Source: Salinisphaera sp. LB1 (GTDB lineage Bacteria > Pseudomonadota > Gammaproteobacteria > Nevskiales > Salinisphaeraceae). From it: a stretch of 64,000 nt of DNA. Shown here in pieces: positions 1-64,000 of this stretch. Position 1 is the stretch's first letter; the number at the start of each line of letters is the position of its first letter. The stretch covers positions 682,001-746,000 of the forward strand of contig NZ_CP029488.1 of NCBI RefSeq assembly GCF_003177035.1, read 5' to 3'. Both the position numbers and the translations under genes were made by a program. The notes below the pieces were generated by a model, which did not search any database, had not been told where the DNA came from, and was given only the letters and a program-made list of their open reading frames with translations.

Positions 1-219
1 ACCGGCCTTCTTGAAGTGCCCGGCGGCCGGCCTGGTCACGCGGTTTGCGCGACGCGTACCGGTCGTAACCTGCAGTGCGCGGTAGCCATCGGTTTCGACA
101 TCTTTTTTCTGGACGACGCGGTTCGGCTCGACCTCGACGACCGTGACAGGCACGGACACGCCGTTGTCGTCGAACACGCGCGTCATGCCGCGCTTGCGAC
201 CTACCAATCCAATAGCCAT
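1..219 (-). CDS. rplC: 50S ribosomal protein L3, N-terminal part (runs off window)
   Basis: The reverse strand from the ATG at 219 reads [16 protein letters not shown], the standard N-terminus of ribosomal protein L3, a 23S rRNA-binding assembly protein of the large subunit. Only the first 73 codons are inside the window; the rest lies before base 1. It follows rpsJ in the usual S10-operon order, but a 147-nt gap with its own promoter-like and hairpin signals separates the two genes. The identification rests on the N-terminal sequence alone, which is very characteristic. Confidence 0.93.
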
Positions 220-293
220 TTATTAAGTACCTTCTCGCTTATCGCCACTCGCTAGAGGGGGCGACAGTTCAAGTATGGTTTTCCAGTGCAAAG

Positions 294-313
294 GGCCCGC
301 GTGATCGCGGGCC
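294..313 (-). promoter_or_regulatory. Hairpin in the rplC leader
   Basis: An 8-bp perfect GC stem (GGCCCGCG / CGCGGGCC) with a 4-nt loop sits between the rplC promoter and the rplC start. It is followed on the reverse strand by CTTT, so it could be a weak attenuator or a ribosomal-protein (L4-type) control structure. Function is inferred only from position. Confidence 0.45.
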
Positions 314-334
314 TCTTCCAACAAGAGGGCGAGA

Positions 335-343
335 AGTATAACA
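335..343 (-). promoter_or_regulatory. Extended -10 promoter for rplC operon
   Basis: On the reverse strand TGTTATACT matches an extended -10 element (TG-n-TATACT). No good -35 hexamer lies at the usual distance. It is 24 nt downstream of the rpsJ stop codon and about 115 nt upstream of rplC, which suggests that L3 and the genes after it can be transcribed separately from str-rpsJ. Confidence 0.5.
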
Positions 344-366
344 CGCCCCGGGGACTTGTGTCGCCC

Positions 367-681
367 TTACTGCAATTTAATTTGGACGTCGACGCCCGCA
401 GCAAGGTCGAGCTTCATCAACGCGTCGACCGTCTTCTCGGTAGGCTCGACAATATCCATCATCCGCTTGTGCGTGCGGATTTCATACTGATCCCGGGCGT
501 CCTTGTTGACGTGCGGCGAAATCAGGATGGTATAGCGCTCCTTGCGCGTCGGCAGCGGGATCGGGCCGTGGACCTGCGCACCGGTGCGCTTGGCGGTCTC
601 GACGATCTCCCGGGCCGACTTATCGATCAATCGATGGTCGAACGCCTTGAGACGAATACGAATGTTCTGACTAGCTGCCAT
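367..681 (-). CDS. rpsJ: 30S ribosomal protein S10 (NusE)
   Basis: A 104-residue protein with the conserved S10 sequence ([14 protein letters not shown] near the N-terminus, [15 protein letters not shown] in the middle, [10 protein letters not shown] near the C-terminus). S10 is part of the small-subunit head and, as NusE, pairs with NusB in antitermination complexes. The gene starts 15 nt after the tuf copy 1 stop codon, so it is probably read from the str promoter as well. Length is normal for the family (103 in E. coli). Confidence 0.98.
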
Positions 682-696
682 GACGATTCAAATGCC

Positions 697-1887
697 TCAG
701 GCCGTAATTTTGGTCACGACGCCCGCACCCACGGTGCGACCGCCTTCACGAATGGCGAAGCGCAGGCCTTCTTCCATCGCAATCGGATGTATGAGCTCGA
801 CGTTCATCGTCACGTTGTCGCCCGGCATCACCATCTCGGTGTCCGCCGGCAGCTCGCAAGCGCCCGTCACGTCCGTCGTCCGGAAGTAGAACTGCGGACG
901 ATAGCCCTTGAAGAACGGCGTGTGGCGACCGCCCTCTTCCTTCTTCAGCACGTACACTTCGCATTCGAAGTTGGTGTGCGGCGTGATCGAGCCCGGCTTG
1001 GCCAGCACCTGGCCACGCTCGATGTCTTCGCGCTTGGTGCCGCGCAGCAGCGCGCCGATGTTGTCACCCGCCTGACCCTGGTCCAGCAGCTTGCGGAACA
1101 TCTCGACGCCGGTGACGGTGGTCTTGGTCGTGGGGTTGATACCCACGATTTCGATGTCGTCACCCACGTTGATCACGCCGCGCTCGACACGACCGGTGGC
1201 GACCGTGCCACGACCGGAGATCGAGAAGACGTCCTCGACCGGCATCAGGAAGGCGCCGTCCACGGCACGCTCGGGGTCGGGAATGAATTCGTCCATGGCC
1301 CGCACGAGCTTGGCGATCGATTCCGATCCGTGCTCGCCTTCGTCGCCTTCCAGCGCCTTGAGCGCACTGCCGACAATCACCGGGGTGTCGTCGCCCGGGA
1401 AGTCGTAGGCGTCCAGCAGTTCGCGGACTTCCATTTCCACCAGCTCGAGCAGCTCTTCGTCGTCCACCATGTCGGCCTTGTTCAGGTACACGACGATGAA
1501 CGGCACGCCCACCTGGCGCGCCAGCAGAATGTGCTCGCGCGTCTGCGGCATGGGGCCGTCGGCCGCCGACACGACCAGGATCGCGCCGTCCATCTGCGCA
1601 GCACCCGTGATCATGTTCTTGACGTAGTCCGCATGCCCCGGGCAGTCCACGTGCGCATAGTGACGCGCTTCGCTCTCGTACTCGACGTGCGAGGTGGAGA
1701 TCGTGATACCACGCGCCTTTTCTTCCGGCGCCTTGTCGATGGCATCAAACGCCGACAGCTCTGAACCGAACAACCGGTTCGACACCACCGTCAGCGCGGC
1801 CGTCAGCGTCGTCTTACCATGGTCCACGTGACCAATCGTGCCGACGTTGACGTGCGGCTTGTTACGCTCGAATTTTGATTTGGACAC
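697..1887 (-). CDS. tuf: Elongation factor Tu, copy 1 (str operon)
   Basis: A 396-residue EF-Tu, the GTPase that brings aminoacyl-tRNA to the ribosome. The P-loop GHVDHGKT is at residues 19-26, DCPGHADYV (G3) is near residue 81 and NKAD (G4) near 136. The start codon is GTG (1885-1887), 12 nt after fusA, and its ribosome-binding site GAGGAAG begins right at the fusA stop codon, which suggests translational coupling. The protein is identical to that of copy 2 at 17429-18619. In the coding DNA I see only three differences: the start codon and two silent changes (near 1345 and 1710). Confidence 0.98.
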
Positions 1888-1899
1888 GGCGACTTCCTC

Positions 1900-4014
1900 T
1901 TATGCCTTTTCCGGTTGATTGCGAGTCAACGCCTCGACGATATTTCGGGGCGCTTCTGCATAATTGTCGAATTGCATGGTGTAGGTGGCACGACCCTGGC
2001 TCATGGAGCGCAAATCGGTCGCATAACCGAACATCTCGGACAACGGCACCGTAGCCGAAATCTGCTTGCCGGTGGGGATGTCTTCCATGCCCTTCAGATT
2101 GCCGCGACGCCGGTTAAGATCGCCCATGACGTCGCCCATGTACTCCTCGGGCGTGACGACTTCGACGTCCATCATCGGCTCGAGCAACACGGCCGAAGCC
2201 TTGCGGGCCCCATCCTTGAGCGCCATCGAGCCAGCTATTTTAAACGCCGCCTCGTTGGAGTCAACATCATGGTACGACCCGTCGTACAGGGTGACCTTGA
2301 CATCGACCATGGGGTAGCCCGCGACCACACCGTTGGTCATCGCCTCCTGCACACCCTTGTCGACCGCGCCGATGTATTCCTTGGGCACGACGCCGCCGAC
2401 GATGGCGTTGACGAACTCATAACCGGCGCCGGCTTCTTCCTGCGGCTCGATGCGCAGGTAGACGTGACCGTACTGGCCGCGACCACCCGACTGGCGCACG
2501 AACTTGCCTTCCTGCTCGACCTTCTTGCGAATGGTTTCGCGATAGGCCACCTGTGGCGCACCGACGTTCGCCTCGACACCGAACTCGCGCTTCATGCGAT
2601 CGACGATGATCTCGAGATGCAACTCGCCCATGCCGGAGATGATGGTCTGCGCGGTTTCCTCGTCGGTGCGCACACGGAAGGACGGATCCTCCTGTGCCAG
2701 CTTCGACAGGGCCACGCCCATCTTCTCCTGGTCGGACTTCGACTTGGGCTCGACGGCGACCGCGATCACCGGCTCCGGAAACTCCATGCGCTCCAGGATG
2801 ACCTGCGAATCGGGTGCGCACAGCGTGTAACCCGTCGTCACGTTCTTGAGACCGACCACGGCGGCGATGTCGCCTGCACGCACTTCCTTGATCTCTTCAC
2901 GCGTATTGGAGTGCATCTGCAAAATACGGCCGACGCGCTCCTTCTTGTTCTCGATCGGGTTGTAGATCGAATCGCCCGACTGCAGCACACCCGAATACAC
3001 ACGAATGAACGACAGCGAACCCACGAACGGATCGGTGGCGATCTTGAACACCAGCGCGGCGAACGGCTCATCGTCGGAGGCATGACGCTCGATCGGCTTG
3101 TCCGGATCGTTGGCGTCCTGGCCCTTGATCGGCGGCACCTCAGTCGGCGACGGCAGATAATCGATCACGGCGTCCAGCATCGCCTGCACGCCCTTGTTCT
3201 TAAAGGCGGTGCCGCACAGACAGAGGGTGATCTCGTTGTTGATCACGCGCTTGCGCAGACCGGACTTGATCTGGTCGTTGGTCAGCTCGCCGTTCTCGAG
3301 ATACATCTCCATGATCTCTTCGTCGGCCTCGGCCGCCGCCTCGATCATCTCTTCGCGATACTTTTCGGCATCGGCCTGGAGATGCGCGGGGATGTCGCGC
3401 GCCTCGAAGGTGCGCCCGGCATCTTCCTGATTCCAGTAGATCGCCTGCATGCGCATGAGGTCGACAATGCCTTCGAACTGGTCTTCGGCACCGATCGGCA
3501 GCTGAATGGTCACCGGATAGGTGGCCAGACGCTTTTTCATCATGTCGATGCAGCGCCAGTAGTCCGCACCCAGCTTGTCCATCTTGTTGACGAACGTAAT
3601 GCGCGGCACGTGGTACTTGTCGGCCTGACGCCAGACCGTCTCGGTCTGCGGCTCCACACCGGCGTTGGCGTCAAGCACGCACACCGCCCCGTCGAGCACA
3701 CGCAGCGAGCGCTCGACCTCAATGGTGAAGTCGACGTGGCCCGGTGTATCGATGATGTTGACGCGATACTGCTCCGGGTACTGCTGCTCCATGCCCTGCC
3801 AGAAGCAAGTGGTGGCAGCCGAGGTGATTGTGATGCCGCGTTCCTGCTCCTGCGACATCCAGTCCATCACGGCCGCGCCGTCATGCACCTCGCCCATCTT
3901 GTGAGAGATACCGGTGTAGTACAGAACACGTTCGGTCGTCGTCGTCTTGCCGGCATCGATGTGGGCCATGATGCCGATGTTGCGATAACGCTCAAGTGGA
4001 TGCTTACGGGCCAT
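1900..4014 (-). CDS. fusA: Elongation factor G
   Basis: A 704-residue translocation GTPase that moves tRNAs and mRNA after peptide-bond formation and helps split ribosomes. The P-loop AHIDAGKT is at residues 17-24, followed by DTPGHVDF and NKMDKLGAD, then the EF-G domains II-V up to [13 protein letters not shown] near the C-terminus. The length equals that of E. coli FusA. It is the third gene of rpsL-rpsG-fusA-tuf. The ATG start has only a weak purine stretch upstream. It is the canonical essential EF-G; no second paralogue is visible here. Confidence 0.98.
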
Positions 4015-4065
4015 GAGGGTCTCTTGTAGCTCTTGCGAAATGGTGCGCGCGGGGAATCGCGCGTC

Positions 4066-4539
4066 TTACCAGCGAAAGTGCGAGAACGCTTTGTTGGCGT
4101 CGGCCATGCGATGCGTGTCCTCACGCTTCTTGACCGCGGCACCGCGATGCTCGGAGGCATCGATCAGCTCGCCGGCCAACCGGCGCGCCATGGTGTTTTC
4201 GCCACGCTTACGCGCCGCATCGATAACCCAGCGCATGGCCAGCGTGGTGCGACGAATCGCACGCACCTCGACCGGCACCTGGTAGGTGGCACCACCCACG
4301 CGACGGGACTTGACCTCAACCGCCGGGCGCACGTTGTCGAGCGCTTCCTGCAGCACTTCGAGAGGCTCGTCCGTACCTTTCTTGGTAGAGATCTGGGACA
4401 GCGCGCCGTAGACGATCATTTCGGCCTTCGACTTCTTGCCATCCTCCATGATCATGTTCATGAACTTGGCGAGGAGTTCGCTGTGATACCGCGGATCCGG
4501 AAGGATTTCGCGGCGCGGGGCGGATGCACGACGGGACAT
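4066..4539 (-). CDS. rpsG: 30S ribosomal protein S7
   Basis: A 157-residue S7, the primary binder of the 3' major domain of 16S rRNA and, in E. coli, the translational repressor of the str operon. The conserved N-terminus [16 protein letters not shown] and the motif [12 protein letters not shown] are visible. It lies 39 nt after rpsL and 51 nt before fusA; in enterics the rpsL-rpsG gap carries the S7-binding site, and here that gap is short, so the site may differ. Confidence 0.98.
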
Positions 4540-4578
4540 AGCTTTTCTAACCTATTCGTTTGAACGGATGCGGCCGGC

Positions 4579-4953
4579 CTACGACTTCGGCTTCTTGGCG
4601 CCGTACTTCGAACGACCCTGACGACGCGCTTCCACGCCCGAGGCGTCCAGCGCACCGCGCACCGTGTGGTAACGCACACCGGGCAAGTCCTTCACACGAC
4701 CGCCGCGAATCAACACGACCGAGTGCTCCTGAAGGTTGTGACCTTCACCACCGATGTAGCTGGCCACTTCATAGCCGTTGGTCAGCCGCACACGCGCAAC
4801 CTTACGCAATGCCGAGTTCGGCTTCTTCGGCGTGGTGGTATAGACGCGGGTGCAGACGCCACGCTTCTGCGGGCAGCCCTGCAACGCCGGCACGTCATTC
4901 TTCTGCCGTTTGTCCTTGCGGCCCTTACGGACCAATTGGTTGACCGTAGACAC
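4579..4953 (-). CDS. rpsL: 30S ribosomal protein S12
   Basis: A 124-residue S12, the decoding-centre protein and target of streptomycin-resistance mutations. [13 protein letters not shown] (Lys43 and Lys44) and [12 protein letters not shown] (Lys88, Pro91) carry the wild-type, streptomycin-sensitive residues. The start codon is GTG at 4951-4953 with AGGG about 8 nt upstream. It is the first gene of the str operon, behind the promoter and leader hairpin at 4989-5056. Confidence 0.98.
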
Positions 4954-4988
4954 GTCGTCACCCTGATCTTAATCTTAAAAAATATTAA

Positions 4989-5012
4989 GGCAGCCCGGGA
5001 ATACAGGCTGCC
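4989..5012 (-). terminator. Attenuator-like hairpin in the rpsL leader
   Basis: On the reverse strand a 7-bp stem GGCAGCC / GGCTGCC with a 10-nt loop is followed by TTAATATTTTTT, a fair U-rich tract. It lies just downstream of the start expected from the TTGACA/TAGTAT promoter, so it is inside the str leader rather than simply behind rpoC. It could end residual rpoBC transcription, act as an attenuator, or both. Confidence 0.6.
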
Positions 5013-5027
5013 AGAAGAGGACGGCGG

Positions 5028-5056
5028 ATACTAAGGCAGGCGCACGCTGGTGTCAA
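5028..5056 (-). promoter_or_regulatory. str operon promoter
   Basis: Reverse strand TTGACA (5051-5056), exactly 17 nt spacer, TAGTAT (5028-5033): close to a consensus sigma-70 promoter. It sits between rpoC and rpsL and points at rpsL. Its spacer overlaps the descending arm of a 9-bp hairpin (5035-5072, GGCAGGCGC / GCGCCTGCC) that begins 11 nt after the rpoC stop codon, so the rpoC 3'-end structure and the str promoter share bases. Confidence 0.75.
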
Positions 5057-5083
5057 CCACCGCGCGCCTGCCCGGTACCGCCA

Positions 5084-9367
<4,284 letters not shown>

Positions 9368-9461
9368 GTCCTACTCCGGATCGTGAGGGGCGTGGTTGCA
9401 ACGCGCACGGTGGGTTGCACCGTGCCGGCGGCCGGTTGCCCGGCCGCCACCGCGTTCCTCA

Positions 9462-13544
<4,083 letters not shown>

Positions 13545-13571
13545 GTCACTCAACCCTCTTGGTTGGACGGA

Positions 13572-13654
13572 CCGCGAGTGGGGCACTCTCGCGGCGGGTA
13601 GCGCGAACTTGTCAAAAGCTCCAGTCTGACCCGGCCGTGGTTGCCGTCGGGTCA
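13572..13654 (-). promoter_or_regulatory. Hairpins in the rplL-rpoB intercistronic region
   Basis: Two hairpins are visible on the reverse strand: a 7-bp stem TGACCCG / CGGGTCA (13627-13654) and a GC-rich stem CCGCGAG / CTCGCGG (13572-13594) that ends about 28 nt before the rpoB start. In E. coli this gap carries an attenuator and an RNase III site that set the ratio of ribosomal protein to polymerase. A similar role here is inferred from position and structure. Confidence 0.5.
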
Positions 13655-13787
13655 CACTGCAGATTTCGAATGCAGCGGCAACGGGAAAAGGCCGGCAGCG
13701 TCATGCGCTACCAGCCATTTCACCAAACGCGTCAAGTTATCGTCGTGATCAACTCGCTATGCGTTTTCCCAGCCGCAGAAAAGCGGA

Positions 13788-14168
13788 TTACTTGAGTTCC
13801 ACCGTGGCGCCGGCGTCCTCGAGATCCTTCTTGATCTTGTCGGCCTCTTCCTTTTCCACACCTTCCTTCAGCGTGGCCGGAACACCTTCGACCATTTCCT
13901 TGGCTTCCTTCAGACCCAGGCCCGTGATGGCGCGAACGGCCTTAATGGCACCGACCTTGTTCTCGCCAAAGCTGGTCATCACGACGTCGAACTCGGTCTG
14001 CTCTTCTTCAGCAGCAGCCTCGCCACCGGCAGCGGCGCCCGCGGCCATGGCCACCGGTGCAGCGGCCGAAACGCCGAACTTCTCTTCCATCATTTCGACG
14101 AGCTCCACGACGTCCATTACGGACATCTCGGAGATCGCTTCGAGTACTTCTTCCTTCGTAGCAGCCAT
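13788..14168 (-). CDS. rplL: 50S ribosomal protein L7/L12
   Basis: A 126-residue acidic stalk protein: N-terminal dimer domain ([17 protein letters not shown]), Ala/Gly-rich hinge at about residues 34-55, and C-terminal factor-binding domain with [15 protein letters not shown]. It recruits EF-Tu and EF-G. The start is set at the ATG 14166-14168 because AGGAGC lies 7 nt upstream; a start 6 codons earlier would bury that site in the gene. Confidence 0.98.
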
Positions 14169-14237
14169 TGTATAGCTCCTGTTCAATATGTTGGGATCAA
14201 CCGATCCGTTTCAACAACGGGTTTTCAGCTCGGATTA

Positions 14238-14765
14238 TCAAGCAGCCTGCTTTTGATCGCGGACTGCTGCCATGGCACGGGCAGCCTGGGCGACCGGCTC
14301 GCGCGTCGTGCGGGCCAGCTTGTCGATGGGCGCCTTCATGACGCGCATCAGCTGGGCCAGCGCTTCGTCGCGGGTCGGCAGCTTCGCCAGACGGTCCAGC
14401 TGGTCGCCGGGCAGCAACTGCCCGTTGAACGAGACCGCCGTGACTTTCAGGGCTTCATTGGACTTGGCGAATTCGCTCATGACGCGTGCCGCCGCACCCG
14501 GATCCTCCAGCGAAAAGCCGAGAATCACCGGGCCGACGAACGCTTCACTCATGCATTCGTAGTCCGTGCCCTTGAGCGCCAGCTTGGCCAGATTGTTCTT
14601 GACCACCTTCAGATAGGCGCCGCCGTGGCGACCCTCGATCCGAAGCCGGTCCATCTGGCCCGCGGTGAGACCGCGATATTCCGCCAGAACGGCGGAATGC
14701 GCGCGGTTCGCCACATCGCTGACTTCTGCCACCATGGCCTGCTTGGCTTGAAAACTCATGGCCAT
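14238..14765 (-). CDS. rplJ: 50S ribosomal protein L10
   Basis: About 175 residues. L10 anchors L7/L12 dimers on the ribosome and represses its own mRNA by binding the leader. The conserved AEYRGLTAGQMDRLR is near residue 30. Several ATG/GTG codons cluster at the 5' end; the ATG at 14763-14765 is chosen because AAGGAG is 8 nt upstream of it, while earlier codons overlap or crowd that site. The C-terminal helix binds L7/L12. Confidence 0.96.
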   Translation of the reverse strand: MAMSFQAKQAMVAEVSDVANRAHSAVLAEYRGLTAGQMDRLRIEGRHGGAYLKVVKNNLAKLALKGTDYECMSEAFVGPVILGFSLEDPGAAARVMSEFAKSNEALKVTAVSFNGQLLPGDQLDRLAKLPTRDEALAQLMRVMKAPIDKLARTTREPVAQAARAMAAVRDQKQAA

Positions 14766-15019
14766 AGTCATCACTCCTTACACTTGCCGACGACCATCCG
14801 CCGGCGGTGACTGAATCCGCCTAGCGACGGACCCATTCGACGACTGCGATGCCACCGGGGCGGCATCGCACACGTCATCTGCGCAGGCTGATCTATCGAT
14901 CTTTAAGAACCGGACGGCCGGTTCGCCTGGCGGTCTTTGACGACGCAGCCATCTCGGAGCGGGCTGCGCTACAAAGAACGGTTGACACCCGGGTGCACGC
15001 ACCCGGCCATCTCGATTAC
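14766..15019 (-). promoter_or_regulatory. rplJ leader with stacked hairpins (L10-leader candidate)
   Basis: The 254 nt between rplA and rplJ fold into at least three strong hairpins on the reverse strand. They are 14935-14976 (CTTTG and CGCAGCC arms separated by unpaired bases), 14907-14924 (GAACCGG / CCGGTTC, followed by TTAAAG) and 14845-14870 (9-bp TGCGATGCC / GGCATCGCA). In related bacteria the L10-L12 complex binds this leader to repress rplJL. A hairpin at the rplA end (CCGGGTG / CACCCGG, near 14990-15007) could slow or end rplKA transcripts. The folds are read by eye; binding is inferred. Confidence 0.6.
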
Positions 15020-15715
15020 TTACGCCGCGACGCTCGAATGGTCCACGGTCAGACCGGGACCCATCGTCGTCGACAGCGACACCTTCTTGAAATAGATGCC
15101 CTTGGCATTGGCCGGCTTGGCCTTCTTCAGGTCATGGATCAGGGCCGAAAGATTTTCCACCAGGGCCTGGTTGTCGAAATCGGCCTTGCCGATGGGCGCA
15201 TGAATGATACCTGCCTTGTCGGTGCGATACTGCACTTGACCGGCCTTGGCATTCTTGACCGCGGTTTCCACGTCGGCGGTGACCGTCCCCGTCTTGGGAT
15301 TCGGCATCAACCCCTTCGGACCCAGGATCTGGCCCAGGCGACCGACTACCGGCATGGCATCGGGCGTAGCCACGACCATGTCGAAGTCGATCTGACCATT
15401 TTGCACCTGCTCGGCCAGGTCGTTCAGGCCGACCACATCGGCGCCGGCCGCCTTGGCCTTCTCGACATTGTCGCCCTGCGTGAACACCGCCACGCGAACG
15501 CTCTTGCCGGTGCCGTTGGGCATGACCGTCGAGCCGCGCACATTCTGATCCGACTTGCGGGCATTAACGCCGAGATTGACCGACACTTCGACCGTCTCGT
15601 TGAACCGGGTGCTGGCCAGCTTCTTCAGCAGATTCAGGGCCTCGTCGACGGGATACACCTTGACGGGATCGATCTGGTCGCGGATTGCCGCCTTGCGCTT
15701 GGACACTTTCGCCAT
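15020..15715 (-). CDS. rplA: 50S ribosomal protein L1
   Basis: A 231-residue L1, the mobile stalk protein at the ribosomal E site and, in related bacteria, translational repressor of rplKA. The conserved signature [17 protein letters not shown] is in the second half. It starts 3 nt after the rplK stop codon, so the two are translationally coupled. Length is normal. Confidence 0.98.
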
Positions 15716-15718
15716 GGC

Positions 15719-16147
15719 TTAGCCCTCCACCTTGATGCCCATGGAACGGGCACTGCCCGAGATGATACGGACGGCGGCCTCCATATCGGCCGCATTCAGA
15801 TCCGGCCACTTGGTTTCGGCGATCTGCTCGACCTGGGCGCGGGTGACCGTCCCCACCTTGTCGCGCAGCGGATCGGCGGCACCCGAGGAAATATTCGCAG
15901 CCTTTTTCAGCAGGATGGACGCCGGCGGCGTCTTCTTGATGAAGGAAAAGCTACGATCCGAAAACACGGTAATCACGACCGGCGTCGGCAGACCCGGCTC
16001 CATGTCCTGTGTTTCGGCGTTGAAGGCCTTGCAGAATTCCATGATGTTGACGCCGTGCTGACCCAGCGCCGGACCCACGGGCGGGCTCGGGTTCGCCTTG
16101 CCGGCCGGAATCTGCAGCTTGATATATCCGGTGACTTTCTTAGCCAT
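15719..16147 (-). CDS. rplK: 50S ribosomal protein L11
   Basis: A 142-residue L11, which forms the GTPase-associated centre with 23S rRNA and is needed for RelA activation. The N-terminus [23 protein letters not shown]-type sequence with the Pro-rich turn and [19 protein letters not shown] is intact. An AAAGGAG ribosome-binding site lies 7 nt upstream of the ATG. It follows nusG by 80 nt and I see no clear promoter in that gap, so it may be transcribed together with secE-nusG. Confidence 0.98.
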
Positions 16148-16227
16148 TGATTTACTCCTTTCAGGTACTCACGCCGCGGGGTAGGCCCGGGCTCCCTGTC
16201 ATTGCGCCATGCGGCAGCGCGGCCGGA

Positions 16228-16761
16228 TCAGGTCTTCTCGACCTGATCAAATTCCAGATCCACCGGCGTCGAACGACCAAAAATGGTCACCGCGACGCGC
16301 AGGCGGTTCTTATCGTAGTTGACTTCCTCGACCACGCCGCTGAAGTCGGCAAACGGGCCGTCGATGACACGCACTTCCTGACCCGGCTCGAACACGGTCT
16401 TCGGGCGCGGCTTGTCGACCGACTCCTCGACCCGATTGAGAATCTGGTCGGCCTCCGAGTCCGAGATCGGCGCCGGCCGATCGGCCGTGCCGCCAATGAA
16501 ACCCAGTACGCGCGGCACGCTCTTCACCAGGTGCCAGGTGTCGTCGTTCATTTCCATGTGCACAAGCACGTAGCCCGGAAAGAACTTGCGCTCGGTCGTG
16601 CGGCGCTGACCGTCGCGCACCTCGACCACCTCTTCGGTCGGCACCAGCACCTCGCCGAAGTAGTCCTCCATTTCATGGCGCGCGATATAATCCTTGAGGG
16701 AATCGCGCACTTTTTTCTCGTACTGAGAGAAGGCTTGAACGACGTACCAGTGCTTGGCCAT
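16228..16761 (-). CDS. nusG: Transcription elongation/antitermination factor NusG
   Basis: A 177-residue NusG with the N-terminal NGN domain ([20 protein letters not shown]) and a C-terminal KOW domain ([19 protein letters not shown], residues about 123-141). It rides on RNA polymerase, suppresses pausing, and contacts Rho or S10. It starts 16 nt after secE, the usual pairing. Confidence 0.98.
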
Positions 16762-16777
16762 ATAAACAGCTCCGCGC

Positions 16778-17152
16778 TCAGGCGCGCCCGGTCAACAGAG
16801 TGACGGCGTAACCGAGAACGATATCCAGCGCCCAGATGAACGCCGCAAGGATCAGAACGAACACCACGACGAGCAGCGTGGTCTGCATGGTTTCGCGGCG
16901 CGTCGGCCACACCATGCGCCGCAATTCGGTGCGCGACCCCTGGACATACGACCATGCCGTCCGGCCAAGCGCCGACTGGAAGGCGATCAGCGCCGCCACC
17001 ACGACACCGGCCAGCATGCCCAGCACGCGAACCACGTCGGTGTACGCCGTGAAATAGTAGTAGCCGGCGATGCTGGCGATCAGCACCACTATGGCCAGCC
17101 ATAGCAGCGCCGTGTCTAGCGCGCTTGCCGTGCGTTGTTCGGAGGTTGCCAT
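16778..17152 (-). CDS. secE: Preprotein translocase subunit SecE
   Basis: A 124-residue membrane protein with three hydrophobic segments (about residues 14-34, 40-60 and 91-117), like the long enteric SecE. The conserved amphipathic stretch [14 protein letters not shown] precedes the last segment. It clamps SecY in the SecYEG channel. It lies 40 nt after tRNA-Trp in the same transcription unit. Confidence 0.96.
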
Positions 17153-17192
17153 CGACTACTCGACCGAAGACGAAAAACCGTGCGCCTAAAAG

Positions 17193-17268
<76 letters not shown>

Positions 17269-17307
17269 AGACGCAAACTTTCTTCTTTACCACGAAAAAG
17301 ATCGCGG

Positions 17308-17335
17308 ATGGTACCACAGATCGCGGGCTTGGCAA
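17308..17335 (-). promoter_or_regulatory. Promoter for tRNA-Trp-secE-nusG
   Basis: Reverse strand TTGCCA (17330-17335), 16 nt, TACCAT (17308-17313) preceded by TG one base before, giving an extended -10. The start would fall about 35 nt before the mature tRNA-Trp. A second TGG-TATCAT lies about 42 nt further upstream and may be an alternative -10. Confidence 0.6.
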
Positions 17336-17369
17336 CTCGCACAGCCATGATACCAGACCTTGAAGCCTA

Positions 17370-17402
17370 ATCGGCCCGCGACGCGTCACGCCGCGGGCCG
17401 AT
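17370..17402 (-). terminator. Strong hairpin after tuf copy 2
   Basis: An 11-bp perfect stem (ATCGGCCCGCG / CGCGGGCCGAT) with an 11-nt loop begins 26 nt after the tuf stop codon. There is no U-tract, so it may be a Rho-independent-like pause site or an mRNA-stabilising 3' end rather than a classical terminator. Confidence 0.55.
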
Positions 17403-17428
17403 CAGGCGACAGCCTTAGCGCTAATGCC

Positions 17429-18619
17429 TCAGGCCGTAATTTTGGTCACGACGCCCGCACCCACGGTGCGACCGCCTTCACGAATGGCGAAGCGCAGGCC
17501 TTCTTCCATCGCAATCGGATGTATGAGCTCGACGTTCATCGTCACGTTGTCGCCCGGCATCACCATCTCGGTGTCCGCCGGCAGCTCGCAAGCGCCCGTC
17601 ACGTCCGTCGTCCGGAAGTAGAACTGCGGACGATAGCCCTTGAAGAACGGCGTGTGGCGACCGCCCTCTTCCTTCTTCAGCACGTACACTTCGCATTCGA
17701 AGTTGGTGTGCGGCGTGATCGAGCCCGGCTTGGCCAGCACCTGGCCACGCTCGATGTCTTCGCGCTTGGTGCCGCGCAGCAGCGCGCCGATGTTGTCACC
17801 CGCCTGACCCTGGTCCAGCAGCTTGCGGAACATCTCGACGCCGGTGACGGTGGTCTTGGTCGTGGGGTTGATACCCACGATTTCGATGTCGTCACCCACG
17901 TTGATCACGCCGCGCTCGACACGACCGGTGGCGACCGTGCCACGACCGGAGATCGAGAAGACGTCCTCGACCGGCATCAGGAAGGCGCCGTCCACGGCAC
18001 GCTCGGGGTCGGGAATGAATTCGTCCATGGCCCGCACGAGCTTGGCGATCGATTCCGATCCGTGCTCGCCTTCGTCGCCTTCCAGTGCCTTGAGCGCACT
18101 GCCGACAATCACCGGGGTGTCGTCGCCCGGGAAGTCGTAGGCGTCCAGCAGTTCGCGGACTTCCATTTCCACCAGCTCGAGCAGCTCTTCGTCGTCCACC
18201 ATGTCGGCCTTGTTCAGGTACACGACGATGAACGGCACGCCCACCTGGCGCGCCAGCAGAATGTGCTCGCGCGTCTGCGGCATGGGGCCGTCGGCCGCCG
18301 ACACGACCAGGATCGCGCCGTCCATCTGCGCAGCACCCGTGATCATGTTCTTGACGTAGTCCGCATGCCCCGGGCAGTCCACGTGCGCATAGTGACGCGC
18401 TTCGCTCTCGTACTCGACGTGCGAGGTGGAGATCGTGATGCCACGCGCCTTTTCTTCCGGCGCCTTGTCGATGGCATCAAACGCCGACAGCTCTGAACCG
18501 AACAACCGGTTCGACACCACCGTCAGCGCGGCCGTCAGCGTCGTCTTACCATGGTCCACGTGACCAATCGTGCCGACGTTGACGTGCGGCTTGTTACGCT
18601 CGAATTTTGATTTGGACAT
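17429..18619 (-). CDS. tuf: Elongation factor Tu, copy 2 (tRNA cluster)
   Basis: A 396-residue EF-Tu with exactly the same amino-acid sequence as the copy at 697-1887. The start is the ATG at 18617-18619 ([16 protein letters not shown]); a longer frame upstream to 18715 has no EF-Tu homology and runs through the leader. It follows tRNA-Thr(GGT), as tufB does in E. coli. The near-identity to copy 1 stops within a few bases of the stop codon and at the start codon, which suggests recent gene conversion limited to the coding region. Confidence 0.98.
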
Positions 18620-18725
18620 TGCCTCGCCTTTCGCCGTTGGGCCTGCGTATATCAACCGAGACGCGCACAGTTCGTAGAACTGACGCCTCGACACCAAAAC
18701 GCGGGCGATGCACACCCGCCTGACT

Positions 18726-18800
18726 TGGAGCCCATGACCGGAGTTGAACCGGTGACCTCATCCTTACCAAGGATGTGCTCTACCTCTGAGCTACATGGGC
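18726..18800 (-). tRNA. tRNA-Thr (anticodon GGT)
   Basis: Reverse strand cloverleaf with acceptor GCCCATG / CATGGGC, anticodon loop TTGGTAA, T-loop GGTTCAACTCC and encoded CCA. It corresponds in position to thrT of E. coli, immediately before tuf. Confidence 0.97.
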
Positions 18801-18836
18801 TAAGCAAATTGTCACCCAGGACGCCGCATTGCGACC

Positions 18837-18910
18837 TGGAGCGGGCGACCGGAATCGAACCGGCATCATCAGCTTGGAAGGCTGAGGTTCTACCGTTGAA
18901 CTACGCCCGC
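18837..18910 (-). tRNA. tRNA-Gly (anticodon TCC)
   Basis: Reverse strand cloverleaf with acceptor GCGGGCG / CGCCCGC, anticodon loop CTTCCAA, T-loop GGTTCGATTCC and encoded CCA. It is 36 nt upstream of tRNA-Thr(GGT) and matches glyT of the E. coli thrU-tyrU-glyT-thrT-tufB unit. Confidence 0.97.
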
Positions 18911-19070
18911 ACGCTCAACGCCGACAAACTCTCGCCAATCACTGCGCGCAATGCAAGCGCAGACAATCGACGCTGGCTCGATCCGATACGATCGAAGCCG
19001 GGCACGCCGACTTCGAAGCGCAAGGCCCCGACACCGCACCGCGGATTCGAAGCCTGAACTGCTCACCTGA

Positions 19071-19243
19071 TGGCGGAAGGAGGATGACTCGCCGCTTCGC
19101 GTCTCGCCCTTCGGGCCGGCGTCGCTTCGCTCCGCCGTTCTCGCGCTGCGCGCTCGTCGAACCTCTCGGTTCGAACCCTCCTCGGTCCCAGTCCCGCGTC
19201 GCCGCGGGCCACCAGTTGTTGCTTACTCTTTCCTTTGTTCGGT
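19071..19243 (-). repeat. tRNA-Tyr-tail repeat, distal unit (diverged)
   Basis: This 173-bp unit carries a diverged copy of the tRNA-Tyr 3' end at 19071-19089 and the shared block GGTTCGAACC at 19168-19177, as well as arms rich in gcttcgcc-type sequence. Its order matches the unit at 19244-19421. It lies between tRNA-Tyr and tRNA-Gly on the transcribed strand, so each tRNA-Tyr precursor would carry it. No protein reading is supported. Confidence 0.75.
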
Positions 19244-19421
19244 TGGTGGAGGGAGGAGGATTATTCGCGGCTTCGCCGCTCACCCTTCGGGCCGGTCGCG
19301 TGCCGCGACCGTTCTCGGTCGCTTCGCGCCCTCGTCGAACCTCTATCGGTTCGAACCCTCCTCGGTCTAACTCCGTGCCAACCAGATGTCTGTGTTGTCG
19401 TTACCTGCGTCGATATTCAAA
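19244..19421 (-). repeat. tRNA-Tyr-tail repeat, proximal unit (178 bp)
   Basis: Bases 19244-19262 are an exact 19-bp copy of the 3' end of tRNA-Tyr (19422-19440, including the CCA); the two copies are 178 bp apart. Inside the unit is GGTTCGAACC (19348-19357), which resembles a T-arm, within a block that the distal unit shares. E. coli tyrT is followed by 178-bp repeats that each contain 19 bp of the tRNA-Tyr 3' end, so the layout is strikingly alike. The role is unknown. Confidence 0.85.
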
Positions 19422-19506
19422 TGGTGGAGGGAGGAGGATTCGAACCTCCGAAGGCTGAGCCGACAGATTTACAGTCTGTTCCCTTTGACCGCTTGGGTAT
19501 CCCTCC
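19422..19506 (-). tRNA. tRNA-Tyr (anticodon GTA)
   Basis: Reverse strand 85-nt tRNA with acceptor GGAGGGA / TCCCTCC, anticodon loop CTGTAAA, a long class II variable arm and encoded CCA. It is the first tRNA after its own promoter and heads the tRNA-Tyr - repeat - tRNA-Gly - tRNA-Thr - tuf unit. Confidence 0.97.
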
Positions 19507-19519
19507 ACGAGAGCCGCGC

Positions 19520-19548
19520 ATTGTTGTGAATCCAGACACGGTTGTCAA
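19520..19548 (-). promoter_or_regulatory. Promoter of tRNA-Tyr-Gly-Thr-tuf unit
   Basis: Reverse strand TTGACA (19543-19548), 17-nt spacer, AACAAT (19520-19525), then GCGCGGC before the mature tRNA 5' end at 19506. The GC-rich discriminator after the -10 is typical of stringently controlled stable-RNA promoters. Confidence 0.72.
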
Positions 19549-19646
19549 CCGCGAATTTGTCACCCGCCCGCGCGTGGCCGGCACACCGCGTTCACGCATT
19601 TCACCGACGCGACAGGCCCTAGGCGCATATGCGCTCGGGCGCGTGG

Positions 19647-20648
19647 CTAGTAGTAGATATTGAAAGCGGCCTGCGGTGTGACCGCGTCCCCCGTATTACG
19701 GCCGGCAACCACCACGTCAGCGCCGACAATGACACCGTAATGGCTGTTCCAGTTGTATTCGATGGCCGGCGCGACATCGACTGCCTCGCTGGCATTGGCA
19801 TTCGTGTTGACGGCGGTCACGAGCCCATTGCTGGCCTGAACCCCGCGCACCGAATTACCTCCGGAATGGCTGTAAATGACGTCCACGGCCGGCGCCCAAT
19901 GGCGCGTCATGCTGTACTCGAAGGCCAGATCGGCGGAAAACGTGTTGCCGGCATCAACCGTGCCGTTGAAGCCGCGGCCGGTACCGTAGACGCTGACGCC
20001 GTTCACCGAGGCGTTGTCATCGGGAATGGTGTAGGTCAGATCGAGGCGAGAGCGCAGAATCCGCCCGTTCGGCATCCAGAAATAATCCTGGGTGAACAAA
20101 CCGAGAGTGCTGGTCAGAAGGCCGCTGCCCAGCCCGTTCGCCGGATGGTCGCCCAACCCATCGTACTTACCGGTCGGAAAGACTTCCGAGAACGCCAGCG
20201 CCGTGGTCGGCAACCAGCTGCCTTCGTGAAAAGCGTGCAACATGTACTGGAAGCGCAGCTTGGTGTCACCAAGCCTCACCCCCTGACTATCAGCGCCATT
20301 CTCGACCACGTTGTAGCCGAACTCCGGCAGCACGGCGACCAATAGCCTGTTGGTCAGGCCGTATTCCAGCAGTGAGACCGAGCGCAGCGCATGAACGTTC
20401 GGCGTGTTGTGGCTGTGCCAGTTATCGTCGTAGTGGCCGTGCTGAATTGAATCCAGCACATAGGGCTCTATATCCCAGTGCCCTTGCGGCAGCGAGGTCG
20501 CGTTGGGCGCCGCGAGCGGCCCAGTGAACAAGGCGTCGCCGAGCGATTGACGCGAGGCGCCGGCGGCCATCGCGCCAGCGCTCGCCTGCGCCAGCGTCAA
20601 CGCGAGGCCCGCACAGATAGCGGCGCGATTGATGGTTCTCCTCGACAT
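19647..20648 (-). CDS. Outer-membrane beta-barrel protein (MetA-pathway channel-like)
   Basis: A 333-residue protein with a Sec signal peptide (positive MSRRTINR, then a hydrophobic stretch and an ASAGAMAAG-type cleavage site near residue 29), alternating-residue beta strands, and a C-terminal aromatic residue (FNIYY), all typical of outer-membrane barrels. The sequence suggests the family annotated as transporter / MetA-pathway phenol-degradation outer-membrane protein; the substrate is unknown. The start is the ATG 20646-20648 because AGAGGTG lies 7 nt upstream; the in-frame GTG 9 nt earlier overlaps it. It lies behind the permease at 20823-22439 and both are inserted between two tRNA genes. 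Confidence 0.8.
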   Translation of the reverse strand: MSRRTINRAAICAGLALTLAQASAGAMAAGASRQSLGDALFTGPLAAPNATSLPQGHWDIEPYVLDSIQHGHYDDNWHSHNTPNVHALRSVSLLEYGLTNRLLVAVLPEFGYNVVENGADSQGVRLGDTKLRFQYMLHAFHEGSWLPTTALAFSEVFPTGKYDGLGDHPANGLGSGLLTSTLGLFTQDYFWMPNGRILRSRLDLTYTIPDDNASVNGVSVYGTGRGFNGTVDAGNTFSADLAFEYSMTRHWAPAVDVIYSHSGGNSVRGVQASNGLVTAVNTNANASEAVDVAPAIEYNWNSHYGVIVGADVVVAGRNTGDAVTPQAAFNIYY

Positions 20649-20709
20649 GGAGTTCACCTCTTTTTAGTTGATGCTTTTTAGCTGATGTTTTGTCTGCGGG
20701 GAACCGCCA

Positions 20710-20803
20710 AAGCGGCGCCGGACGGCGCCGCTTGAGTCATCGGGCCGAACGCCACCGGGGCGGCCCGCAAGAATAGCGGCGCCGCCTCGCCGGAGGCGCC
20801 GCT
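20710..20803 (-). terminator. Two near-identical hairpins after the APC permease
   Basis: Two stems share the arm AGCGGCGCC / GGCGCCGCT: 20775-20803 (11-nt loop, followed on the reverse strand by ATTCTTG) and 20710-20733 (10-bp stem, 4-nt loop, followed by TGG). They lie between the permease and the outer-membrane gene and may give partial termination, or stabilise the permease mRNA. Downstream, a 14-bp tandem duplication of the type CATCARCTAAAAAG precedes the ribosome-binding site at 20648. Confidence 0.6.
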
Positions 20804-20822
20804 CATGCGTCGCACACGGCGA

Positions 20823-22439
20823 CTACGGCAGCGAGGGCGCGTTCTCGCCGGGATTGTCTTCCAGAATGCGAGCAATCGCGCGCTCGGTCTCGGCCGGCGA
20901 CAACGAGGTCTTGTAGGCAATCGCAAGAACCACGAGGCTCCAGATCGCAATCAGGATCAGTTCGACAACGAACGGCAGCACACCCGCTCCACCGCCGATA
21001 CCGCCCAATGCCGAGAGCACCCACATGCCGCCGAACCAGGGCAGCAGCCACGAGATATAACGCCAGCCGAACTCCTCGGCCGGCATCCGCGCGACCAGAT
21101 GGTAGTACAGCGCATAGATCACGAAACCGACAGCGATCAGGATGAACAACACCGAGTTGGTATAGAAGCCGGCCCAGTAGATGATCCAGTTACTCAGGAT
21201 GAAGGTGATCGGCGCCAGTACTTTCGCCCCGGCCAGCTTGAACGGACGCTCGGCGTTAGGCGCATTGCGGCGCAGACACAGCAACACGACCGGCCCGATG
21301 CCGTAGGTGAGCACGGTGATCGAGGTAATGTACTCGACCATCTTCTGCCACGCCGGGAACGGCAGCAGGAACAGACAGCCCACGATCCACATCACCAGCA
21401 CGCCGACCCACGGCACGCCCTGCGGGCTCAGCTTGGCCAGCCCCTTGGGCCCGGTGTCGAGCTGGCCGTTGGCCAGCAGGATGCGCGAGCCGCCGGTCAT
21501 GTACATCAGGCCGGTGCCGCCGGGCGAAACATAGGCGTCGACGTAGAGGATGGTCGCCAGCCAGGTCATGCCGAGACCGGCCGCCAGACCCGCGAACGGG
21601 CCGAGATCGCCAGCGAACGACAGCGTGGCCCAGCCGCCCGTCAGCTGGTCCGGGGACAACGCCATGATGAAGGCGATCTGCAGGCCAACATAGACCACGC
21701 TGGCCAGCACCACCGAGCCGATTACCGCAAACGGCATGTTGCGATGCGGATCACTGCTCTCGCCGGCCAACTCGATCGCCGTGCGAAAGCCGAGGAAGCT
21801 GAACACAATGCCGGCGGCCGGCAGCGCGGTGAAGATACCCGATATCTGATAGCTGTGCGGCGCGGCATGCATGTTCTCGGGATGCCAGGCCACCACGATC
21901 AGCCCGATGATCGTCGCCACCGGCACAGCGATTTTCCACCAGGTGATCGCGGAGTTGACCTGCAACAGCTTTCGAATCGCCAGCAGATTCAGCAACGCGA
22001 ATATGCCCAGCAGCACCACCGACACGAAAAATCCGGCGACGGTCAGCACGCCCTTGTCGGGGCTGACCAGGAACGGCAGATAGTTGTTGGCATAGGTGAC
22101 CACGGCTTCCGCCTCGACCGCCGGCATCGCGACGTAGGCCAGAAAGAGCATCCAGCTCCAGATCCGTCCGAGACCGTCGCCATGGCTGGCATGGCTGATG
22201 TGCACCAGCGCGCCACTGCGCGGGAACATCGTCGCCAGCTCGGCGAAACAGAACGCCAGCATCATGATGATGATGGCGCCGATTACCCAGCTGAGAATGC
22301 TCCAAGGGCCGGCCAGCTTGGCCGCATGATAGGCACCGAACAGCCATCCCGAACCGATCATGCTGGTCGTGCTGGCAAACAGCAGCCCGATCGGTCCGGC
22401 GTGGCGCTTGAGCTGCCCGCCCGATTGAGATGAGGCCAT
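20823..22439 (-). CDS. APC-superfamily amino-acid permease
   Basis: A 538-residue inner-membrane protein with 12-14 hydrophobic segments. The first helix carries SMIGSGWLFGAYHAA, the glycine-rich unwound motif of APC transporters, and GFRTAIELAGES lies in the middle, as in helix 6 of amino-acid/proton symporters. It resembles the YveA-like aspartate:proton group, but the substrate is not proven. It begins 267 nt after tRNA-Thr(TGT) on the same strand and is followed by tandem hairpins and an outer-membrane protein. It could be an acidic amino-acid importer, or a GABA or polyamine exchanger. Confidence 0.85.
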   Translation of the reverse strand: MASSQSGGQLKRHAGPIGLLFASTTSMIGSGWLFGAYHAAKLAGPWSILSWVIGAIIIMMLAFCFAELATMFPRSGALVHISHASHGDGLGRIWSWMLFLAYVAMPAVEAEAVVTYANNYLPFLVSPDKGVLTVAGFFVSVVLLGIFALLNLLAIRKLLQVNSAITWWKIAVPVATIIGLIVVAWHPENMHAAPHSYQISGIFTALPAAGIVFSFLGFRTAIELAGESSDPHRNMPFAVIGSVVLASVVYVGLQIAFIMALSPDQLTGGWATLSFAGDLGPFAGLAAGLGMTWLATILYVDAYVSPGGTGLMYMTGGSRILLANGQLDTGPKGLAKLSPQGVPWVGVLVMWIVGCLFLLPFPAWQKMVEYITSITVLTYGIGPVVLLCLRRNAPNAERPFKLAGAKVLAPITFILSNWIIYWAGFYTNSVLFILIAVGFVIYALYYHLVARMPAEEFGWRYISWLLPWFGGMWVLSALGGIGGGAGVLPFVVELILIAIWSLVVLAIAYKTSLSPAETERAIARILEDNPGENAPSLP

Positions 22440-22706
22440 GACATGTCCCCCTTTGTTATCTGCGTGTATTGATGTGGATATCGATCAGCGCGCGCCGGAC
22501 AGGCGACGCGACGTCGGCGGAACGCCGATGGGGGGCGGACTTGCGAAAATCGCGCCAACCCGATCGCGGTTCAAACACCACACATGCACCGCCCGCCGCG
22601 ACAGCAACACCGTCTCTGGCTGACAACGCGACCGAGTGCCGCAAGGCATGCGGTCTGCGTAAGCCCTGAATAATGCACCAAAACTAAGCAGTGCACGAGA
22701 GGAGGG

Positions 22707-22782
22707 TGGAGCCCGCGACCGGAGTCGAACCGATGACCTGCTGTTTACAAGACAGCTGCTCTACCAACTGAGCTACGCGGGC
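22707..22782 (-). tRNA. tRNA-Thr (anticodon TGT)
   Basis: Reverse strand cloverleaf with acceptor GCCCGCG / CGCGGGC, anticodon loop CTTGTAA, T-loop GGTTCGACTCC and encoded CCA. It matches thrU of E. coli, but here it is separated from tRNA-Tyr by about 3.2 kb with two protein genes. Confidence 0.97.
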
Positions 22783-23202
22783 GAAAAGACAGTGCACGCT
22801 TATTCTGACGGCTCATGAGGCGCCTGGCTACCCGGGCGCTTCATGCGGGAACGGAACCGGCCCGAAGGCAAACGGGCCGCAGCGTTGGCCCGACTTCGGT
22901 GTCTAGTCTTTTCGTCGAATATACCGCCTCGTCCAGCATCAGAACGCCCCCGGGCGCAGCCTGATGCCGCCCGTACAGACGGCCGGCTGCTGGCCATCGG
23001 TGTCGCCCCGCAGGCCGCCATCCTCGGCGATCCCGCGCGTGATCGCCGGGGTCCGGCGCTCGTTTGCCACCCGGCGCATCGCCGGGCCGGCAACGCGATC
23101 ATGGCGCGGCCGGTACACGATCCATCCGACGCGTCCCGGCTTGATCGATCACTCACCTCACCCGGGGCCCGATATCGTGATGCCCCGGGACGAGGCGAGC
23201 GC
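22783..23202. other. 420-nt gap with no supported gene
   Basis: Between tRNA-Thr(TGT) and the porin. Open frames here have Arg/Ser/Pro-rich compositions typical of GC-rich shadows. The tRNA promoter must lie near 22795-22830, but no convincing -35/-10 pair is visible, and I see no clear porin terminator. Confidence 0.5.
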
Positions 23203-24360
23203 CTACCAGGCCAGCGACGCGCGCATCCCCACCACAGTGGCATTGTCGACAGCCCGGTCCACCCCCGGATTGATGATGTACTGAACGTCCGGCTGCACCG
23301 TCAGGTAGTGGTTGATCGGTGCCTGGTAGGTCAGCTCGACGGCCGTTTCGGCCCGGTCGCTGTGCGGTGTCGCCTGTCGAAAGACCCGCGACACATGGGC
23401 CCGCGCAACGGCCAAACCGAGCACATCGTTCGGCCGCCGGCGCAGCAGGCCGGTGACATCGAATCCGCCGCCGAGATAGCGATCCAGCGGATTCCGATCA
23501 CTCTCGGCGCCGCCGATCTGGGCAAACGCATCCAGTTTCGGGGTATTCGCCCCTCCGAGCAGCCGCTGCTGACCAATGACATAGAAACCGTGATCGCGAT
23601 CGCGCGCCCGGCCAGCGGGGTCATTGTACTTGCTGGTCTGGTACCAGCCGCCGACCGCCAGCTTGTAGGGCTTGCCGCCGTTGCCGGAAATACCAGCCTC
23701 CACGGACGAAAAAACACCGTCTCCCGAGCGGAAAGCAATGTGCGTACCCGCCGGATGGCCGGGCAGGCCCGGCACCCCGTCGAACACACTGCCCATCACA
23801 TAGGCGCCGCCGGAAGACTGCCAGCGCACCACCGCCCCCACGGCCGTGGTCGGATACTGGGACACATTCGATATCGCGGTGGTGGCGTCCAGACCGAACG
23901 AACTGTTGATGAACACCCCGGCCGCATCCAGCGTGTCGAACAGCGCGTTCCAATCCTGCAGACCGAGCCGAACCATGACGCCCGAGTCGCCAAAATCATG
24001 TTGATACCAGGCGGAATACAACTTGGTCGTATTGCGGGCCTCAATGTTGTCGAGCCCCTGCAGATCACCGACATCGTTTGAAATCGAACTGCCGAAGGTG
24101 CCCAGATAATCGAAAAAGAACCGGTTATCGGCCGAGCCACCCCAGAGGCGACCGTCGATGCCGGCACTCAGGTTGATCGCGCCCGGCGCGGCAGTGCCAT
24201 GACGCATCCCCCCGCCGACGTCGCTGAACAGGTCCTGGCTGTAGGTGGCACCGAGATCGACCCCCGGAGCGACGGTTGCCGCCAGCGCGCACGGGGCGAC
24301 GGCGGCGCCCGCCGCACAGCACGCCATGAGGCGCATGCTTTTCCGCGAAAAAACGTTCAA
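23203..24360 (-). CDS. OprB-like outer-membrane porin, probably Fur-regulated
   Basis: A 385-residue protein: signal peptide (MNVFSRKSMRLMACCAAGAA, cleavage near ALAAT), then beta strands with GLQDWNALFDTLDAAGVFINSSFGL-type sequence and a C-terminal ...SLAW ending in an aromatic residue, all features of the carbohydrate-selective porin OprB family (usual length 380-450). It would form a trimeric outer-membrane channel; the solute is unknown. A Fur-type box inside its promoter about 125 nt upstream suggests induction under iron limitation, which is unusual for a sugar porin. It is a single gene between birA and a tRNA. Confidence 0.82.
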   Translation of the reverse strand: MNVFSRKSMRLMACCAAGAAVAPCALAATVAPGVDLGATYSQDLFSDVGGGMRHGTAAPGAINLSAGIDGRLWGGSADNRFFFDYLGTFGSSISNDVGDLQGLDNIEARNTTKLYSAWYQHDFGDSGVMVRLGLQDWNALFDTLDAAGVFINSSFGLDATTAISNVSQYPTTAVGAVVRWQSSGGAYVMGSVFDGVPGLPGHPAGTHIAFRSGDGVFSSVEAGISGNGGKPYKLAVGGWYQTSKYNDPAGRARDRDHGFYVIGQQRLLGGANTPKLDAFAQIGGAESDRNPLDRYLGGGFDVTGLLRRRPNDVLGLAVARAHVSRVFRQATPHSDRAETAVELTYQAPINHYLTVQPDVQYIINPGVDRAVDNATVVGMRASLAW

Positions 24361-24477
24361 GAGATCATTCCCCCAATTTCCAAATGAGACGCATTAACAA
24401 AAGGTATAGTCCATGACTCCGGAATCGCCGTCGGCGCTGGCGGTATAAGGCAAAACCGGCCCGGGACATGCAACCAG

Positions 24478-24505
24478 AGTATATGCAAATGATTATCATT
24501 TGCAA
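24478..24505 (-). promoter_or_regulatory. Fur box embedded in the porin promoter
   Basis: GCAAATGATTATCATTTGC at 24485-24503 is a perfect 9-1-9 palindrome matching the Fur box core (AATGAT-w-ATCATT). On the reverse strand it overlaps TTGCAA (24500-24505) and TATACT (24478-24483), which are 16 nt apart, so Fur-iron binding would block RNA polymerase. The start would give a leader of about 110 nt before the porin. Bases 24506-24751 show nothing I can name. Confidence 0.82.
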
Positions 24506-24751
24506 TAAAGGTGATCGAAGCGGGCGTCACGCCTGTCTGTCGGCCTTCCACGCAAGGCAGCCCGCCGCCGGGCCGGCCACCCCGTCATCGGCCGATCGGG
24601 ACGACCACAGCCCGGGCGGAATCGCATGGCTGGCGGCGCCGCGAAAACGGCGACACCGGCGGCCGCGGGGCAATCGCGGCGAGCCGGTACAACGGTGGCA
24701 GCGCCGACGACAACCACCGGCCGTGGTTACCGGCCATGGCGCGTGAACCAC

Positions 24752-24770
24752 GGCACTCGCGACGAGTGCC
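24752..24770 (-). terminator. Hairpin after birA
   Basis: An 8-bp perfect stem (GGCACTCG / CGAGTGCC) with a 3-nt loop begins 8 nt after the birA stop codon. No U-tract follows, so it is terminator-like only. Confidence 0.45.
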
Positions 24771-24777
24771 TTCAGGG

Positions 24778-25773
24778 TTACACTGGTCGCAGACTGACAT
24801 CCCCGGAGTAAACGGCCTGACAGCGACCGTCGATCTCCACCATGAGGCTGCCGTCGGCGCCAATGCCGCGGGCCACGCCACGACGCCGCTGGCGCGCATC
24901 GATCAGATCCACCGTTTGCCCCAGCACCCGATCGAATGTGCGCCAGCGCGCGGCGAACGGCGCAAAACCGGCCCGCTCGAACTCATCCAGCGCGCCCAGT
25001 ATCGCCTCCAGACAACGGCCGGCGACAACACTGCGGGGCGGCGCATCCCGCAGGTGATCGACCAGTCGCGTCCAGGGCTGGCCAATGCGCTCGGATTCGC
25101 CGCGCGGCATGGCGATGTTGAGGCCGACGCCGATGACCAAGCGCGCACTGCCCCCGGCCTCGGCGCGCGCTTCGGTGAGAATACCGCCGACCTTGTCGCG
25201 CCCGATCCATAGATCGTTGGGCCATTTCAGCCCGGCGTCCTCGACCCCGAGCGCCTGCAAGACCTCGGCGATCGCAACCCCCACCCCGAGACTGAGTGTC
25301 GCGACCGGCGAGCGCGGCGCGGCCAGATCGTAGCCCACCGACAGGTGCAGATTGCTGCCAAACGGCGACACCCAGGGCCGCCCGGCGCGCCCACGCCCGG
25401 CGGTCTGGCGCTCGGCCAGACAGGCCCGGGTCGCGCCGTCGCCATAGGCCGCCAGCACGCTATTGGTCGAATCCACGCTCTGACGCAGGATCAGTTGATC
25501 GAGCATGCCGCCATGCTGCGGCGACAGCTGCGCGCGCACGGTGTCCGCATCCAGCAGATCCATCCCGCCGGCGAGCCGGTAGCCCTTGCCCGAAACCGCA
25601 TAGACATCCAACCCGCCCCGGCGCAACCGTGCGATGCGCGCCGACACGGCGGAGCGCGTCACACCCAGCCGCGACGCCAGCGCCGGACCCGAAATCCAGC
25701 CGCCGCCGGCCAGTGCGGCGATCAATGGATCGGCCGGCTCGACCTCGTCGCTCTGGGCGCCCGCGCCGCTCAC
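24778..25773 (-). CDS. birA: Biotin-protein ligase / biotin operon repressor BirA
   Basis: A 331-residue bifunctional BirA. The N-terminal winged helix (GPALASRLGVTRSAVSARI, about residues 28-46) would bind the bio operator; the ligase core has GRGRAGRPWVSP (biotinyl-AMP loop), KWPNDLWI and VGVGLN; a small C-terminal SH3-like domain follows. It attaches biotin to AccB. The GTG start at 25771-25773 overlaps the plsY stop codon as GTGA; a longer upstream frame only reads through plsY. Together with murB further left it preserves the E. coli murB-birA-thrU neighbourhood. Confidence 0.93.
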   Translation of the reverse strand: MSGAGAQSDEVEPADPLIAALAGGGWISGPALASRLGVTRSAVSARIARLRRGGLDVYAVSGKGYRLAGGMDLLDADTVRAQLSPQHGGMLDQLILRQSVDSTNSVLAAYGDGATRACLAERQTAGRGRAGRPWVSPFGSNLHLSVGYDLAAPRSPVATLSLGVGVAIAEVLQALGVEDAGLKWPNDLWIGRDKVGGILTEARAEAGGSARLVIGVGLNIAMPRGESERIGQPWTRLVDHLRDAPPRSVVAGRCLEAILGALDEFERAGFAPFAARWRTFDRVLGQTVDLIDARQRRRGVARGIGADGSLMVEIDGRCQAVYSGDVSLRPV

Positions 25774-26393
25774 CGCCGCCGACGCCAGATCCGTGCGCGC
25801 TCGAAGCGGTTTTCGGTGCCGGCGCGCATGCGCGCAATATTGCTCCGATGCGTGTAGATGATGATCAGACTGGCCGCGATCACGAACACATGCCCGGCCG
25901 GCGGCACCGCCGGCACAAAGAAACTGGCCAGGGCGACGGCGAGCATGCCGACAATCGTGGCCAGGCCGACGAAGCCCGAGGCCACGAGCACGGCCACCCA
26001 TACCGCCGCGCCGAACAGCAGTGAGCCGGGCAGCAGCACCGCCAGCACCCCGATGCAGGTGGCCGCCCCCTTGCCGCCGCGAAAGCCGTAGAACACCGGG
26101 TAGACGTGGCCGAGAATGGCCATGATGCCGCACACGAACGGCCACGGACCCAGCGTGTGCAACAGGATCGGCACGAAGCCCGCGGCGACCGCGCCCTTGA
26201 CGATGTCGAACACCAGCACCGCCAGCCCATAGCCGCGCCCGCCGGCGCGCAGTGCATTGGTGGCACCGGCATTGCCGCTGCCGCTGGAACGCAGATCAGC
26301 CTGATCGAACAATGGCCCGAGCAGCAGGCTGCCGGACAACGAGCCGATGAGGTAGGCCGCGCTCACGGCCACGATGATCAAAATAAGTTGCAT
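25770..26393 (-). CDS. plsY: Glycerol-3-phosphate acyltransferase PlsY
   Basis: A 207-residue membrane enzyme that transfers acyl from acyl-phosphate to glycerol-3-phosphate, the first step of phospholipid synthesis. The three family motifs are present: GSGNAGATNALR, GFRGGKGAAT and a C-terminal IYTHRSNIARM segment, with about five membrane helices. The start is the ATG at 26391-26393 (MQLILIIVAV), 4 nt after the acyl-CoA synthetase stop codon; frames further upstream lack family sequence. It sits between an acyl-CoA synthetase and birA, so lipid chemistry is a shared theme. Confidence 0.95.
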   Translation of the reverse strand: MQLILIIVAVSAAYLIGSLSGSLLLGPLFDQADLRSSGSGNAGATNALRAGGRGYGLAVLVFDIVKGAVAAGFVPILLHTLGPWPFVCGIMAILGHVYPVFYGFRGGKGAATCIGVLAVLLPGSLLFGAAVWVAVLVASGFVGLATIVGMLAVALASFFVPAVPPAGHVFVIAASLIIIYTHRSNIARMRAGTENRFERARIWRRRR

Positions 26394-26397
26394 GAAT

Positions 26398-28263
26398 TCA
26401 CCCCAGGTTCGTGTTCTGCGACACGTCACTTTTCTCCGCGGCGGCACGACGACCGTAAAGCCGGTCGATTTCGCGAGCATAACAGCGCGCCACCCGTCGA
26501 CGCCGGATCTTGTCGGTGGCCGAGAGCAGGCCATTATCCTGCGTCCAGCGATCGGTGGTGACCGCGACCCGCCGGATCTGGGCGTGGGCCGGGAAGCCGG
26601 CGGTCAGCTTGGCCAATCGATCGATGAAGTAATTCTCCAGCCGCGAACTGTGCAGGCTGGCCGCCAGGCCCGGATCGAGCCCCAACCGACGCATGATCGG
26701 CACCAATCGATGGGCCGGACAGCTCACCACCGCCGCCAGCACCGGCCGCGCCTCGCCTACCACGATGGCGCGGGCGATCAGGGGGTCGAGGCGCAGCGTG
26801 TCTTCGATCGGCTCGGGCGAGGCTTTCTCGCCCGAAGTCATCACAATGATCTCCTTCATCCGGCCGGTAAGATACAAGCGCTTCTTGTCCAGCCGGCTGA
26901 CCTTGTCGCCGGTATGCAGCCAGCCGCCCGCGGCCAACACCCGGGCGGTCGATTCCTCGTCGTTCCAGTAGCCGCGCATCACGCCCGGCGAACGCACCAG
27001 CAGCTCGTTGTCCGGCCCGATCTTGGTGGCCACACCATCGATCACCAGGCCGACGCTGTCGAGTTCGTTGTCGTCGACCCGGTTAACGCTGACCACCGGG
27101 CCAGCCTCGGTCAGACCGTAGCCCTGCAGAATCGGCAGCCCGAGCCCCACCAGCGTGCGCGCCACCGGGTAGGGCAACGCCGCCGCTCCGGATACCGCGA
27201 CCTGCATCTGGGCGCCGAACAGGCGCAGACAACGCCGGGCGACGAAATAACGCAGCAACGGCCAGATCAGGTGCGACAGCCGGAAGCCGGCGCGGCCCTG
27301 TTCGCGCTCGAACACGCTCTCGCCGATATTGATGGTGGCCACGACCAGACGGCGCACGATGCGCGGGCGACGCGCCATCCAGCGGGTCAGCTCCACGTAG
27401 AACCGCTCGTAGACACGCGGCACGCCGATCAACGTAGTCACCGGTTCGCGCGCCAGCGTCAGGCCGAGGAAGCGCGGATGCCGGCAGAACACGATGCGCG
27501 CCCCCACGATCATCGCCCGGTAGGCGTCCACCACGCGCTCGTAGCTGTGCGCCAGGGGCACGTAGGACAAAGCGCATTCGGCGTCGATCGCCGGCAGCGC
27601 ATCGGCCACGCTCTGCGCATTGGACAGCAGATTGGCATGGGTCAGCATCGCGCCCTTCGCCCGGCCCTGCGACCCCGAAGTATAGATCAGGCTCGCCAGA
27701 TCCTCCGGGGCCGGCGGCTCGACGCGCGGATCGGGGCGGTCGCGGGCCGCGGTCAGGGCGTCCTCGGCCGAGACCAGCCGGGCCTCGCCGGCCCGCTCGC
27801 CGGTGAACACGAAGGCATGGGTCAACGTCTCACAGCCCTGCTGATCGAAAATACGCCGAACCCAGCGCGACTTGACCGCCACCATGACCTTCGCCCCGCT
27901 GTCGGCGACGAGATGGGCGTTGCTGGCCGGCGTATCGGCACAGAACAGGCCCACCGTGATCGCCCCCAGGCTCATCGCGGCCTGCTCCACGCACAGCCAC
28001 TCGGGTGAATTGCGCAGCATGATCGCCACACGATCGCCACGGCCCACGCCGTGCGCATGCAATACCCGCCGCCAGGCGGCCACGCGCTGGGCCGCCTGGC
28101 GCCAGCTCAGATCACGCCAGACATGCGTGCGCGGCGAGTAGAACCGATAGGCGATCGCATCGGGCGTGGCCGCCACGCGCGCATCGAACATCTCGCACAG
28201 CGTGGCCGGGCCGTCGCGGTCCAGCCAATGCGCCGGCCGACGCTCAGCTGTCGCCGGGCTCAC
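26398..28263 (-). CDS. Long-chain acyl-CoA synthetase (AMP-forming)
   Basis: About 621 residues. It carries the ANL-superfamily motifs YTSGSQGRAKGAMLTH (phosphate loop), YGLTEAGPVVS, the TGD motif of WLHTGD and KKRLYLTGRMKEIIV with a Gly-Glu-Lys near the C-terminus. It activates fatty acids to acyl-CoA through an acyl-adenylate. The size fits the long bacterial FAA1-type branch rather than FadD (561). The chosen start is the GTG at 28261-28263, overlapping the upstream peptidase by 20 nt; frames further upstream only shadow that gene. Position before plsY suggests supply or recycling of acyl chains. Confidence 0.9.
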   Translation of the reverse strand: MSPATAERRPAHWLDRDGPATLCEMFDARVAATPDAIAYRFYSPRTHVWRDLSWRQAAQRVAAWRRVLHAHGVGRGDRVAIMLRNSPEWLCVEQAAMSLGAITVGLFCADTPASNAHLVADSGAKVMVAVKSRWVRRIFDQQGCETLTHAFVFTGERAGEARLVSAEDALTAARDRPDPRVEPPAPEDLASLIYTSGSQGRAKGAMLTHANLLSNAQSVADALPAIDAECALSYVPLAHSYERVVDAYRAMIVGARIVFCRHPRFLGLTLAREPVTTLIGVPRVYERFYVELTRWMARRPRIVRRLVVATINIGESVFEREQGRAGFRLSHLIWPLLRYFVARRCLRLFGAQMQVAVSGAAALPYPVARTLVGLGLPILQGYGLTEAGPVVSVNRVDDNELDSVGLVIDGVATKIGPDNELLVRSPGVMRGYWNDEESTARVLAAGGWLHTGDKVSRLDKKRLYLTGRMKEIIVMTSGEKASPEPIEDTLRLDPLIARAIVVGEARPVLAAVVSCPAHRLVPIMRRLGLDPGLAASLHSSRLENYFIDRLAKLTAGFPAHAQIRRVAVTTDRWTQDNGLLSATDKIRRRRVARCYAREIDRLYGRRAAAEKSDVSQNTNLG

Positions 28264-30037
28264 GATGCAGCCAAGCCGCGCGGCGGGCGTGGGCGGCCTC
28301 GTCGGCGGTTTTATCGATGGACAGATGCCATTCCGGCGCGGCATCGCCGGCAAGTGCCATCTCGCGAACCAGGAGCTGATCGCCCCGGAACAGATGCACG
28401 CGCAAGGCCGCGCCGGCCGGGTAACGGGCCAGCTGGCGCGCGAGCTCACGCCCGACCTCGATCCCGTCGAAGGCGATCAGGCGATCGCCCGGCGAAATGC
28501 CGGCGGCCTGGGCCGGGCCATTGTCCAGCACATGCATGATGCGCGCCGGGCCCTCGGAAAGAATGAGCCCCATGCGCCCACGCACGATCGAGGCGTCGTC
28601 GGTGGCCGGCTCGGCCAGGGCGCGAATGCCGAAATCGCCGAGATAATCGGCCCACGGCGCATCGGCCGTCGTCTGCAGATGAAAATCGAAGAAATCGACC
28701 AGATCCAGCCCCGACACCTCCGCGGCCAGACTCGCCAACGCGTTCTCGGGCACCGGACGGTCGTCGCGACCATAGCGCTGCCAGGCGGCCTGCATGACCG
28801 TATCCAGCGAAACCCGGCCTTCGGTTTCCAGACGAATCTTGAGATCCAGGCCAAGCGCCAGCTGCGCGCCCTTGCCGTAATAACTCACCACGGCATTGGG
28901 CGTGTTCTCGTCCGGCCTGTAAAACTTCAACCAGGCGTCGAACGATGACTGCGCCAGGCTCTGCCGGTGCCGCCCCGGCGTGCGCTCGATGCGCGTGGCG
29001 AGCTTGGCCAGCCGATCCAGATAACCCTGCTCGTTGATCACCCCGGCACGTACCAGACCGAGATCATCGTAGTACGACGTCACCCCCTCGTAGGCCCAGA
29101 GATCGCGGAAATAGGCTTCCCCTGTGAGATCGGACCCGGCCACCGCGGCCGGCCGGATGCGCTTGACGTTCCACAGATGAAAATACTCGTGGCTCGCCAG
29201 ACCGAGCAGATTCTCGTAGGCCGGGTCGCGCTTGCCGGTCGACGCCACACGGGCCGCGCTGGGCAATGCATTGCGCGGGACCTGCAACACGCTGGAATCG
29301 CGATGCTCCAGCCCGCCGAAACCGGCATCGGTGACCTGCGCCAGAAACAGATAGCGCTCGGCAGGCAACTCGTCGAATACATCGGCCTGCGCATTGCAGA
29401 CCGCGGCGAGATCGATCGCCAACTGGCGCGTATCCGCATCGTGCGCGCCCAGCAACACGAAGGCGTGCGCTACCCCGCGCACGCGGTAGGGCACGGTCTC
29501 GATCGCCTCGCCCATGGCGACCGGCTGATCGATCAGATCCCAGTAGTTCGCGGCCTGATAGTGGCCGAATCTGCGTTCATCGACCTCGGCCGGCTGCAGC
29601 GTGGTCACCAGCGACCAGTCGTAGCGCGCGGGCGGGCGCGCCAGATGCACCTTGACCGGCGCATGTTCGTGTCCGGCCGGACGCAGCGCCAGCGAGCTGA
29701 AATTGATGAACCCCCGCATGTCGTCCAGGTAGGCCGCGCGCACCGAGGCATCCCGGGCATAGAACTCACAGGTCACGCAGACCCGTTCGACCGCTTCGGC
29801 GAGCTGCCAGCTCGAGCGATCAAGTGCTACCACGGCGATCGGCCGACCGTCGGCCGCGTCGACGGCTTCGATGGCCAGCAGATGGCGAGCGAAATCGCGG
29901 ATCAGGTAGCTGCCGGGAATCCAGGTCGGCAGATGCAGGGTCGGCGCCTCGGCCGCCGCCATGCTCAACTGCAGCGTCACGCGCAGACGATGCGCCGCCG
30001 GATCCACCGGCGTCACGATGTAGTTCAGTGTCGACAT
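28244..30037 (-). CDS. M61-family aminopeptidase with PDZ domain
   Basis: A 597-residue protein with the zinc motif HEYFHLWN (His283, Glu284, His287) and the third ligand Glu317 in WAYEGVTSYY. A PDZ-like domain follows at about residues 480-570 (GPAQAAGISPGDRLIAFDG). These are the marks of M61 glycyl aminopeptidases. There is no signal peptide, so it is probably cytoplasmic. It is the first gene of the peptidase-acyl-CoA synthetase-plsY-birA set, with overlaps or gaps of only a few nt. Natural substrates of this family are poorly known. Confidence 0.9.
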   Translation of the reverse strand: MSTLNYIVTPVDPAAHRLRVTLQLSMAAAEAPTLHLPTWIPGSYLIRDFARHLLAIEAVDAADGRPIAVVALDRSSWQLAEAVERVCVTCEFYARDASVRAAYLDDMRGFINFSSLALRPAGHEHAPVKVHLARPPARYDWSLVTTLQPAEVDERRFGHYQAANYWDLIDQPVAMGEAIETVPYRVRGVAHAFVLLGAHDADTRQLAIDLAAVCNAQADVFDELPAERYLFLAQVTDAGFGGLEHRDSSVLQVPRNALPSAARVASTGKRDPAYENLLGLASHEYFHLWNVKRIRPAAVAGSDLTGEAYFRDLWAYEGVTSYYDDLGLVRAGVINEQGYLDRLAKLATRIERTPGRHRQSLAQSSFDAWLKFYRPDENTPNAVVSYYGKGAQLALGLDLKIRLETEGRVSLDTVMQAAWQRYGRDDRPVPENALASLAAEVSGLDLVDFFDFHLQTTADAPWADYLGDFGIRALAEPATDDASIVRGRMGLILSEGPARIMHVLDNGPAQAAGISPGDRLIAFDGIEVGRELARQLARYPAGAALRVHLFRGDQLLVREMALAGDAAPEWHLSIDKTADEAAHARRAAWLHREPGDS

Positions 30038-30114
30038 GCTTGGGCTTCAGGCGCCTCCCCGACCGGCGCGGTATCGAACTCGGTTAGTGTACGGGCTCAA
30101 AGCGCGGCTGCCCA

Positions 30115-30413
30115 CGCGGGCCTGTTGCCGTTTCGTACACGTGCCGCGTTGGAGACCGCAAATCGTGTCCGGCAAGGCGCGAGTCGCCGATCGTGGCGCG
30201 CCACGATCAAGACTTGCAACGCCGCCGGGCGCCCATCGTCAATTTTTTGGGCGGCCCAACCCTTCGGGACAAGCGCCCAACATATCAACAATACGACGGC
30301 AATCCAGCGTTGTAGCTCTCTCACGTAGAACCACTACGCCACGTTCGCTACGCCTCGTCTTGCCGCAAAACAGCGCTTGGCGCGGACGCGGACGAAACGG
30401 CAACAGGCCCGCG
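30115..30413. repeat. 299-bp element with 22-bp perfect inverted termini
   Basis: The left arm at 30115-30136 and the right arm at 30392-30413 are exact reverse complements (22 bp). Similarity continues inward for several tens of bases with mismatches and indels. The centre holds a 20-bp palindrome (30189-30208). It lies between the HAD gene (stop codon 3 nt away) and the M61 gene start at 30037. No transposase frame is inside; a 75-codon frame at 30097-30324 spans it, but its composition is unconvincing. It looks like a miniature inverted-repeat element. Confidence 0.75.
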
Positions 30414-30415
30414 AT

Positions 30416-31075
30416 TCACCAGCGCACCACCTCCAGCCCGAGTCCGCCGACCTGATGAAACAAGCGCTTGGACGGACACACGGCGACGCCGTGTTCGGCC
30501 CAGGACAACAACGGCAGATCGGCATGCGAATCCGAGTAAGCCGCCACGCCCGCGCCGTCCTCCGGCATGCCGGACAAGGCCTTGACCCGGCGCAGTTTCT
30601 CGTCGTCGCGACAGTTCTGGCCGTCCATGCCCACCAGTCGCCCGCGGCTGTTCCACGCCGAGCGCGTGGCGAGCACTTCCTCGATGCCGAGTTTCGCGGC
30701 GATGCGCTCGACGTAGATATCGAAGCTGGCCGAGGCCAGGACCACGCGCACGCCCTGGCTCTGGAACTCGCGCAACTGTACCAGGCCTTGGTCGCGCATG
30801 GCTTCGGCCAGCAGATCGTCGACGAAGCGCTCGCTCCAGGCCGCCACCCGCGCCCGCGGCTCGCCGCCGATGAAGGCGCGCAGCATCTCGGTCTTGAACC
30901 AGGTCCGGTCGCCCCAGCGCCAGAACTTCAGCAGGGCCAGCGGCAGGCGCCACAACATCAGGCTGCGGCGCTTCCGGTGATGGCGCAGATAACCCACGAT
31001 GAACGGCAGGAACGTGTCGTATTCGGTGAGCGTGACATCCAGATCGAATACCACGATGCGCGGCGAGAATGACAA
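30416..31075 (-). CDS. HAD-IB family phosphatase
   Basis: A 219-residue HAD hydrolase. Motif I is DLDVT (residues 11-15, nucleophile Asp11, acid/base Asp13), motif II is the Ser of SASFD, and the acidic motif SDSHADLPLL is near the C-terminus. It belongs to the SerB/CicA-like IB group, which removes phosphate from small metabolites or phospholipids; the substrate is open. The start seems to be a TTG at 31073-31075, since no ATG or GTG would keep motif I. The gene ends 3 nt from the inverted-repeat element. Confidence 0.85.
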   Translation of the reverse strand: MSFSPRIVVFDLDVTLTEYDTFLPFIVGYLRHHRKRRSLMLWRLPLALLKFWRWGDRTWFKTEMLRAFIGGEPRARVAAWSERFVDDLLAEAMRDQGLVQLREFQSQGVRVVLASASFDIYVERIAAKLGIEEVLATRSAWNSRGRLVGMDGQNCRDDEKLRRVKALSGMPEDGAGVAAYSDSHADLPLLSWAEHGVAVCPSKRLFHQVGGLGLEVVRW

Positions 31076-31208
31076 TGCGACGCTCGCTGACTTAAAAATC
31101 CATGATCACAGCTTAGCTCATCGCGCCGGGCAACCCACGCATGCCCCGTCTTGCAAAGGACGGTCAGAGTCCCGACCATCGGTGCATTGCCACTCGCCTG
31201 TAAGCCCC

Positions 31209-32198
31209 ATGCGCAGTCCCCGCTCTCCCAGCCTCGCCCAGCAACGCCGGCTCGCCGCCCGCCTCGGCTCCGAGCTGTCCCGGGACGTACCGCTGGCCGG
31301 CAAGACCAGCTTTGGCATCGGCGGCCCGGCCGCCCTATATTTCGAGGCCACCACGCCCGAGGCCCTGGCCACCGCGGTCCGCGTCGCGCGCGAGGAAGAC
31401 GTGGATTTCTTCCTGCTCGGCTCCGGCGCCAATATTCTGATCGGCGACCACGGCTTCTCCGGACTGGTGATTGCCAACCACGCCCGCTCGCTGACGGTGC
31501 GGGGCACGCGCGTGTTCTCCGCCAGCGGCGCACTGATCTACCCGGACGTGATCGATGCCGCTGTCGGGCACAGCCTGTCCGGACTGGAACACTACGTCGG
31601 CATTCCGTCCACGGTCGGCGGTGCGCTCTGGCAGAACCTGCATTTCCTGTCGCCCGCGCCCGAACGCGAGCGGACCCTGTTCATCGGCGAGGTGCTGGCA
31701 TCGGCCGATATCCTGAGCGCCGACAACGAGCGCCGCATCGTCGATGCCGATTACTTCGAGTTCGGCTATGACCAGTCCGTGCTGCACCACCGCGACGACA
31801 TCGTTCTATCGGCGACTTTCGAACTGGAGCCGGCCAACGGCGAAGCGCTGGCCCGTGTGATGGAAGAGAACCTGCGCTGGCGCGCCGAGCGCCATCCGCC
31901 GCTGGATACCGAGCCCTCGGCCGGCTCCATCTTCCGCAAGATCGACGGCATCGGTGCCGGCCGGCTGATCGACGAGGCCGGCCTGAAGGGCTTCACCTGG
32001 GGCGGCGCCCAGATTTCGCCGCGCCACGCCAACATCATCGTCAATCGCGGCAATGCCACGGCCGCCGATGTCTGCGGCCTGATCATGCACACGCAGAAAA
32101 CGGTCGAGGCCGCCACCGGCTACTGGCTCACGCCGGAGATCTCCTTCGTCGGCGATTTCGCCCCGGTCCGGCGCGTGCGTCAATCGGCGGCCGGGTAA
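31209..32198 (+). CDS. murB: UDP-N-acetylenolpyruvoylglucosamine reductase MurB (variant)
   Basis: A 329-residue flavoprotein that reduces UDP-GlcNAc-enolpyruvate to UDP-MurNAc. FAD-binding sequence FFLLGSGANILIGDHG, catalytic-serine segment SAGSIFRK, GAGRLIDEAGLKG and the C-terminal Glu in TPEISFVG are present. The middle differs from common MurB: GIPSTVGGALWQNLHF replaces the usual GIPGSVGGAxxMNAGAYG, and a HHRDD segment follows. This variant resembles MurB from distant phyla, so transfer is possible. The start is the ATG at 31209; upstream codons of the open frame run antisense to the HAD gene. Confidence 0.9.
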   Translation: MRSPRSPSLAQQRRLAARLGSELSRDVPLAGKTSFGIGGPAALYFEATTPEALATAVRVAREEDVDFFLLGSGANILIGDHGFSGLVIANHARSLTVRGTRVFSASGALIYPDVIDAAVGHSLSGLEHYVGIPSTVGGALWQNLHFLSPAPERERTLFIGEVLASADILSADNERRIVDADYFEFGYDQSVLHHRDDIVLSATFELEPANGEALARVMEENLRWRAERHPPLDTEPSAGSIFRKIDGIGAGRLIDEAGLKGFTWGGAQISPRHANIIVNRGNATAADVCGLIMHTQKTVEAATGYWLTPEISFVGDFAPVRRVRQSAAG

Positions 32199-32240
32199 CC
32201 AAATGGTCATCCCTCGGTCACCGATTCGTCATCTACAGCC

Positions 32241-32357
32241 GATAATTTGAGATTTGCCGGCCCACACCGGCACACACCAATAATCGCATCGCGTTTGATA
32301 CCGGTTTCGGGGGTATGCCCCGTACCGGCGGCCGGCCCGAGGGCCGGTCTTTTTTTG
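32241..32357 (+). ncRNA. Possible small RNA or long murB 3' UTR ending in a terminator
   Basis: GATAAT at 32241-32246 could be a -10 element (no good -35). It is followed by about 105 nt that fold into a hairpin with CCGGT/ACCGG and CGGGG/CCCCG arms and then a terminator. No protein frame is convincing. It may simply be the murB 3' UTR. Confidence 0.3.
32331..32357 (+). terminator. Rho-independent terminator of murB
   Basis: CCGGCC-CGAG-GGCCGG stem-loop followed by TCTTTTTTT, a textbook intrinsic terminator about 135 nt after the murB stop codon. Confidence 0.85.
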
Positions 32358-32449
32358 CCGCAAACGGAAAATAAATCCTTTCGATTATTTTCCAAGCGGC
32401 GTCGATCGTGCTAAACCGTCGATATAGTCATATTCCGCCGGAGCCGCGC

Positions 32450-34102
32450 GTGCATCGCCATCCCTATCGTCCGCGTCGCGAACTCGCCACCCACACGGTC
32501 ACCAACCAGCCGCCGCCGCTGGTCGATTACAACGCGTTTGCAACCGATACGGCGCTGGCGGCCGCGCTGGAGCGCGAAGGCGGCGGCTGGGGCGCCGAAC
32601 GCGCCCGGGCGTACGGCGCGATCGCGGGCGGCGAATTACTCGATCTGGGCTTCAGCGCGAACGAAAATCCGCCAACGCTGCATGCGTTCGACCGCTACGG
32701 CGCGCGCATCGACGAAATCGAGTTTCATCCGGCCTATCACCGCGCGATGCAGCTGGCCAAGGAACACGGCCTGCATTCGCTGAGCTGGACCGCGGATCGC
32801 CCGGGCGCGCAGGTCGTGCGCAGCGCCCTGTATTACCTGCACAACCAGTTCGAGGCCGGCACCGCCTGCCCGCTCACCATGACGCATGCCGCCGCACCGG
32901 TGCTCGCCCGCTTTCCGGAGCCCGGCGCCCGCTGGCTCGACGGCGTACGGGCCGCGGCCTACGACCGGCGCGTGATCCCGGCCGCCGACAAGACCGGGCT
33001 GACCGTCGGCATGGGCATGACCGAAAAACAGGGCGGCTCGGATGTCCGCACGAACACCACCGTGGCCAGCGCCACCGACCGCGCGGGCGTATTCACCCTG
33101 CGCGGGCACAAATGGTTCTTTTCGGCGCCGATGTGCGACCTGTTTCTGGTGCTGGCCCGCGAGGGCGACGATCTGTCCTGCTTCGTGCTGCCGCGCTGGA
33201 CCGAGGCCGGCGAGCGCAACGCCATCGATATCCAGCGCCTCAAGGACAAGCTCGGCGACAAATCCAACGCCTCGTCCGAAGTGGAATTTCGCGATGCCGA
33301 GGCCTATCGCATCGGTGAGCCCGGCCGCGGCGTGGCGACCATCATCGAAATGGTCGCCCAGACCCGGCTCGACTGCATGCTCGGCTCGGCCGGGCTGATG
33401 CGCCAGGCCGCGGTGCAGGCCATTCATCACGCCCGCCACCGCGAGGCCTTCGGCCAACGCCTGGCCGATGCCCCGCTGATGCAGGAAGTGCTGGCCGATC
33501 TGGCGCTGGAATCCGAAGCCGCAATCGCCTACGCCATGCGCCTTGCGCGTGCGTTCGAAGGCGCCACCGAGCACGAAACGCGTCTGGCGCGGCTCGCCAC
33601 GCCGGTGGGTAAATACCTGATCTGCAAGGCTGCCCCGGCCATGGTCAACGAGGCCCAGGAATGCCTGGGCGGCGGCGGCTATGTCGAGGAATCGATTCTG
33701 CCGCGGCTCTACCGCCAGGCCCCGCTGAACTCGATCTGGGAAGGCTCGGGCAACGTGCAATGCCTCGACCTGTTGCGCGCGCTGGCCAGGAGCCCGGACA
33801 GCATCGCCGCCCTGGAAGCCGAACTGGACACGGCCGCCGGATGCCACCCCGCCTTTGATGCCCACTGCGCCGCACTGCATACGCGTCTTGGCGAAAACGC
33901 CGACGACACGGCCGGCGCGCGCCGCCTGGCGGGCGACATCGCGCGCGCGCTCCAGGCCGCGATCCTGCTCACCGGCGACGCGCCCTGGGTCGGCGAGGCA
34001 TTCTGCGCGGCACGCCTGGCGCCGCGCCGGCCGGACGTCTATGGCACGGCCGGCCTCGGCGACGCCGCGGCCCCGCTGATCGCACGAGCCGGCATCGACT
34101 GA
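32450..34102 (+). CDS. AidB-like acyl-CoA dehydrogenase
   Basis: About 550 residues, close in length and sequence to E. coli AidB (541): THTVTNQPPPL near the N-terminus, VGMGMTEKQGGSDVRTNTT, SCFVLPRW, RLKDKLGDKSNASSEVEF and NSIWEGSGNVQCLDLLR. AidB is a flavin protein linked to the response to alkylating agents, binding DNA near promoters; true substrate unknown. The start is set at the GTG 32450 with GGAG 6 nt upstream, which brings the N-terminus into register with AidB; a GTG at 32408 is possible. It lies just before the efflux operon on the same strand. Confidence 0.88.
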   Translation: MHRHPYRPRRELATHTVTNQPPPLVDYNAFATDTALAAALEREGGGWGAERARAYGAIAGGELLDLGFSANENPPTLHAFDRYGARIDEIEFHPAYHRAMQLAKEHGLHSLSWTADRPGAQVVRSALYYLHNQFEAGTACPLTMTHAAAPVLARFPEPGARWLDGVRAAAYDRRVIPAADKTGLTVGMGMTEKQGGSDVRTNTTVASATDRAGVFTLRGHKWFFSAPMCDLFLVLAREGDDLSCFVLPRWTEAGERNAIDIQRLKDKLGDKSNASSEVEFRDAEAYRIGEPGRGVATIIEMVAQTRLDCMLGSAGLMRQAAVQAIHHARHREAFGQRLADAPLMQEVLADLALESEAAIAYAMRLARAFEGATEHETRLARLATPVGKYLICKAAPAMVNEAQECLGGGGYVEESILPRLYRQAPLNSIWEGSGNVQCLDLLRALARSPDSIAALEAELDTAAGCHPAFDAHCAALHTRLGENADDTAGARRLAGDIARALQAAILLTGDAPWVGEAFCAARLAPRRPDVYGTAGLGDAAAPLIARAGID

Positions 34103-34136
34103 AAACGCGCTTCCCGACCCATAAATAGCCTTGCGC

Positions 34137-34175
34137 GGAAATAGTCTTGACCGCTGACTATTTCCAAAGAATAAT
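34137..34175 (+). promoter_or_regulatory. Promoter and MarR operator of the efflux operon
   Basis: GGAAATAGTC (34137-34146) and GACTATTTCC (34156-34165) form a perfect 10-bp inverted repeat around a 9-nt spacer. Inside the spacer begins TTGACC (34147-34152), and 17 nt later comes AATAAT (34170-34175), a sigma-70 promoter. MarR binding would mask the -35 region. A further half-site AAATAGCC lies near 34123-34130. Confidence 0.85.
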
Positions 34176-34205
34176 ATCGGCCTGCTCCATCATGGAGAGC
34201 CGAAC

Positions 34206-34643
34206 GTGTCCATCTGTCTCCCCGATTCCATCCGTACGCGCCTGCCGTACCTGCTGGCGCGTGCGCACCAGCGTCAGCTCGATGTGCTGGCGCGGCATAC
34301 CGCGGCGTTCGACATTGCCGGGCGCGACTACGCCGTCATGCTGCTGCTGGAGGCCCACCCGCGTCTCTGGCAAAGCCAGATCGCCGAGGCGCTGGGGCTG
34401 GATCGCACCACGGTGACGTATCTGGTCGACGGGCTGGAAAAACGCGACTGGGTGGCGCGCCAGCGCGATCCCGCCGACCGGCGTGCGCACGTGGTCGGCC
34501 TGACCGAGGCGGGCGAGCAGGCCCTGGCCGATATCAAGCCAGCGGTGATCGAAGCCAAGAAGGAGCTGCTCGCCCCCCTATCCGACGATGAACAGGATCA
34601 GCTGCGCGATTTGCTCACGCGCCTGATCGCGGAGGCGCCATGA
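34206..34643 (+). CDS. MarR/EmrR-type regulator
   Basis: A 145-residue winged-helix protein: recognition region SQIAEALGLDRTTVTYLVDGLEKRDWVARQ at about residues 58-87 and the DPADRRAHVVGLTEAG wing, standard MarR marks. It probably represses its own operon through the palindrome at 34137-34165 and is released by pump substrates such as phenolic compounds. It starts with GTG at 34206, with GGAGAG 6 nt upstream. Its stop overlaps the next gene by 4 nt (ATGA). Confidence 0.93.
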   Translation: MSICLPDSIRTRLPYLLARAHQRQLDVLARHTAAFDIAGRDYAVMLLLEAHPRLWQSQIAEALGLDRTTVTYLVDGLEKRDWVARQRDPADRRAHVVGLTEAGEQALADIKPAVIEAKKELLAPLSDDEQDQLRDLLTRLIAEAP

Positions 34644-36058
34644 ACCGTCGATTGATTCAGCTTGGCCTGCTCGGCACGTTGGTCGCCGCGCCGATTATGC
34701 CGGCGCTGGCCACTGGGGCCCAGGCGCCCGGCGGTGGCGACGATTCAGCACCGGGGCCCACGCGCTCGCTGTCGCTCGAACAGGCGGTGAACGACGCCCT
34801 GGCCACCAACGTCAATACCCTGATCGCGCGCGCGAAAGAGGATGAAGCGGCCGGCCAGCGGGTCTCGGCGCGCTCGGCCTTTCTGCCGCATGTCTCCGGC
34901 CAGGTCAGCGAATCGCGGCAGAAGACCAACCTCGCCGCGCAGGGCTTCAGTTTCGGCTCCGATGTCGGCCCCCAGGCCGGGGCGGCGGCGGGCGGCCCGA
35001 GTTTCCCGAGCACAGTGACCTACAACAACTTCGATGCCCGCGCCAAGCTGCGTCAGACCCTGTTCGATTACAGCGCCTGGCAGGATTACCAGGGCGCCAG
35101 GCTCGGTGAGAAGGTGGCCGCTGACAAGCTCGCGGTGGCGCGCGAACAGGTCGCGACACAGACCGAGCTCGACTACGTTCAAGCGCTGTCGACACGACGC
35201 GCGGTCGCGGCCGCGCAAGCCAACGTCAAGCAGGCGCGAACACTGCTCAAACTGGCGCGCGATCAGGCGCATGTGGGCGTGGCCACCGGTGTGGATGTCA
35301 CCCGTGCGCGGGCGCGGCTGGCCCGCGATCAAGCTGATCTGGCGCAGCGCCGGACCGAGCGCACGCGCGCCGAAATCCAGCTCGCGCGGACCACCGGGTT
35401 GCCGCTGGATGCCCATCTCAAGCTGACCGATCCGCTGGTGTTCCGACCCATGCCGCTCGGCCCGGTCAATACCGCGATCAACACGGCCCTGGCCGACCGG
35501 CCCGAGATCACGGTCGCGCGGATGCACATCGCCCGCGGCCAACGCCACCTGGCGTCGGCACGGGGCCAGCGCCTGCCGACGCTCTCGGTCGAAGCCGACT
35601 ACGGCGCTTCCGGCAACACACCGAGCCGGAACGACCAGCCCACCTACGCCTTCGGCGCCAGCCTGAGCCTACCGATCTTCGCCGGCGGCCGGATTTCCGG
35701 GCAGATCGATTCCGCCGCCAGCCAGCTCGACCAGCAGCGCATCCGCTTCCACGATACGCAGCGGCAAATTGAACAGGACGTGCGCACTTCGCGGCAAACA
35801 CTCAAGACCCTGTCCCAGCGCGTGCGCGCGGCCCGCGCCAACCTCACGCTGGCCAAGCAGGAGCTGAGCCGCTCACGCGACCGGTTCTCGCGCGGCGTGG
35901 GCGACAACGTCGAAGTGGTCGATGCCCAGTCCAATCTCGCCGATGCCCGCAACAGCCGCATCGATGCACTGGCCGAATACACCCGCGCCCGCATCAATCT
36001 CGCCGCCGCCCTCGGCCGCGCCCAGCAATTCAGCCTCACTCAGCCGGTAACGCCATGA
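34640..36058 (+). CDS. TolC-family outer-membrane efflux channel
   Basis: A 472-residue outer-membrane factor. It has a signal peptide of about 25 residues (MNRRLIQLGLLGTLVAAPIMPALA), then two repeats of long Ala/Gln/Arg-rich helices with a beta segment each (DYVQALSTRRAVAAAQANVKQA, and the VEVVDAQSNLADARN signature near residue 420). It would form the trimeric tunnel that connects the EmrA-like adaptor with the outside. A channel gene inside the emr operon, rather than a separate tolC, suggests a self-contained tripartite pump. Confidence 0.93.
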   Translation: MNRRLIQLGLLGTLVAAPIMPALATGAQAPGGGDDSAPGPTRSLSLEQAVNDALATNVNTLIARAKEDEAAGQRVSARSAFLPHVSGQVSESRQKTNLAAQGFSFGSDVGPQAGAAAGGPSFPSTVTYNNFDARAKLRQTLFDYSAWQDYQGARLGEKVAADKLAVAREQVATQTELDYVQALSTRRAVAAAQANVKQARTLLKLARDQAHVGVATGVDVTRARARLARDQADLAQRRTERTRAEIQLARTTGLPLDAHLKLTDPLVFRPMPLGPVNTAINTALADRPEITVARMHIARGQRHLASARGQRLPTLSVEADYGASGNTPSRNDQPTYAFGASLSLPIFAGGRISGQIDSAASQLDQQRIRFHDTQRQIEQDVRTSRQTLKTLSQRVRAARANLTLAKQELSRSRDRFSRGVGDNVEVVDAQSNLADARNSRIDALAEYTRARINLAAALGRAQQFSLTQPVTP

Positions 36059-37221
36059 GCTCGACCGATCATGCCAGCGAACAGACCGCCGAACCGGCCA
36101 CCCCGCCGCAGAAACGCAACGGCAAGGGCCGCCGCGTGGCGCTCATTGCCGTGACCCTGGTGGTCGTCTGCGGCCTGCTCTGGTTCGTGTGGTGGTTCCT
36201 GCATCGCAACGACGTGTCCACGGACGATGCCTACGTACAGGCCAATATCGGCCAGATCGCGCCGCGCGTGACCGGCACGGTGGCCAAGGTGTTTGTACGC
36301 GACAACGAGCACGTCAAAAAGGGCGATGTACTGTTCACGCTCGACCCGGCTGACTTCAAGGCGGCACTGGCCAAGGCCGAGGCCAACCTGCAGGCGGCCA
36401 AGGCCTCCTACAACGCCAGTCAGAAGGATCTGTCAGTCACGCGTCAGACCAGCGCGGCCGACATCGACAATGCCAAGGCGGCGCTCGAATCGGCCCAGGC
36501 CGAGGCCCAGCGCGCCGAGGCGGACGCCAAACGCTATCGCGCCCTGTACGCCAAGCACGAAGTCTCCAAGCAACAGCTCGACCAGAAGAACACCCAGGCG
36601 AAATCGGCCGAGGCCCGGGAGCGCCAGGCGCGCGCCAAGCTGGCCCAGGCCAAGGCGTCGCCGGATCGCATCCAGTTGAAGCAGTCGCAGGCCTCCTCGG
36701 CGAAGGCCAAGATCGCCCAGGCCCGGGCGCAGGTGGATCAGGCGCGACTGAATCTCTCGTATACCGAGATCCGGGCCTCGCATGCCGGCAAGATCGCGAA
36801 GAAATCGATCGTCGCCGGCAGCCAGATCAGTGCCGGCCAGTCCGCCATGGCGCTGGTCCAGACCCATCCGTGGGTGGTCGCCAACTACAAGGAGACCCAG
36901 CTCGACCGGGTCCGCCCGGGCCAGCCGGTCTCCATCGCCATCGATGCCTATCCCGATCATGAGTTCACCGGCCGGGTGGAATCGATCCAGCCGGGCACCG
37001 GTGTGACCTTCTCGCTGCTGCCGCCACAGAACGCGACCGGCAACTTCGTGAAGATCGTGCAACGCGTGCCGGTGAAAATCATCTTCTCCAAGCCGGCCCA
37101 GCTCAAGGGGCTTGATGTCTCGCCGGGCCTGTCCGTTGAGCCGACCATCAACGTGGCCGGGCCGATCAAGCATCTGGACCGGGACGATATCCCGGCGACC
37201 GAGACCGGCCACGCGCAATGA
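36055..37221 (+). CDS. emrA: EmrA-like membrane-fusion protein
   Basis: A 388-residue HlyD-family adaptor: one N-terminal membrane anchor (VALIAVTLVVVCGLLWFVWWF, about residues 29-49), a beta-barrel/lipoyl part (DDAYVQANIGQIAPRVTGTV), a long coiled-coil hairpin (about 95-220, Ala/Gln/Lys-rich), then GKIAKKSIVAGSQISAGQ. It bridges the EmrB-like pump and the TolC-like channel through the periplasm. It overlaps both neighbours by 4 nt. Confidence 0.94.
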   Translation: MSSTDHASEQTAEPATPPQKRNGKGRRVALIAVTLVVVCGLLWFVWWFLHRNDVSTDDAYVQANIGQIAPRVTGTVAKVFVRDNEHVKKGDVLFTLDPADFKAALAKAEANLQAAKASYNASQKDLSVTRQTSAADIDNAKAALESAQAEAQRAEADAKRYRALYAKHEVSKQQLDQKNTQAKSAEARERQARAKLAQAKASPDRIQLKQSQASSAKAKIAQARAQVDQARLNLSYTEIRASHAGKIAKKSIVAGSQISAGQSAMALVQTHPWVVANYKETQLDRVRPGQPVSIAIDAYPDHEFTGRVESIQPGTGVTFSLLPPQNATGNFVKIVQRVPVKIIFSKPAQLKGLDVSPGLSVEPTINVAGPIKHLDRDDIPATETGHAQ

Positions 37222-38849
37222 GCAGCACCGACGCGGCCGGCGACACCCCGGCCGATCCGGCCACCATCGCCGCACGCACCGAGTATTCGCCCGGCCGCTG
37301 GCTGATCGCCGCCGTGGTCGGCCTGGCGGCGTTCATGGAGGTGCTCGACATCTCCATCGCCAACGTGTCGCTGCCGCATATCGCCGGCTCGCTGTCGGCC
37401 AGCCAGGACGAGGCGACCTGGGTCCTCACGGCCTATCTGGTGTCCAACGCCATCGTGCTGCCCATTTCGGGCTGGTTCTCCCAAGTGCTGGGCCGCAAGC
37501 GGTTCTTCATCGGTTCGATCGTGTGTTTCTCGATCGCATCGCTGGCCTGCGGCATGGCGCCCTCACTGACCTGGCTGGTGGTGTTCCGCATCATCCAGGG
37601 CGCGGCCGGCGGCGGCCTGCAGCCGGTCTCGCAAGCGGTGCTGGCCGATTCCTTCCCGCCGCGCGAGCGCGGCATGGCATTCTCCATCTACGGCGTGGCC
37701 GTGGTGTTCGCGCCGGCGATCGGGCCCACGCTCGGCGGCTGGATCACCGACAACGTCTCCTGGCACTGGATCTTTCTGCTCAACGTGCCGGTGGGCATCG
37801 TACTCACCATCCTGGCCTGGGCCCTGGTCCACGACAGCGCCGCCTACGAAAAGGCACGCAAGGCCAAGATGGCCGACGGTTTTTCCATCGACTACATCGG
37901 CTTCGCCCTGCTGATCGTGGGGCTGGGCTGTTTGCAGATCATGCTCGACAAGGGCCAGGACAACGACTGGTTCTCGTCGACCTTCATCGTCGCGATGGCG
38001 GTCGCCTCGGGCCTTTCACTGATGGCCCTGTTGCTGTGGGAGCCGTTCCAGCGCCATCCGATCATGGATCTGAGCCTGTTCCGCTACAAGAACTTTTCCA
38101 TCGCCAACATCATGATGTTCATGCTGGGTTTCGTGTTGTTCGGCTCGACCCTGCTGATCCCGCAGTTCGTGCAGCAGGTGCTCGGCTATACCGCGACGCT
38201 CGCCGGGCTGGTGATCTCGCCCGGCGGCTTCGTGATCGTGGTGATGATGCCGATCGTGGGCATGCTCTCCGGCCGGGTGGATGCGCGCTGGATGGTCGGC
38301 ATCGGGCTGACGCTGGTCTCGATCTCCATGTTCCACATGACCGGCTTCGACCTGGACAGCTCGTTTTCACAGCTGGTGCTCGCACGCTGCCTGCAGACGC
38401 TGGGCCTGGCCTTCATCTTCATTCCGGTGACCAGCATCGCCTATGTCGGCGTGCCGGCGGACAAGACCGACCAGGTTTCGGCCATGGTAAATCTGACCCG
38501 CAACATCGGGGGCAGTGTGGGTATTTCGCTGGTGACCACCTGGCTGGCCCGGCGCGGCCAGTATCACCACGAAGTGCTGGCCTCGTCGGTCAAGCCCTAC
38601 GACCACCAGACCCAGGCGCTGCTGCATCAACTGACCCAGCACTTCATGGCCGCCGGCGCCGCGATGAGCGAGGCACGGCATCAGGCCCAGGCCACCATCG
38701 CCCACCTCGTGGCCCAGCAGGCCCGGCTCATGTCCTATATCGATGACTACTGGATTCTCGGGGTCGTGATTGCCTGCCTGGTCCCGCTGGCGCTGCTGAT
38801 GTCATCCGGCAAGGAAGACGACGACAGCGACACCCCGGCGGCCCACTGA
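37218..38849 (+). CDS. emrB: EmrB-like DHA2 drug/H+ antiporter
   Basis: A 543-residue 14-helix MFS transporter of the DHA2 family. Typical sequences include MEVLDISIANVSLPHIAGSL in helix 1 and GGGLQPVSQAVLADSFPPRERG and GVAVVFAPAIGPTLGGW (antiporter motif) in helices 4-5. EmrAB-type pumps expel hydrophobic uncouplers and phenolics using the proton gradient. Last gene of the four-gene operon; it converges with the PilZ gene 16 nt away. Confidence 0.95.
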   Translation: MSSTDAAGDTPADPATIAARTEYSPGRWLIAAVVGLAAFMEVLDISIANVSLPHIAGSLSASQDEATWVLTAYLVSNAIVLPISGWFSQVLGRKRFFIGSIVCFSIASLACGMAPSLTWLVVFRIIQGAAGGGLQPVSQAVLADSFPPRERGMAFSIYGVAVVFAPAIGPTLGGWITDNVSWHWIFLLNVPVGIVLTILAWALVHDSAAYEKARKAKMADGFSIDYIGFALLIVGLGCLQIMLDKGQDNDWFSSTFIVAMAVASGLSLMALLLWEPFQRHPIMDLSLFRYKNFSIANIMMFMLGFVLFGSTLLIPQFVQQVLGYTATLAGLVISPGGFVIVVMMPIVGMLSGRVDARWMVGIGLTLVSISMFHMTGFDLDSSFSQLVLARCLQTLGLAFIFIPVTSIAYVGVPADKTDQVSAMVNLTRNIGGSVGISLVTTWLARRGQYHHEVLASSVKPYDHQTQALLHQLTQHFMAAGAAMSEARHQAQATIAHLVAQQARLMSYIDDYWILGVVIACLVPLALLMSSGKEDDDSDTPAAH

Positions 38850-38865
38850 GCCCGATCGGTCCGGG

Positions 38866-39636
38866 CTACGGCTTGGGCTGAAACAGCAGCGACGGGGCCA
38901 GCGGCCGGAGTTCGTCGCGGTCGCTCTGGTGTCGTTCGGCTTCGCGATCGATTTCGCAGGTCAGAAACCACAGCCGCCGCGCCTGCTCATCGCTCAGCCC
39001 CGCGAACATGAGGCCGGCCTGACGCCGGGCGCCGGAATACGCGGCCACGTCGCGCACACGCGCGCCGAACACGTCCTGCTCCCCGTTGGGAAACAGCAGG
39101 CGCACATTGACCATTTCGTCGGGTTCGATCGGCGCGGCATCGGCTGCCAGCGCGAGCCGGCACCCACCCACCGACAGATCGACCAACTGACCCTGTACGT
39201 CCGGCGCTTCGGGCCGCGTCAGGCAGACATCGACCCGCATGCGGCCGGGCACCGGGCGCGCGCGCCAGTCATGGCGCGCGTGGCGCAGCGTCAGCCGCAT
39301 GGGCAAGCGGGTGCGCAACTCCATGTATCCGGTACGCGCGTCTGGCGCCACCAGATCACAGCGCATCGCCGAGGAGACCAGATGCCCGGCACGCCGTCCC
39401 GCCTCGAGTTGCAGCATGTCGCCCACCGCAATCGGCATGGCATGGCCGGCGTCGGCGCGCAGCCAGCGCAGCCGCTCGGGATCGCCGCCGGTTTCGGCCA
39501 GCAGGACGTGATGCCCGCGGCCATCGGCCAGCCCGCGCAGCAGCACCTGTTCGCCCTGCTCGCAAAGATCGATCAACGTCGCAGCCACGGCAGCAGGATC
39601 GGTGATCAGCGTGTATGAATTGGCAGCGATCGACAT
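38866..39636 (-). CDS. PilZ-domain protein (YcgR-like)
   Basis: A 256-residue protein. The N-terminal half fits a YcgR-like domain; the C-terminal half (from about residue 107) is a PilZ domain with RLPMR (the RxxxR motif) and DLSVGG (the D/NxSxxG motif), the two parts that grip cyclic di-GMP. Such proteins slow flagella or adjust surface behaviour when c-di-GMP rises. No flagellar genes are near. Start ATG at 39636. Confidence 0.8.
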   Translation of the reverse strand: MSIAANSYTLITDPAAVAATLIDLCEQGEQVLLRGLADGRGHHVLLAETGGDPERLRWLRADAGHAMPIAVGDMLQLEAGRRAGHLVSSAMRCDLVAPDARTGYMELRTRLPMRLTLRHARHDWRARPVPGRMRVDVCLTRPEAPDVQGQLVDLSVGGCRLALAADAAPIEPDEMVNVRLLFPNGEQDVFGARVRDVAAYSGARRQAGLMFAGLSDEQARRLWFLTCEIDREAERHQSDRDELRPLAPSLLFQPKP

Positions 39637-39703
39637 GACCGTGAAATGGCAGCGCGGATATCAACATATCGGCGGCGGCGCGCACGACTTGAGTCCGGCC
39701 GGC

Positions 39704-40540
39704 TCAGAGACTGCGCCAACCGCCCCCATCGGCCACCGCCCGTCCGCGGGCGGCCAGGTGCAGCAGATGGGCATGGACCTGCAACGCAGCCATGGTCTGC
39801 AGTCGATCATGCAGCTGGGGATAAAGCGTTTGCGCGATATCTTCCGCGGTGCGCGGCGCATCGGCCGACAGCGCCGCCGCCACTTGCGACTCGCGCTGCC
39901 GGCGATGGGCGATCACCTCGGCGATCGCCGAGCCGGGCTGTTCGATCACCCGTCCATGGGCCGGGGCGATACGCCGGACATGCAGACCGGCCAGGCGTTC
40001 CAGGGTCGAAAAATAGGCCCCCATGTCGCCGTCCGGCGGCAGGATCACCACCGTGGCATCGGTCATCAACGCATCGCCGGCCAGCAGCACGCCGATGTCG
40101 GGGAGTTCGAACGCCACATGGTCGGCCGCGTGCCCAGGCGTATGCCGGACCACCATCGACATGCCGCCCGCGGTTAGTGTCTCGCCGTCGGCCAGCGGCT
40201 GGTCGACCGGCACCGGCCGGTCGTAGTGGGCCAGCTCGGGCTTGGGCCAGGCCCGCACCGGCGCACCGGTGCGCTCGGCCAACCAGCCCGCGCCGCCGAC
40301 ATGGTCCGGATGCCGATGGGTTAGACAGATCGACGCAATCTGGCCGTCGCAGGCGGCGATCAATGCCTCTAGATGGGGCTCATCGTCCACACCGGGGTCG
40401 ACGATCACGTACGGCCCATGGCCCACGATATAGCTGTTCGTGCCCGGGCCCGTCATCAGCGAGGGGTTGGGGGCGGTCAGACAGCGCAGCCCCGCGTCGA
40501 CCGTCACCGGCCCGGCAATCCGATCATGCCGCTCCGTCAT
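39704..40540 (-). CDS. Metallo-beta-lactamase fold hydrolase (LACTB2-like)
   Basis: A 278-residue MBL-fold enzyme with the metal motif THRHPDHVGG, the third-ligand region RHTPGHAADHVAF, GDALMTD, and PAHGRVI near residue 195. A C-terminal helical domain (RRQRESQVAAAL...LHDRLQTMAALQVHAHLLHLA) follows, as in LACTB2-like or glyoxalase-II-related hydrolases, some of which are endoribonucleases. Substrate unknown. It overlaps the NUDIX gene by 17 nt, so the two are likely co-translated. Confidence 0.88.
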   Translation of the reverse strand: MTERHDRIAGPVTVDAGLRCLTAPNPSLMTGPGTNSYIVGHGPYVIVDPGVDDEPHLEALIAACDGQIASICLTHRHPDHVGGAGWLAERTGAPVRAWPKPELAHYDRPVPVDQPLADGETLTAGGMSMVVRHTPGHAADHVAFELPDIGVLLAGDALMTDATVVILPPDGDMGAYFSTLERLAGLHVRRIAPAHGRVIEQPGSAIAEVIAHRRQRESQVAAALSADAPRTAEDIAQTLYPQLHDRLQTMAALQVHAHLLHLAARGRAVADGGGWRSL

Positions 40541-41207
40541 CCCTTCCCCCTCGTGCGAGACCGGCCAGCGCGGCGGCCGTATCCCGATAATGCGTCAGTC
40601 TTGCCAGCGTGGCACGGGTCGGCGTCATCAGCCAGCGACGACCGGCGTCGGCGTCGGCGAGTGCGGCGGCCGGCGCGACCCAATCCGCCGCTACTGTCTC
40701 ACCCCCGTCAGCGCGGGCCGGCTGATCGGCCGGCGCGGCCAGCGCATAGAAACGGGTGGCATAGCGCTTGGGCGGGCCCGGTGGCGTCGTCCAGTGGGCA
40801 AAGGCCACCGGCGCGGTGAGGTCGAGGTCGAGCGCCAGGGCATCGACGACGTCCGCCCAGGCACGGCGACCGGTATTGAGTGCGATGCGCTCGGCCGCCA
40901 CGCGCCCGGCGTCCAGCGCCTTCGCCGTGAACAGCAGCCCGGCTTCCTCGAAACACTCACGCAGCGCCGCCATGCGCCACGCCGCATCCGGCAGCCCGCA
41001 GCCGACGCGATAACGTCCGGCCAGCCCCGCATCCGTCGCATCCACCGCCCCGCCCGGAAACACATCGGCACCGGCACCGAAAACATGACCGTGATGACGG
41101 CGCAGCAACAGCACTTCGAGTCGGCCCTGCCGGCCGTCGCGCAGCACGGCCACGGTCGCTGCGTTGCGGATCGCTACCGAATCATGCGGATGGGGCGCCT
41201 GCGTCAT
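40524..41207 (-). CDS. NUDIX hydrolase with split Nudix box (NUDT19/CoA-pyrophosphatase-like)
   Basis: A 227-residue protein. The box begins with GAGADVFPGGAVD and continues after about 20 extra residues with the catalytic helix AALRECFEEAGLLF (REx2E-EAG). This inserted layout is seen in NUDT7/NUDT19-type enzymes that hydrolyse CoA esters or related diphosphates. The start is the ATG at 41205-41207 (MTQAPHPHDSVAIRNAATV). It is divergent from the gene at 41247 with 39 nt between them. Confidence 0.85.
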   Translation of the reverse strand: MTQAPHPHDSVAIRNAATVAVLRDGRQGRLEVLLLRRHHGHVFGAGADVFPGGAVDATDAGLAGRYRVGCGLPDAAWRMAALRECFEEAGLLFTAKALDAGRVAAERIALNTGRRAWADVVDALALDLDLTAPVAFAHWTTPPGPPKRYATRFYALAAPADQPARADGGETVAADWVAPAAALADADAGRRWLMTPTRATLARLTHYRDTAAALAGLARGGRDDGAA

Positions 41208-41246
41208 ATTCGATAGGATACCGGTATTACGTCTGTACACTTCATC

Positions 41247-41627
41247 ATGCATCGCGTATTCGTCTACGGCACGCTGCGTGCCGGCGAGCTCAACGAGTCC
41301 TGGCTCGGCGGTGCCGTGCATCGCGGTTCTGCGACCACGGCGCCAACGTTCACGCTGGTCGACGCCGGCGTCTACCCGGCGGCCCTCGACTACGGTCGCA
41401 CGCCGATCCGGGGCGACGTATACGACGTCGATGCCGCCACCTTCGCCGATCTCGACACGCTGGAAGGCTATCCAGTGTTCTATACCCGTCGCCGTATCAT
41501 GACCTCGGCCGGCGAGGCCTGGATCTACCTGTGGGCCGCCGCGCGCAACCGGGTCTGGCCCGTGATCGATTCCGGCGACTGGCCGCGCTATCGGCGTTTA
41601 CGCGATCAACCGGGAGAGCTTTCGTGA
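41247..41627 (+). CDS. Gamma-glutamylcyclotransferase-like (AIG2/GGCT) protein
   Basis: A 126-residue small enzyme with the N-terminal substrate-binding motif VFVYGTLRAGELN (YGTLR) and the acidic region DLDTLEGYPVFYTRRR that carries the catalytic Glu. This family turns gamma-glutamyl compounds into 5-oxoproline. The stop codon overlaps the following MFS gene as GTGA. Confidence 0.88.
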   Translation: MHRVFVYGTLRAGELNESWLGGAVHRGSATTAPTFTLVDAGVYPAALDYGRTPIRGDVYDVDAATFADLDTLEGYPVFYTRRRIMTSAGEAWIYLWAAARNRVWPVIDSGDWPRYRRLRDQPGELS

Positions 41628-42967
41628 ACCGTAGCGCGCCACCGCAGCCGCAATCGGGCCGCAGCCCGATCCGCGATCTCTACGACCTGATTACGGGCGA
41701 CGAGAACGCCCGTGTCTGCACCGATATCTCGGATGAGGCCTGCCGCGAGCAACCGACCAATTTCTTCGTCCACCTCGTGTCGCTTTTCGCCAACAAGGCC
41801 GGCGATCTGGTGGCCAGTCCGAAACTGGTGTTGCCGTGGCTGATGGCCGTGCTCGGCGCGCCAACCTGGATGGCGGGGCTGCTGGTCCCGATTCGCGAAT
41901 CACTTGCCCTGCTGCCCCAGCTGGTGATTGCCGGCTGGATGCGTGCGCATCCGATTCGCAAGTGGTTCTGGGTCGCGGGCGCCGCGGTGCAGGGGCTGTC
42001 GGTACTGGCCATGATCGGCGCCGCGCTTGCCTTCGACGGGGCCATGGCCGGCGGCCTCATTCTTTTGCTGTTGATCGTGTTCTCGCTCGGACGCGGTGTG
42101 TGCTCCGTGTCCTACAAGGACGTCCAGGGCAAGACCATTGCCAAGACCCGGCGCGGCACGCTGTCCGGCTATGCCTCCAGCGCGGCCGGCGGACTGGCCG
42201 TGCTGCTGGGTGCGATCCTGTGGTTCGTGCCGGCCAGCCAGCACCTGAGGCCGATTCTGGCACTGCTCGCACTGGCCGGCGTGCTCTGGGTCACCGCGGC
42301 CTTCATCTTCGCCGCCCTGCGCGAGTTTCCCGGCGCGACCGAGGGCGGCGGCAACGCCCTCAAGACCGCGGCGGACAGCCTCGCGCTGCTCCGCGACAAG
42401 CCGGCATTCGGCCGCTTCATCGCGGTGCGCGGCCTGCTCATCGCCACCGCCCTGGCCGCGCCCTATTACGCCCAGCTCGCCCGCGCCGCCGGCGGGCCGA
42501 GCCTGGCGCATCTGGCGATCCTGTTGCTGGTCAGTGGCCTGGCCTCACTCGTATCCGCCCCGTTCTGGGGGCGTTTTTCGGATTATTCGTCGCGTCAGGT
42601 CCTGATGCTCACCGGCGTGGCGGCCGCCGTATTGAATGCGCTGGTCGCACTCGCCGTCTGGACCGGGTTCGGCCATATCGCCGGCGTATGGCCGTTTGCC
42701 GTGGGTTATTTCCTGCTGGCCGGCATCCATGCCGGCGTCCGGCTCGGGCGCAAGACCTATCTCACCGATCTGGGTAACAGCGAGGATCGCGCCCGACTCA
42801 CGGCGGTGGCCAACACCACCATTGGTGTGATTCTGCTGGCCGGCGGCGGCGGCGTCGCCGCGATCGGCGAAGCCGGGCCGGCGGTGGCGGTGGCCGTGCT
42901 CGCCCTGCCGGCGCTGGCGGCCGCCGCCCTGGCACGCGGCCTGCCCGAACTCGAACAGGCCGCATGA
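41624..42967 (+). CDS. MFS transporter, unassigned
   Basis: A 447-residue protein with about 12 hydrophobic segments, including SLFANKAGDLVASPKLVLPWLMA at the first helix and GVRLGRKTYLTDLGNSEDRARLTAVANT in a late loop. I do not recognise a characterised subfamily. It starts with GTG at 41624 (GGGAG 7 nt upstream), overlapping the cyclotransferase by 4 nt. Frames starting earlier lie inside that gene. Confidence 0.82.
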   Translation: MNRSAPPQPQSGRSPIRDLYDLITGDENARVCTDISDEACREQPTNFFVHLVSLFANKAGDLVASPKLVLPWLMAVLGAPTWMAGLLVPIRESLALLPQLVIAGWMRAHPIRKWFWVAGAAVQGLSVLAMIGAALAFDGAMAGGLILLLLIVFSLGRGVCSVSYKDVQGKTIAKTRRGTLSGYASSAAGGLAVLLGAILWFVPASQHLRPILALLALAGVLWVTAAFIFAALREFPGATEGGGNALKTAADSLALLRDKPAFGRFIAVRGLLIATALAAPYYAQLARAAGGPSLAHLAILLLVSGLASLVSAPFWGRFSDYSSRQVLMLTGVAAAVLNALVALAVWTGFGHIAGVWPFAVGYFLLAGIHAGVRLGRKTYLTDLGNSEDRARLTAVANTTIGVILLAGGGGVAAIGEAGPAVAVAVLALPALAAAALARGLPELEQAA

Positions 42968-43034
42968 TGGACGACGGCTGAACGACACCGGGCGCCGTTG
43001 TGCTTTGCGGGTTTCGTTCGGCGAAGAAAATGAT

Positions 43035-43237
43035 CCGCAGATGTCACAGATTACGCAGATGCGGTTGTACTTTCGCGGCATAGCAGATTCGAGGCGCGAA
43101 CCGGCGACGGAGTCGGCCAGCACGCCGAACTCGAAGGCTATCCTTGGGAACAAAGCTCAGGCAGCCGTTCGCGCCCAGATCGAGCCAGCGTCCCTAACGA
43201 CTAACCGCCATCTGCGTGTATCTGTGTCGATCTGCGG
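43035..43237. repeat. Small inverted-repeat element (about 203 bp)
   Basis: Imperfect inverted termini: 43035-43064 (CCGCAGATGTCACAGATTAC...) and 43205-43237 (its near reverse complement). Both contain the words GCAGAT and ACAGAT spaced alike. Intergenic elements with CCGCAGAT-type ends are common in GC-rich gammaproteobacteria. No transposase inside. It fills most of the 441-nt gap between the MFS and BASS genes; another CCGCAGATGTC lies just outside near 43287. Confidence 0.7.
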
Positions 43238-43408
43238 ATAAACGCCTTAAGGAACGAAGTGACAGGGCACGCGGCGCCCCGGAACCGCAGATGTCGCGAC
43301 CCAATCCGCCCACGCTCGCTTCGATGAATCAAAAGCCCATGACGAGGTGGTCGTTGCCATGGCCTGTACGCTGCTCGGGCTGTCGTTGTGATGACACATC
43401 GACACGCC

Positions 43409-44365
43409 CTAATCGGCGGCGTTCAGTGGCCGATCGTATGCGCGCCGGCTGTCGAGTCGCTTGCAGATCGCCGCCAGTCCCGCGCCCGAGAGATTGTGCC
43501 AGACCGAAAACACCGCCCCCGGCAACGCCGCCGCCGGCGAGAAATACTGCTGCGCGAGGGCCACCGCCAACCCCGAGTTCTGCATGCCGACCTCGATGGC
43601 GATGGTGCGCGCGGCCACGCTGTCGCGCGTGGCGAGCCAGGTCAGACCAAACCCGGCCGACAGCCCGACTCCGTTGTGGAGGATCACCGCCAGCAGCACC
43701 AGCGCGCCGAGGGTGGCGATCGCGGTGGCATTGAGCGCCACGACGATCGCGATCACGAGCCCGATCGCCGCCGCCGAGCCGAGCGCGCACCAGCCGTCGC
43801 GATCGACCCAGCGATCGCCGATCGCGCGGTTGACGAGCATGCCGCCAGCCACCGGCGCCACCACGATTTCGGCGATGGAAATCAACATGGAACCCACTGG
43901 CACCGGGATATGCGTGCCGGCATAGAACCAGGTCAGCAGCGGCGTGGCGACCACCGAGGCGAGTGTGGCGATGCTGGTGAGCGTGATCGACAGCGCCACG
44001 TCGCCGCCGGCCAGGAAACTGATCACGTTCGAGGCCGTGCCACCGGCCACGCTGCCCACCAGGATCAGGCCGAGCGTGAGCTGGGCCGATAGGCCCAGCA
44101 CATGCGCCACGACCCAGGCGGTGGCCGGCATCAGCCCGAATTGCAGCGTCAGCCCCAGAATCACGATCGGCCAGCGTCGGATCGCGCGCGAGAAATCGGC
44201 CGGGCGCAAGGTCAGCCCCATGCCGAACATGATCACGACCAGAAACGGCACGATCAGAAACGCGCCCGGCTTGAACAGGCTCGGCCACAGATAGCCGGCG
44301 ATCGCGAGTGCGGCCGCCCAGATCGGAAACAGCACCGCGATACGGGCCGGGCTCGGCGCCCTCAT
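43409..44365 (-). CDS. BASS-family (bile acid:sodium symporter-like) carrier
   Basis: A 318-residue protein with 9-10 helices: FLVVIMFGMGLTLRPADF, LVGSVAGGTASNVISFLAGGDVALSI and IAIEVGMQNSGLAVALA, the family signatures that carry the sodium sites. Bacterial members transport organic anions or vitamins such as pantoate. The ATG overlaps the maf stop by 4 nt, so it is in the patatin-maf-BASS unit. Confidence 0.9.
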   Translation of the reverse strand: MRAPSPARIAVLFPIWAAALAIAGYLWPSLFKPGAFLIVPFLVVIMFGMGLTLRPADFSRAIRRWPIVILGLTLQFGLMPATAWVVAHVLGLSAQLTLGLILVGSVAGGTASNVISFLAGGDVALSITLTSIATLASVVATPLLTWFYAGTHIPVPVGSMLISIAEIVVAPVAGGMLVNRAIGDRWVDRDGWCALGSAAAIGLVIAIVVALNATAIATLGALVLLAVILHNGVGLSAGFGLTWLATRDSVAARTIAIEVGMQNSGLAVALAQQYFSPAAALPGAVFSVWHNLSGAGLAAICKRLDSRRAYDRPLNAAD

Positions 44366-44964
44366 GCCATCACCCCGGCGCGGCTCGCCTGGCGCAACGG
44401 ATCGAGCCCGGTCGCGCGCAGTAGCGCCGCGGTTTCATAGACGGGCAGGCCCATTACCGCCGAAAAACTGCCCGACAGATGCGAGATGAACTGCCCGGCA
44501 TGGCCCTGGATGGCATAGGCGCCAGCCGCATCCTGCGGCTCGCCGGTGGCCCAGTAGGCTGCGATCGCCGCCGCGTCGAGTTCGTCCAGGGTCACCTCGC
44601 TGACCACCGTCGTCGTTTCGGTCACGCCGTCCGCGAACAGGGCCACGCCCGTGATCACGCGATGCGTGGTCCCGCCGAGCGCGCCCAGCATGCGCTGTGC
44701 ATCGGCGAGATCGACCGGCTTGCCGAAGGCCTCGGCGCCGTGCGCGACCACGGTGTCCGAGCCCAGGATCCGGGCGGCCGGGTAAGCTGCCGACAGGGCC
44801 TCGGCCTTGGTTCGCGCCAGTCGCTCGGCCAACGCATCGGGCGTCTCGCCCGCGCGCGGGGTTTCATCGATATCGGCCGGGATCGCGGTGAACGTCAGCC
44901 CGAGTTGTTGCAGCAGGCGGGCCCGCTGCGGCGAGGCCGAGGCCAGGATCAACGCATCGCTCAT
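44362..44964 (-). CDS. maf: Maf/YhdE-like nucleotide pyrophosphatase
   Basis: A 200-residue Maf protein: ILASASPQRARLLQQLGL at the N-terminus, IDETP, GSDTVVAHG, and GEPQDAAGAYAIQGHAG, which matches the YhdE branch (dTTP/UTP pyrophosphatase) better than YceF. It hydrolyses modified or canonical nucleotides and is associated with cell-division arrest. It overlaps both neighbours by 4 nt. Confidence 0.93.
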   Translation of the reverse strand: MSDALILASASPQRARLLQQLGLTFTAIPADIDETPRAGETPDALAERLARTKAEALSAAYPAARILGSDTVVAHGAEAFGKPVDLADAQRMLGALGGTTHRVITGVALFADGVTETTTVVSEVTLDELDAAAIAAYWATGEPQDAAGAYAIQGHAGQFISHLSGSFSAVMGLPVYETAALLRATGLDPLRQASRAGVMA

Positions 44965-46040
44965 AGATTCTCCACATGCTCGATCAGGCGCCCGGTTGCG
45001 ACCAGATCGAAGAAAGCATCGCGCATGAAACGCCCGGCATCGACCGCCTGTCGCCAGGCCCGTTCACGGCGGGCGTCGTCGCCAGCATAACGATAAAAAT
45101 CACGCCGCCCGGGCACCGCGCCATCGACCAGGCGATCATTGAACGCCGGGCCGGGGCCCACCAGCAGCACATGATCGGCATGGCGCGGCGTCCGCCAGCC
45201 GAGCCGTTTGTCGAGCCATCCCGGCACCAGCCGCGTGTCGAAATGCGGCATGAGCACGATCGGCGCCGTGGTACCGGCCGCCAGCAGCGGCTGGTCGATG
45301 TGATAATCGGTCAGGCCGCCGTCGCGGTACAGACCGGGCGGCGCGCCGGCCGGATTCTTCACGGCCCGCATGATCAACGGCACATTGCCGCTGGCGAAGA
45401 TCGCATCCCGCAGGTTGTGCTCGGTCAGCGCCACCGTGCGGCTGGCAATGCCGTCCTCGGCATAGACCATCGAGTCGCCATCACGGGCGAACACCACGCG
45501 TTCGAAGAACGCGCCCAGCCAGCGTCGCGAAGCGGCATTGGCCAGCCCTGCGGCGACCGAGCCGGCGGCCAGCAGCGCACGATGATCGGTAGCCATCGCC
45601 GCGCGCGAGCGGACCGTCATCGCGTGCAGGCGATAGCGCGGATGGGTCAGCACACCCCGGCGCACCTCGGGGGTGAGCACTTGATCGAGAATACCCGCGA
45701 GCGTCGCGGTGATCTCGGCGGCATCCGGCTTCATGCTGTAACACTGGCCGATATAGGCCTCGGTCAGCGCATCGAGCGCCGCGCCCGGATCGCTGGGGTG
45801 ACAGGCCACCGCGCCCGCCCAGGCGCCGATCGAGGAGCCCACGATCGGCAGCGGCGCTTCGCGTTCGGCGAACCAGTCGGTGAACAGCGCGCGATAAAAC
45901 GCGGCAATCGCCAGCCATTTCGGCCCACCGGCCGCGCCCGCAAGTGCACCCACCCGCGCGGGAGTGAGCCCGCCTTCGGCCAGCGCAACGCGCGCGGCGG
46001 GCCCGGCTTTCAGGGTCAGATAGCGGGCGCTGTCGGTCAT
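44961..46040 (-). CDS. Patatin-like phospholipase
   Basis: A 359-residue protein with the patatin catalytic dyad: GSSIG (nucleophile Ser, near residue 72) and DGG in YRDGGLTDYH (near residue 243), plus the oxyanion-type GAAGGPKW near residue 40. No signal peptide. It probably hydrolyses lipid acyl esters in the cytoplasm. The ATG at 46038-46040 is preferred; an in-frame TTG lies 9 nt upstream. The start is only 12 nt past the pyk terminator, so a promoter would have to overlap that hairpin, or expression depends on read-through. Confidence 0.85.
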   Translation of the reverse strand: MTDSARYLTLKAGPAARVALAEGGLTPARVGALAGAAGGPKWLAIAAFYRALFTDWFAEREAPLPIVGSSIGAWAGAVACHPSDPGAALDALTEAYIGQCYSMKPDAAEITATLAGILDQVLTPEVRRGVLTHPRYRLHAMTVRSRAAMATDHRALLAAGSVAAGLANAASRRWLGAFFERVVFARDGDSMVYAEDGIASRTVALTEHNLRDAIFASGNVPLIMRAVKNPAGAPPGLYRDGGLTDYHIDQPLLAAGTTAPIVLMPHFDTRLVPGWLDKRLGWRTPRHADHVLLVGPGPAFNDRLVDGAVPGRRDFYRYAGDDARRERAWRQAVDAGRFMRDAFFDLVATGRLIEHVENL

Positions 46041-46051
46041 GGCATACAACG

Positions 46052-46087
46052 AAAAAGCCGGCGCACCGCAGTTCGCGATACGCCGGC
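46052..46087 (-). terminator. Rho-independent terminator of pyk
   Basis: Reverse strand GCCGGCG / CGCCGGC stem (7 bp, 22-nt loop that can pair further) followed by TTTTTCG, 54 nt after the pyk stop codon. Confidence 0.8.
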
Positions 46088-46140
46088 CGCAGCGAATATC
46101 ATAGGGTGTGTCTCACGACGACACGCCCTGGCACCGTCGA

Positions 46141-47562
46141 TTACTCGACGGTCAGGATCTTCATCGTGTTGGTGCCACCCGGGCCGGTGAAATCGCCCTT
46201 GGTGATCAACACGCGGTGGCCGGCGCTTACATCGTCACGCTCCCTTAGGCAGGCCATGGCTTCGGTGCTCGGCACCATGCTGTCCAGCTCGCTCGGCTTG
46301 AACGCCACCGGATACACGTTGCGGCACAGGGCCAGATACTGCTCGGTTCGCGGATACTGGGTTAGCGCGAAGATCGGCACCGGTGCGCCCTGACGCGACA
46401 TCAGCATGGCCGTGGTGCCCGACTCGGTCAGCGAGATGATGGCATCCGCGTGCATGTTGCGGGCGGTATAGACCGTGGCCATGGCGATGGCCTCGTCGGT
46501 GCGCCGGAAATGCGCCGCCAGGCCGGCGGGGGCGCGTTCGGCCACCGCCTCGCGTTCCGCGCCCTGGCAGATGCGGCTCATGGCTGCGACCGTCTGCACC
46601 GGATACTTGCCCACGGCCGATTCGGCCGACAGCATCACCGCATCGGTGCCGTCGAGCGTGGCGTTGGCCACGTCGAGTACCTCGGCGCGGGTCGGCGTCG
46701 GGTTCTCGATCATCGACTCCATCATCTGGGTCGCGGTGATCACCAGCCGGTTCATCTCGCGCGACTGGGCGATGATGCGCTTCTGTACGCCCGGCAGCTC
46801 GGGATCGCCGATCTCCACGCCGAGATCGCCGCGGGCCACCATGACCACGTCGGAGGCACCGATGATTTCCTCAAGCGCGCCCAAGGCTTCGGCACGCTCG
46901 ATCTTGGCGCACAGCCGGGCGCTGCCGCCAGCTTCGCTCATCAGCCGGCGTGCCTGGTGCATGTCGGACGCGCCACGCACGAACGATACGGCCAGGAAGT
47001 CCACTTCCAGCGACGCCGCGAGCTTGATGTCGTCCATGTCCTTTTCGGTCAGGCCGCCGGCCGACAGGCCGCCGCCGCGCAGGTTCACGCCCTTGCGCCC
47101 GGACAGCTTGCCGCCGACATCAACCCGGGTGACGATGCGCGGGCCGTCGACCTCGGTCACCGTCAGCGCGATGGCGCCGTCGTTGACCATCAGCTGGCTG
47201 CCCTTTTTCACGTCCGCCAGCAGCGGCTTGAAATGGATGGCAACCGCGTCCTTGGTCCCGGCGCCAGCGTCCATCTCGGTATCGAGCGTGAACGTCTGCC
47301 CGTTGTCGAGTTCCACCGAGCCGTCCACGAACGATTCGATGCGGATTTTCGGGCCCTGCAGATCACCCAGCACGGCCACGGCCTTGCCGAGTTCCCTGGC
47401 GACCTTGCGCACGGTATCCACGCGCCGGCGGTGCTCGTCGGCGGCGCCGTGGGAGAAGTTGATGCGTACGGCGTCGACGCCGGCCTCGATCAACTGCTTC
47501 AAAGTTTCCGGACTGTCGCTGGCCGGGCCGAGGGTGGCGAGTATCTTGGTTTTGCGATGCAT
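46141..47562 (-). CDS. pyk: Pyruvate kinase
   Basis: A 473-residue pyruvate kinase: TKILATLGPASDSPETL, RINFSHG, VARGDLGVEIGDPELPGVQK (active-site loop) and ATQMMESMIENPTPTRAEVLDVANATLDGTDAVMLSAE. It converts phosphoenolpyruvate and ADP to pyruvate and ATP. The length and sequence fit the PykA branch. The ATG at 47560-47562 is used; upstream frame lacks homology. It is divergent from the CynX-like carrier with a 219-nt gap where I found no clear promoter. Confidence 0.96.
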   Translation of the reverse strand: MHRKTKILATLGPASDSPETLKQLIEAGVDAVRINFSHGAADEHRRRVDTVRKVARELGKAVAVLGDLQGPKIRIESFVDGSVELDNGQTFTLDTEMDAGAGTKDAVAIHFKPLLADVKKGSQLMVNDGAIALTVTEVDGPRIVTRVDVGGKLSGRKGVNLRGGGLSAGGLTEKDMDDIKLAASLEVDFLAVSFVRGASDMHQARRLMSEAGGSARLCAKIERAEALGALEEIIGASDVVMVARGDLGVEIGDPELPGVQKRIIAQSREMNRLVITATQMMESMIENPTPTRAEVLDVANATLDGTDAVMLSAESAVGKYPVQTVAAMSRICQGAEREAVAERAPAGLAAHFRRTDEAIAMATVYTARNMHADAIISLTESGTTAMLMSRQGAPVPIFALTQYPRTEQYLALCRNVYPVAFKPSELDSMVPSTEAMACLRERDDVSAGHRVLITKGDFTGPGGTNTMKILTVE

Positions 47563-47781
47563 GCGGGGGACGCTAGCACAACCATTTGAAAAGCGGCAGA
47601 CCCTCGGGCCGCGAGCCGCGCCAGCACATCGCCGACGCGGATGGGAACGTGCCCGAACCGCGCGATCCTGCGCAGTCGCGCGCGCCCGGTCGCGGCACGA
47701 TTGGACACGCCAACGCGACGCTCGCAAGCAACGGCAACAGACCCTAGACTGCGCCCGGTCATCCGTTAACGTCCGTTGCCG

Positions 47782-48963
47782 ATGTCCGCAACCCCGCCCG
47801 GCGTGCTGGCGCGCGCCGGAATCCTCGTTCTGCTGTGGCTCACCGGGATGACGATGCGCGCGCCGATTCTGGTGGCCGCCCCGCTCGGCCCCCGCATCGC
47901 CGAGGCGCTGTCGCTGAACCAGACCGGTGTGGGTGCACTGACCACGCTGCCGGTACTGGCGCTGGGCCTGGGCGCGGTGCCAGCCGCCTGGCTGATCGCC
48001 CGCTTCGGCGCCCGCAATGCGCTCATGCTGGCCGTGATTCTGACCGGCGTGGCCTCAGCGGCGCGCGGTGTCGCGCCGGATGCCGGCATCCTGCTCATCG
48101 CCACCGCGGCCACGGGGGTCGGCATCGCCATCATGCAGCCGGCGCTTCCGGCGCTGGTTGCGCGTTGGTGCCCGGGCTTTGTGGCCCTGGGCGCGACGGT
48201 CTATCTCAACGGCATGATGGTGGGCGAATTCATCGGTGCGGGTCTGACGCTGCCGGGGCTGTTGCCGGCGGTCGGCGGCGGCTGGCGCGCGGCGCTGTTC
48301 GCCCTGTCGATCCCCATCGTCGTACTCGCGCCGTTCCTGCGCATCCCGCGGCTGCACGGCGAGCGTCCCACGCTCGATCAGGTCGCGCGCTGGCCGGATT
48401 GGCGCGACGCGCGCGTCTGGCGCTTCGGCAGCCTGCTGGGGCTGACCGCATCCACGTTCTTCGGGTTGAACGCCTATATGGGCGCGATATTGGCCAGCAA
48501 GCATCTGGCATCGCATATCGATCTGGTGCTGGCGATCTTCAATGCCGTGCAGTTGTTCGTCTCACTACTACTGATGGCCACGATACGCCGCGTGCTGGCC
48601 CTGCCGCGGTTGCTGTTCGCCACCGTCGTGCTGCATATCGCCGGGCTCGCCGTGGTAATGGCCAGCGATTCGCTGTGGCTGATCGGCGGTGTGGTGGCGA
48701 TCAGCCTGGCATCGGCGGTCCAGCTGATTGCGTTGACCAGTCTGCCCGCGTTGATTCTCACGCCCGCACGGGCCGGCGCGGTGGCAGCCGGCATGTTCGC
48801 CGTCGGCTATGTGCTGGCCTTTGTCATCCCGCTGCTCGCCGGCAGCCTGGTCGATGCCAGCGGCACCACCGCCAGCGCGCTGTATTGCCTGCTCGGCCTG
48901 AACATGCTGTGCCTGCCGCTGGGCTGGCACACGGTCACCGGCCTGGAGGTTCAACGCGCATAG
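47782..48963 (+). CDS. CynX/NimT-family MFS transporter
   Basis: A 393-residue 12-helix MFS carrier. MTMRAPILVAAPLGPRIAEALSLNQTGVG and GVGIAIMQPALPALVARWCPG match the CynX (cyanate)/NimT (2-nitroimidazole) group. The true solute is unknown; no cynS or cynT is near. It starts with ATG at 47782 (a TTG is two codons earlier). Its 3' end overlaps uxuA tail-to-tail by 13 nt. Confidence 0.85.
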   Translation: MSATPPGVLARAGILVLLWLTGMTMRAPILVAAPLGPRIAEALSLNQTGVGALTTLPVLALGLGAVPAAWLIARFGARNALMLAVILTGVASAARGVAPDAGILLIATAATGVGIAIMQPALPALVARWCPGFVALGATVYLNGMMVGEFIGAGLTLPGLLPAVGGGWRAALFALSIPIVVLAPFLRIPRLHGERPTLDQVARWPDWRDARVWRFGSLLGLTASTFFGLNAYMGAILASKHLASHIDLVLAIFNAVQLFVSLLLMATIRRVLALPRLLFATVVLHIAGLAVVMASDSLWLIGGVVAISLASAVQLIALTSLPALILTPARAGAVAAGMFAVGYVLAFVIPLLAGSLVDASGTTASALYCLLGLNMLCLPLGWHTVTGLEVQRA

Positions 48964-50126
48964 CGCAGCCCCTGTTCCAGACCGCGCAACTCGGCCAGCC
49001 CGCGCAACCGGCCGTAAAGCGGATAGCCGGCACGGGTGGCGCGCGCGGCGTCGCCGAGCACGTGGTGACCGTGGTCGGCCCGCATCGGCAGCAACGCGCC
49101 GCCGGCGGCCGGTCTTCGATCCTCCTCGTCGAGCAGCACCGCCATCACGCCCGCCATATCGACGTCGCCGCCCAGGTGCTCGGCTTCGGCGAACGAACGC
49201 GGCTCGACCAGATCGCGCTCCACCGAGCGCAGATGCACGAAATGGATGCGCGGCGCGAACGCGCGGGCCATGGCCACCAGGTCGTTATCGGCGGCGGCGC
49301 CGTAGGAGCCGGTACAGAACGTCAGGCCGTTGGCCGGGCTATCGACGGCGCCGAGAATCCAGCGGGCATCGTCGGCGCAGGAGACGATGCGCGGCAGGCC
49401 GAACAACGGCCGTGGGGGATCGTCGGGGTGAATCGCCAGGCGCACGCCGGCAGCCTCGGCGACTGGCACCACGCGCTCCAGGAAGTAGCGCAGATTCTCG
49501 CGCAGCCCGGCATGGCCGATGCCGCGATAGGCCGCGATCGCTTGCCGGAACCCGGTCAGATCGTAGCCCGCGTCGGCGCCGGGCAGCCCCGCGGTGATGT
49601 TGTCGGCAAGACGCTGACGCGCGGACCCATCGAGCGCATCGAAATGCGCTTTCGCGGCGGCCCGGTCGGCCGAGTCATAGTCGTTCGCCGCGCCGGGGCG
49701 CTCCAGGATGAACAGATCGAAGGCCGCACAGGCAATATAGTCGAAGGCCAGCGCGGTGCCGCCGTGGGACAACGGGCGCGCGAGCTCGGTCCGGGTCCAG
49801 TCGGCGACCGGCATGAAATTGTAGGCCACGGTCTGCACGCCGGCCGCGCCAAGCCGGCGCAGCGTGGTGGTCCAGGCATCGATGTCGGCGTCGCGGCCAG
49901 GGCCGCCGGTGCGGATCGCCTCGGTCAGCGGAATACTCTCCACCACAGACCAGTGCAGTCCCGCCTCCTCGATGGCCGCCTTGCGCGCCTCGATCGCGTC
50001 AACCGGCCAGGCGGTATCGTTGTCGATCTCGTGCAGCGCGGTCACGATGCCGGTCGCGCCGGTCTGGCGGATCTCGGCGAGCGTGACCGGGTCCGGCGGA
50101 CCGAACCAGCGCCATGTGTATTCCAT
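48951..50126 (-). CDS. uxuA: Mannonate dehydratase
   Basis: A 391-residue UxuA: starts MEYTWRWFGPPDPVTL, contains NITAGLPGADAGYDL, RLAIHPDDPPRPLFGLPRIVS, FVHLRSVERD and a C-terminal PMRADHGHHVLGD; the family uses Fe/Mn bound by His and Cys. It converts D-mannonate to 2-keto-3-deoxygluconate (KDG). The next step, KdgK, is encoded at 51353, with a LacI-type regulator between. Length is normal (394 in E. coli). Confidence 0.95.
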   Translation of the reverse strand: MEYTWRWFGPPDPVTLAEIRQTGATGIVTALHEIDNDTAWPVDAIEARKAAIEEAGLHWSVVESIPLTEAIRTGGPGRDADIDAWTTTLRRLGAAGVQTVAYNFMPVADWTRTELARPLSHGGTALAFDYIACAAFDLFILERPGAANDYDSADRAAAKAHFDALDGSARQRLADNITAGLPGADAGYDLTGFRQAIAAYRGIGHAGLRENLRYFLERVVPVAEAAGVRLAIHPDDPPRPLFGLPRIVSCADDARWILGAVDSPANGLTFCTGSYGAAADNDLVAMARAFAPRIHFVHLRSVERDLVEPRSFAEAEHLGGDVDMAGVMAVLLDEEDRRPAAGGALLPMRADHGHHVLGDAARATRAGYPLYGRLRGLAELRGLEQGLRYAR

Positions 50127-50318
50127 CGTCGTCTCCTGTTATTCGTACGCCCCGTGGGATCGGCAGGCACCGATCACGATGTCTATACTTGCACCATAAC
50201 GATAGTGTCATCTTCGGCCAGGCGGACCCGCACGGTCGAACGATGCCCATGGGCGTCCCCTGCTCGATAGCGCGGCACTCTGGCCGAACCGAGTACGGGA
50301 CGTGTTTCGAGGAGTTCG
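50127..50318. promoter_or_regulatory. Divergent control region uxuA / LacI-type regulator
   Basis: 192 nt between uxuA and the LacI-family gene. ACCATAACGATAGT at 50193-50206 is an imperfect palindrome (ACnAT...ATnGT) and a candidate operator; TATACT at 50184-50189 is a possible -10 for the rightward gene. The operator call is weak. Confidence 0.4.
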
Positions 50319-51356
50319 ATGAGCGATTCGCGGCCGCAGGCCCAGGACAGCACACGCCGCCCGACCATTCGCGATGTCGCGCGCGACGCGGGTATTTCCA
50401 AGACCAGCGTCTCGCGTTTCTTCGGCGACGAGCGCCATCGCCTGTCGGAGGCCATGCAGGCCCGCATCGAGCAGTCGGTGGAACGCCTCGGGTTCCGGCC
50501 TGATCGCATCGCCGCCAGCCTGCGCGGCGGGCGCACCCGGCTGATCGGTGCGCTGGTCGCCGATATCCGCAACCCCTACAGTGTCGCGCTCATCCATGCC
50601 GCCGAGCGCGCCTGCGGTGAGGCCGGGTATTCGCTGATGGTCTGCAACACCGACAACGACGAAACCCTGGAGCGCCGGCATCTGGAGGTGCTCGACGGTT
50701 ACAGCGTGGACGGCCTGATCGTGAACACGGTCGGCCGCAATACCGAAGCGCTGGAGGCCATGCGTGAGCGCAGACTGCCGATGGTGCTGGTGGATCGCCA
50801 GATCGACGCACTGGATTGCGACATGGTGGGGCTGGACGATGTCGCTGCGGTGGACGAAGCCATCGCACATCTGGTGGCGCGCGGCTACGAGCGGCTGGAA
50901 CTGATCATCGAGCCGGTCGCCGGCATCAGTTCGCGCATCGCCCGCGCCGAAGCGTTCGAGGCAGAATGCCGGCGCCGCGGTCTGGCAGCGGACCGGCACG
51001 AAGCCGTGATCGAACAGGCCGGTGCACCAGGGCTCGACGAACGGCTGGCCGAGCTGATGGCCGAGCCTCGCCCCACCGCCGTGCTGTGCGCCAACGGCGT
51101 GGTCACGCTCGCTGTGTGCCATGCACTGCAGCGCCTGAACGGCTTCCACCGGCTTGGCGTGCTGGGCATCGACGAACTCGCCTGGTGTGCCCTGGCCGGC
51201 CCCGGCATTTCCACGCTGGCACAGCCCGTCGATGCCATCGGCCGCCGCGCCATCGGGACGCTGCTGGCCCGCATCAATGGCGACACCGCACCGGCCGCCG
51301 TCCATCGCCTGCCCGCCACACTCCAGGCCCGCGGCTCGACCGCGCCACCGGCATGA
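50319..51356 (+). CDS. LacI-family regulator of hexuronate genes
   Basis: A 345-residue regulator with the N-terminal helix-turn-helix TIRDVARDAGISKTSVSRFF (residues 16-35), hinge helix PDRIAASLR, and a sugar-binding core (LIGALVADIRNPYSVALIHAAE). It lies between uxuA and kdgK, so the likely inducer is KDG or KDPG and the likely targets are these genes. The start is the ATG at 50319. Its stop overlaps kdgK as ATGA. Confidence 0.92.
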   Translation: MSDSRPQAQDSTRRPTIRDVARDAGISKTSVSRFFGDERHRLSEAMQARIEQSVERLGFRPDRIAASLRGGRTRLIGALVADIRNPYSVALIHAAERACGEAGYSLMVCNTDNDETLERRHLEVLDGYSVDGLIVNTVGRNTEALEAMRERRLPMVLVDRQIDALDCDMVGLDDVAAVDEAIAHLVARGYERLELIIEPVAGISSRIARAEAFEAECRRRGLAADRHEAVIEQAGAPGLDERLAELMAEPRPTAVLCANGVVTLAVCHALQRLNGFHRLGVLGIDELAWCALAGPGISTLAQPVDAIGRRAIGTLLARINGDTAPAAVHRLPATLQARGSTAPPA

Positions 51357-52300
51357 CGACCGGGCCGCACGCCGCGCGCGCGGACGTGGTCACCTTCGGC
51401 GAAAGCATGGCCCTGTTCGCGGCCGACACACCCGGCGATCTGGCGCGCGTGGCCCATTTCACCCGCCGGCTGGCCGGCGCGGATAGCAATGTCGCCATCG
51501 GCCTGGCCCGGCTCGGGCATGCCGTGGACTGGACCAGCCGCGTCGGCAACGATGCCTTCGGCCGCTTCATCGTCGAATCGCTGGCCGCCGAGGGCATCGA
51601 CGGCCGCCACGTGGTCGTCGACAACACGCGCCCGACCGGCCTGCAGATCAAGTCGCGCAGCGAGGACGGCAGCGATCCGGAGACCGAATATTTCCGCCGG
51701 GGCTCGGCGGCCAGCGCCCTGAGCCCGGCCGATCTTCCGGCCGAACGCATGGCCGACGCGCGGCACCTGCATTGCACCGGTATTCCGGCGGCCATCAGCG
51801 ATTCCGCGCATGCCTTGTGTCATCACGCCATGGACGCCATGCGCGCAGCCGGCGGCACCATCTCGTTCGATCCCAACCTGCGGCCGAGCCTGTGGGCGAG
51901 CGAACAGGCTATGCGCGAGGCGATCAATGCCCTCGCGGCCAAGGCCGATTGGGTGCTGCCCGGCATCGACGAAGGCGAGATTCTGACCGGCTCGCGCCAG
52001 CCCGAGGCCATCGCGGATTTCTATCTGGGCGCCGGTGCCGGCGAAGTCGTGGTCAAGCTCGGCGCCGAAGGCGCGTATTGGCAGTCGGCTGACGACCGCT
52101 GCCGGGTAGCGGGCCGGGCGGTCGAGCGGGTCGTGGATACGGTCGGCGCGGGTGACGGTTTTGCGGTCGGCTTTATCAGCGCCCGGCTGGAAGGCGGCAC
52201 GCCGCGGGCCGCGCTCGAGCGCGCCAACGCGATTGCCGCCCGCGTGATTCAGTATCCGGGCGATTCGGACGGGCTGCCGCGCCGCCACGAACTCGACTGA
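51353..52300 (+). CDS. kdgK: 2-keto-3-deoxygluconate kinase
   Basis: A 315-residue PfkB-family sugar kinase: TFGESMALFA at the N-terminus, GADSNVAIGLARLG, and DTVGAGDGFAVGF with catalytic Asp near residue 264. It phosphorylates KDG to KDPG, which an aldolase (not in this window) splits to pyruvate and glyceraldehyde-3-phosphate. It is translationally coupled to the regulator gene. Confidence 0.92.
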   Translation: MTTGPHAARADVVTFGESMALFAADTPGDLARVAHFTRRLAGADSNVAIGLARLGHAVDWTSRVGNDAFGRFIVESLAAEGIDGRHVVVDNTRPTGLQIKSRSEDGSDPETEYFRRGSAASALSPADLPAERMADARHLHCTGIPAAISDSAHALCHHAMDAMRAAGGTISFDPNLRPSLWASEQAMREAINALAAKADWVLPGIDEGEILTGSRQPEAIADFYLGAGAGEVVVKLGAEGAYWQSADDRCRVAGRAVERVVDTVGAGDGFAVGFISARLEGGTPRAALERANAIAARVIQYPGDSDGLPRRHELD

Positions 52301-52336
52301 CCGGCTACCGGGGCGACCGGCCCACCGGCGCGGCGA

Positions 52337-52585
52337 TCAGTCGTGGTCGTCGTCATCGCCGTGGTCGTGGCCGTGGTCGTGGTCGTGCCCATAGCCATGG
52401 TTATCATCGTCCCGGCCCCGGTCATGATCCTGGTCATGGTTGGACCGGTCATGATCGTGGTCGTGGTCGTGGTCGTGGTGGTAGCCGCCGTGATCGCGAT
52501 GGCGCCAACCGTCATGGTCGTGATACGGCGGCGCACAGGCGGCCAGCGCCAGCAGCAAGGGCGCGGCGAGCAGAAATCGTTTCAT
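52337..52585 (-). CDS. Small His/Asp-rich lipoprotein (probable metal binder)
   Basis: An 82-residue peptide. MKRFLLAAPLLLALAAC is a lipoprotein signal with Cys17 as lipid site. The mature part of about 65 residues has roughly 19 His and 22 Asp, including an HHDHDHDHDHD run and a final DDDDHD. This would bind divalent metal (Zn, Ni, Cu or Co) or protons at the envelope. The HD run is encoded by tandem 6-bp repeats on the DNA (near 52457-52485), so length can vary in frame. It is divergent from the ABC genes at 52720 and convergent with kdgK. Not a family I can name. Confidence 0.8.
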   Translation of the reverse strand: MKRFLLAAPLLLALAACAPPYHDHDGWRHRDHGGYHHDHDHDHDHDRSNHDQDHDRGRDDDNHGYGHDHDHGHDHGDDDDHD

Positions 52586-52719
52586 GACGATATTCCATTG
52601 AATTTATTGCCAGCAAGCTATGCTGTGCGGCCTGAACAATGCATGAAAACCGGGACTTGTTCGCCGTGCAAAACGGCAACGGGCCGTCGCGCAGCAACAC
52701 AACCCAAGGATGGTTCGTC

Positions 52720-53595
52720 ATGAACGACACCCCGGTCATCCACGCACGCGGGCTCGGCAAGCGTTTCCGAGGCAAGGTCGCGCTCGCGGATGTCGACCTG
52801 AACGTGGGCCCGGGGCGCATCGTCGGTCTGATCGGGCCCAATGGCGCCGGCAAGACCACGCTGCTCAACCGGCTGCTGGGGCTCGCCAATGGCGAGGGCG
52901 AACTGCGCATTCTGGGCCGCGACCCGATCCGTGATCGCGATGCGCTCATGCGCGAGGTGTGCTTCATCTCGGACGTCGCCACGCTGCCGCGCTGGCTGCG
53001 GGTACGCGAGGCGGTGGCATTGGTGGACGGCCTGCACCCCAATTTTTCACGCGCGCGCTGCGAACGTTTCCTCGCCCGCTCGGCACTGGAGCCGGCGCGC
53101 CGGGTCGGCCAACTATCCAAGGGCATGATCGTGCAATTGCATCTCGCGCTCATCATGGCGATCGATGCCCGCCTGCTGGTGCTGGACGAACCCACGCTCG
53201 GCCTCGACCTGCTGTTCCGGCGCTCCTTCTACGACAACCTGCTCGGCAACTATTTCGATGCCAGCCGCACGATTGTCGTCACCACCCACCAGGTCGAGGA
53301 GATCGAGCGCATTCTCACCGACGTCATCTTCCTGCGCGACGGCCGCAAGATGCTGGATACCTCCATGGCGGAGCTGGCCGAACGCTTCATCGAGGTGCGC
53401 GTGGCCCCGGCCCGGCTGGCGGCCGCCCGCGCGCTCGGCCCGCTCGGCGAGCGGCGCCTACCCGGCGCCCACGCCCTGATCTTCGACCGCAGGACCGGAA
53501 TCGATCGCAGCGCCGTGGCCGCACTCGACGACAACCCGCGCGCCCCCGCTCTGGCCGATCTGTTCACCGCCTGCATGCACCCGGAGTCCGCATGA
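52720..53595 (+). CDS. ABC transporter ATPase, YtrB-type
   Basis: A 291-residue ATPase: Walker [10 protein letters not shown] (about residue 42), signature QLSKGM instead of LSGGQ, Walker [13 protein letters not shown], and H-loop TTHQ. The LSKGM form and the C-terminal extension are typical of YtrB-like ABC exporters. The start is the ATG at 52720 ([12 protein letters not shown]) with AAGGA 9 nt upstream; the 27 extra codons upstream lack similarity. It is coupled to the permease by a 4-nt overlap. Confidence 0.9.
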
Positions 53596-54527
53596 ACACT
53601 GCCTGGCACAACATCCGCTGGCTGCTGCGGCGCGAAGCCATGGAGCATCGTCGCTTGATCGTGGCGCCGGTGCTTCTCGGCGGCATCATGATCCTGCTCA
53701 ACCTGCTGCTGCTCGTCTCCAGTCTTTTCGGCCACGGCGGTCGTCGGATCCATTTCGAATTCCACAACGGCAGCGTACTGAACATGCTCGCGGTCAACCT
53801 GCAGCCGCCGGGCCCGGGCCATGCCGCCGACCTGGGTCCGGCGGTATCGCTGCTACTGCTGGCCACGCTGCTGCTGTTTGCGCTGGCGCTGGGGACGGCG
53901 ATGGTGTCCTACGCCCTGGGCTGTCTATTCGAGGAACGCCGCGATCGCAGCATCCTGTTCTGGAAATCGCTGCCCGTCAGCGACGGTCAGAGCGTGGCCG
54001 CCAAAACACTGATCGTCATGATCGCCCTGCCGGCGATCTACACCGCCGCCGCGCTCGTGACCGGCTGGATCTGCATCGGCATCTACATCGTGCCCCTGCT
54101 CGGCGGCGGGGCCGCGGCCCGTGATCTGATCGTCCAAACTCATCTGTTGGCGATCAGCGGCCTGACCGCGGCCGCGCTGCCAGTCTATCTGCTGACACTG
54201 GCGCCGGCGGTCGGCTGGCTGCTGCTGTGTTCGGCCACGGCACGCCGCCATCCGGCGCTCATGGCCGTGATCGTGCCGGCCTTTTTTGCCGTGCTCGGTG
54301 GGCTCGGGCTGCCGAATCCGGCCTGGCATCTGCTGGTCGGCCCGATCCTGCCCACCGGATTCATCCGCGCCCTTTCCGCGCTCGGCGCCCAGGGCGGCCT
54401 CGGCCCGGCGCTGGCCGCCGTTTATCGACCCATCACGACGCTCGATCTGTGGCTGGGGCTGCTCTTTGCCGCGGTCTGCCTGATCGCGGCGACCCTATAC
54501 CGGCATCGGTTCACAACGCTGGTGTGA
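53592..54527 (+). CDS. ABC transporter permease (ABC-2-like)
   Basis: A 311-residue protein with six hydrophobic segments (about residues 23-43, 80-108, 136-158, 178-203, 215-235 and 283-303), and a periplasmic loop between the first two (GHGGRRIHFEFHNGS...). It would pair with the YtrB-type ATPase as an exporter of unknown substrate. No GntR regulator, often present next to YtrB genes, is seen. Confidence 0.85.
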   Translation: MNTAWHNIRWLLRREAMEHRRLIVAPVLLGGIMILLNLLLLVSSLFGHGGRRIHFEFHNGSVLNMLAVNLQPPGPGHAADLGPAVSLLLLATLLLFALALGTAMVSYALGCLFEERRDRSILFWKSLPVSDGQSVAAKTLIVMIALPAIYTAAALVTGWICIGIYIVPLLGGGAAARDLIVQTHLLAISGLTAAALPVYLLTLAPAVGWLLLCSATARRHPALMAVIVPAFFAVLGGLGLPNPAWHLLVGPILPTGFIRALSALGAQGGLGPALAAVYRPITTLDLWLGLLFAAVCLIAATLYRHRFTTLV

Positions 54528-54581
54528 CGCCGGGCGCGGCACGAACAGAGCGCGCCATTGCCGCGGACGGCGGCGGCCTCC

Positions 54582-55529
54582 TTAGCCGATCGCCAGCATC
54601 CGGTCGATGGGACGGCGCGCGGCTTCGGCCAGCACCGGGTCGACCTTCACCTCATAGCGATCGTAGGCCAGCGCGTCGCGCAGCTTGGCCAGCGTAGTCA
54701 GCTTCATGTACTCGCAGACCGAGTTCTCGCTGGCCGGGTGGAAGGTCTTGCCGGGATTTTCCTTTCTCATCCGGTGCAGGATGCCGGTCTCGGTCGCCAC
54801 CACGAATTCCTGGGCCTCGGACTCGTGCGCATGCGTGAGCATGCCGCTGGTGGAGTGGATGTGCGCGTCCTTGCAGTCGAAGCTCATCGCCGAGTTCATC
54901 ATGCAGGCCGTGGAACAGCCGCATTCCGGGTGAATGAGGATCTCGGCGTTGGGATACTCGCGCTGCTTGGCGGCCAGATTCATGTCGCCGATCTTCTCGT
55001 GCACGTGGCAGGCGCCCGGCCAGATGTGCAGCTTGCGCCCGGTGATCATCTCCACATAGGTGCCGAGGAAGCGGTCCGGCAGGAACAGAATCTCTTCGTC
55101 TTCCGGGATCGCCTCAATCACCTGCACGGCGTTGGATGAGGTCACGCAGTAGTCGCATTCCGACTTGATCGCCGCCGAGGTGTTCACATAAGCGACGACG
55201 GTCGCGCCCGGATGCTCGGCCTTCCAGGCCTGCAACTGTTCCAGCGTGATGCTCTCGGCCAGCGAGCAGCCGGCGTTGAGGTCGGGGATCAGCACCGTCT
55301 TGTCCGGCGAGATGATGGATGCCGTCTCGGCCATGAAGTGCACGCCGCAGAATACGATCACCTCGGCATCGGTGGCCGCGGCCTGGCGCGACAGGCCGAG
55401 CGAATCGCCAAGATAGTCGCAGATATCCTGAATCTCGGGGCGCTCGTAGTTGTGCGCCAGAATGACGGCGTTCTTGGCGGCCTTGAGCCGCTGGATGTCG
55501 GCGACGAGCTGTTCGTTCTGGGTGGTCAT
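54582..55529 (-). CDS. nadA: Quinolinate synthase A
   Basis: A 315-residue NadA that condenses iminoaspartate and dihydroxyacetone phosphate to quinolinate, with a 4Fe-4S cluster. Candidate cluster cysteines lie in ECDYCVTSS, HPECGCSTACM and ENSVCEYMK. It starts 52 nt after nadC, with GGGAGGAG in front of the ATG, and is the last gene of nadB-nadC-nadA. Confidence 0.96.
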   Translation of the reverse strand: MTTQNEQLVADIQRLKAAKNAVILAHNYERPEIQDICDYLGDSLGLSRQAAATDAEVIVFCGVHFMAETASIISPDKTVLIPDLNAGCSLAESITLEQLQAWKAEHPGATVVAYVNTSAAIKSECDYCVTSSNAVQVIEAIPEDEEILFLPDRFLGTYVEMITGRKLHIWPGACHVHEKIGDMNLAAKQREYPNAEILIHPECGCSTACMMNSAMSFDCKDAHIHSTSGMLTHAHESEAQEFVVATETGILHRMRKENPGKTFHPASENSVCEYMKLTTLAKLRDALAYDRYEVKVDPVLAEAARRPIDRMLAIG

Positions 55530-55581
55530 GTCGTGCTTCTCCTCCCGGCCGATGATGGCCGCCGGCCTCCATGGGGCCGGA

Positions 55582-56454
55582 TTATGACTGAATACGATCG
55601 ACGCGCTGGCTGATATCGAAAGCGATCACCGAATGGGTGAGCGCGCCGATCGAGATGAAATCCACGCCGGTAGCGGCGATGGCGACAATGTTGTCACGCC
55701 CGACGTTGCCAGAGGCCTCGAGTCGCGCCCGCCCAGCGGTGCGCTCGACCGCAGCGGCCATGGTTTCGGGCGCCATGTTGTCGAGCATGATCATGTCGAC
55801 GCCGGCGGCCAGCGCTTCGTCCAGTTCGTCCAGCGTGGTGGTTTCCACCTCGATGCTGATGGCCGGCGCGTGGGCCCGTACGGCGGCGACCGCCGCGGTG
55901 ATGCCGCCAGCGGCGGCGATGTGGTTGTCCTTGATCATGGCCAGGTCGTACAGCCCGGCGCGATGATTGACGCCGCCGCCGATAGCCACGGCCTTCTTGT
56001 CCAGATCGCGCAGCCCGGGCACCGTCTTGCGGGTATCGAGAATACGCGCGCGATGGCCGGCGATCCGGTCCACGTAACCCCGCGTCGCGGTGGCGATACC
56101 CGACATGCGCTGGGCGATGTTGAGCGCGGTGCGCTCGCCGGTGAGCACCGCCCGGCCGGCGCCCTCGAATACAACCAGCTCGGTGCCGGCAGCCACGGCG
56201 TCGCCCTCGGCCACCGCCGGGCGCCAGTCCAGATCCGGGTCGAGCCGGCGGAACACGGCCTCGGCCTCGGCCAGCCCCGCGATCACGCCGTCGGCCTTGG
56301 CCACCCAGCGCGCGGCGACCGGCGCGCCCACATCGAGCACGGCATCGGTGGTCACGTCACCGGTGTGCACATCCTCGGCCAGCCAGCGATCGATACGGGC
56401 GGAGTCGATCGTGGATTCGATCTTGGATTGGATAGGGGCGGCGGGCTGATTCAT
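55582..56454 (-). CDS. nadC: Nicotinate-nucleotide pyrophosphorylase (quinolinate phosphoribosyltransferase)
   Basis: A 290-residue NadC. The motifs DTRKTVPGLRDLDKKAV, GGGVNHRAGLYDLAMIKDNH and LEASGNVG are intact. It converts quinolinate and PRPP to nicotinate mononucleotide. The ATG at 56452-56454 shares one base with the nadB stop codon (TAATG). Frames upstream are nadB shadows. Confidence 0.96.
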   Translation of the reverse strand: MNQPAAPIQSKIESTIDSARIDRWLAEDVHTGDVTTDAVLDVGAPVAARWVAKADGVIAGLAEAEAVFRRLDPDLDWRPAVAEGDAVAAGTELVVFEGAGRAVLTGERTALNIAQRMSGIATATRGYVDRIAGHRARILDTRKTVPGLRDLDKKAVAIGGGVNHRAGLYDLAMIKDNHIAAAGGITAAVAAVRAHAPAISIEVETTTLDELDEALAAGVDMIMLDNMAPETMAAAVERTAGRARLEASGNVGRDNIVAIAATGVDFISIGALTHSVIAFDISQRVDRIQS

Positions 56455-58016
56455 TATTTTACCGATACGAATACGGGCCGATCGCGATGCACGGCGGCGC
56501 GCGTGTCGCGCCGGCAATGGACGCCGACACTGGCCTCCCGGGCCAGGGCGGCCCGGGCGATGGCGTCGGCCAGCGCATGGATATGGCGATCGAGGAAGGC
56601 GAAATAGTCGTCGGCCCGATCCGGGGATGCCGACAGCGGCGCGGCCCGGGCCGTTTCGATGGCGGCGAGCGCAGTCTGCAGCCCGGCGCGATCCCGCTCG
56701 ATCCCGACGTGGCGCATCATCAACGCGCCCAGATCGCGGCGCCGCGTGGCGAATGCGTCGGCGTGCCCCGGCTCGACCCGCCATACCGGACCCGTGTCGA
56801 CCCGGCCGGGCCGCGGCGCAGCGCGCTCGGCGGCGTGGGCCACGGCGCGCTGCGCGAACACCAGGCATTCCAGCAACGAATTGCTGGCCAGACGATTGGC
56901 GCCGTGCACGCCGGTGGCCGCGACCTCGCCGGTGGCATACAGGCCGGGCACATCGGTCGCGCCGTGGTGATCGGTGGCCACGCCGCCGATGCAGTAGTGG
57001 GCCGCGGGCGCGACCGGCACCGGCTCGCGCCGCCAGTCGATACCGCGCCCGGCGATGGCGGCCATGATGAAGCCGAAGGATTGCTCCAGCATCGCCGGGT
57101 CGAGATGGCGCAGATCCAGTCCGACATAGGGCACGTCCTGGCGCGCGATCTCGGCCGTAATGGCGGTGGCCACGACATCGCGCGGCGCCAGTTCGGCGCC
57201 CGGCGCATCCGCCAGAAAGCGCTCGCCGGCGGCATTGACCAGCGTCGCCCCGGCCCCGCGCAGCGCTTCGCTGATCAGAAACGTCCGCCCGCTGGCTTCG
57301 TGGAACGCGGTCGGATGAAACTGGACGAACTCCAGGTCGGCCGAGCGCGCGCCGGCCGCGCACGCCAGGCCTACGCCCACGCCGAGCGCGCCGGCCGGAT
57401 TGGTGGTGCGCTCGAACAGCGCGGAATAACCGCCGGTGGCGAGAATGGTTGCCGGCGCCCGAACCCGGAGTTCAGCGTCCACGTCCTGTCGGTGAATACG
57501 CGCGCCCGCACAGCGACCGTCGGCATCGCGCAGCAGCCGATGGGCGAACCCGTGCTCGACCACCGTAATGGTGTCGCACTCGCGGATACGCGCGATCAGG
57601 AAATCGACCAGCGCCTTACCGGTCTGCACGCCCAGCGCGTGCAGGATGCGGTGACGCGAATGCCCGCCTTCCAGACCGCGTCGCAGGCGACCGTCGGCTT
57701 CGGTGTCGAACGGCATGCCGGCGGCTATCAGCGCGCGGACTACGGCCGCGCCCTCGGCCACCAGAATCTCGACCGCCGCGCGATCGCACAGGCCACGCCC
57801 GGCGGCCAGCGTATCGGCGACATGGGCTTCCAGCGCATCGTCGTCGGTCGTGACCGCCGCGATGCCGCCCTGAGCCCAGTAGCTGCTGCCCGAGGCCAAC
57901 GCGCCGTCGGTGACCACGACCACACGCCCGAGCGTGGCCGCCTGCCAGGCCGCATAGAGGCCGGCCGCGCCGCTGCCCAGCACCAGGAAATCGCAGTCCA
58001 GGGTGTCCAATGTCAC
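56454..58016 (-). CDS. nadB: L-aspartate oxidase
   Basis: A 520-residue FAD enzyme that oxidises aspartate to iminoaspartate for NadA. FAD-binding GSGAAGLYAAWQA (about residue 15), SGSSYWAQGGIAAV, EFVQFHPTAF, and GEVAATGVHGANRLASNSLLE are present. The start is a GTG at 58014-58016 (VTLDTLDCDFLVLG) with AAAGAG upstream. First gene of the NAD operon; promoter not clearly seen. Confidence 0.95.
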   Translation of the reverse strand: MTLDTLDCDFLVLGSGAAGLYAAWQAATLGRVVVVTDGALASGSSYWAQGGIAAVTTDDDALEAHVADTLAAGRGLCDRAAVEILVAEGAAVVRALIAAGMPFDTEADGRLRRGLEGGHSRHRILHALGVQTGKALVDFLIARIRECDTITVVEHGFAHRLLRDADGRCAGARIHRQDVDAELRVRAPATILATGGYSALFERTTNPAGALGVGVGLACAAGARSADLEFVQFHPTAFHEASGRTFLISEALRGAGATLVNAAGERFLADAPGAELAPRDVVATAITAEIARQDVPYVGLDLRHLDPAMLEQSFGFIMAAIAGRGIDWRREPVPVAPAAHYCIGGVATDHHGATDVPGLYATGEVAATGVHGANRLASNSLLECLVFAQRAVAHAAERAAPRPGRVDTGPVWRVEPGHADAFATRRRDLGALMMRHVGIERDRAGLQTALAAIETARAAPLSASPDRADDYFAFLDRHIHALADAIARAALAREASVGVHCRRDTRAAVHRDRPVFVSVK

Positions 58017-58369
58017 GTTCGCTCTTTGCGGGCCGTGCAAGCCCGATTCAATCGAAAGACGACAGCTTGCCCGGGTCGCGCCTCGGCGCGTGGCTCCCGG
58101 GCCCGCCGCGTACAGCAGGCGATCATCGCCGCTGTCCTCGCATCGTCCCCTGTCCCGGGAACGCGGCGCCAGCGACGCACGTCGCCCGGCCCGGCCGAAA
58201 TGCTTTTGGAACAATACCAGCCCTACAACATAACCGATTACGCGCCGAATGTTCAGCCCGGCCGATTCCGCCGTCCCCACCGGACGGCTTCGATCGACGA
58301 ACGCCGACCGATCGCGCAAGATGGCGGCCCGCAGTTGCCGGCGATGCCCCGGCCTTCGTAGTCGTTGCC
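58017..58369. other. 353-nt divergent gap, nadB / MATE
   Basis: It must hold both promoters. I see an AT-richer patch at about 58200-58245 but no clear -35/-10 pair and no protein frame that looks real. Confidence 0.4.
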
Positions 58370-59800
58370 ATGTCCGTTTACCGTCGCGCGCGATTGTCCC
58401 GTATCGAAGCCGGTCGCCTGGCCCGCCTGGCGCTGCCCATTCTGGGCGCACAGCTGGCCCAGATCGGCATGGGTACAGCCGATGTCGCCATGGCCGGCCA
58501 TGTCGATGCGACCACGCTGGCCGCGGTATCGGTCGGGTCGAGCGTCTGGATTCCGCTGGTGGTGTTCATGGTGGGCACGCTCATGGGCCTGACGCCGATC
58601 GTGGCCCAGCACGCGGGCGCGCGCCGCCCGGAGCTGATCCGCCCGGCGGTGCAGCAGGCGCTGTGGGTCGCGCTCGTGCTGGGCCTGGCCAGCGCGCTGG
58701 CCATTGTCTACACCGGCCCGCGAATCTTCGCCCTGATGCAGGTGCCGGCGGATATCGCCGCCCTGGCCACGATCTATCTCAACGCGGTCGCCTTCGGCCT
58801 GCCGGCGATCGCGATCTACGAAACGCTGCGTTTTTTCTCCGACGGCATCGGCCACACCCGCGCCTCGCTCATCTTCGCCGTCGCCGGGCTGGCCGTGAAT
58901 ATCGTCGCCGATGGCGTGCTGATGTTCGGCGGCCCGGGCCTCGCCGACGTGTTCGGCCCGGCTCTTCCCGGCTGGCTCTCCGGCTTGCCGGCGCTCGGCG
59001 CCGTCGGCTGTGGTATCGCCACGGCCGTCTCGATGGCGTTGATGGCACTGGCGCTGTTCGTCTACACGCGGCGCGCGGCGGTCTATGCCGCTTCACGGAC
59101 CGGGCCGGCATGGTCGGCGCCGTCTCCGGCGCTGATCCGTGAGCAGCTTCGCATCGGCTTCCCGGTCGGCGTCGCGATCTTTGCCGAGGTGTCGTTGTTC
59201 ACCGCGATCGCGCTGTTTCTCGCCGGTTACGGCGAGGTGGTGATTTCCGCGCATACCGTGGCGCTCAACTTCAGCTCGGTCTTGTTCATGCTGCCGCTGT
59301 CGCTCGGCATGGCGCTGACCGTGCGCATCGGTCAGGCACGCGGGCGCGGCAAGTACCGCCATGCGCGCTTCGTGGCATGGAACGGCGTGCTCTGCGCGCT
59401 GATCGTCGCCGTGCTGATCGATGCGATCCTGATCTTCGGCGGGCCGTATGCCGTACGCCTTTATACCGATGAACCCGCTGTACAGGCGCTGGCGATCAAC
59501 CTGCTGCTGGTGGCGGCGGTCTATCAGTTCTCGGACGCCGCCCAGGTTTCGATCGCCGGGGCACTGCGCGGCTACAAGGACACGCGCATCATCATGGCGG
59601 TCACCGTGTTCGCGTACTGGGGTGTGGGCCTCGGCACCGGTTATGTACTCGGCGAAGGCTGGCCGGGCGTGTTTGCCGGACTTGGCGTCTACGGCTACTG
59701 GATCGGGCTGATTGCCGGACTCAGCGTGGCCGCGGCGCTGCTGGGCTGGCGGCTGCGTCACACCGTGGATACCGCCCGGCCGCAGCAGATCGGGCATTGA
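58370..59800 (+). CDS. MATE-family multidrug efflux transporter (NorM-like)
   Basis: A 476-residue protein with 12 helices; typical sequences are LALPILGAQLAQIGMGTADVAMAGHVDATTLAAVSVG in helices 1-2 and a long late segment with QFSDAAQVSIAGALRGYKDTR (MATE signature region). NorM-type pumps expel cationic drugs in exchange for Na+ or H+. The start is the ATG at 58370; the open frame further left belongs to no protein family and lies opposite nadB. Confidence 0.92.
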   Translation: MSVYRRARLSRIEAGRLARLALPILGAQLAQIGMGTADVAMAGHVDATTLAAVSVGSSVWIPLVVFMVGTLMGLTPIVAQHAGARRPELIRPAVQQALWVALVLGLASALAIVYTGPRIFALMQVPADIAALATIYLNAVAFGLPAIAIYETLRFFSDGIGHTRASLIFAVAGLAVNIVADGVLMFGGPGLADVFGPALPGWLSGLPALGAVGCGIATAVSMALMALALFVYTRRAAVYAASRTGPAWSAPSPALIREQLRIGFPVGVAIFAEVSLFTAIALFLAGYGEVVISAHTVALNFSSVLFMLPLSLGMALTVRIGQARGRGKYRHARFVAWNGVLCALIVAVLIDAILIFGGPYAVRLYTDEPAVQALAINLLLVAAVYQFSDAAQVSIAGALRGYKDTRIIMAVTVFAYWGVGLGTGYVLGEGWPGVFAGLGVYGYWIGLIAGLSVAAALLGWRLRHTVDTARPQQIGH

Positions 59801-59868
59801 GGACACGCCACGCCACGAGATATCCCCGCGCTGATAGATTAGGCGCATTCTGATCGTCCGCCGGGCTC

Positions 59869-60657
59869 ATGCGCTTTCGTTCGTCGTTGGTTTTCTCCGT
59901 ATTTCCGTTGTATCGGCCGACCCTCGGCCTCGCTCTTTGCGCCGCGCTGGCGAGCGCCGGCTGCGCGACGCAGGCGCCGCTGGCCCCGCACGAGACTAAG
60001 CAAAACCCGGCGAAATCGGCCACCGCACCCGCCGATCCGGCGCAATGGGTCGGCCGCTGGCAGGGCCCCGGCGCGGCCGCGCTCACGATCATGCCGCGCG
60101 CTGACGGCCATTTCGAGATCGATCGCCGCAACCGGCAGGGCGTGACTACGCACTACCGGGCCACCGCAGCCGGCGGCCGCCTGTATTTCAAGCGCTTGGG
60201 CAAGACGCTGGCGATCCGGCCCGGCCGTGGCAGCGAAACCGGCGATCCGGTACTGGCCGACCTCAGCGATTGTCTGCTGATCGTGCCCGGGGGCGGCGGC
60301 TATTGCCGGCGCGCCGACTCCGCCGATGCACTGCCGCTGACGCCGGGCGCCTATGTGGCGGTAAAAACCGCATGCAACGCGGCCCAGCGCACCAACACCG
60401 TCTTTTTTACCGGCACCGGCATCGCCCGCCCGGGCCAGAATGGCTGTCGGGCAACGTTGGTGGGACAGCAAGGCATGATCTTTCATCTCGACGACAGCTG
60501 TGCCGGCAACACAGCCGGCAATAGCGCCAACGAGACCGTTTCCGTGCCCGACGCCCATCACATGGCGCTCGCCACCCCAAGCCAACCGGTTACGCTTTAT
60601 CGCTATTGCGCGACCGGGCTGTTACCGCCAGCGCTGCAGGCCGATCGGCCTCGCTGA
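59869..60657 (+). CDS. Putative lipoprotein of unknown function
   Basis: A 262-residue protein. After a long N-terminus (MRFRSSLVFSVFPLYRPTLG) comes a hydrophobic stretch and a lipobox-like ASAGCAT with the likely lipid Cys at residue 32. The mature part has several Cys residues, WVGRWQGPGAAALTIMP, and DCLLIVPGGGGYCRR, likely a small beta-barrel with disulfides. I do not recognise a family. It is 68 nt after the MATE gene and ends at the hairpin shared with sthA. Confidence 0.7.
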   Translation: MRFRSSLVFSVFPLYRPTLGLALCAALASAGCATQAPLAPHETKQNPAKSATAPADPAQWVGRWQGPGAAALTIMPRADGHFEIDRRNRQGVTTHYRATAAGGRLYFKRLGKTLAIRPGRGSETGDPVLADLSDCLLIVPGGGGYCRRADSADALPLTPGAYVAVKTACNAAQRTNTVFFTGTGIARPGQNGCRATLVGQQGMIFHLDDSCAGNTAGNSANETVSVPDAHHMALATPSQPVTLYRYCATGLLPPALQADRPR

Positions 60658-60690
60658 CCGCGGGCATGTGCCGCTGTTTTCAGGCGCGCT

Positions 60691-60730
60691 TATTAACCCG
60701 GCATGAAGGTATTTTCATGCCGGATTAATA
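60691..60730. terminator. Bidirectional terminator between lipoprotein gene and sthA
   Basis: A 10-bp perfect stem CCGGCATGAA / TTCATGCCGG with a 6-nt loop (60698-60723), extended by AT-rich flanks TATTAA and TTAATA with one mismatch. It overlaps the sthA stop codon and lies 34-67 nt past the lipoprotein gene, so it can serve both convergent genes. Confidence 0.8.
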
Positions 60731-62244
60731 GCATCCCGCGCCGCAGGCGGCCCGGCGGGCTCGCCCCGGGCGTCATCGCCGGTGGCGTCCGGCGCCATCG
60801 CGTCGGCGGGCGTTGGGTCGGCCCGGTCCTGGGCCGGTTTGGTAAACACGCCGTCAATCCGGTTCAGGCCATCCAGCGCCGCGGTGCGATAGGCCTCGGC
60901 CATGGTCGGGTAGTTGAAGGTGGTGTTCACGAAGTAGTCGATACTGTTGCCGGCCCCTTGCTGGCTCATGATGGCCTGGCCGATATGCACGATTTCCGAG
61001 GCCTGGTCGCCGAAGCAATGAATACCGAGAATTTCATGCGTAACCGGGTCGAATAGCAGCTTGAGCATGCCGACCGTGTCGCCGGTAATCTGGGCGCGCG
61101 CGGTTTCCTGAAACAGCGCCAGGCCGACTTCGTAAGGCCGGCGCGATTCGGTCAGTTCACGCTCGGTGGGGCCGAGTGAGCTGATCTCGGGAATGGTGTA
61201 GATGCCGGTCGGCACGTCGTCGACATAGCGAAATCCCGGCACACCAATGGCATCGGCGCTGGCGGCCCGGCCCTGGCCGTAGGCGGCACTGGCCAGGCTC
61301 GGCGTACCGATGGCATCGCCCACGGCATGGATATGGGCAAATTTGGTGCGATAACGCTCGTCGACCGCGATCTGCCCGCGCTGGTTCGGCTCGATGCCCA
61401 GCTGATCCAGCCCCATGTCGTCGGTGTTGCCGGTACGTCCGTTGGCCCAGAGCAGCGCATCGGCGCGCACTTTCTTGCCCGATTTCAGATACAGCGTCAC
61501 GCCGTTGTCGTCGGGCGCGATACGATCGTATTCCTCGTTGTGCCGGATCAGCACGCCATAGGTCAGCCGCAGGTGATACGACAAGGCATCGCTGATCTCG
61601 TCGTCGAGGAACTCGAGCAGCCTTTCGCGACTGTTGATGAGCTGCACACGCACACCGATGCCGGAAAAGATCGAGGCATATTCGCTGCCGATCACGCCCG
61701 CGCCGTAGATGATCAACGAGCGCGGCGCGAAGCCGGGGTCGAGAATGGTGTCGGAGTTGAACACGCGCGGATGCGAGAAATCGACATCCGGCGGCTCGTA
61801 AGGGCGCGATCCGGTAGCGATCACGGCCTGATCGAAGACCAGCGTGTCGACCTGGCCGTTGCTGCGTGTCAACTGCAGGCGATGCGCATCGGCGAACCGG
61901 GCATGGCCGGCCAGCACCGCCACGCCGTTGCGGGCATAGAAGCTCGAACGCATCTGGATCTGCTGGCCGACCACGCGATGCAGCCGTTCCAGCAGCCACG
62001 ACAAGGGCGCATCCGGGGTGCGCAGGTCGTAGAGCATGCGCGAGGACTGCACCGACAGCAGCTGCTTGACCGCTTCGCGCAATGCCTTCGAGGGGATGGT
62101 GCCGCGGTGCGTGCAGTTGCCGCCCACATCCGCCAGACGCTCGACCACCGCGACTGATCGCCCGTGCTTGACCGCGTTCAGGGCCGCACTTTCGCCGGAC
62201 GGGCCGGTGCCGATCACCACGACTTCGTAACGCTTTTCCGCCAT
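60715..62244 (-). CDS. sthA: Soluble pyridine nucleotide transhydrogenase
   Basis: A 509-residue flavoprotein that balances NADPH and NADH. FAD site [16 protein letters not shown], and [16 protein letters not shown], where the second redox Cys of related disulfide reductases is replaced by Thr, which marks SthA/UdhA. Later [14 protein letters not shown] (NAD site) and the C-terminal [20 protein letters not shown] are present. It has a longer Pro/Ala/Asp-rich C-terminal tail than E. coli SthA (466). The start is set at [10 protein letters not shown] (62242-62244). Confidence 0.95.
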
Positions 62245-62367
62245 GAATCGCTCGCTCGAACCTGTATAAAGCAGGAATTGTCGCATGTCGCGTGCCCACT
62301 CGCCCTTCGCGGGGACGGCCGCCGGGGCTTACACTGGCATCCGACCATTCGCTCGCCGATCGCGCGC

Positions 62368-62943
62368 ATGAAGAATCCGAATCCCGATGGCAAGGGCGTA
62401 TCGCCGGTTCTCGCCACCCTCGACGAAGCCCGTGGCGGCCTGGCGGTCGCTGCGCCCAAGCACATCGATCAGGTCGCCACCGAGCTATTCACATCGCTAT
62501 TCGTGCTCGAGTCCGAATTCCGCTTCAAGCCGGTGGTCGGCAAGACCTATTATCTGTACCGCCAGCCCGAGCGTTTCTGGCTCGGCATCACCCCGCCCGA
62601 GATGCTCGGCGAGACGGTTGCCGGGCGTTTCATCGGCACCTGCGTGTTGCAATCCGATATGACCTGGACGCTGGAACTGGCCGAAGCCGTTGCCGCCGAC
62701 GCGCACTTCATGGCCTGGCTGGCGGCCAGGCGTGCCGCCTTCGAACGCCGCCTGGGCGAGGCCGAGACGGTAGACGACATCCTGCCGGTGTATGAATCGC
62801 GACTGTCGTTCTATCGCCGGGCCTCGGCCTTCGGCGTGGCGCATTCCCTGTCGCGTTCAATGAGCGCCTCGGGCATCAGTGGCTTGTCCTACGACGAGGC
62901 GCGCGGCCTGTTGACCGACGCCGGTGCACGCGACCACGACTGA
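62368..62943 (+). CDS. DUF2452-like protein of unknown function
   Basis: A 191-residue soluble protein starting MKNPNPDGKGVSPVLATL at the ATG 62368. VVGKTYYLYRQPERFWLGITPPEMLG and LSYDEARGLLTDAG near the C-terminus resemble proteins listed as DUF2452, found mainly in gammaproteobacteria. Function unknown. It is divergent from sthA (123-nt gap) and convergent with the DAHP synthase gene. The family name is from memory, so treat it as likely, not certain. Confidence 0.75.
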   Translation: MKNPNPDGKGVSPVLATLDEARGGLAVAAPKHIDQVATELFTSLFVLESEFRFKPVVGKTYYLYRQPERFWLGITPPEMLGETVAGRFIGTCVLQSDMTWTLELAEAVAADAHFMAWLAARRAAFERRLGEAETVDDILPVYESRLSFYRRASAFGVAHSLSRSMSASGISGLSYDEARGLLTDAGARDHD

Positions 62944-62999
62944 ACACGCGCAATTCATGCCGTGAACGGACATTACAGGACTGGCCACATGCCCGATCA

Positions 63000-63020
63000 C
63001 GGCCGGCCAGTGACCGGCCG
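63000..63020. terminator. Hairpin between convergent DUF2452-like gene and DAHP synthase
   Basis: A 7-bp stem CGGCCGG / CCGGCCG around a 7-nt loop, 57 nt after the left gene and 25 nt after the DAHP synthase stop. No U-tract on either side. Confidence 0.4.
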
Positions 63021-63044
63021 CGATCCAGCGGTTGGTTTCGCGGG

Positions 63045-64000
63045 TCAGCGATCACAGGCAGCGCGTATCGCCTCGGCCGTGGCCTGCCAGCCCAGGCATT
63101 CGTCGGTGATCGACACGCCGTAGGCGAGATCGCCGCCCAGGGCCTGCTTGCCGTGCTCGATATGGCTTTCGAGCATGACGCCGGCGATCGCCTGCTCGCC
63201 GGCGCGCCGGCGCGCCCCGAGTTCGGCCATGACCTCGGCCTGGCGCGCCGCGACCTTGCCGCTGTTGGCATGGCTGCAATCGACAATCAGGCGCTCGGGG
63301 CAGCCCAGTGCCGCCAGCGCGCCGCGCGCCCGGGCCACGCTTTCGACGTCGTGATTGGCCCCGCCGCGGCCGCCGCGCAGGATCAGGTGTGCGTCCGGAT
63401 TGCCGGGCGTGGCGATCGCCGCCGGCCGGCCATGGCGATCGGTGCCGAGATAGTGCTGCGGGTGCGACGCCGCGGCGATGGCGTCGATCGCGGTGCCGAT
63501 CGCGCCGTCGGTGCCGTTCTTGAAACCGACCGGCAGATCGAGCGCGCTGGCGCGCTCGCGATGGGTCTGCGATTCGGTGGTGCGCGCACCGATCGCGGCC
63601 CAGGACAACACGTCCGACAGATAATCGGCGGCGATCGGGGTGAGCAGCTCGGTGGCGACCGGCAGGCCCAGCTCGGCCAGCTCGATCAACAGGCCACGGG
63701 CGGCGGCGAGACCGGCGCCGATATCGTTGCTGCCGTCGAGATGCGGGTCGTGCAGCAGACCTTTCCAGCCTATGGTCGTGCGTGGTTTCTCGACGTAGGC
63801 GCGCATCACCAGCACGGCATCGTCGGCGCATTCGGCGGCCAGTTCGGCCAGCCGGGCGCCATAGTCGAGCGCCGACGCTCGGTCGTGCAGCGAGCACGGG
63901 CCAGCGACGATCAGCAGGCGGTCGTCACGGCCGGCGAGAATAGCGCGGATCAGATCCCTTTGATGCCCGATGCGGGCCGCCAGCATGGGGGCAATCGGCA
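63045..64000 (-). CDS. DAHP synthase, class I (AroF/G/H type), N-terminus beyond the window
   Basis: The visible part (about 318 residues) carries LLIVAGPCSLHD, EKPRTTIGWKGLLHDPHLD, WAAIGARTTESQTHRE, GFKNGTDG, DCSHANSGK and VMLESHIEHGKQ, all marks of the class I enzyme that condenses phosphoenolpyruvate and erythrose-4-phosphate in aromatic synthesis. About 30-35 N-terminal residues seem to be missing to the right; the feedback type (Phe, Tyr or Trp) cannot be told. Confidence 0.93.
   Translation of the reverse strand, partial: PIAPMLAARIGHQRDLIRAILAGRDDRLLIVAGPCSLHDRASALDYGARLAELAAECADDAVLVMRAYVEKPRTTIGWKGLLHDPHLDGSNDIGAGLAAARGLLIELAELGLPVATELLTPIAADYLSDVLSWAAIGARTTESQTHRERASALDLPVGFKNGTDGAIGTAIDAIAAASHPQHYLGTDRHGRPAAIATPGNPDAHLILRGGRGGANHDVESVARARGALAALGCPERLIVDCSHANSGKVAARQAEVMAELGARRRAGEQAIAGVMLESHIEHGKQALGGDLAYGVSITDECLGWQATAEAIRAACDR

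Follow-up and report, generated by a model that had tools for sequence, protein, structure and literature searches.

The chromosome of Salinisphaera sp. LB1 contains a tRNA-Tyr gene followed by repeats that end like the tRNA itself. It lies in a stretch of 64,000 nucleotides that was analysed as a whole (the window; positions 682,001 to 746,000 of NZ_CP029488.1). Repeats of this kind are familiar from the tyrT locus of Escherichia coli, where the tRNA transcript gives rise to a stable ~171-nt RNA with CCA, the rtT RNA. The locus raises three connected questions: whether its repeats are the same element, what determines the sequence of their tRNA-like ends, and whether they are better understood as RNA or as spacer DNA.

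The tRNA-Tyr locus

The tRNA-Tyr gene lies on the minus strand, and the repeats, at lower coordinates, are therefore downstream of it (Table 1). An earlier note on this DNA had described repeat units that each end in the tRNA's own 3' end, and two such units are indeed present on the minus strand. The last 19 nt of tRNA-Tyr (AATCCTCCTCCCTCCACCA, 19440-19422) recur without mismatch at 19262-19244; the start-to-start distance is 178 bp, as that note had given it, and these are the only two exact occurrences of AATCCTCCTCCCTCCACCA in the window. The further, diverged copy that it had placed 173 bp beyond was found at 19086-19068 (15/19 identical), at a spacing of 176 bp, and its statement that each unit has CCA at the end does not hold for unit 2, which encodes CCATCA. 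Aligned with each other over their RtT-matched parts, a check that the note had proposed, the two units have 108 of 137 columns in common.

The cluster runs in the order tRNA-Tyr, unit 1, unit 2, tRNA-Gly(TCC), tRNA-Thr(GGT), EF-Tu-like ORF and tRNA-Trp. The previously suggested thrU-tyrU-glyT-thrT-tufB type of cluster is thus present in its tyrU-glyT-thrT-tuf part, but the tRNA-Thr(TGT) of the thrU position (22707-22782) is not adjacent: it lies ~3.2 kb upstream of tRNA-Tyr, with ORFs between. A scan of 17150-19800 yielded 2 promoter-like sites against 0.5 expected from shuffles. A sequence scan found no terminator-like site between tRNA-Tyr and tRNA-Thr; one is located at 18719-18701, between tRNA-Thr and tuf, and the 2 such sites found against 2.3 expected are at chance level. 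Because a promoter-like site precedes tRNA-Tyr and no terminator-like site intervenes up to tRNA-Thr, the units most likely lie within the tRNA transcript. Such a Tyr-Gly-Thr transcript would carry both units in its spacer and perhaps continue into tuf.

Table 1. Features of the tRNA-Tyr locus of Salinisphaera sp. LB1, in window coordinates
Feature	Position	Strand	Basis or remark
Sigma-70-like promoter TTGACA-17-AACAAT, just upstream of tRNA-Tyr	19520..19548	minus	consensus match only
tRNA-Tyr(GTA), host tRNA	19422..19506	minus	ARAGORN and Rfam tRNA
Repeat unit 1, 178 bp, from tRNA end to end of tail copy	19244..19421	minus	RtT match 19244-19377
Unit 1 P1, 5' strand GAGGAGGGT	19355..19363	minus	antisense to tRNA 3' end; pairs with own tail, one G-U; MFE
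Unit 1 P2: TCGAACC (19354-19348), loop, GGTTCGA (19341-19335)	19335..19354	minus	T-arm-like start of core; MFE
Unit 1 core, AGGTTCGACG - H1 - H2 - CCCGAAGGG - YGA/H3/GAR - TA	19263..19342	minus	
Unit 1 H4, hairpin CCC-GAA-GGG	19283..19291	minus	GNA loop, nearly invariant in family
Unit 1 H3, covarying Y-R pair and tandem G.A/A.G TGAGCGGCGAAGCCGCGAA	19264..19282	minus	
Unit 1 tail, exact 19-nt copy of tRNA-Tyr 3' end including CCA	19244..19262	minus	
Repeat unit 2, 176 bp, anatomy as unit 1	19068..19243	minus	RtT match 19068-19197 and fold
Unit 2 tail, 15/19 identical to tRNA end, ends CCATCA	19068..19086	minus	
tRNA-Gly(TCC), next gene after unit 2, same direction	18837..18910	minus	ARAGORN
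tRNA-Thr(GGT)	18726..18800	minus	ARAGORN
EF-Tu-like ORF	17429-18715		name from reading of translation

Identity of the two units

Scored against the Rfam model of RtT (RF00391; curated cut-off 45), unit 1 reaches 65.9 bits (E = 8.7e-12) and unit 2 59.3 bits (E = 3.8e-10). In alignments of 146 to 149 columns with the four copies at E. coli tyrT, unit 1 agrees in 97 to 104, which, together with the Rfam match, shows homology to these repeats, with which the earlier note had compared the units. In E. coli an RtT element follows both tRNA-Tyr genes of the tyrT locus and is annotated 'RtT sRNA'. By the precedent of rtT RNA, release of a stable RNA of ~175 nt from the window units is plausible. The E. 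coli elements are also known as tRNA-linked repeats (TLRs), whose 3' end consists of 18-19 bp identical to the upstream tRNA or rRNA, as described in the parts of PMC8144298 drawn on here. Unit 1 is identical to the tRNA just upstream at 19/19 positions; unit 2, at 15/19, falls short of such a tail and passes the RtT model nonetheless. We regard it as near certain that unit 1 is an RtT/TLR element, and equally so that unit 2 is one in the form of a diverged copy.

Units elsewhere in the genome and genus

The Rfam model gives four matches in the LB1 genome, two of them under the cut-off, at tRNA-Arg(CCG) (30.7 bits) and tRNA-Gln(TTG) (43.3 bits). With these further matches after tRNA-Gln and tRNA-Arg, the reading of the window repeats as a lone tyrT case was dropped. 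A covariance model of core and tail, R1, was built from 27 of the 31 listed cores (L019, L024, L025 and L030 were left out; L005 and L016 had been omitted earlier). Its searches used a structure with the T-stem shifted by one column, and the pair counts given below use the corrected structure. R1 finds 16 matches in the LB1 genome at E <= 1e-3, which are read as 15 units at seven tRNA loci (Tyr, four Arg and two Gln): two at Tyr, one at Arg-CCG, four at Arg-TCG, two each at Arg-ACG and Arg-TCT, one at Gln-TTG, two degenerate tRNA-Gln bodies whose T-loop holds the core, and a split unit after Gln-CTG. The present Rfam cut-off recovers 2 of the 15, a warning for annotation. The Gln(CTG) unit is interrupted by ~2.4 kb of inserted DNA that has TGT...ACA ends and is probably an insertion sequence (G000:C1:2595200-2597750; L048, L049). 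Between tRNA-Arg and its units, terminator-like hairpins with T-runs are seen by eye, recurring with each unit (L004:1500-1683, minus strand, and others).

Among 61 relatives, LB1 included, 20 have an RtT match at E <= 0.01 and 11 are above the cut-off. The ten genus-mates with an RtT match were searched with R1 and hold 4 to 17 matches each, 92 in total (the genus-mates without an RtT match are G001, G002 and G009). Parsing by regular expression misses units, with 54 parsed in the genus set versus 92 + 16 R1 matches, and the tail, arm, isotype and core-exchange counts that follow cover parsed units only.

Distribution across class and phylum

Of 369 genomes sampled from the class, 149 have an R1 match at E <= 0.01. 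A phylum-wide sample of 398 gave 73 with a match at E <= 1e-4, 34 from the same class and 39 from outside it, 36 of the latter in the Mariprofundus family (f211). The identity of f211 follows from its genome G522, whose best match agrees in place and score with that of the genome holding the Mariprofundus contig L145. Unit numbers are lower bounds, since the filters were strict and about ten candidates were scored per genome. A pattern scan of named genomes returned at least 118 stretches; among the 80 listed titles, 76 are gammaproteobacterial by reading and four are not, these being from Acidimicrobiales (L122), Mariprofundus (L145), Oligoflexia (L149) and Nitrospinota (L161). R1 scores the Oligoflexia stretch at 30.5 bits and the Nitrospinota stretch at 45.9 bits. 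The Acidimicrobiales stretch fits the pattern but has no R1 match at E <= 0.001, and was rejected as probably due to chance.

Units accompany ten isotypes, namely Tyr, Gln, Ser, Arg, Lys, Pro, Glu, Thr, Asp and Trp (the Trp tail was compared by eye), and an eleventh, tRNA-Gly in G477, is weaker. G477, a genome of the same phylum outside the class (family f226; L287, L291), has RtT-like units after tRNA-Gly(CCC) and tRNA-Trp(CCA); the tail of the Trp unit fits its tRNA by eye, that of the Gly unit in part only. A survey of relatives, as proposed by the earlier note, covered 43 units after tRNA-Tyr. In 17 of them the next tRNA gene is tRNA-Gly(TCC) (one in LB1, six in the genus, one in the same order, two in the same class, three in Cellvibrionales and four in Enterobacterales); a second tRNA-Tyr follows in 7 cases in Enterobacterales and 1 in E. 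coli (L005), and in the remaining 18 either no tRNA follows within 900 bp or the contig ends. Since 17/43 Tyr units precede tRNA-Gly(TCC), the window arrangement is one common form of a widespread association. The choice offered earlier, between a conserved structure and one that arose twice, is too narrow for a core that follows ten tRNA kinds and a Tyr-Gly placement that is widespread.

At L190:6900-7400, two tandem RtT-like units carry a tail, ATCCCGACCTCGATCAG, that differs from the ends of all tRNAs detected on the stretch examined there. In G433 and G464, weak matches were rejected as TLRs, no tRNA being found around the six copies examined (three per genome). G433 (same phylum, family f212) contains a dispersed repeat with the layout H1-H2-CCCGNAGGG-YGA/H3/GAR, like that of the RtT core (examples L288:1501-1592 and L292:1501-1592; L289:1501-1597 in G464). 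A pattern allowing up to 3 mismatches finds 115 copies in G433 and 29 in G464, and 0 when reversed. The Y-R pair of the G464 repeat occurs in both C-G and T-A forms, and no Rfam family scores above cut-off at the repeat copies of either genome.

Tails and arms match the host tRNA

The sequences show a common plan: a conserved structural core with a stretch matching the host tRNA on either side. Parsing gave 175 units, 137 of them with a tRNA at most 1.2 kb upstream, and the tail comparison used those no more than 110 bp from their tRNA, 105 of 106 after removal of a duplicate. The 17-nt tail is identical to the unit's own tRNA in 89 of 105 units and to tRNAs of other isotypes in 0 of 8180 comparisons; the own tRNA is strictly the best match in 102 of the 105 and tied in 2. 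At 29 further loci, a tRNA is present upstream in 25, and at least 18 of 19 tail nucleotides are shared in 22 of those. Two tRNA-Asp units copy the AGTCC of tRNA-Asp where the others have AATCC.

The second stretch is a 5' arm, located before the core, which is antisense to the 3' part of the same tRNA. Its local alignment scores average 13.9 on the own tRNA versus 9.4 on other isotypes (104 of the 105 units were kept). The arm reaches at least the 95th percentile on its own tRNA in 79/104 units and beats every other-isotype tRNA in 73. Broken down by isotype, the 95th percentile is reached in 37/43 units for Tyr, 20/21 for Gln, 8/8 for Lys, 8/19 for Ser and 4/9 for Arg, and in the small groups in 1/2 for Pro, 1/1 for Thr and 0/1 for Glu. 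Arm scores on the own anticodon versus another anticodon of the same isotype are 14.7 vs 9.2 for Gln, 12.8 vs 10.8 for Arg and 13.5 vs 12.1 for Ser: the margin is clear for Gln and smaller for Arg and Ser, where the arm barely tells anticodons apart. Tyr and Gln arms chiefly cover the 3' strand of acceptor and T-stem and can pair with the unit's own tail (helix P1), whereas Arg and Ser arms chiefly cover the T-arm and variable loop.

A proposed tRNA-like end for a probably co-transcribed RNA

The reading that we prefer, with a probability of roughly 60% and on the strength of structure and E. coli precedent, is that the units are co-transcribed RNA with a closing helix resembling the acceptor and T-stem, whose copied tail would let tRNA enzymes finish the end. 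The 5' arm and the 3' tail (sense, from T-loop to CCA) would pair into P1, which would look like a tRNA's acceptor/T-stem end, CCA overhang included. This mimicry might allow tRNA-processing enzymes to cut the unit free and complete it as an independent RNA of ~130-175 nt. The flanks would be kept matched to the local tRNA by selection for P1 together with local recombination between the short tail repeats; the same tail repeats would let units multiply in tandem, and cores would now and then be exchanged between tRNA loci. For processing, a generic acceptor end would be enough, so recombination, not selection, may lie behind the exact match to the own tRNA. Unit 2, without an exact CCA end, counts against release, and some tRNA-Arg units, those with a terminator-like T-run seen by eye between tRNA and unit, would need read-through.

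Core structure: RNA or spacer DNA

The units could instead be selfish or neutral spacer DNA with no RNA function: tandem duplications of the tRNA 3' end maintained by slippage and gene conversion, their hairpins shaped at the DNA level by template switching at the palindromic T-arm. Exact tails, a unit number that varies per locus, the sense-antisense-sense layout and helices low in G-U are all in keeping with such an origin, and so are tRNA genes with the core in the T-loop, which look like deletions between repeated GGTTCGA. Units also look dispensable, occurring in 149/369 class genomes (a lower bound under strict filters). The core, however, has four hairpins with many compensatory changes, also in a second class, which argues against this origin. 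In a 27-unit alignment (26 distinct), 88.5% of cells pair under the corrected structure, and the covariation score is 0.442 versus 0.156 for shuffled alignments and 0.049-0.089 for slid partners; for two of the five covariation measures, some shuffles did as well (6 and 29 of 500). RNAalifold alone proposes H2, H4 and part of H3, and does not propose H1. Among 134 distinct matches, in an alignment fitted to the model, all four Watson-Crick types are represented at many pairs of H1, H2 and H3.

Two details of H3 also argue for RNA over spacer DNA. Tandem GA is kept in 120/134 matches, and the Y-R pair is C-G in 61, U-A in 58, U-G in 9 and C-A in 0 (128 of 134 paired, U-G included), as expected of RNA on this strand. 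The loop of H4 is GNA in 131/134. Tandem GA in RtT has been noted before (in the part of PMC7657543 consulted), and the last hairpin of unit 1 has it, as TGA...GAA. G-U cells outnumber A-C cells by 42 vs 25 over H1-H4, and the counts are 14 vs 15 in H1 alone. In the arm, a strand test on substitutions gave 30 vs 19, 28 vs 14, 24 vs 12 and 10 vs 11 at thresholds 7 to 10 (p = 0.15, 0.044, 0.065 and 1.0). This stricter test replaced a looser one with wobble credit, which gave 145 vs 243, against the RNA strand, with an uninformative control (a mean of 101.6/175 units passed with foreign tails). The strand evidence for RNA from the G-U/A-C and arm counts is modest.

R1 matches unit 1 over 19244-19342 with 100 bits. 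The predicted fold of unit 1 (-60.3 kcal/mol, z -3.7) contains P1, P2, H4 and H3; in the MFE structure its H1/H2 stretch pairs unlike the family consensus, and H1 and H2 are assigned by consensus. The fold of unit 2, at -57.8 kcal/mol (z -2.4; 4/200 shuffles as low), is moderately good only. L003, L004 and L107 give z of -7.0, -5.6 and -8.3, L107 with every predicted helix and L003 partly rearranged. Taken together, spacer DNA without RNA function is a serious but rather unlikely account of the units.

Arm pairing and a possible cis switch

An arm that pairs with either the 3' half of the tRNA or the tail copy could act in cis: the emerging tail would free the tRNA and thereby time its folding and 3' maturation. 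This would explain the need for a tail equal to the tRNA end. The arms are antisense to the tRNA end, and many Tyr and Gln arms also complement the tail copy; the arm of window unit 1 fits both, with one G-U pair, and some Ser, Gln and Arg arms are complementary to 15-20 contiguous tRNA nucleotides. In favour of the closing helix of the preferred reading, a P1 arm with a score of at least 8 is found in 80 of 175 units, compared with a mean of 16 (maximum 22) when tails of other isotypes are used. By isotype, it is found in 41/58 units for Tyr, 18/23 for Gln, 1/16 for Arg and 2/26 for Ser. P1 alone cannot explain the Arg and Ser tails, as it is absent or weak in most of these units. Against a switch, most Arg and Ser arms in this set do not match the acceptor part of the tail, yet the tails stay identical; moreover, later tandem units lie 250-620 nt from the tRNA. 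We consider a cis switch improbable.

Probable exchange of cores between tRNA loci

The core might also be a small mobile element that inserts at T-loops, comparable to tRNA-targeting integrase sites, with the tail as the displaced 3' end of the tRNA. The core does lie between GGTTCGA and AATCC, in what would be the T-loop, and some tRNA bodies carry it there. Of 307 structures of the form T-loop/core/T-loop, skipping the core recovers a tRNA in 18. In twelve of these a tRNA is simply followed by its unit, in another five the tRNA body itself carries the core in its T-loop, and L087 is ambiguous. In the T-loop-core bodies (L003 twice, L021, L118 from Kosakonia, and L171), GGTTCGA and AATCC directly border the core; apart from the core, L118 and L171 resemble intact tRNAs (L171 lacks CCA). 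In LB1, core-bearing tRNA bodies are located at G000:C1:332864-332968 and 333153-333254 (L046, L047; also in L003), and L100 and L283 resemble such bodies by eye. Interrupted tRNAs can, however, also come from deletion between repeats, and integration alone leaves the antisense arm unexplained.

The relationships of the cores bear on mobility in both directions. On a poorly resolved tree of 132 cores, 32 isotype changes among the 95 labelled cores would suit an element that moves, as would the dispersal of a similar hairpin module in 115 copies in one other genome (G433). With the 37 unlabelled cores as their own group, the tree has 53 changes, against a minimum of 8 and a shuffled mean of 82 (0/200 shuffles as low); isotype is thus clustered, which speaks against free insertion, but often changing. 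In the genus, where 51 of 54 parsed units were kept, each core was compared with those of the same tRNA in other genomes and those of other tRNAs in its own genome. The same tRNA's core is equally close or closer for 38 of 51, again at odds with mobility, and the other tRNA's core is closer for 13. Some of these 13 are Arg-CCG/TCG pairs, where exchange is easy because the tRNA ends are identical; others join Arg-TCG and Arg-TCT in G013, where the tails differ. The pattern fits descent at the locus with occasional core exchange bounded by the GGTTCGA and AATCC that tRNAs share, and a mobile element inserting at T-loops appears quite improbable.

A protein-coding reading, with a small basic protein made from the units as was once suggested for the tpr frame of the E. 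coli tyrT repeats, is very improbable and was rejected. Long ORFs do run across both strands of the interval, which is usual for GC-rich DNA, but core-plus-tail lengths vary by non-multiples of three (97, 99, 101, 102, 104, 105 and others), and sequence change follows base pairing.

Comparison with known systems

Beyond the preferred reading of a co-transcribed, tRNA-like RNA, a wider and more tentative one can be considered: the RtT core may be a portable RNA domain that colonises many tRNA kinds, has its own tRNA-like end and is also dispersed without tRNAs in the phylum. If this were true, the antisense of the host tRNA's 3' part would serve as the 5' arm and its sense as the CCA tail. Occurrence with ten or more tRNA kinds in at least two classes turns an E. 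coli curiosity into a family with a rule, and the arm-and-tail rule predicts RNA cut sites, the relevant pairings and informative mutants. The element itself is already known; TLRs were first described in 1978, and a function was still lacking as of 2021 (PMC8144298, in part). The antisense rule for the 5' arm was not found in the consulted parts of the RtT/TLR literature searched (PMC8144298, PMC4986893, PMC2965389 and PMC7657543), nor was a spread of TLRs to many isotypes in other orders and to a second class; relative to those papers, the arm-and-tail rule and the isotype and class spread are apparently new.

The closest relative of the window units is rtT RNA (RF00391) of E. coli tyrT, which they resemble in the core, the closing helix, the tRNA-Tyr tail and a tandem period of ~178 bp. 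They differ from it in their position in a Tyr-Gly-Thr-tuf cluster instead of tyrT, and in the diverged tail of unit 2. In Actinobacillus, RtT RNAs have been described beside tRNA-Asn and tRNA-Lys, with bands on Northern blots (PMC4986893, in the part consulted). The 3'ETS-leuZ is likewise a small RNA freed from a tRNA precursor, but its description, in the parts of PMC8144298 drawn on, includes neither a copied tRNA tail nor an RtT core. The TLRs of E. coli K-12, for which the same parts of that paper give 22 copies at ten loci, share with our units the 18-19 bp tRNA-identical end, the association with several tRNAs and the occurrence in one to five copies per locus. E. coli TLRs are also found after 5S rRNA (rrA, rrB and rrF, which bind CsrA and Hfq), where the unit lies between two terminators in a T1-unit-T2 layout; these rrn-linked units give rise to a 173-nt RNA that ends 3 nt beyond the tail copy (PMC8144298, same parts). 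That layout is absent from the window, where the units follow tRNA-Tyr and no terminator-like site occurs up to tRNA-Thr. The terminator-unit arrangement at tRNA-Arg loci, in contrast, resembles the T1-unit-T2 order described for E. coli 5S rRNA in those parts of PMC8144298.
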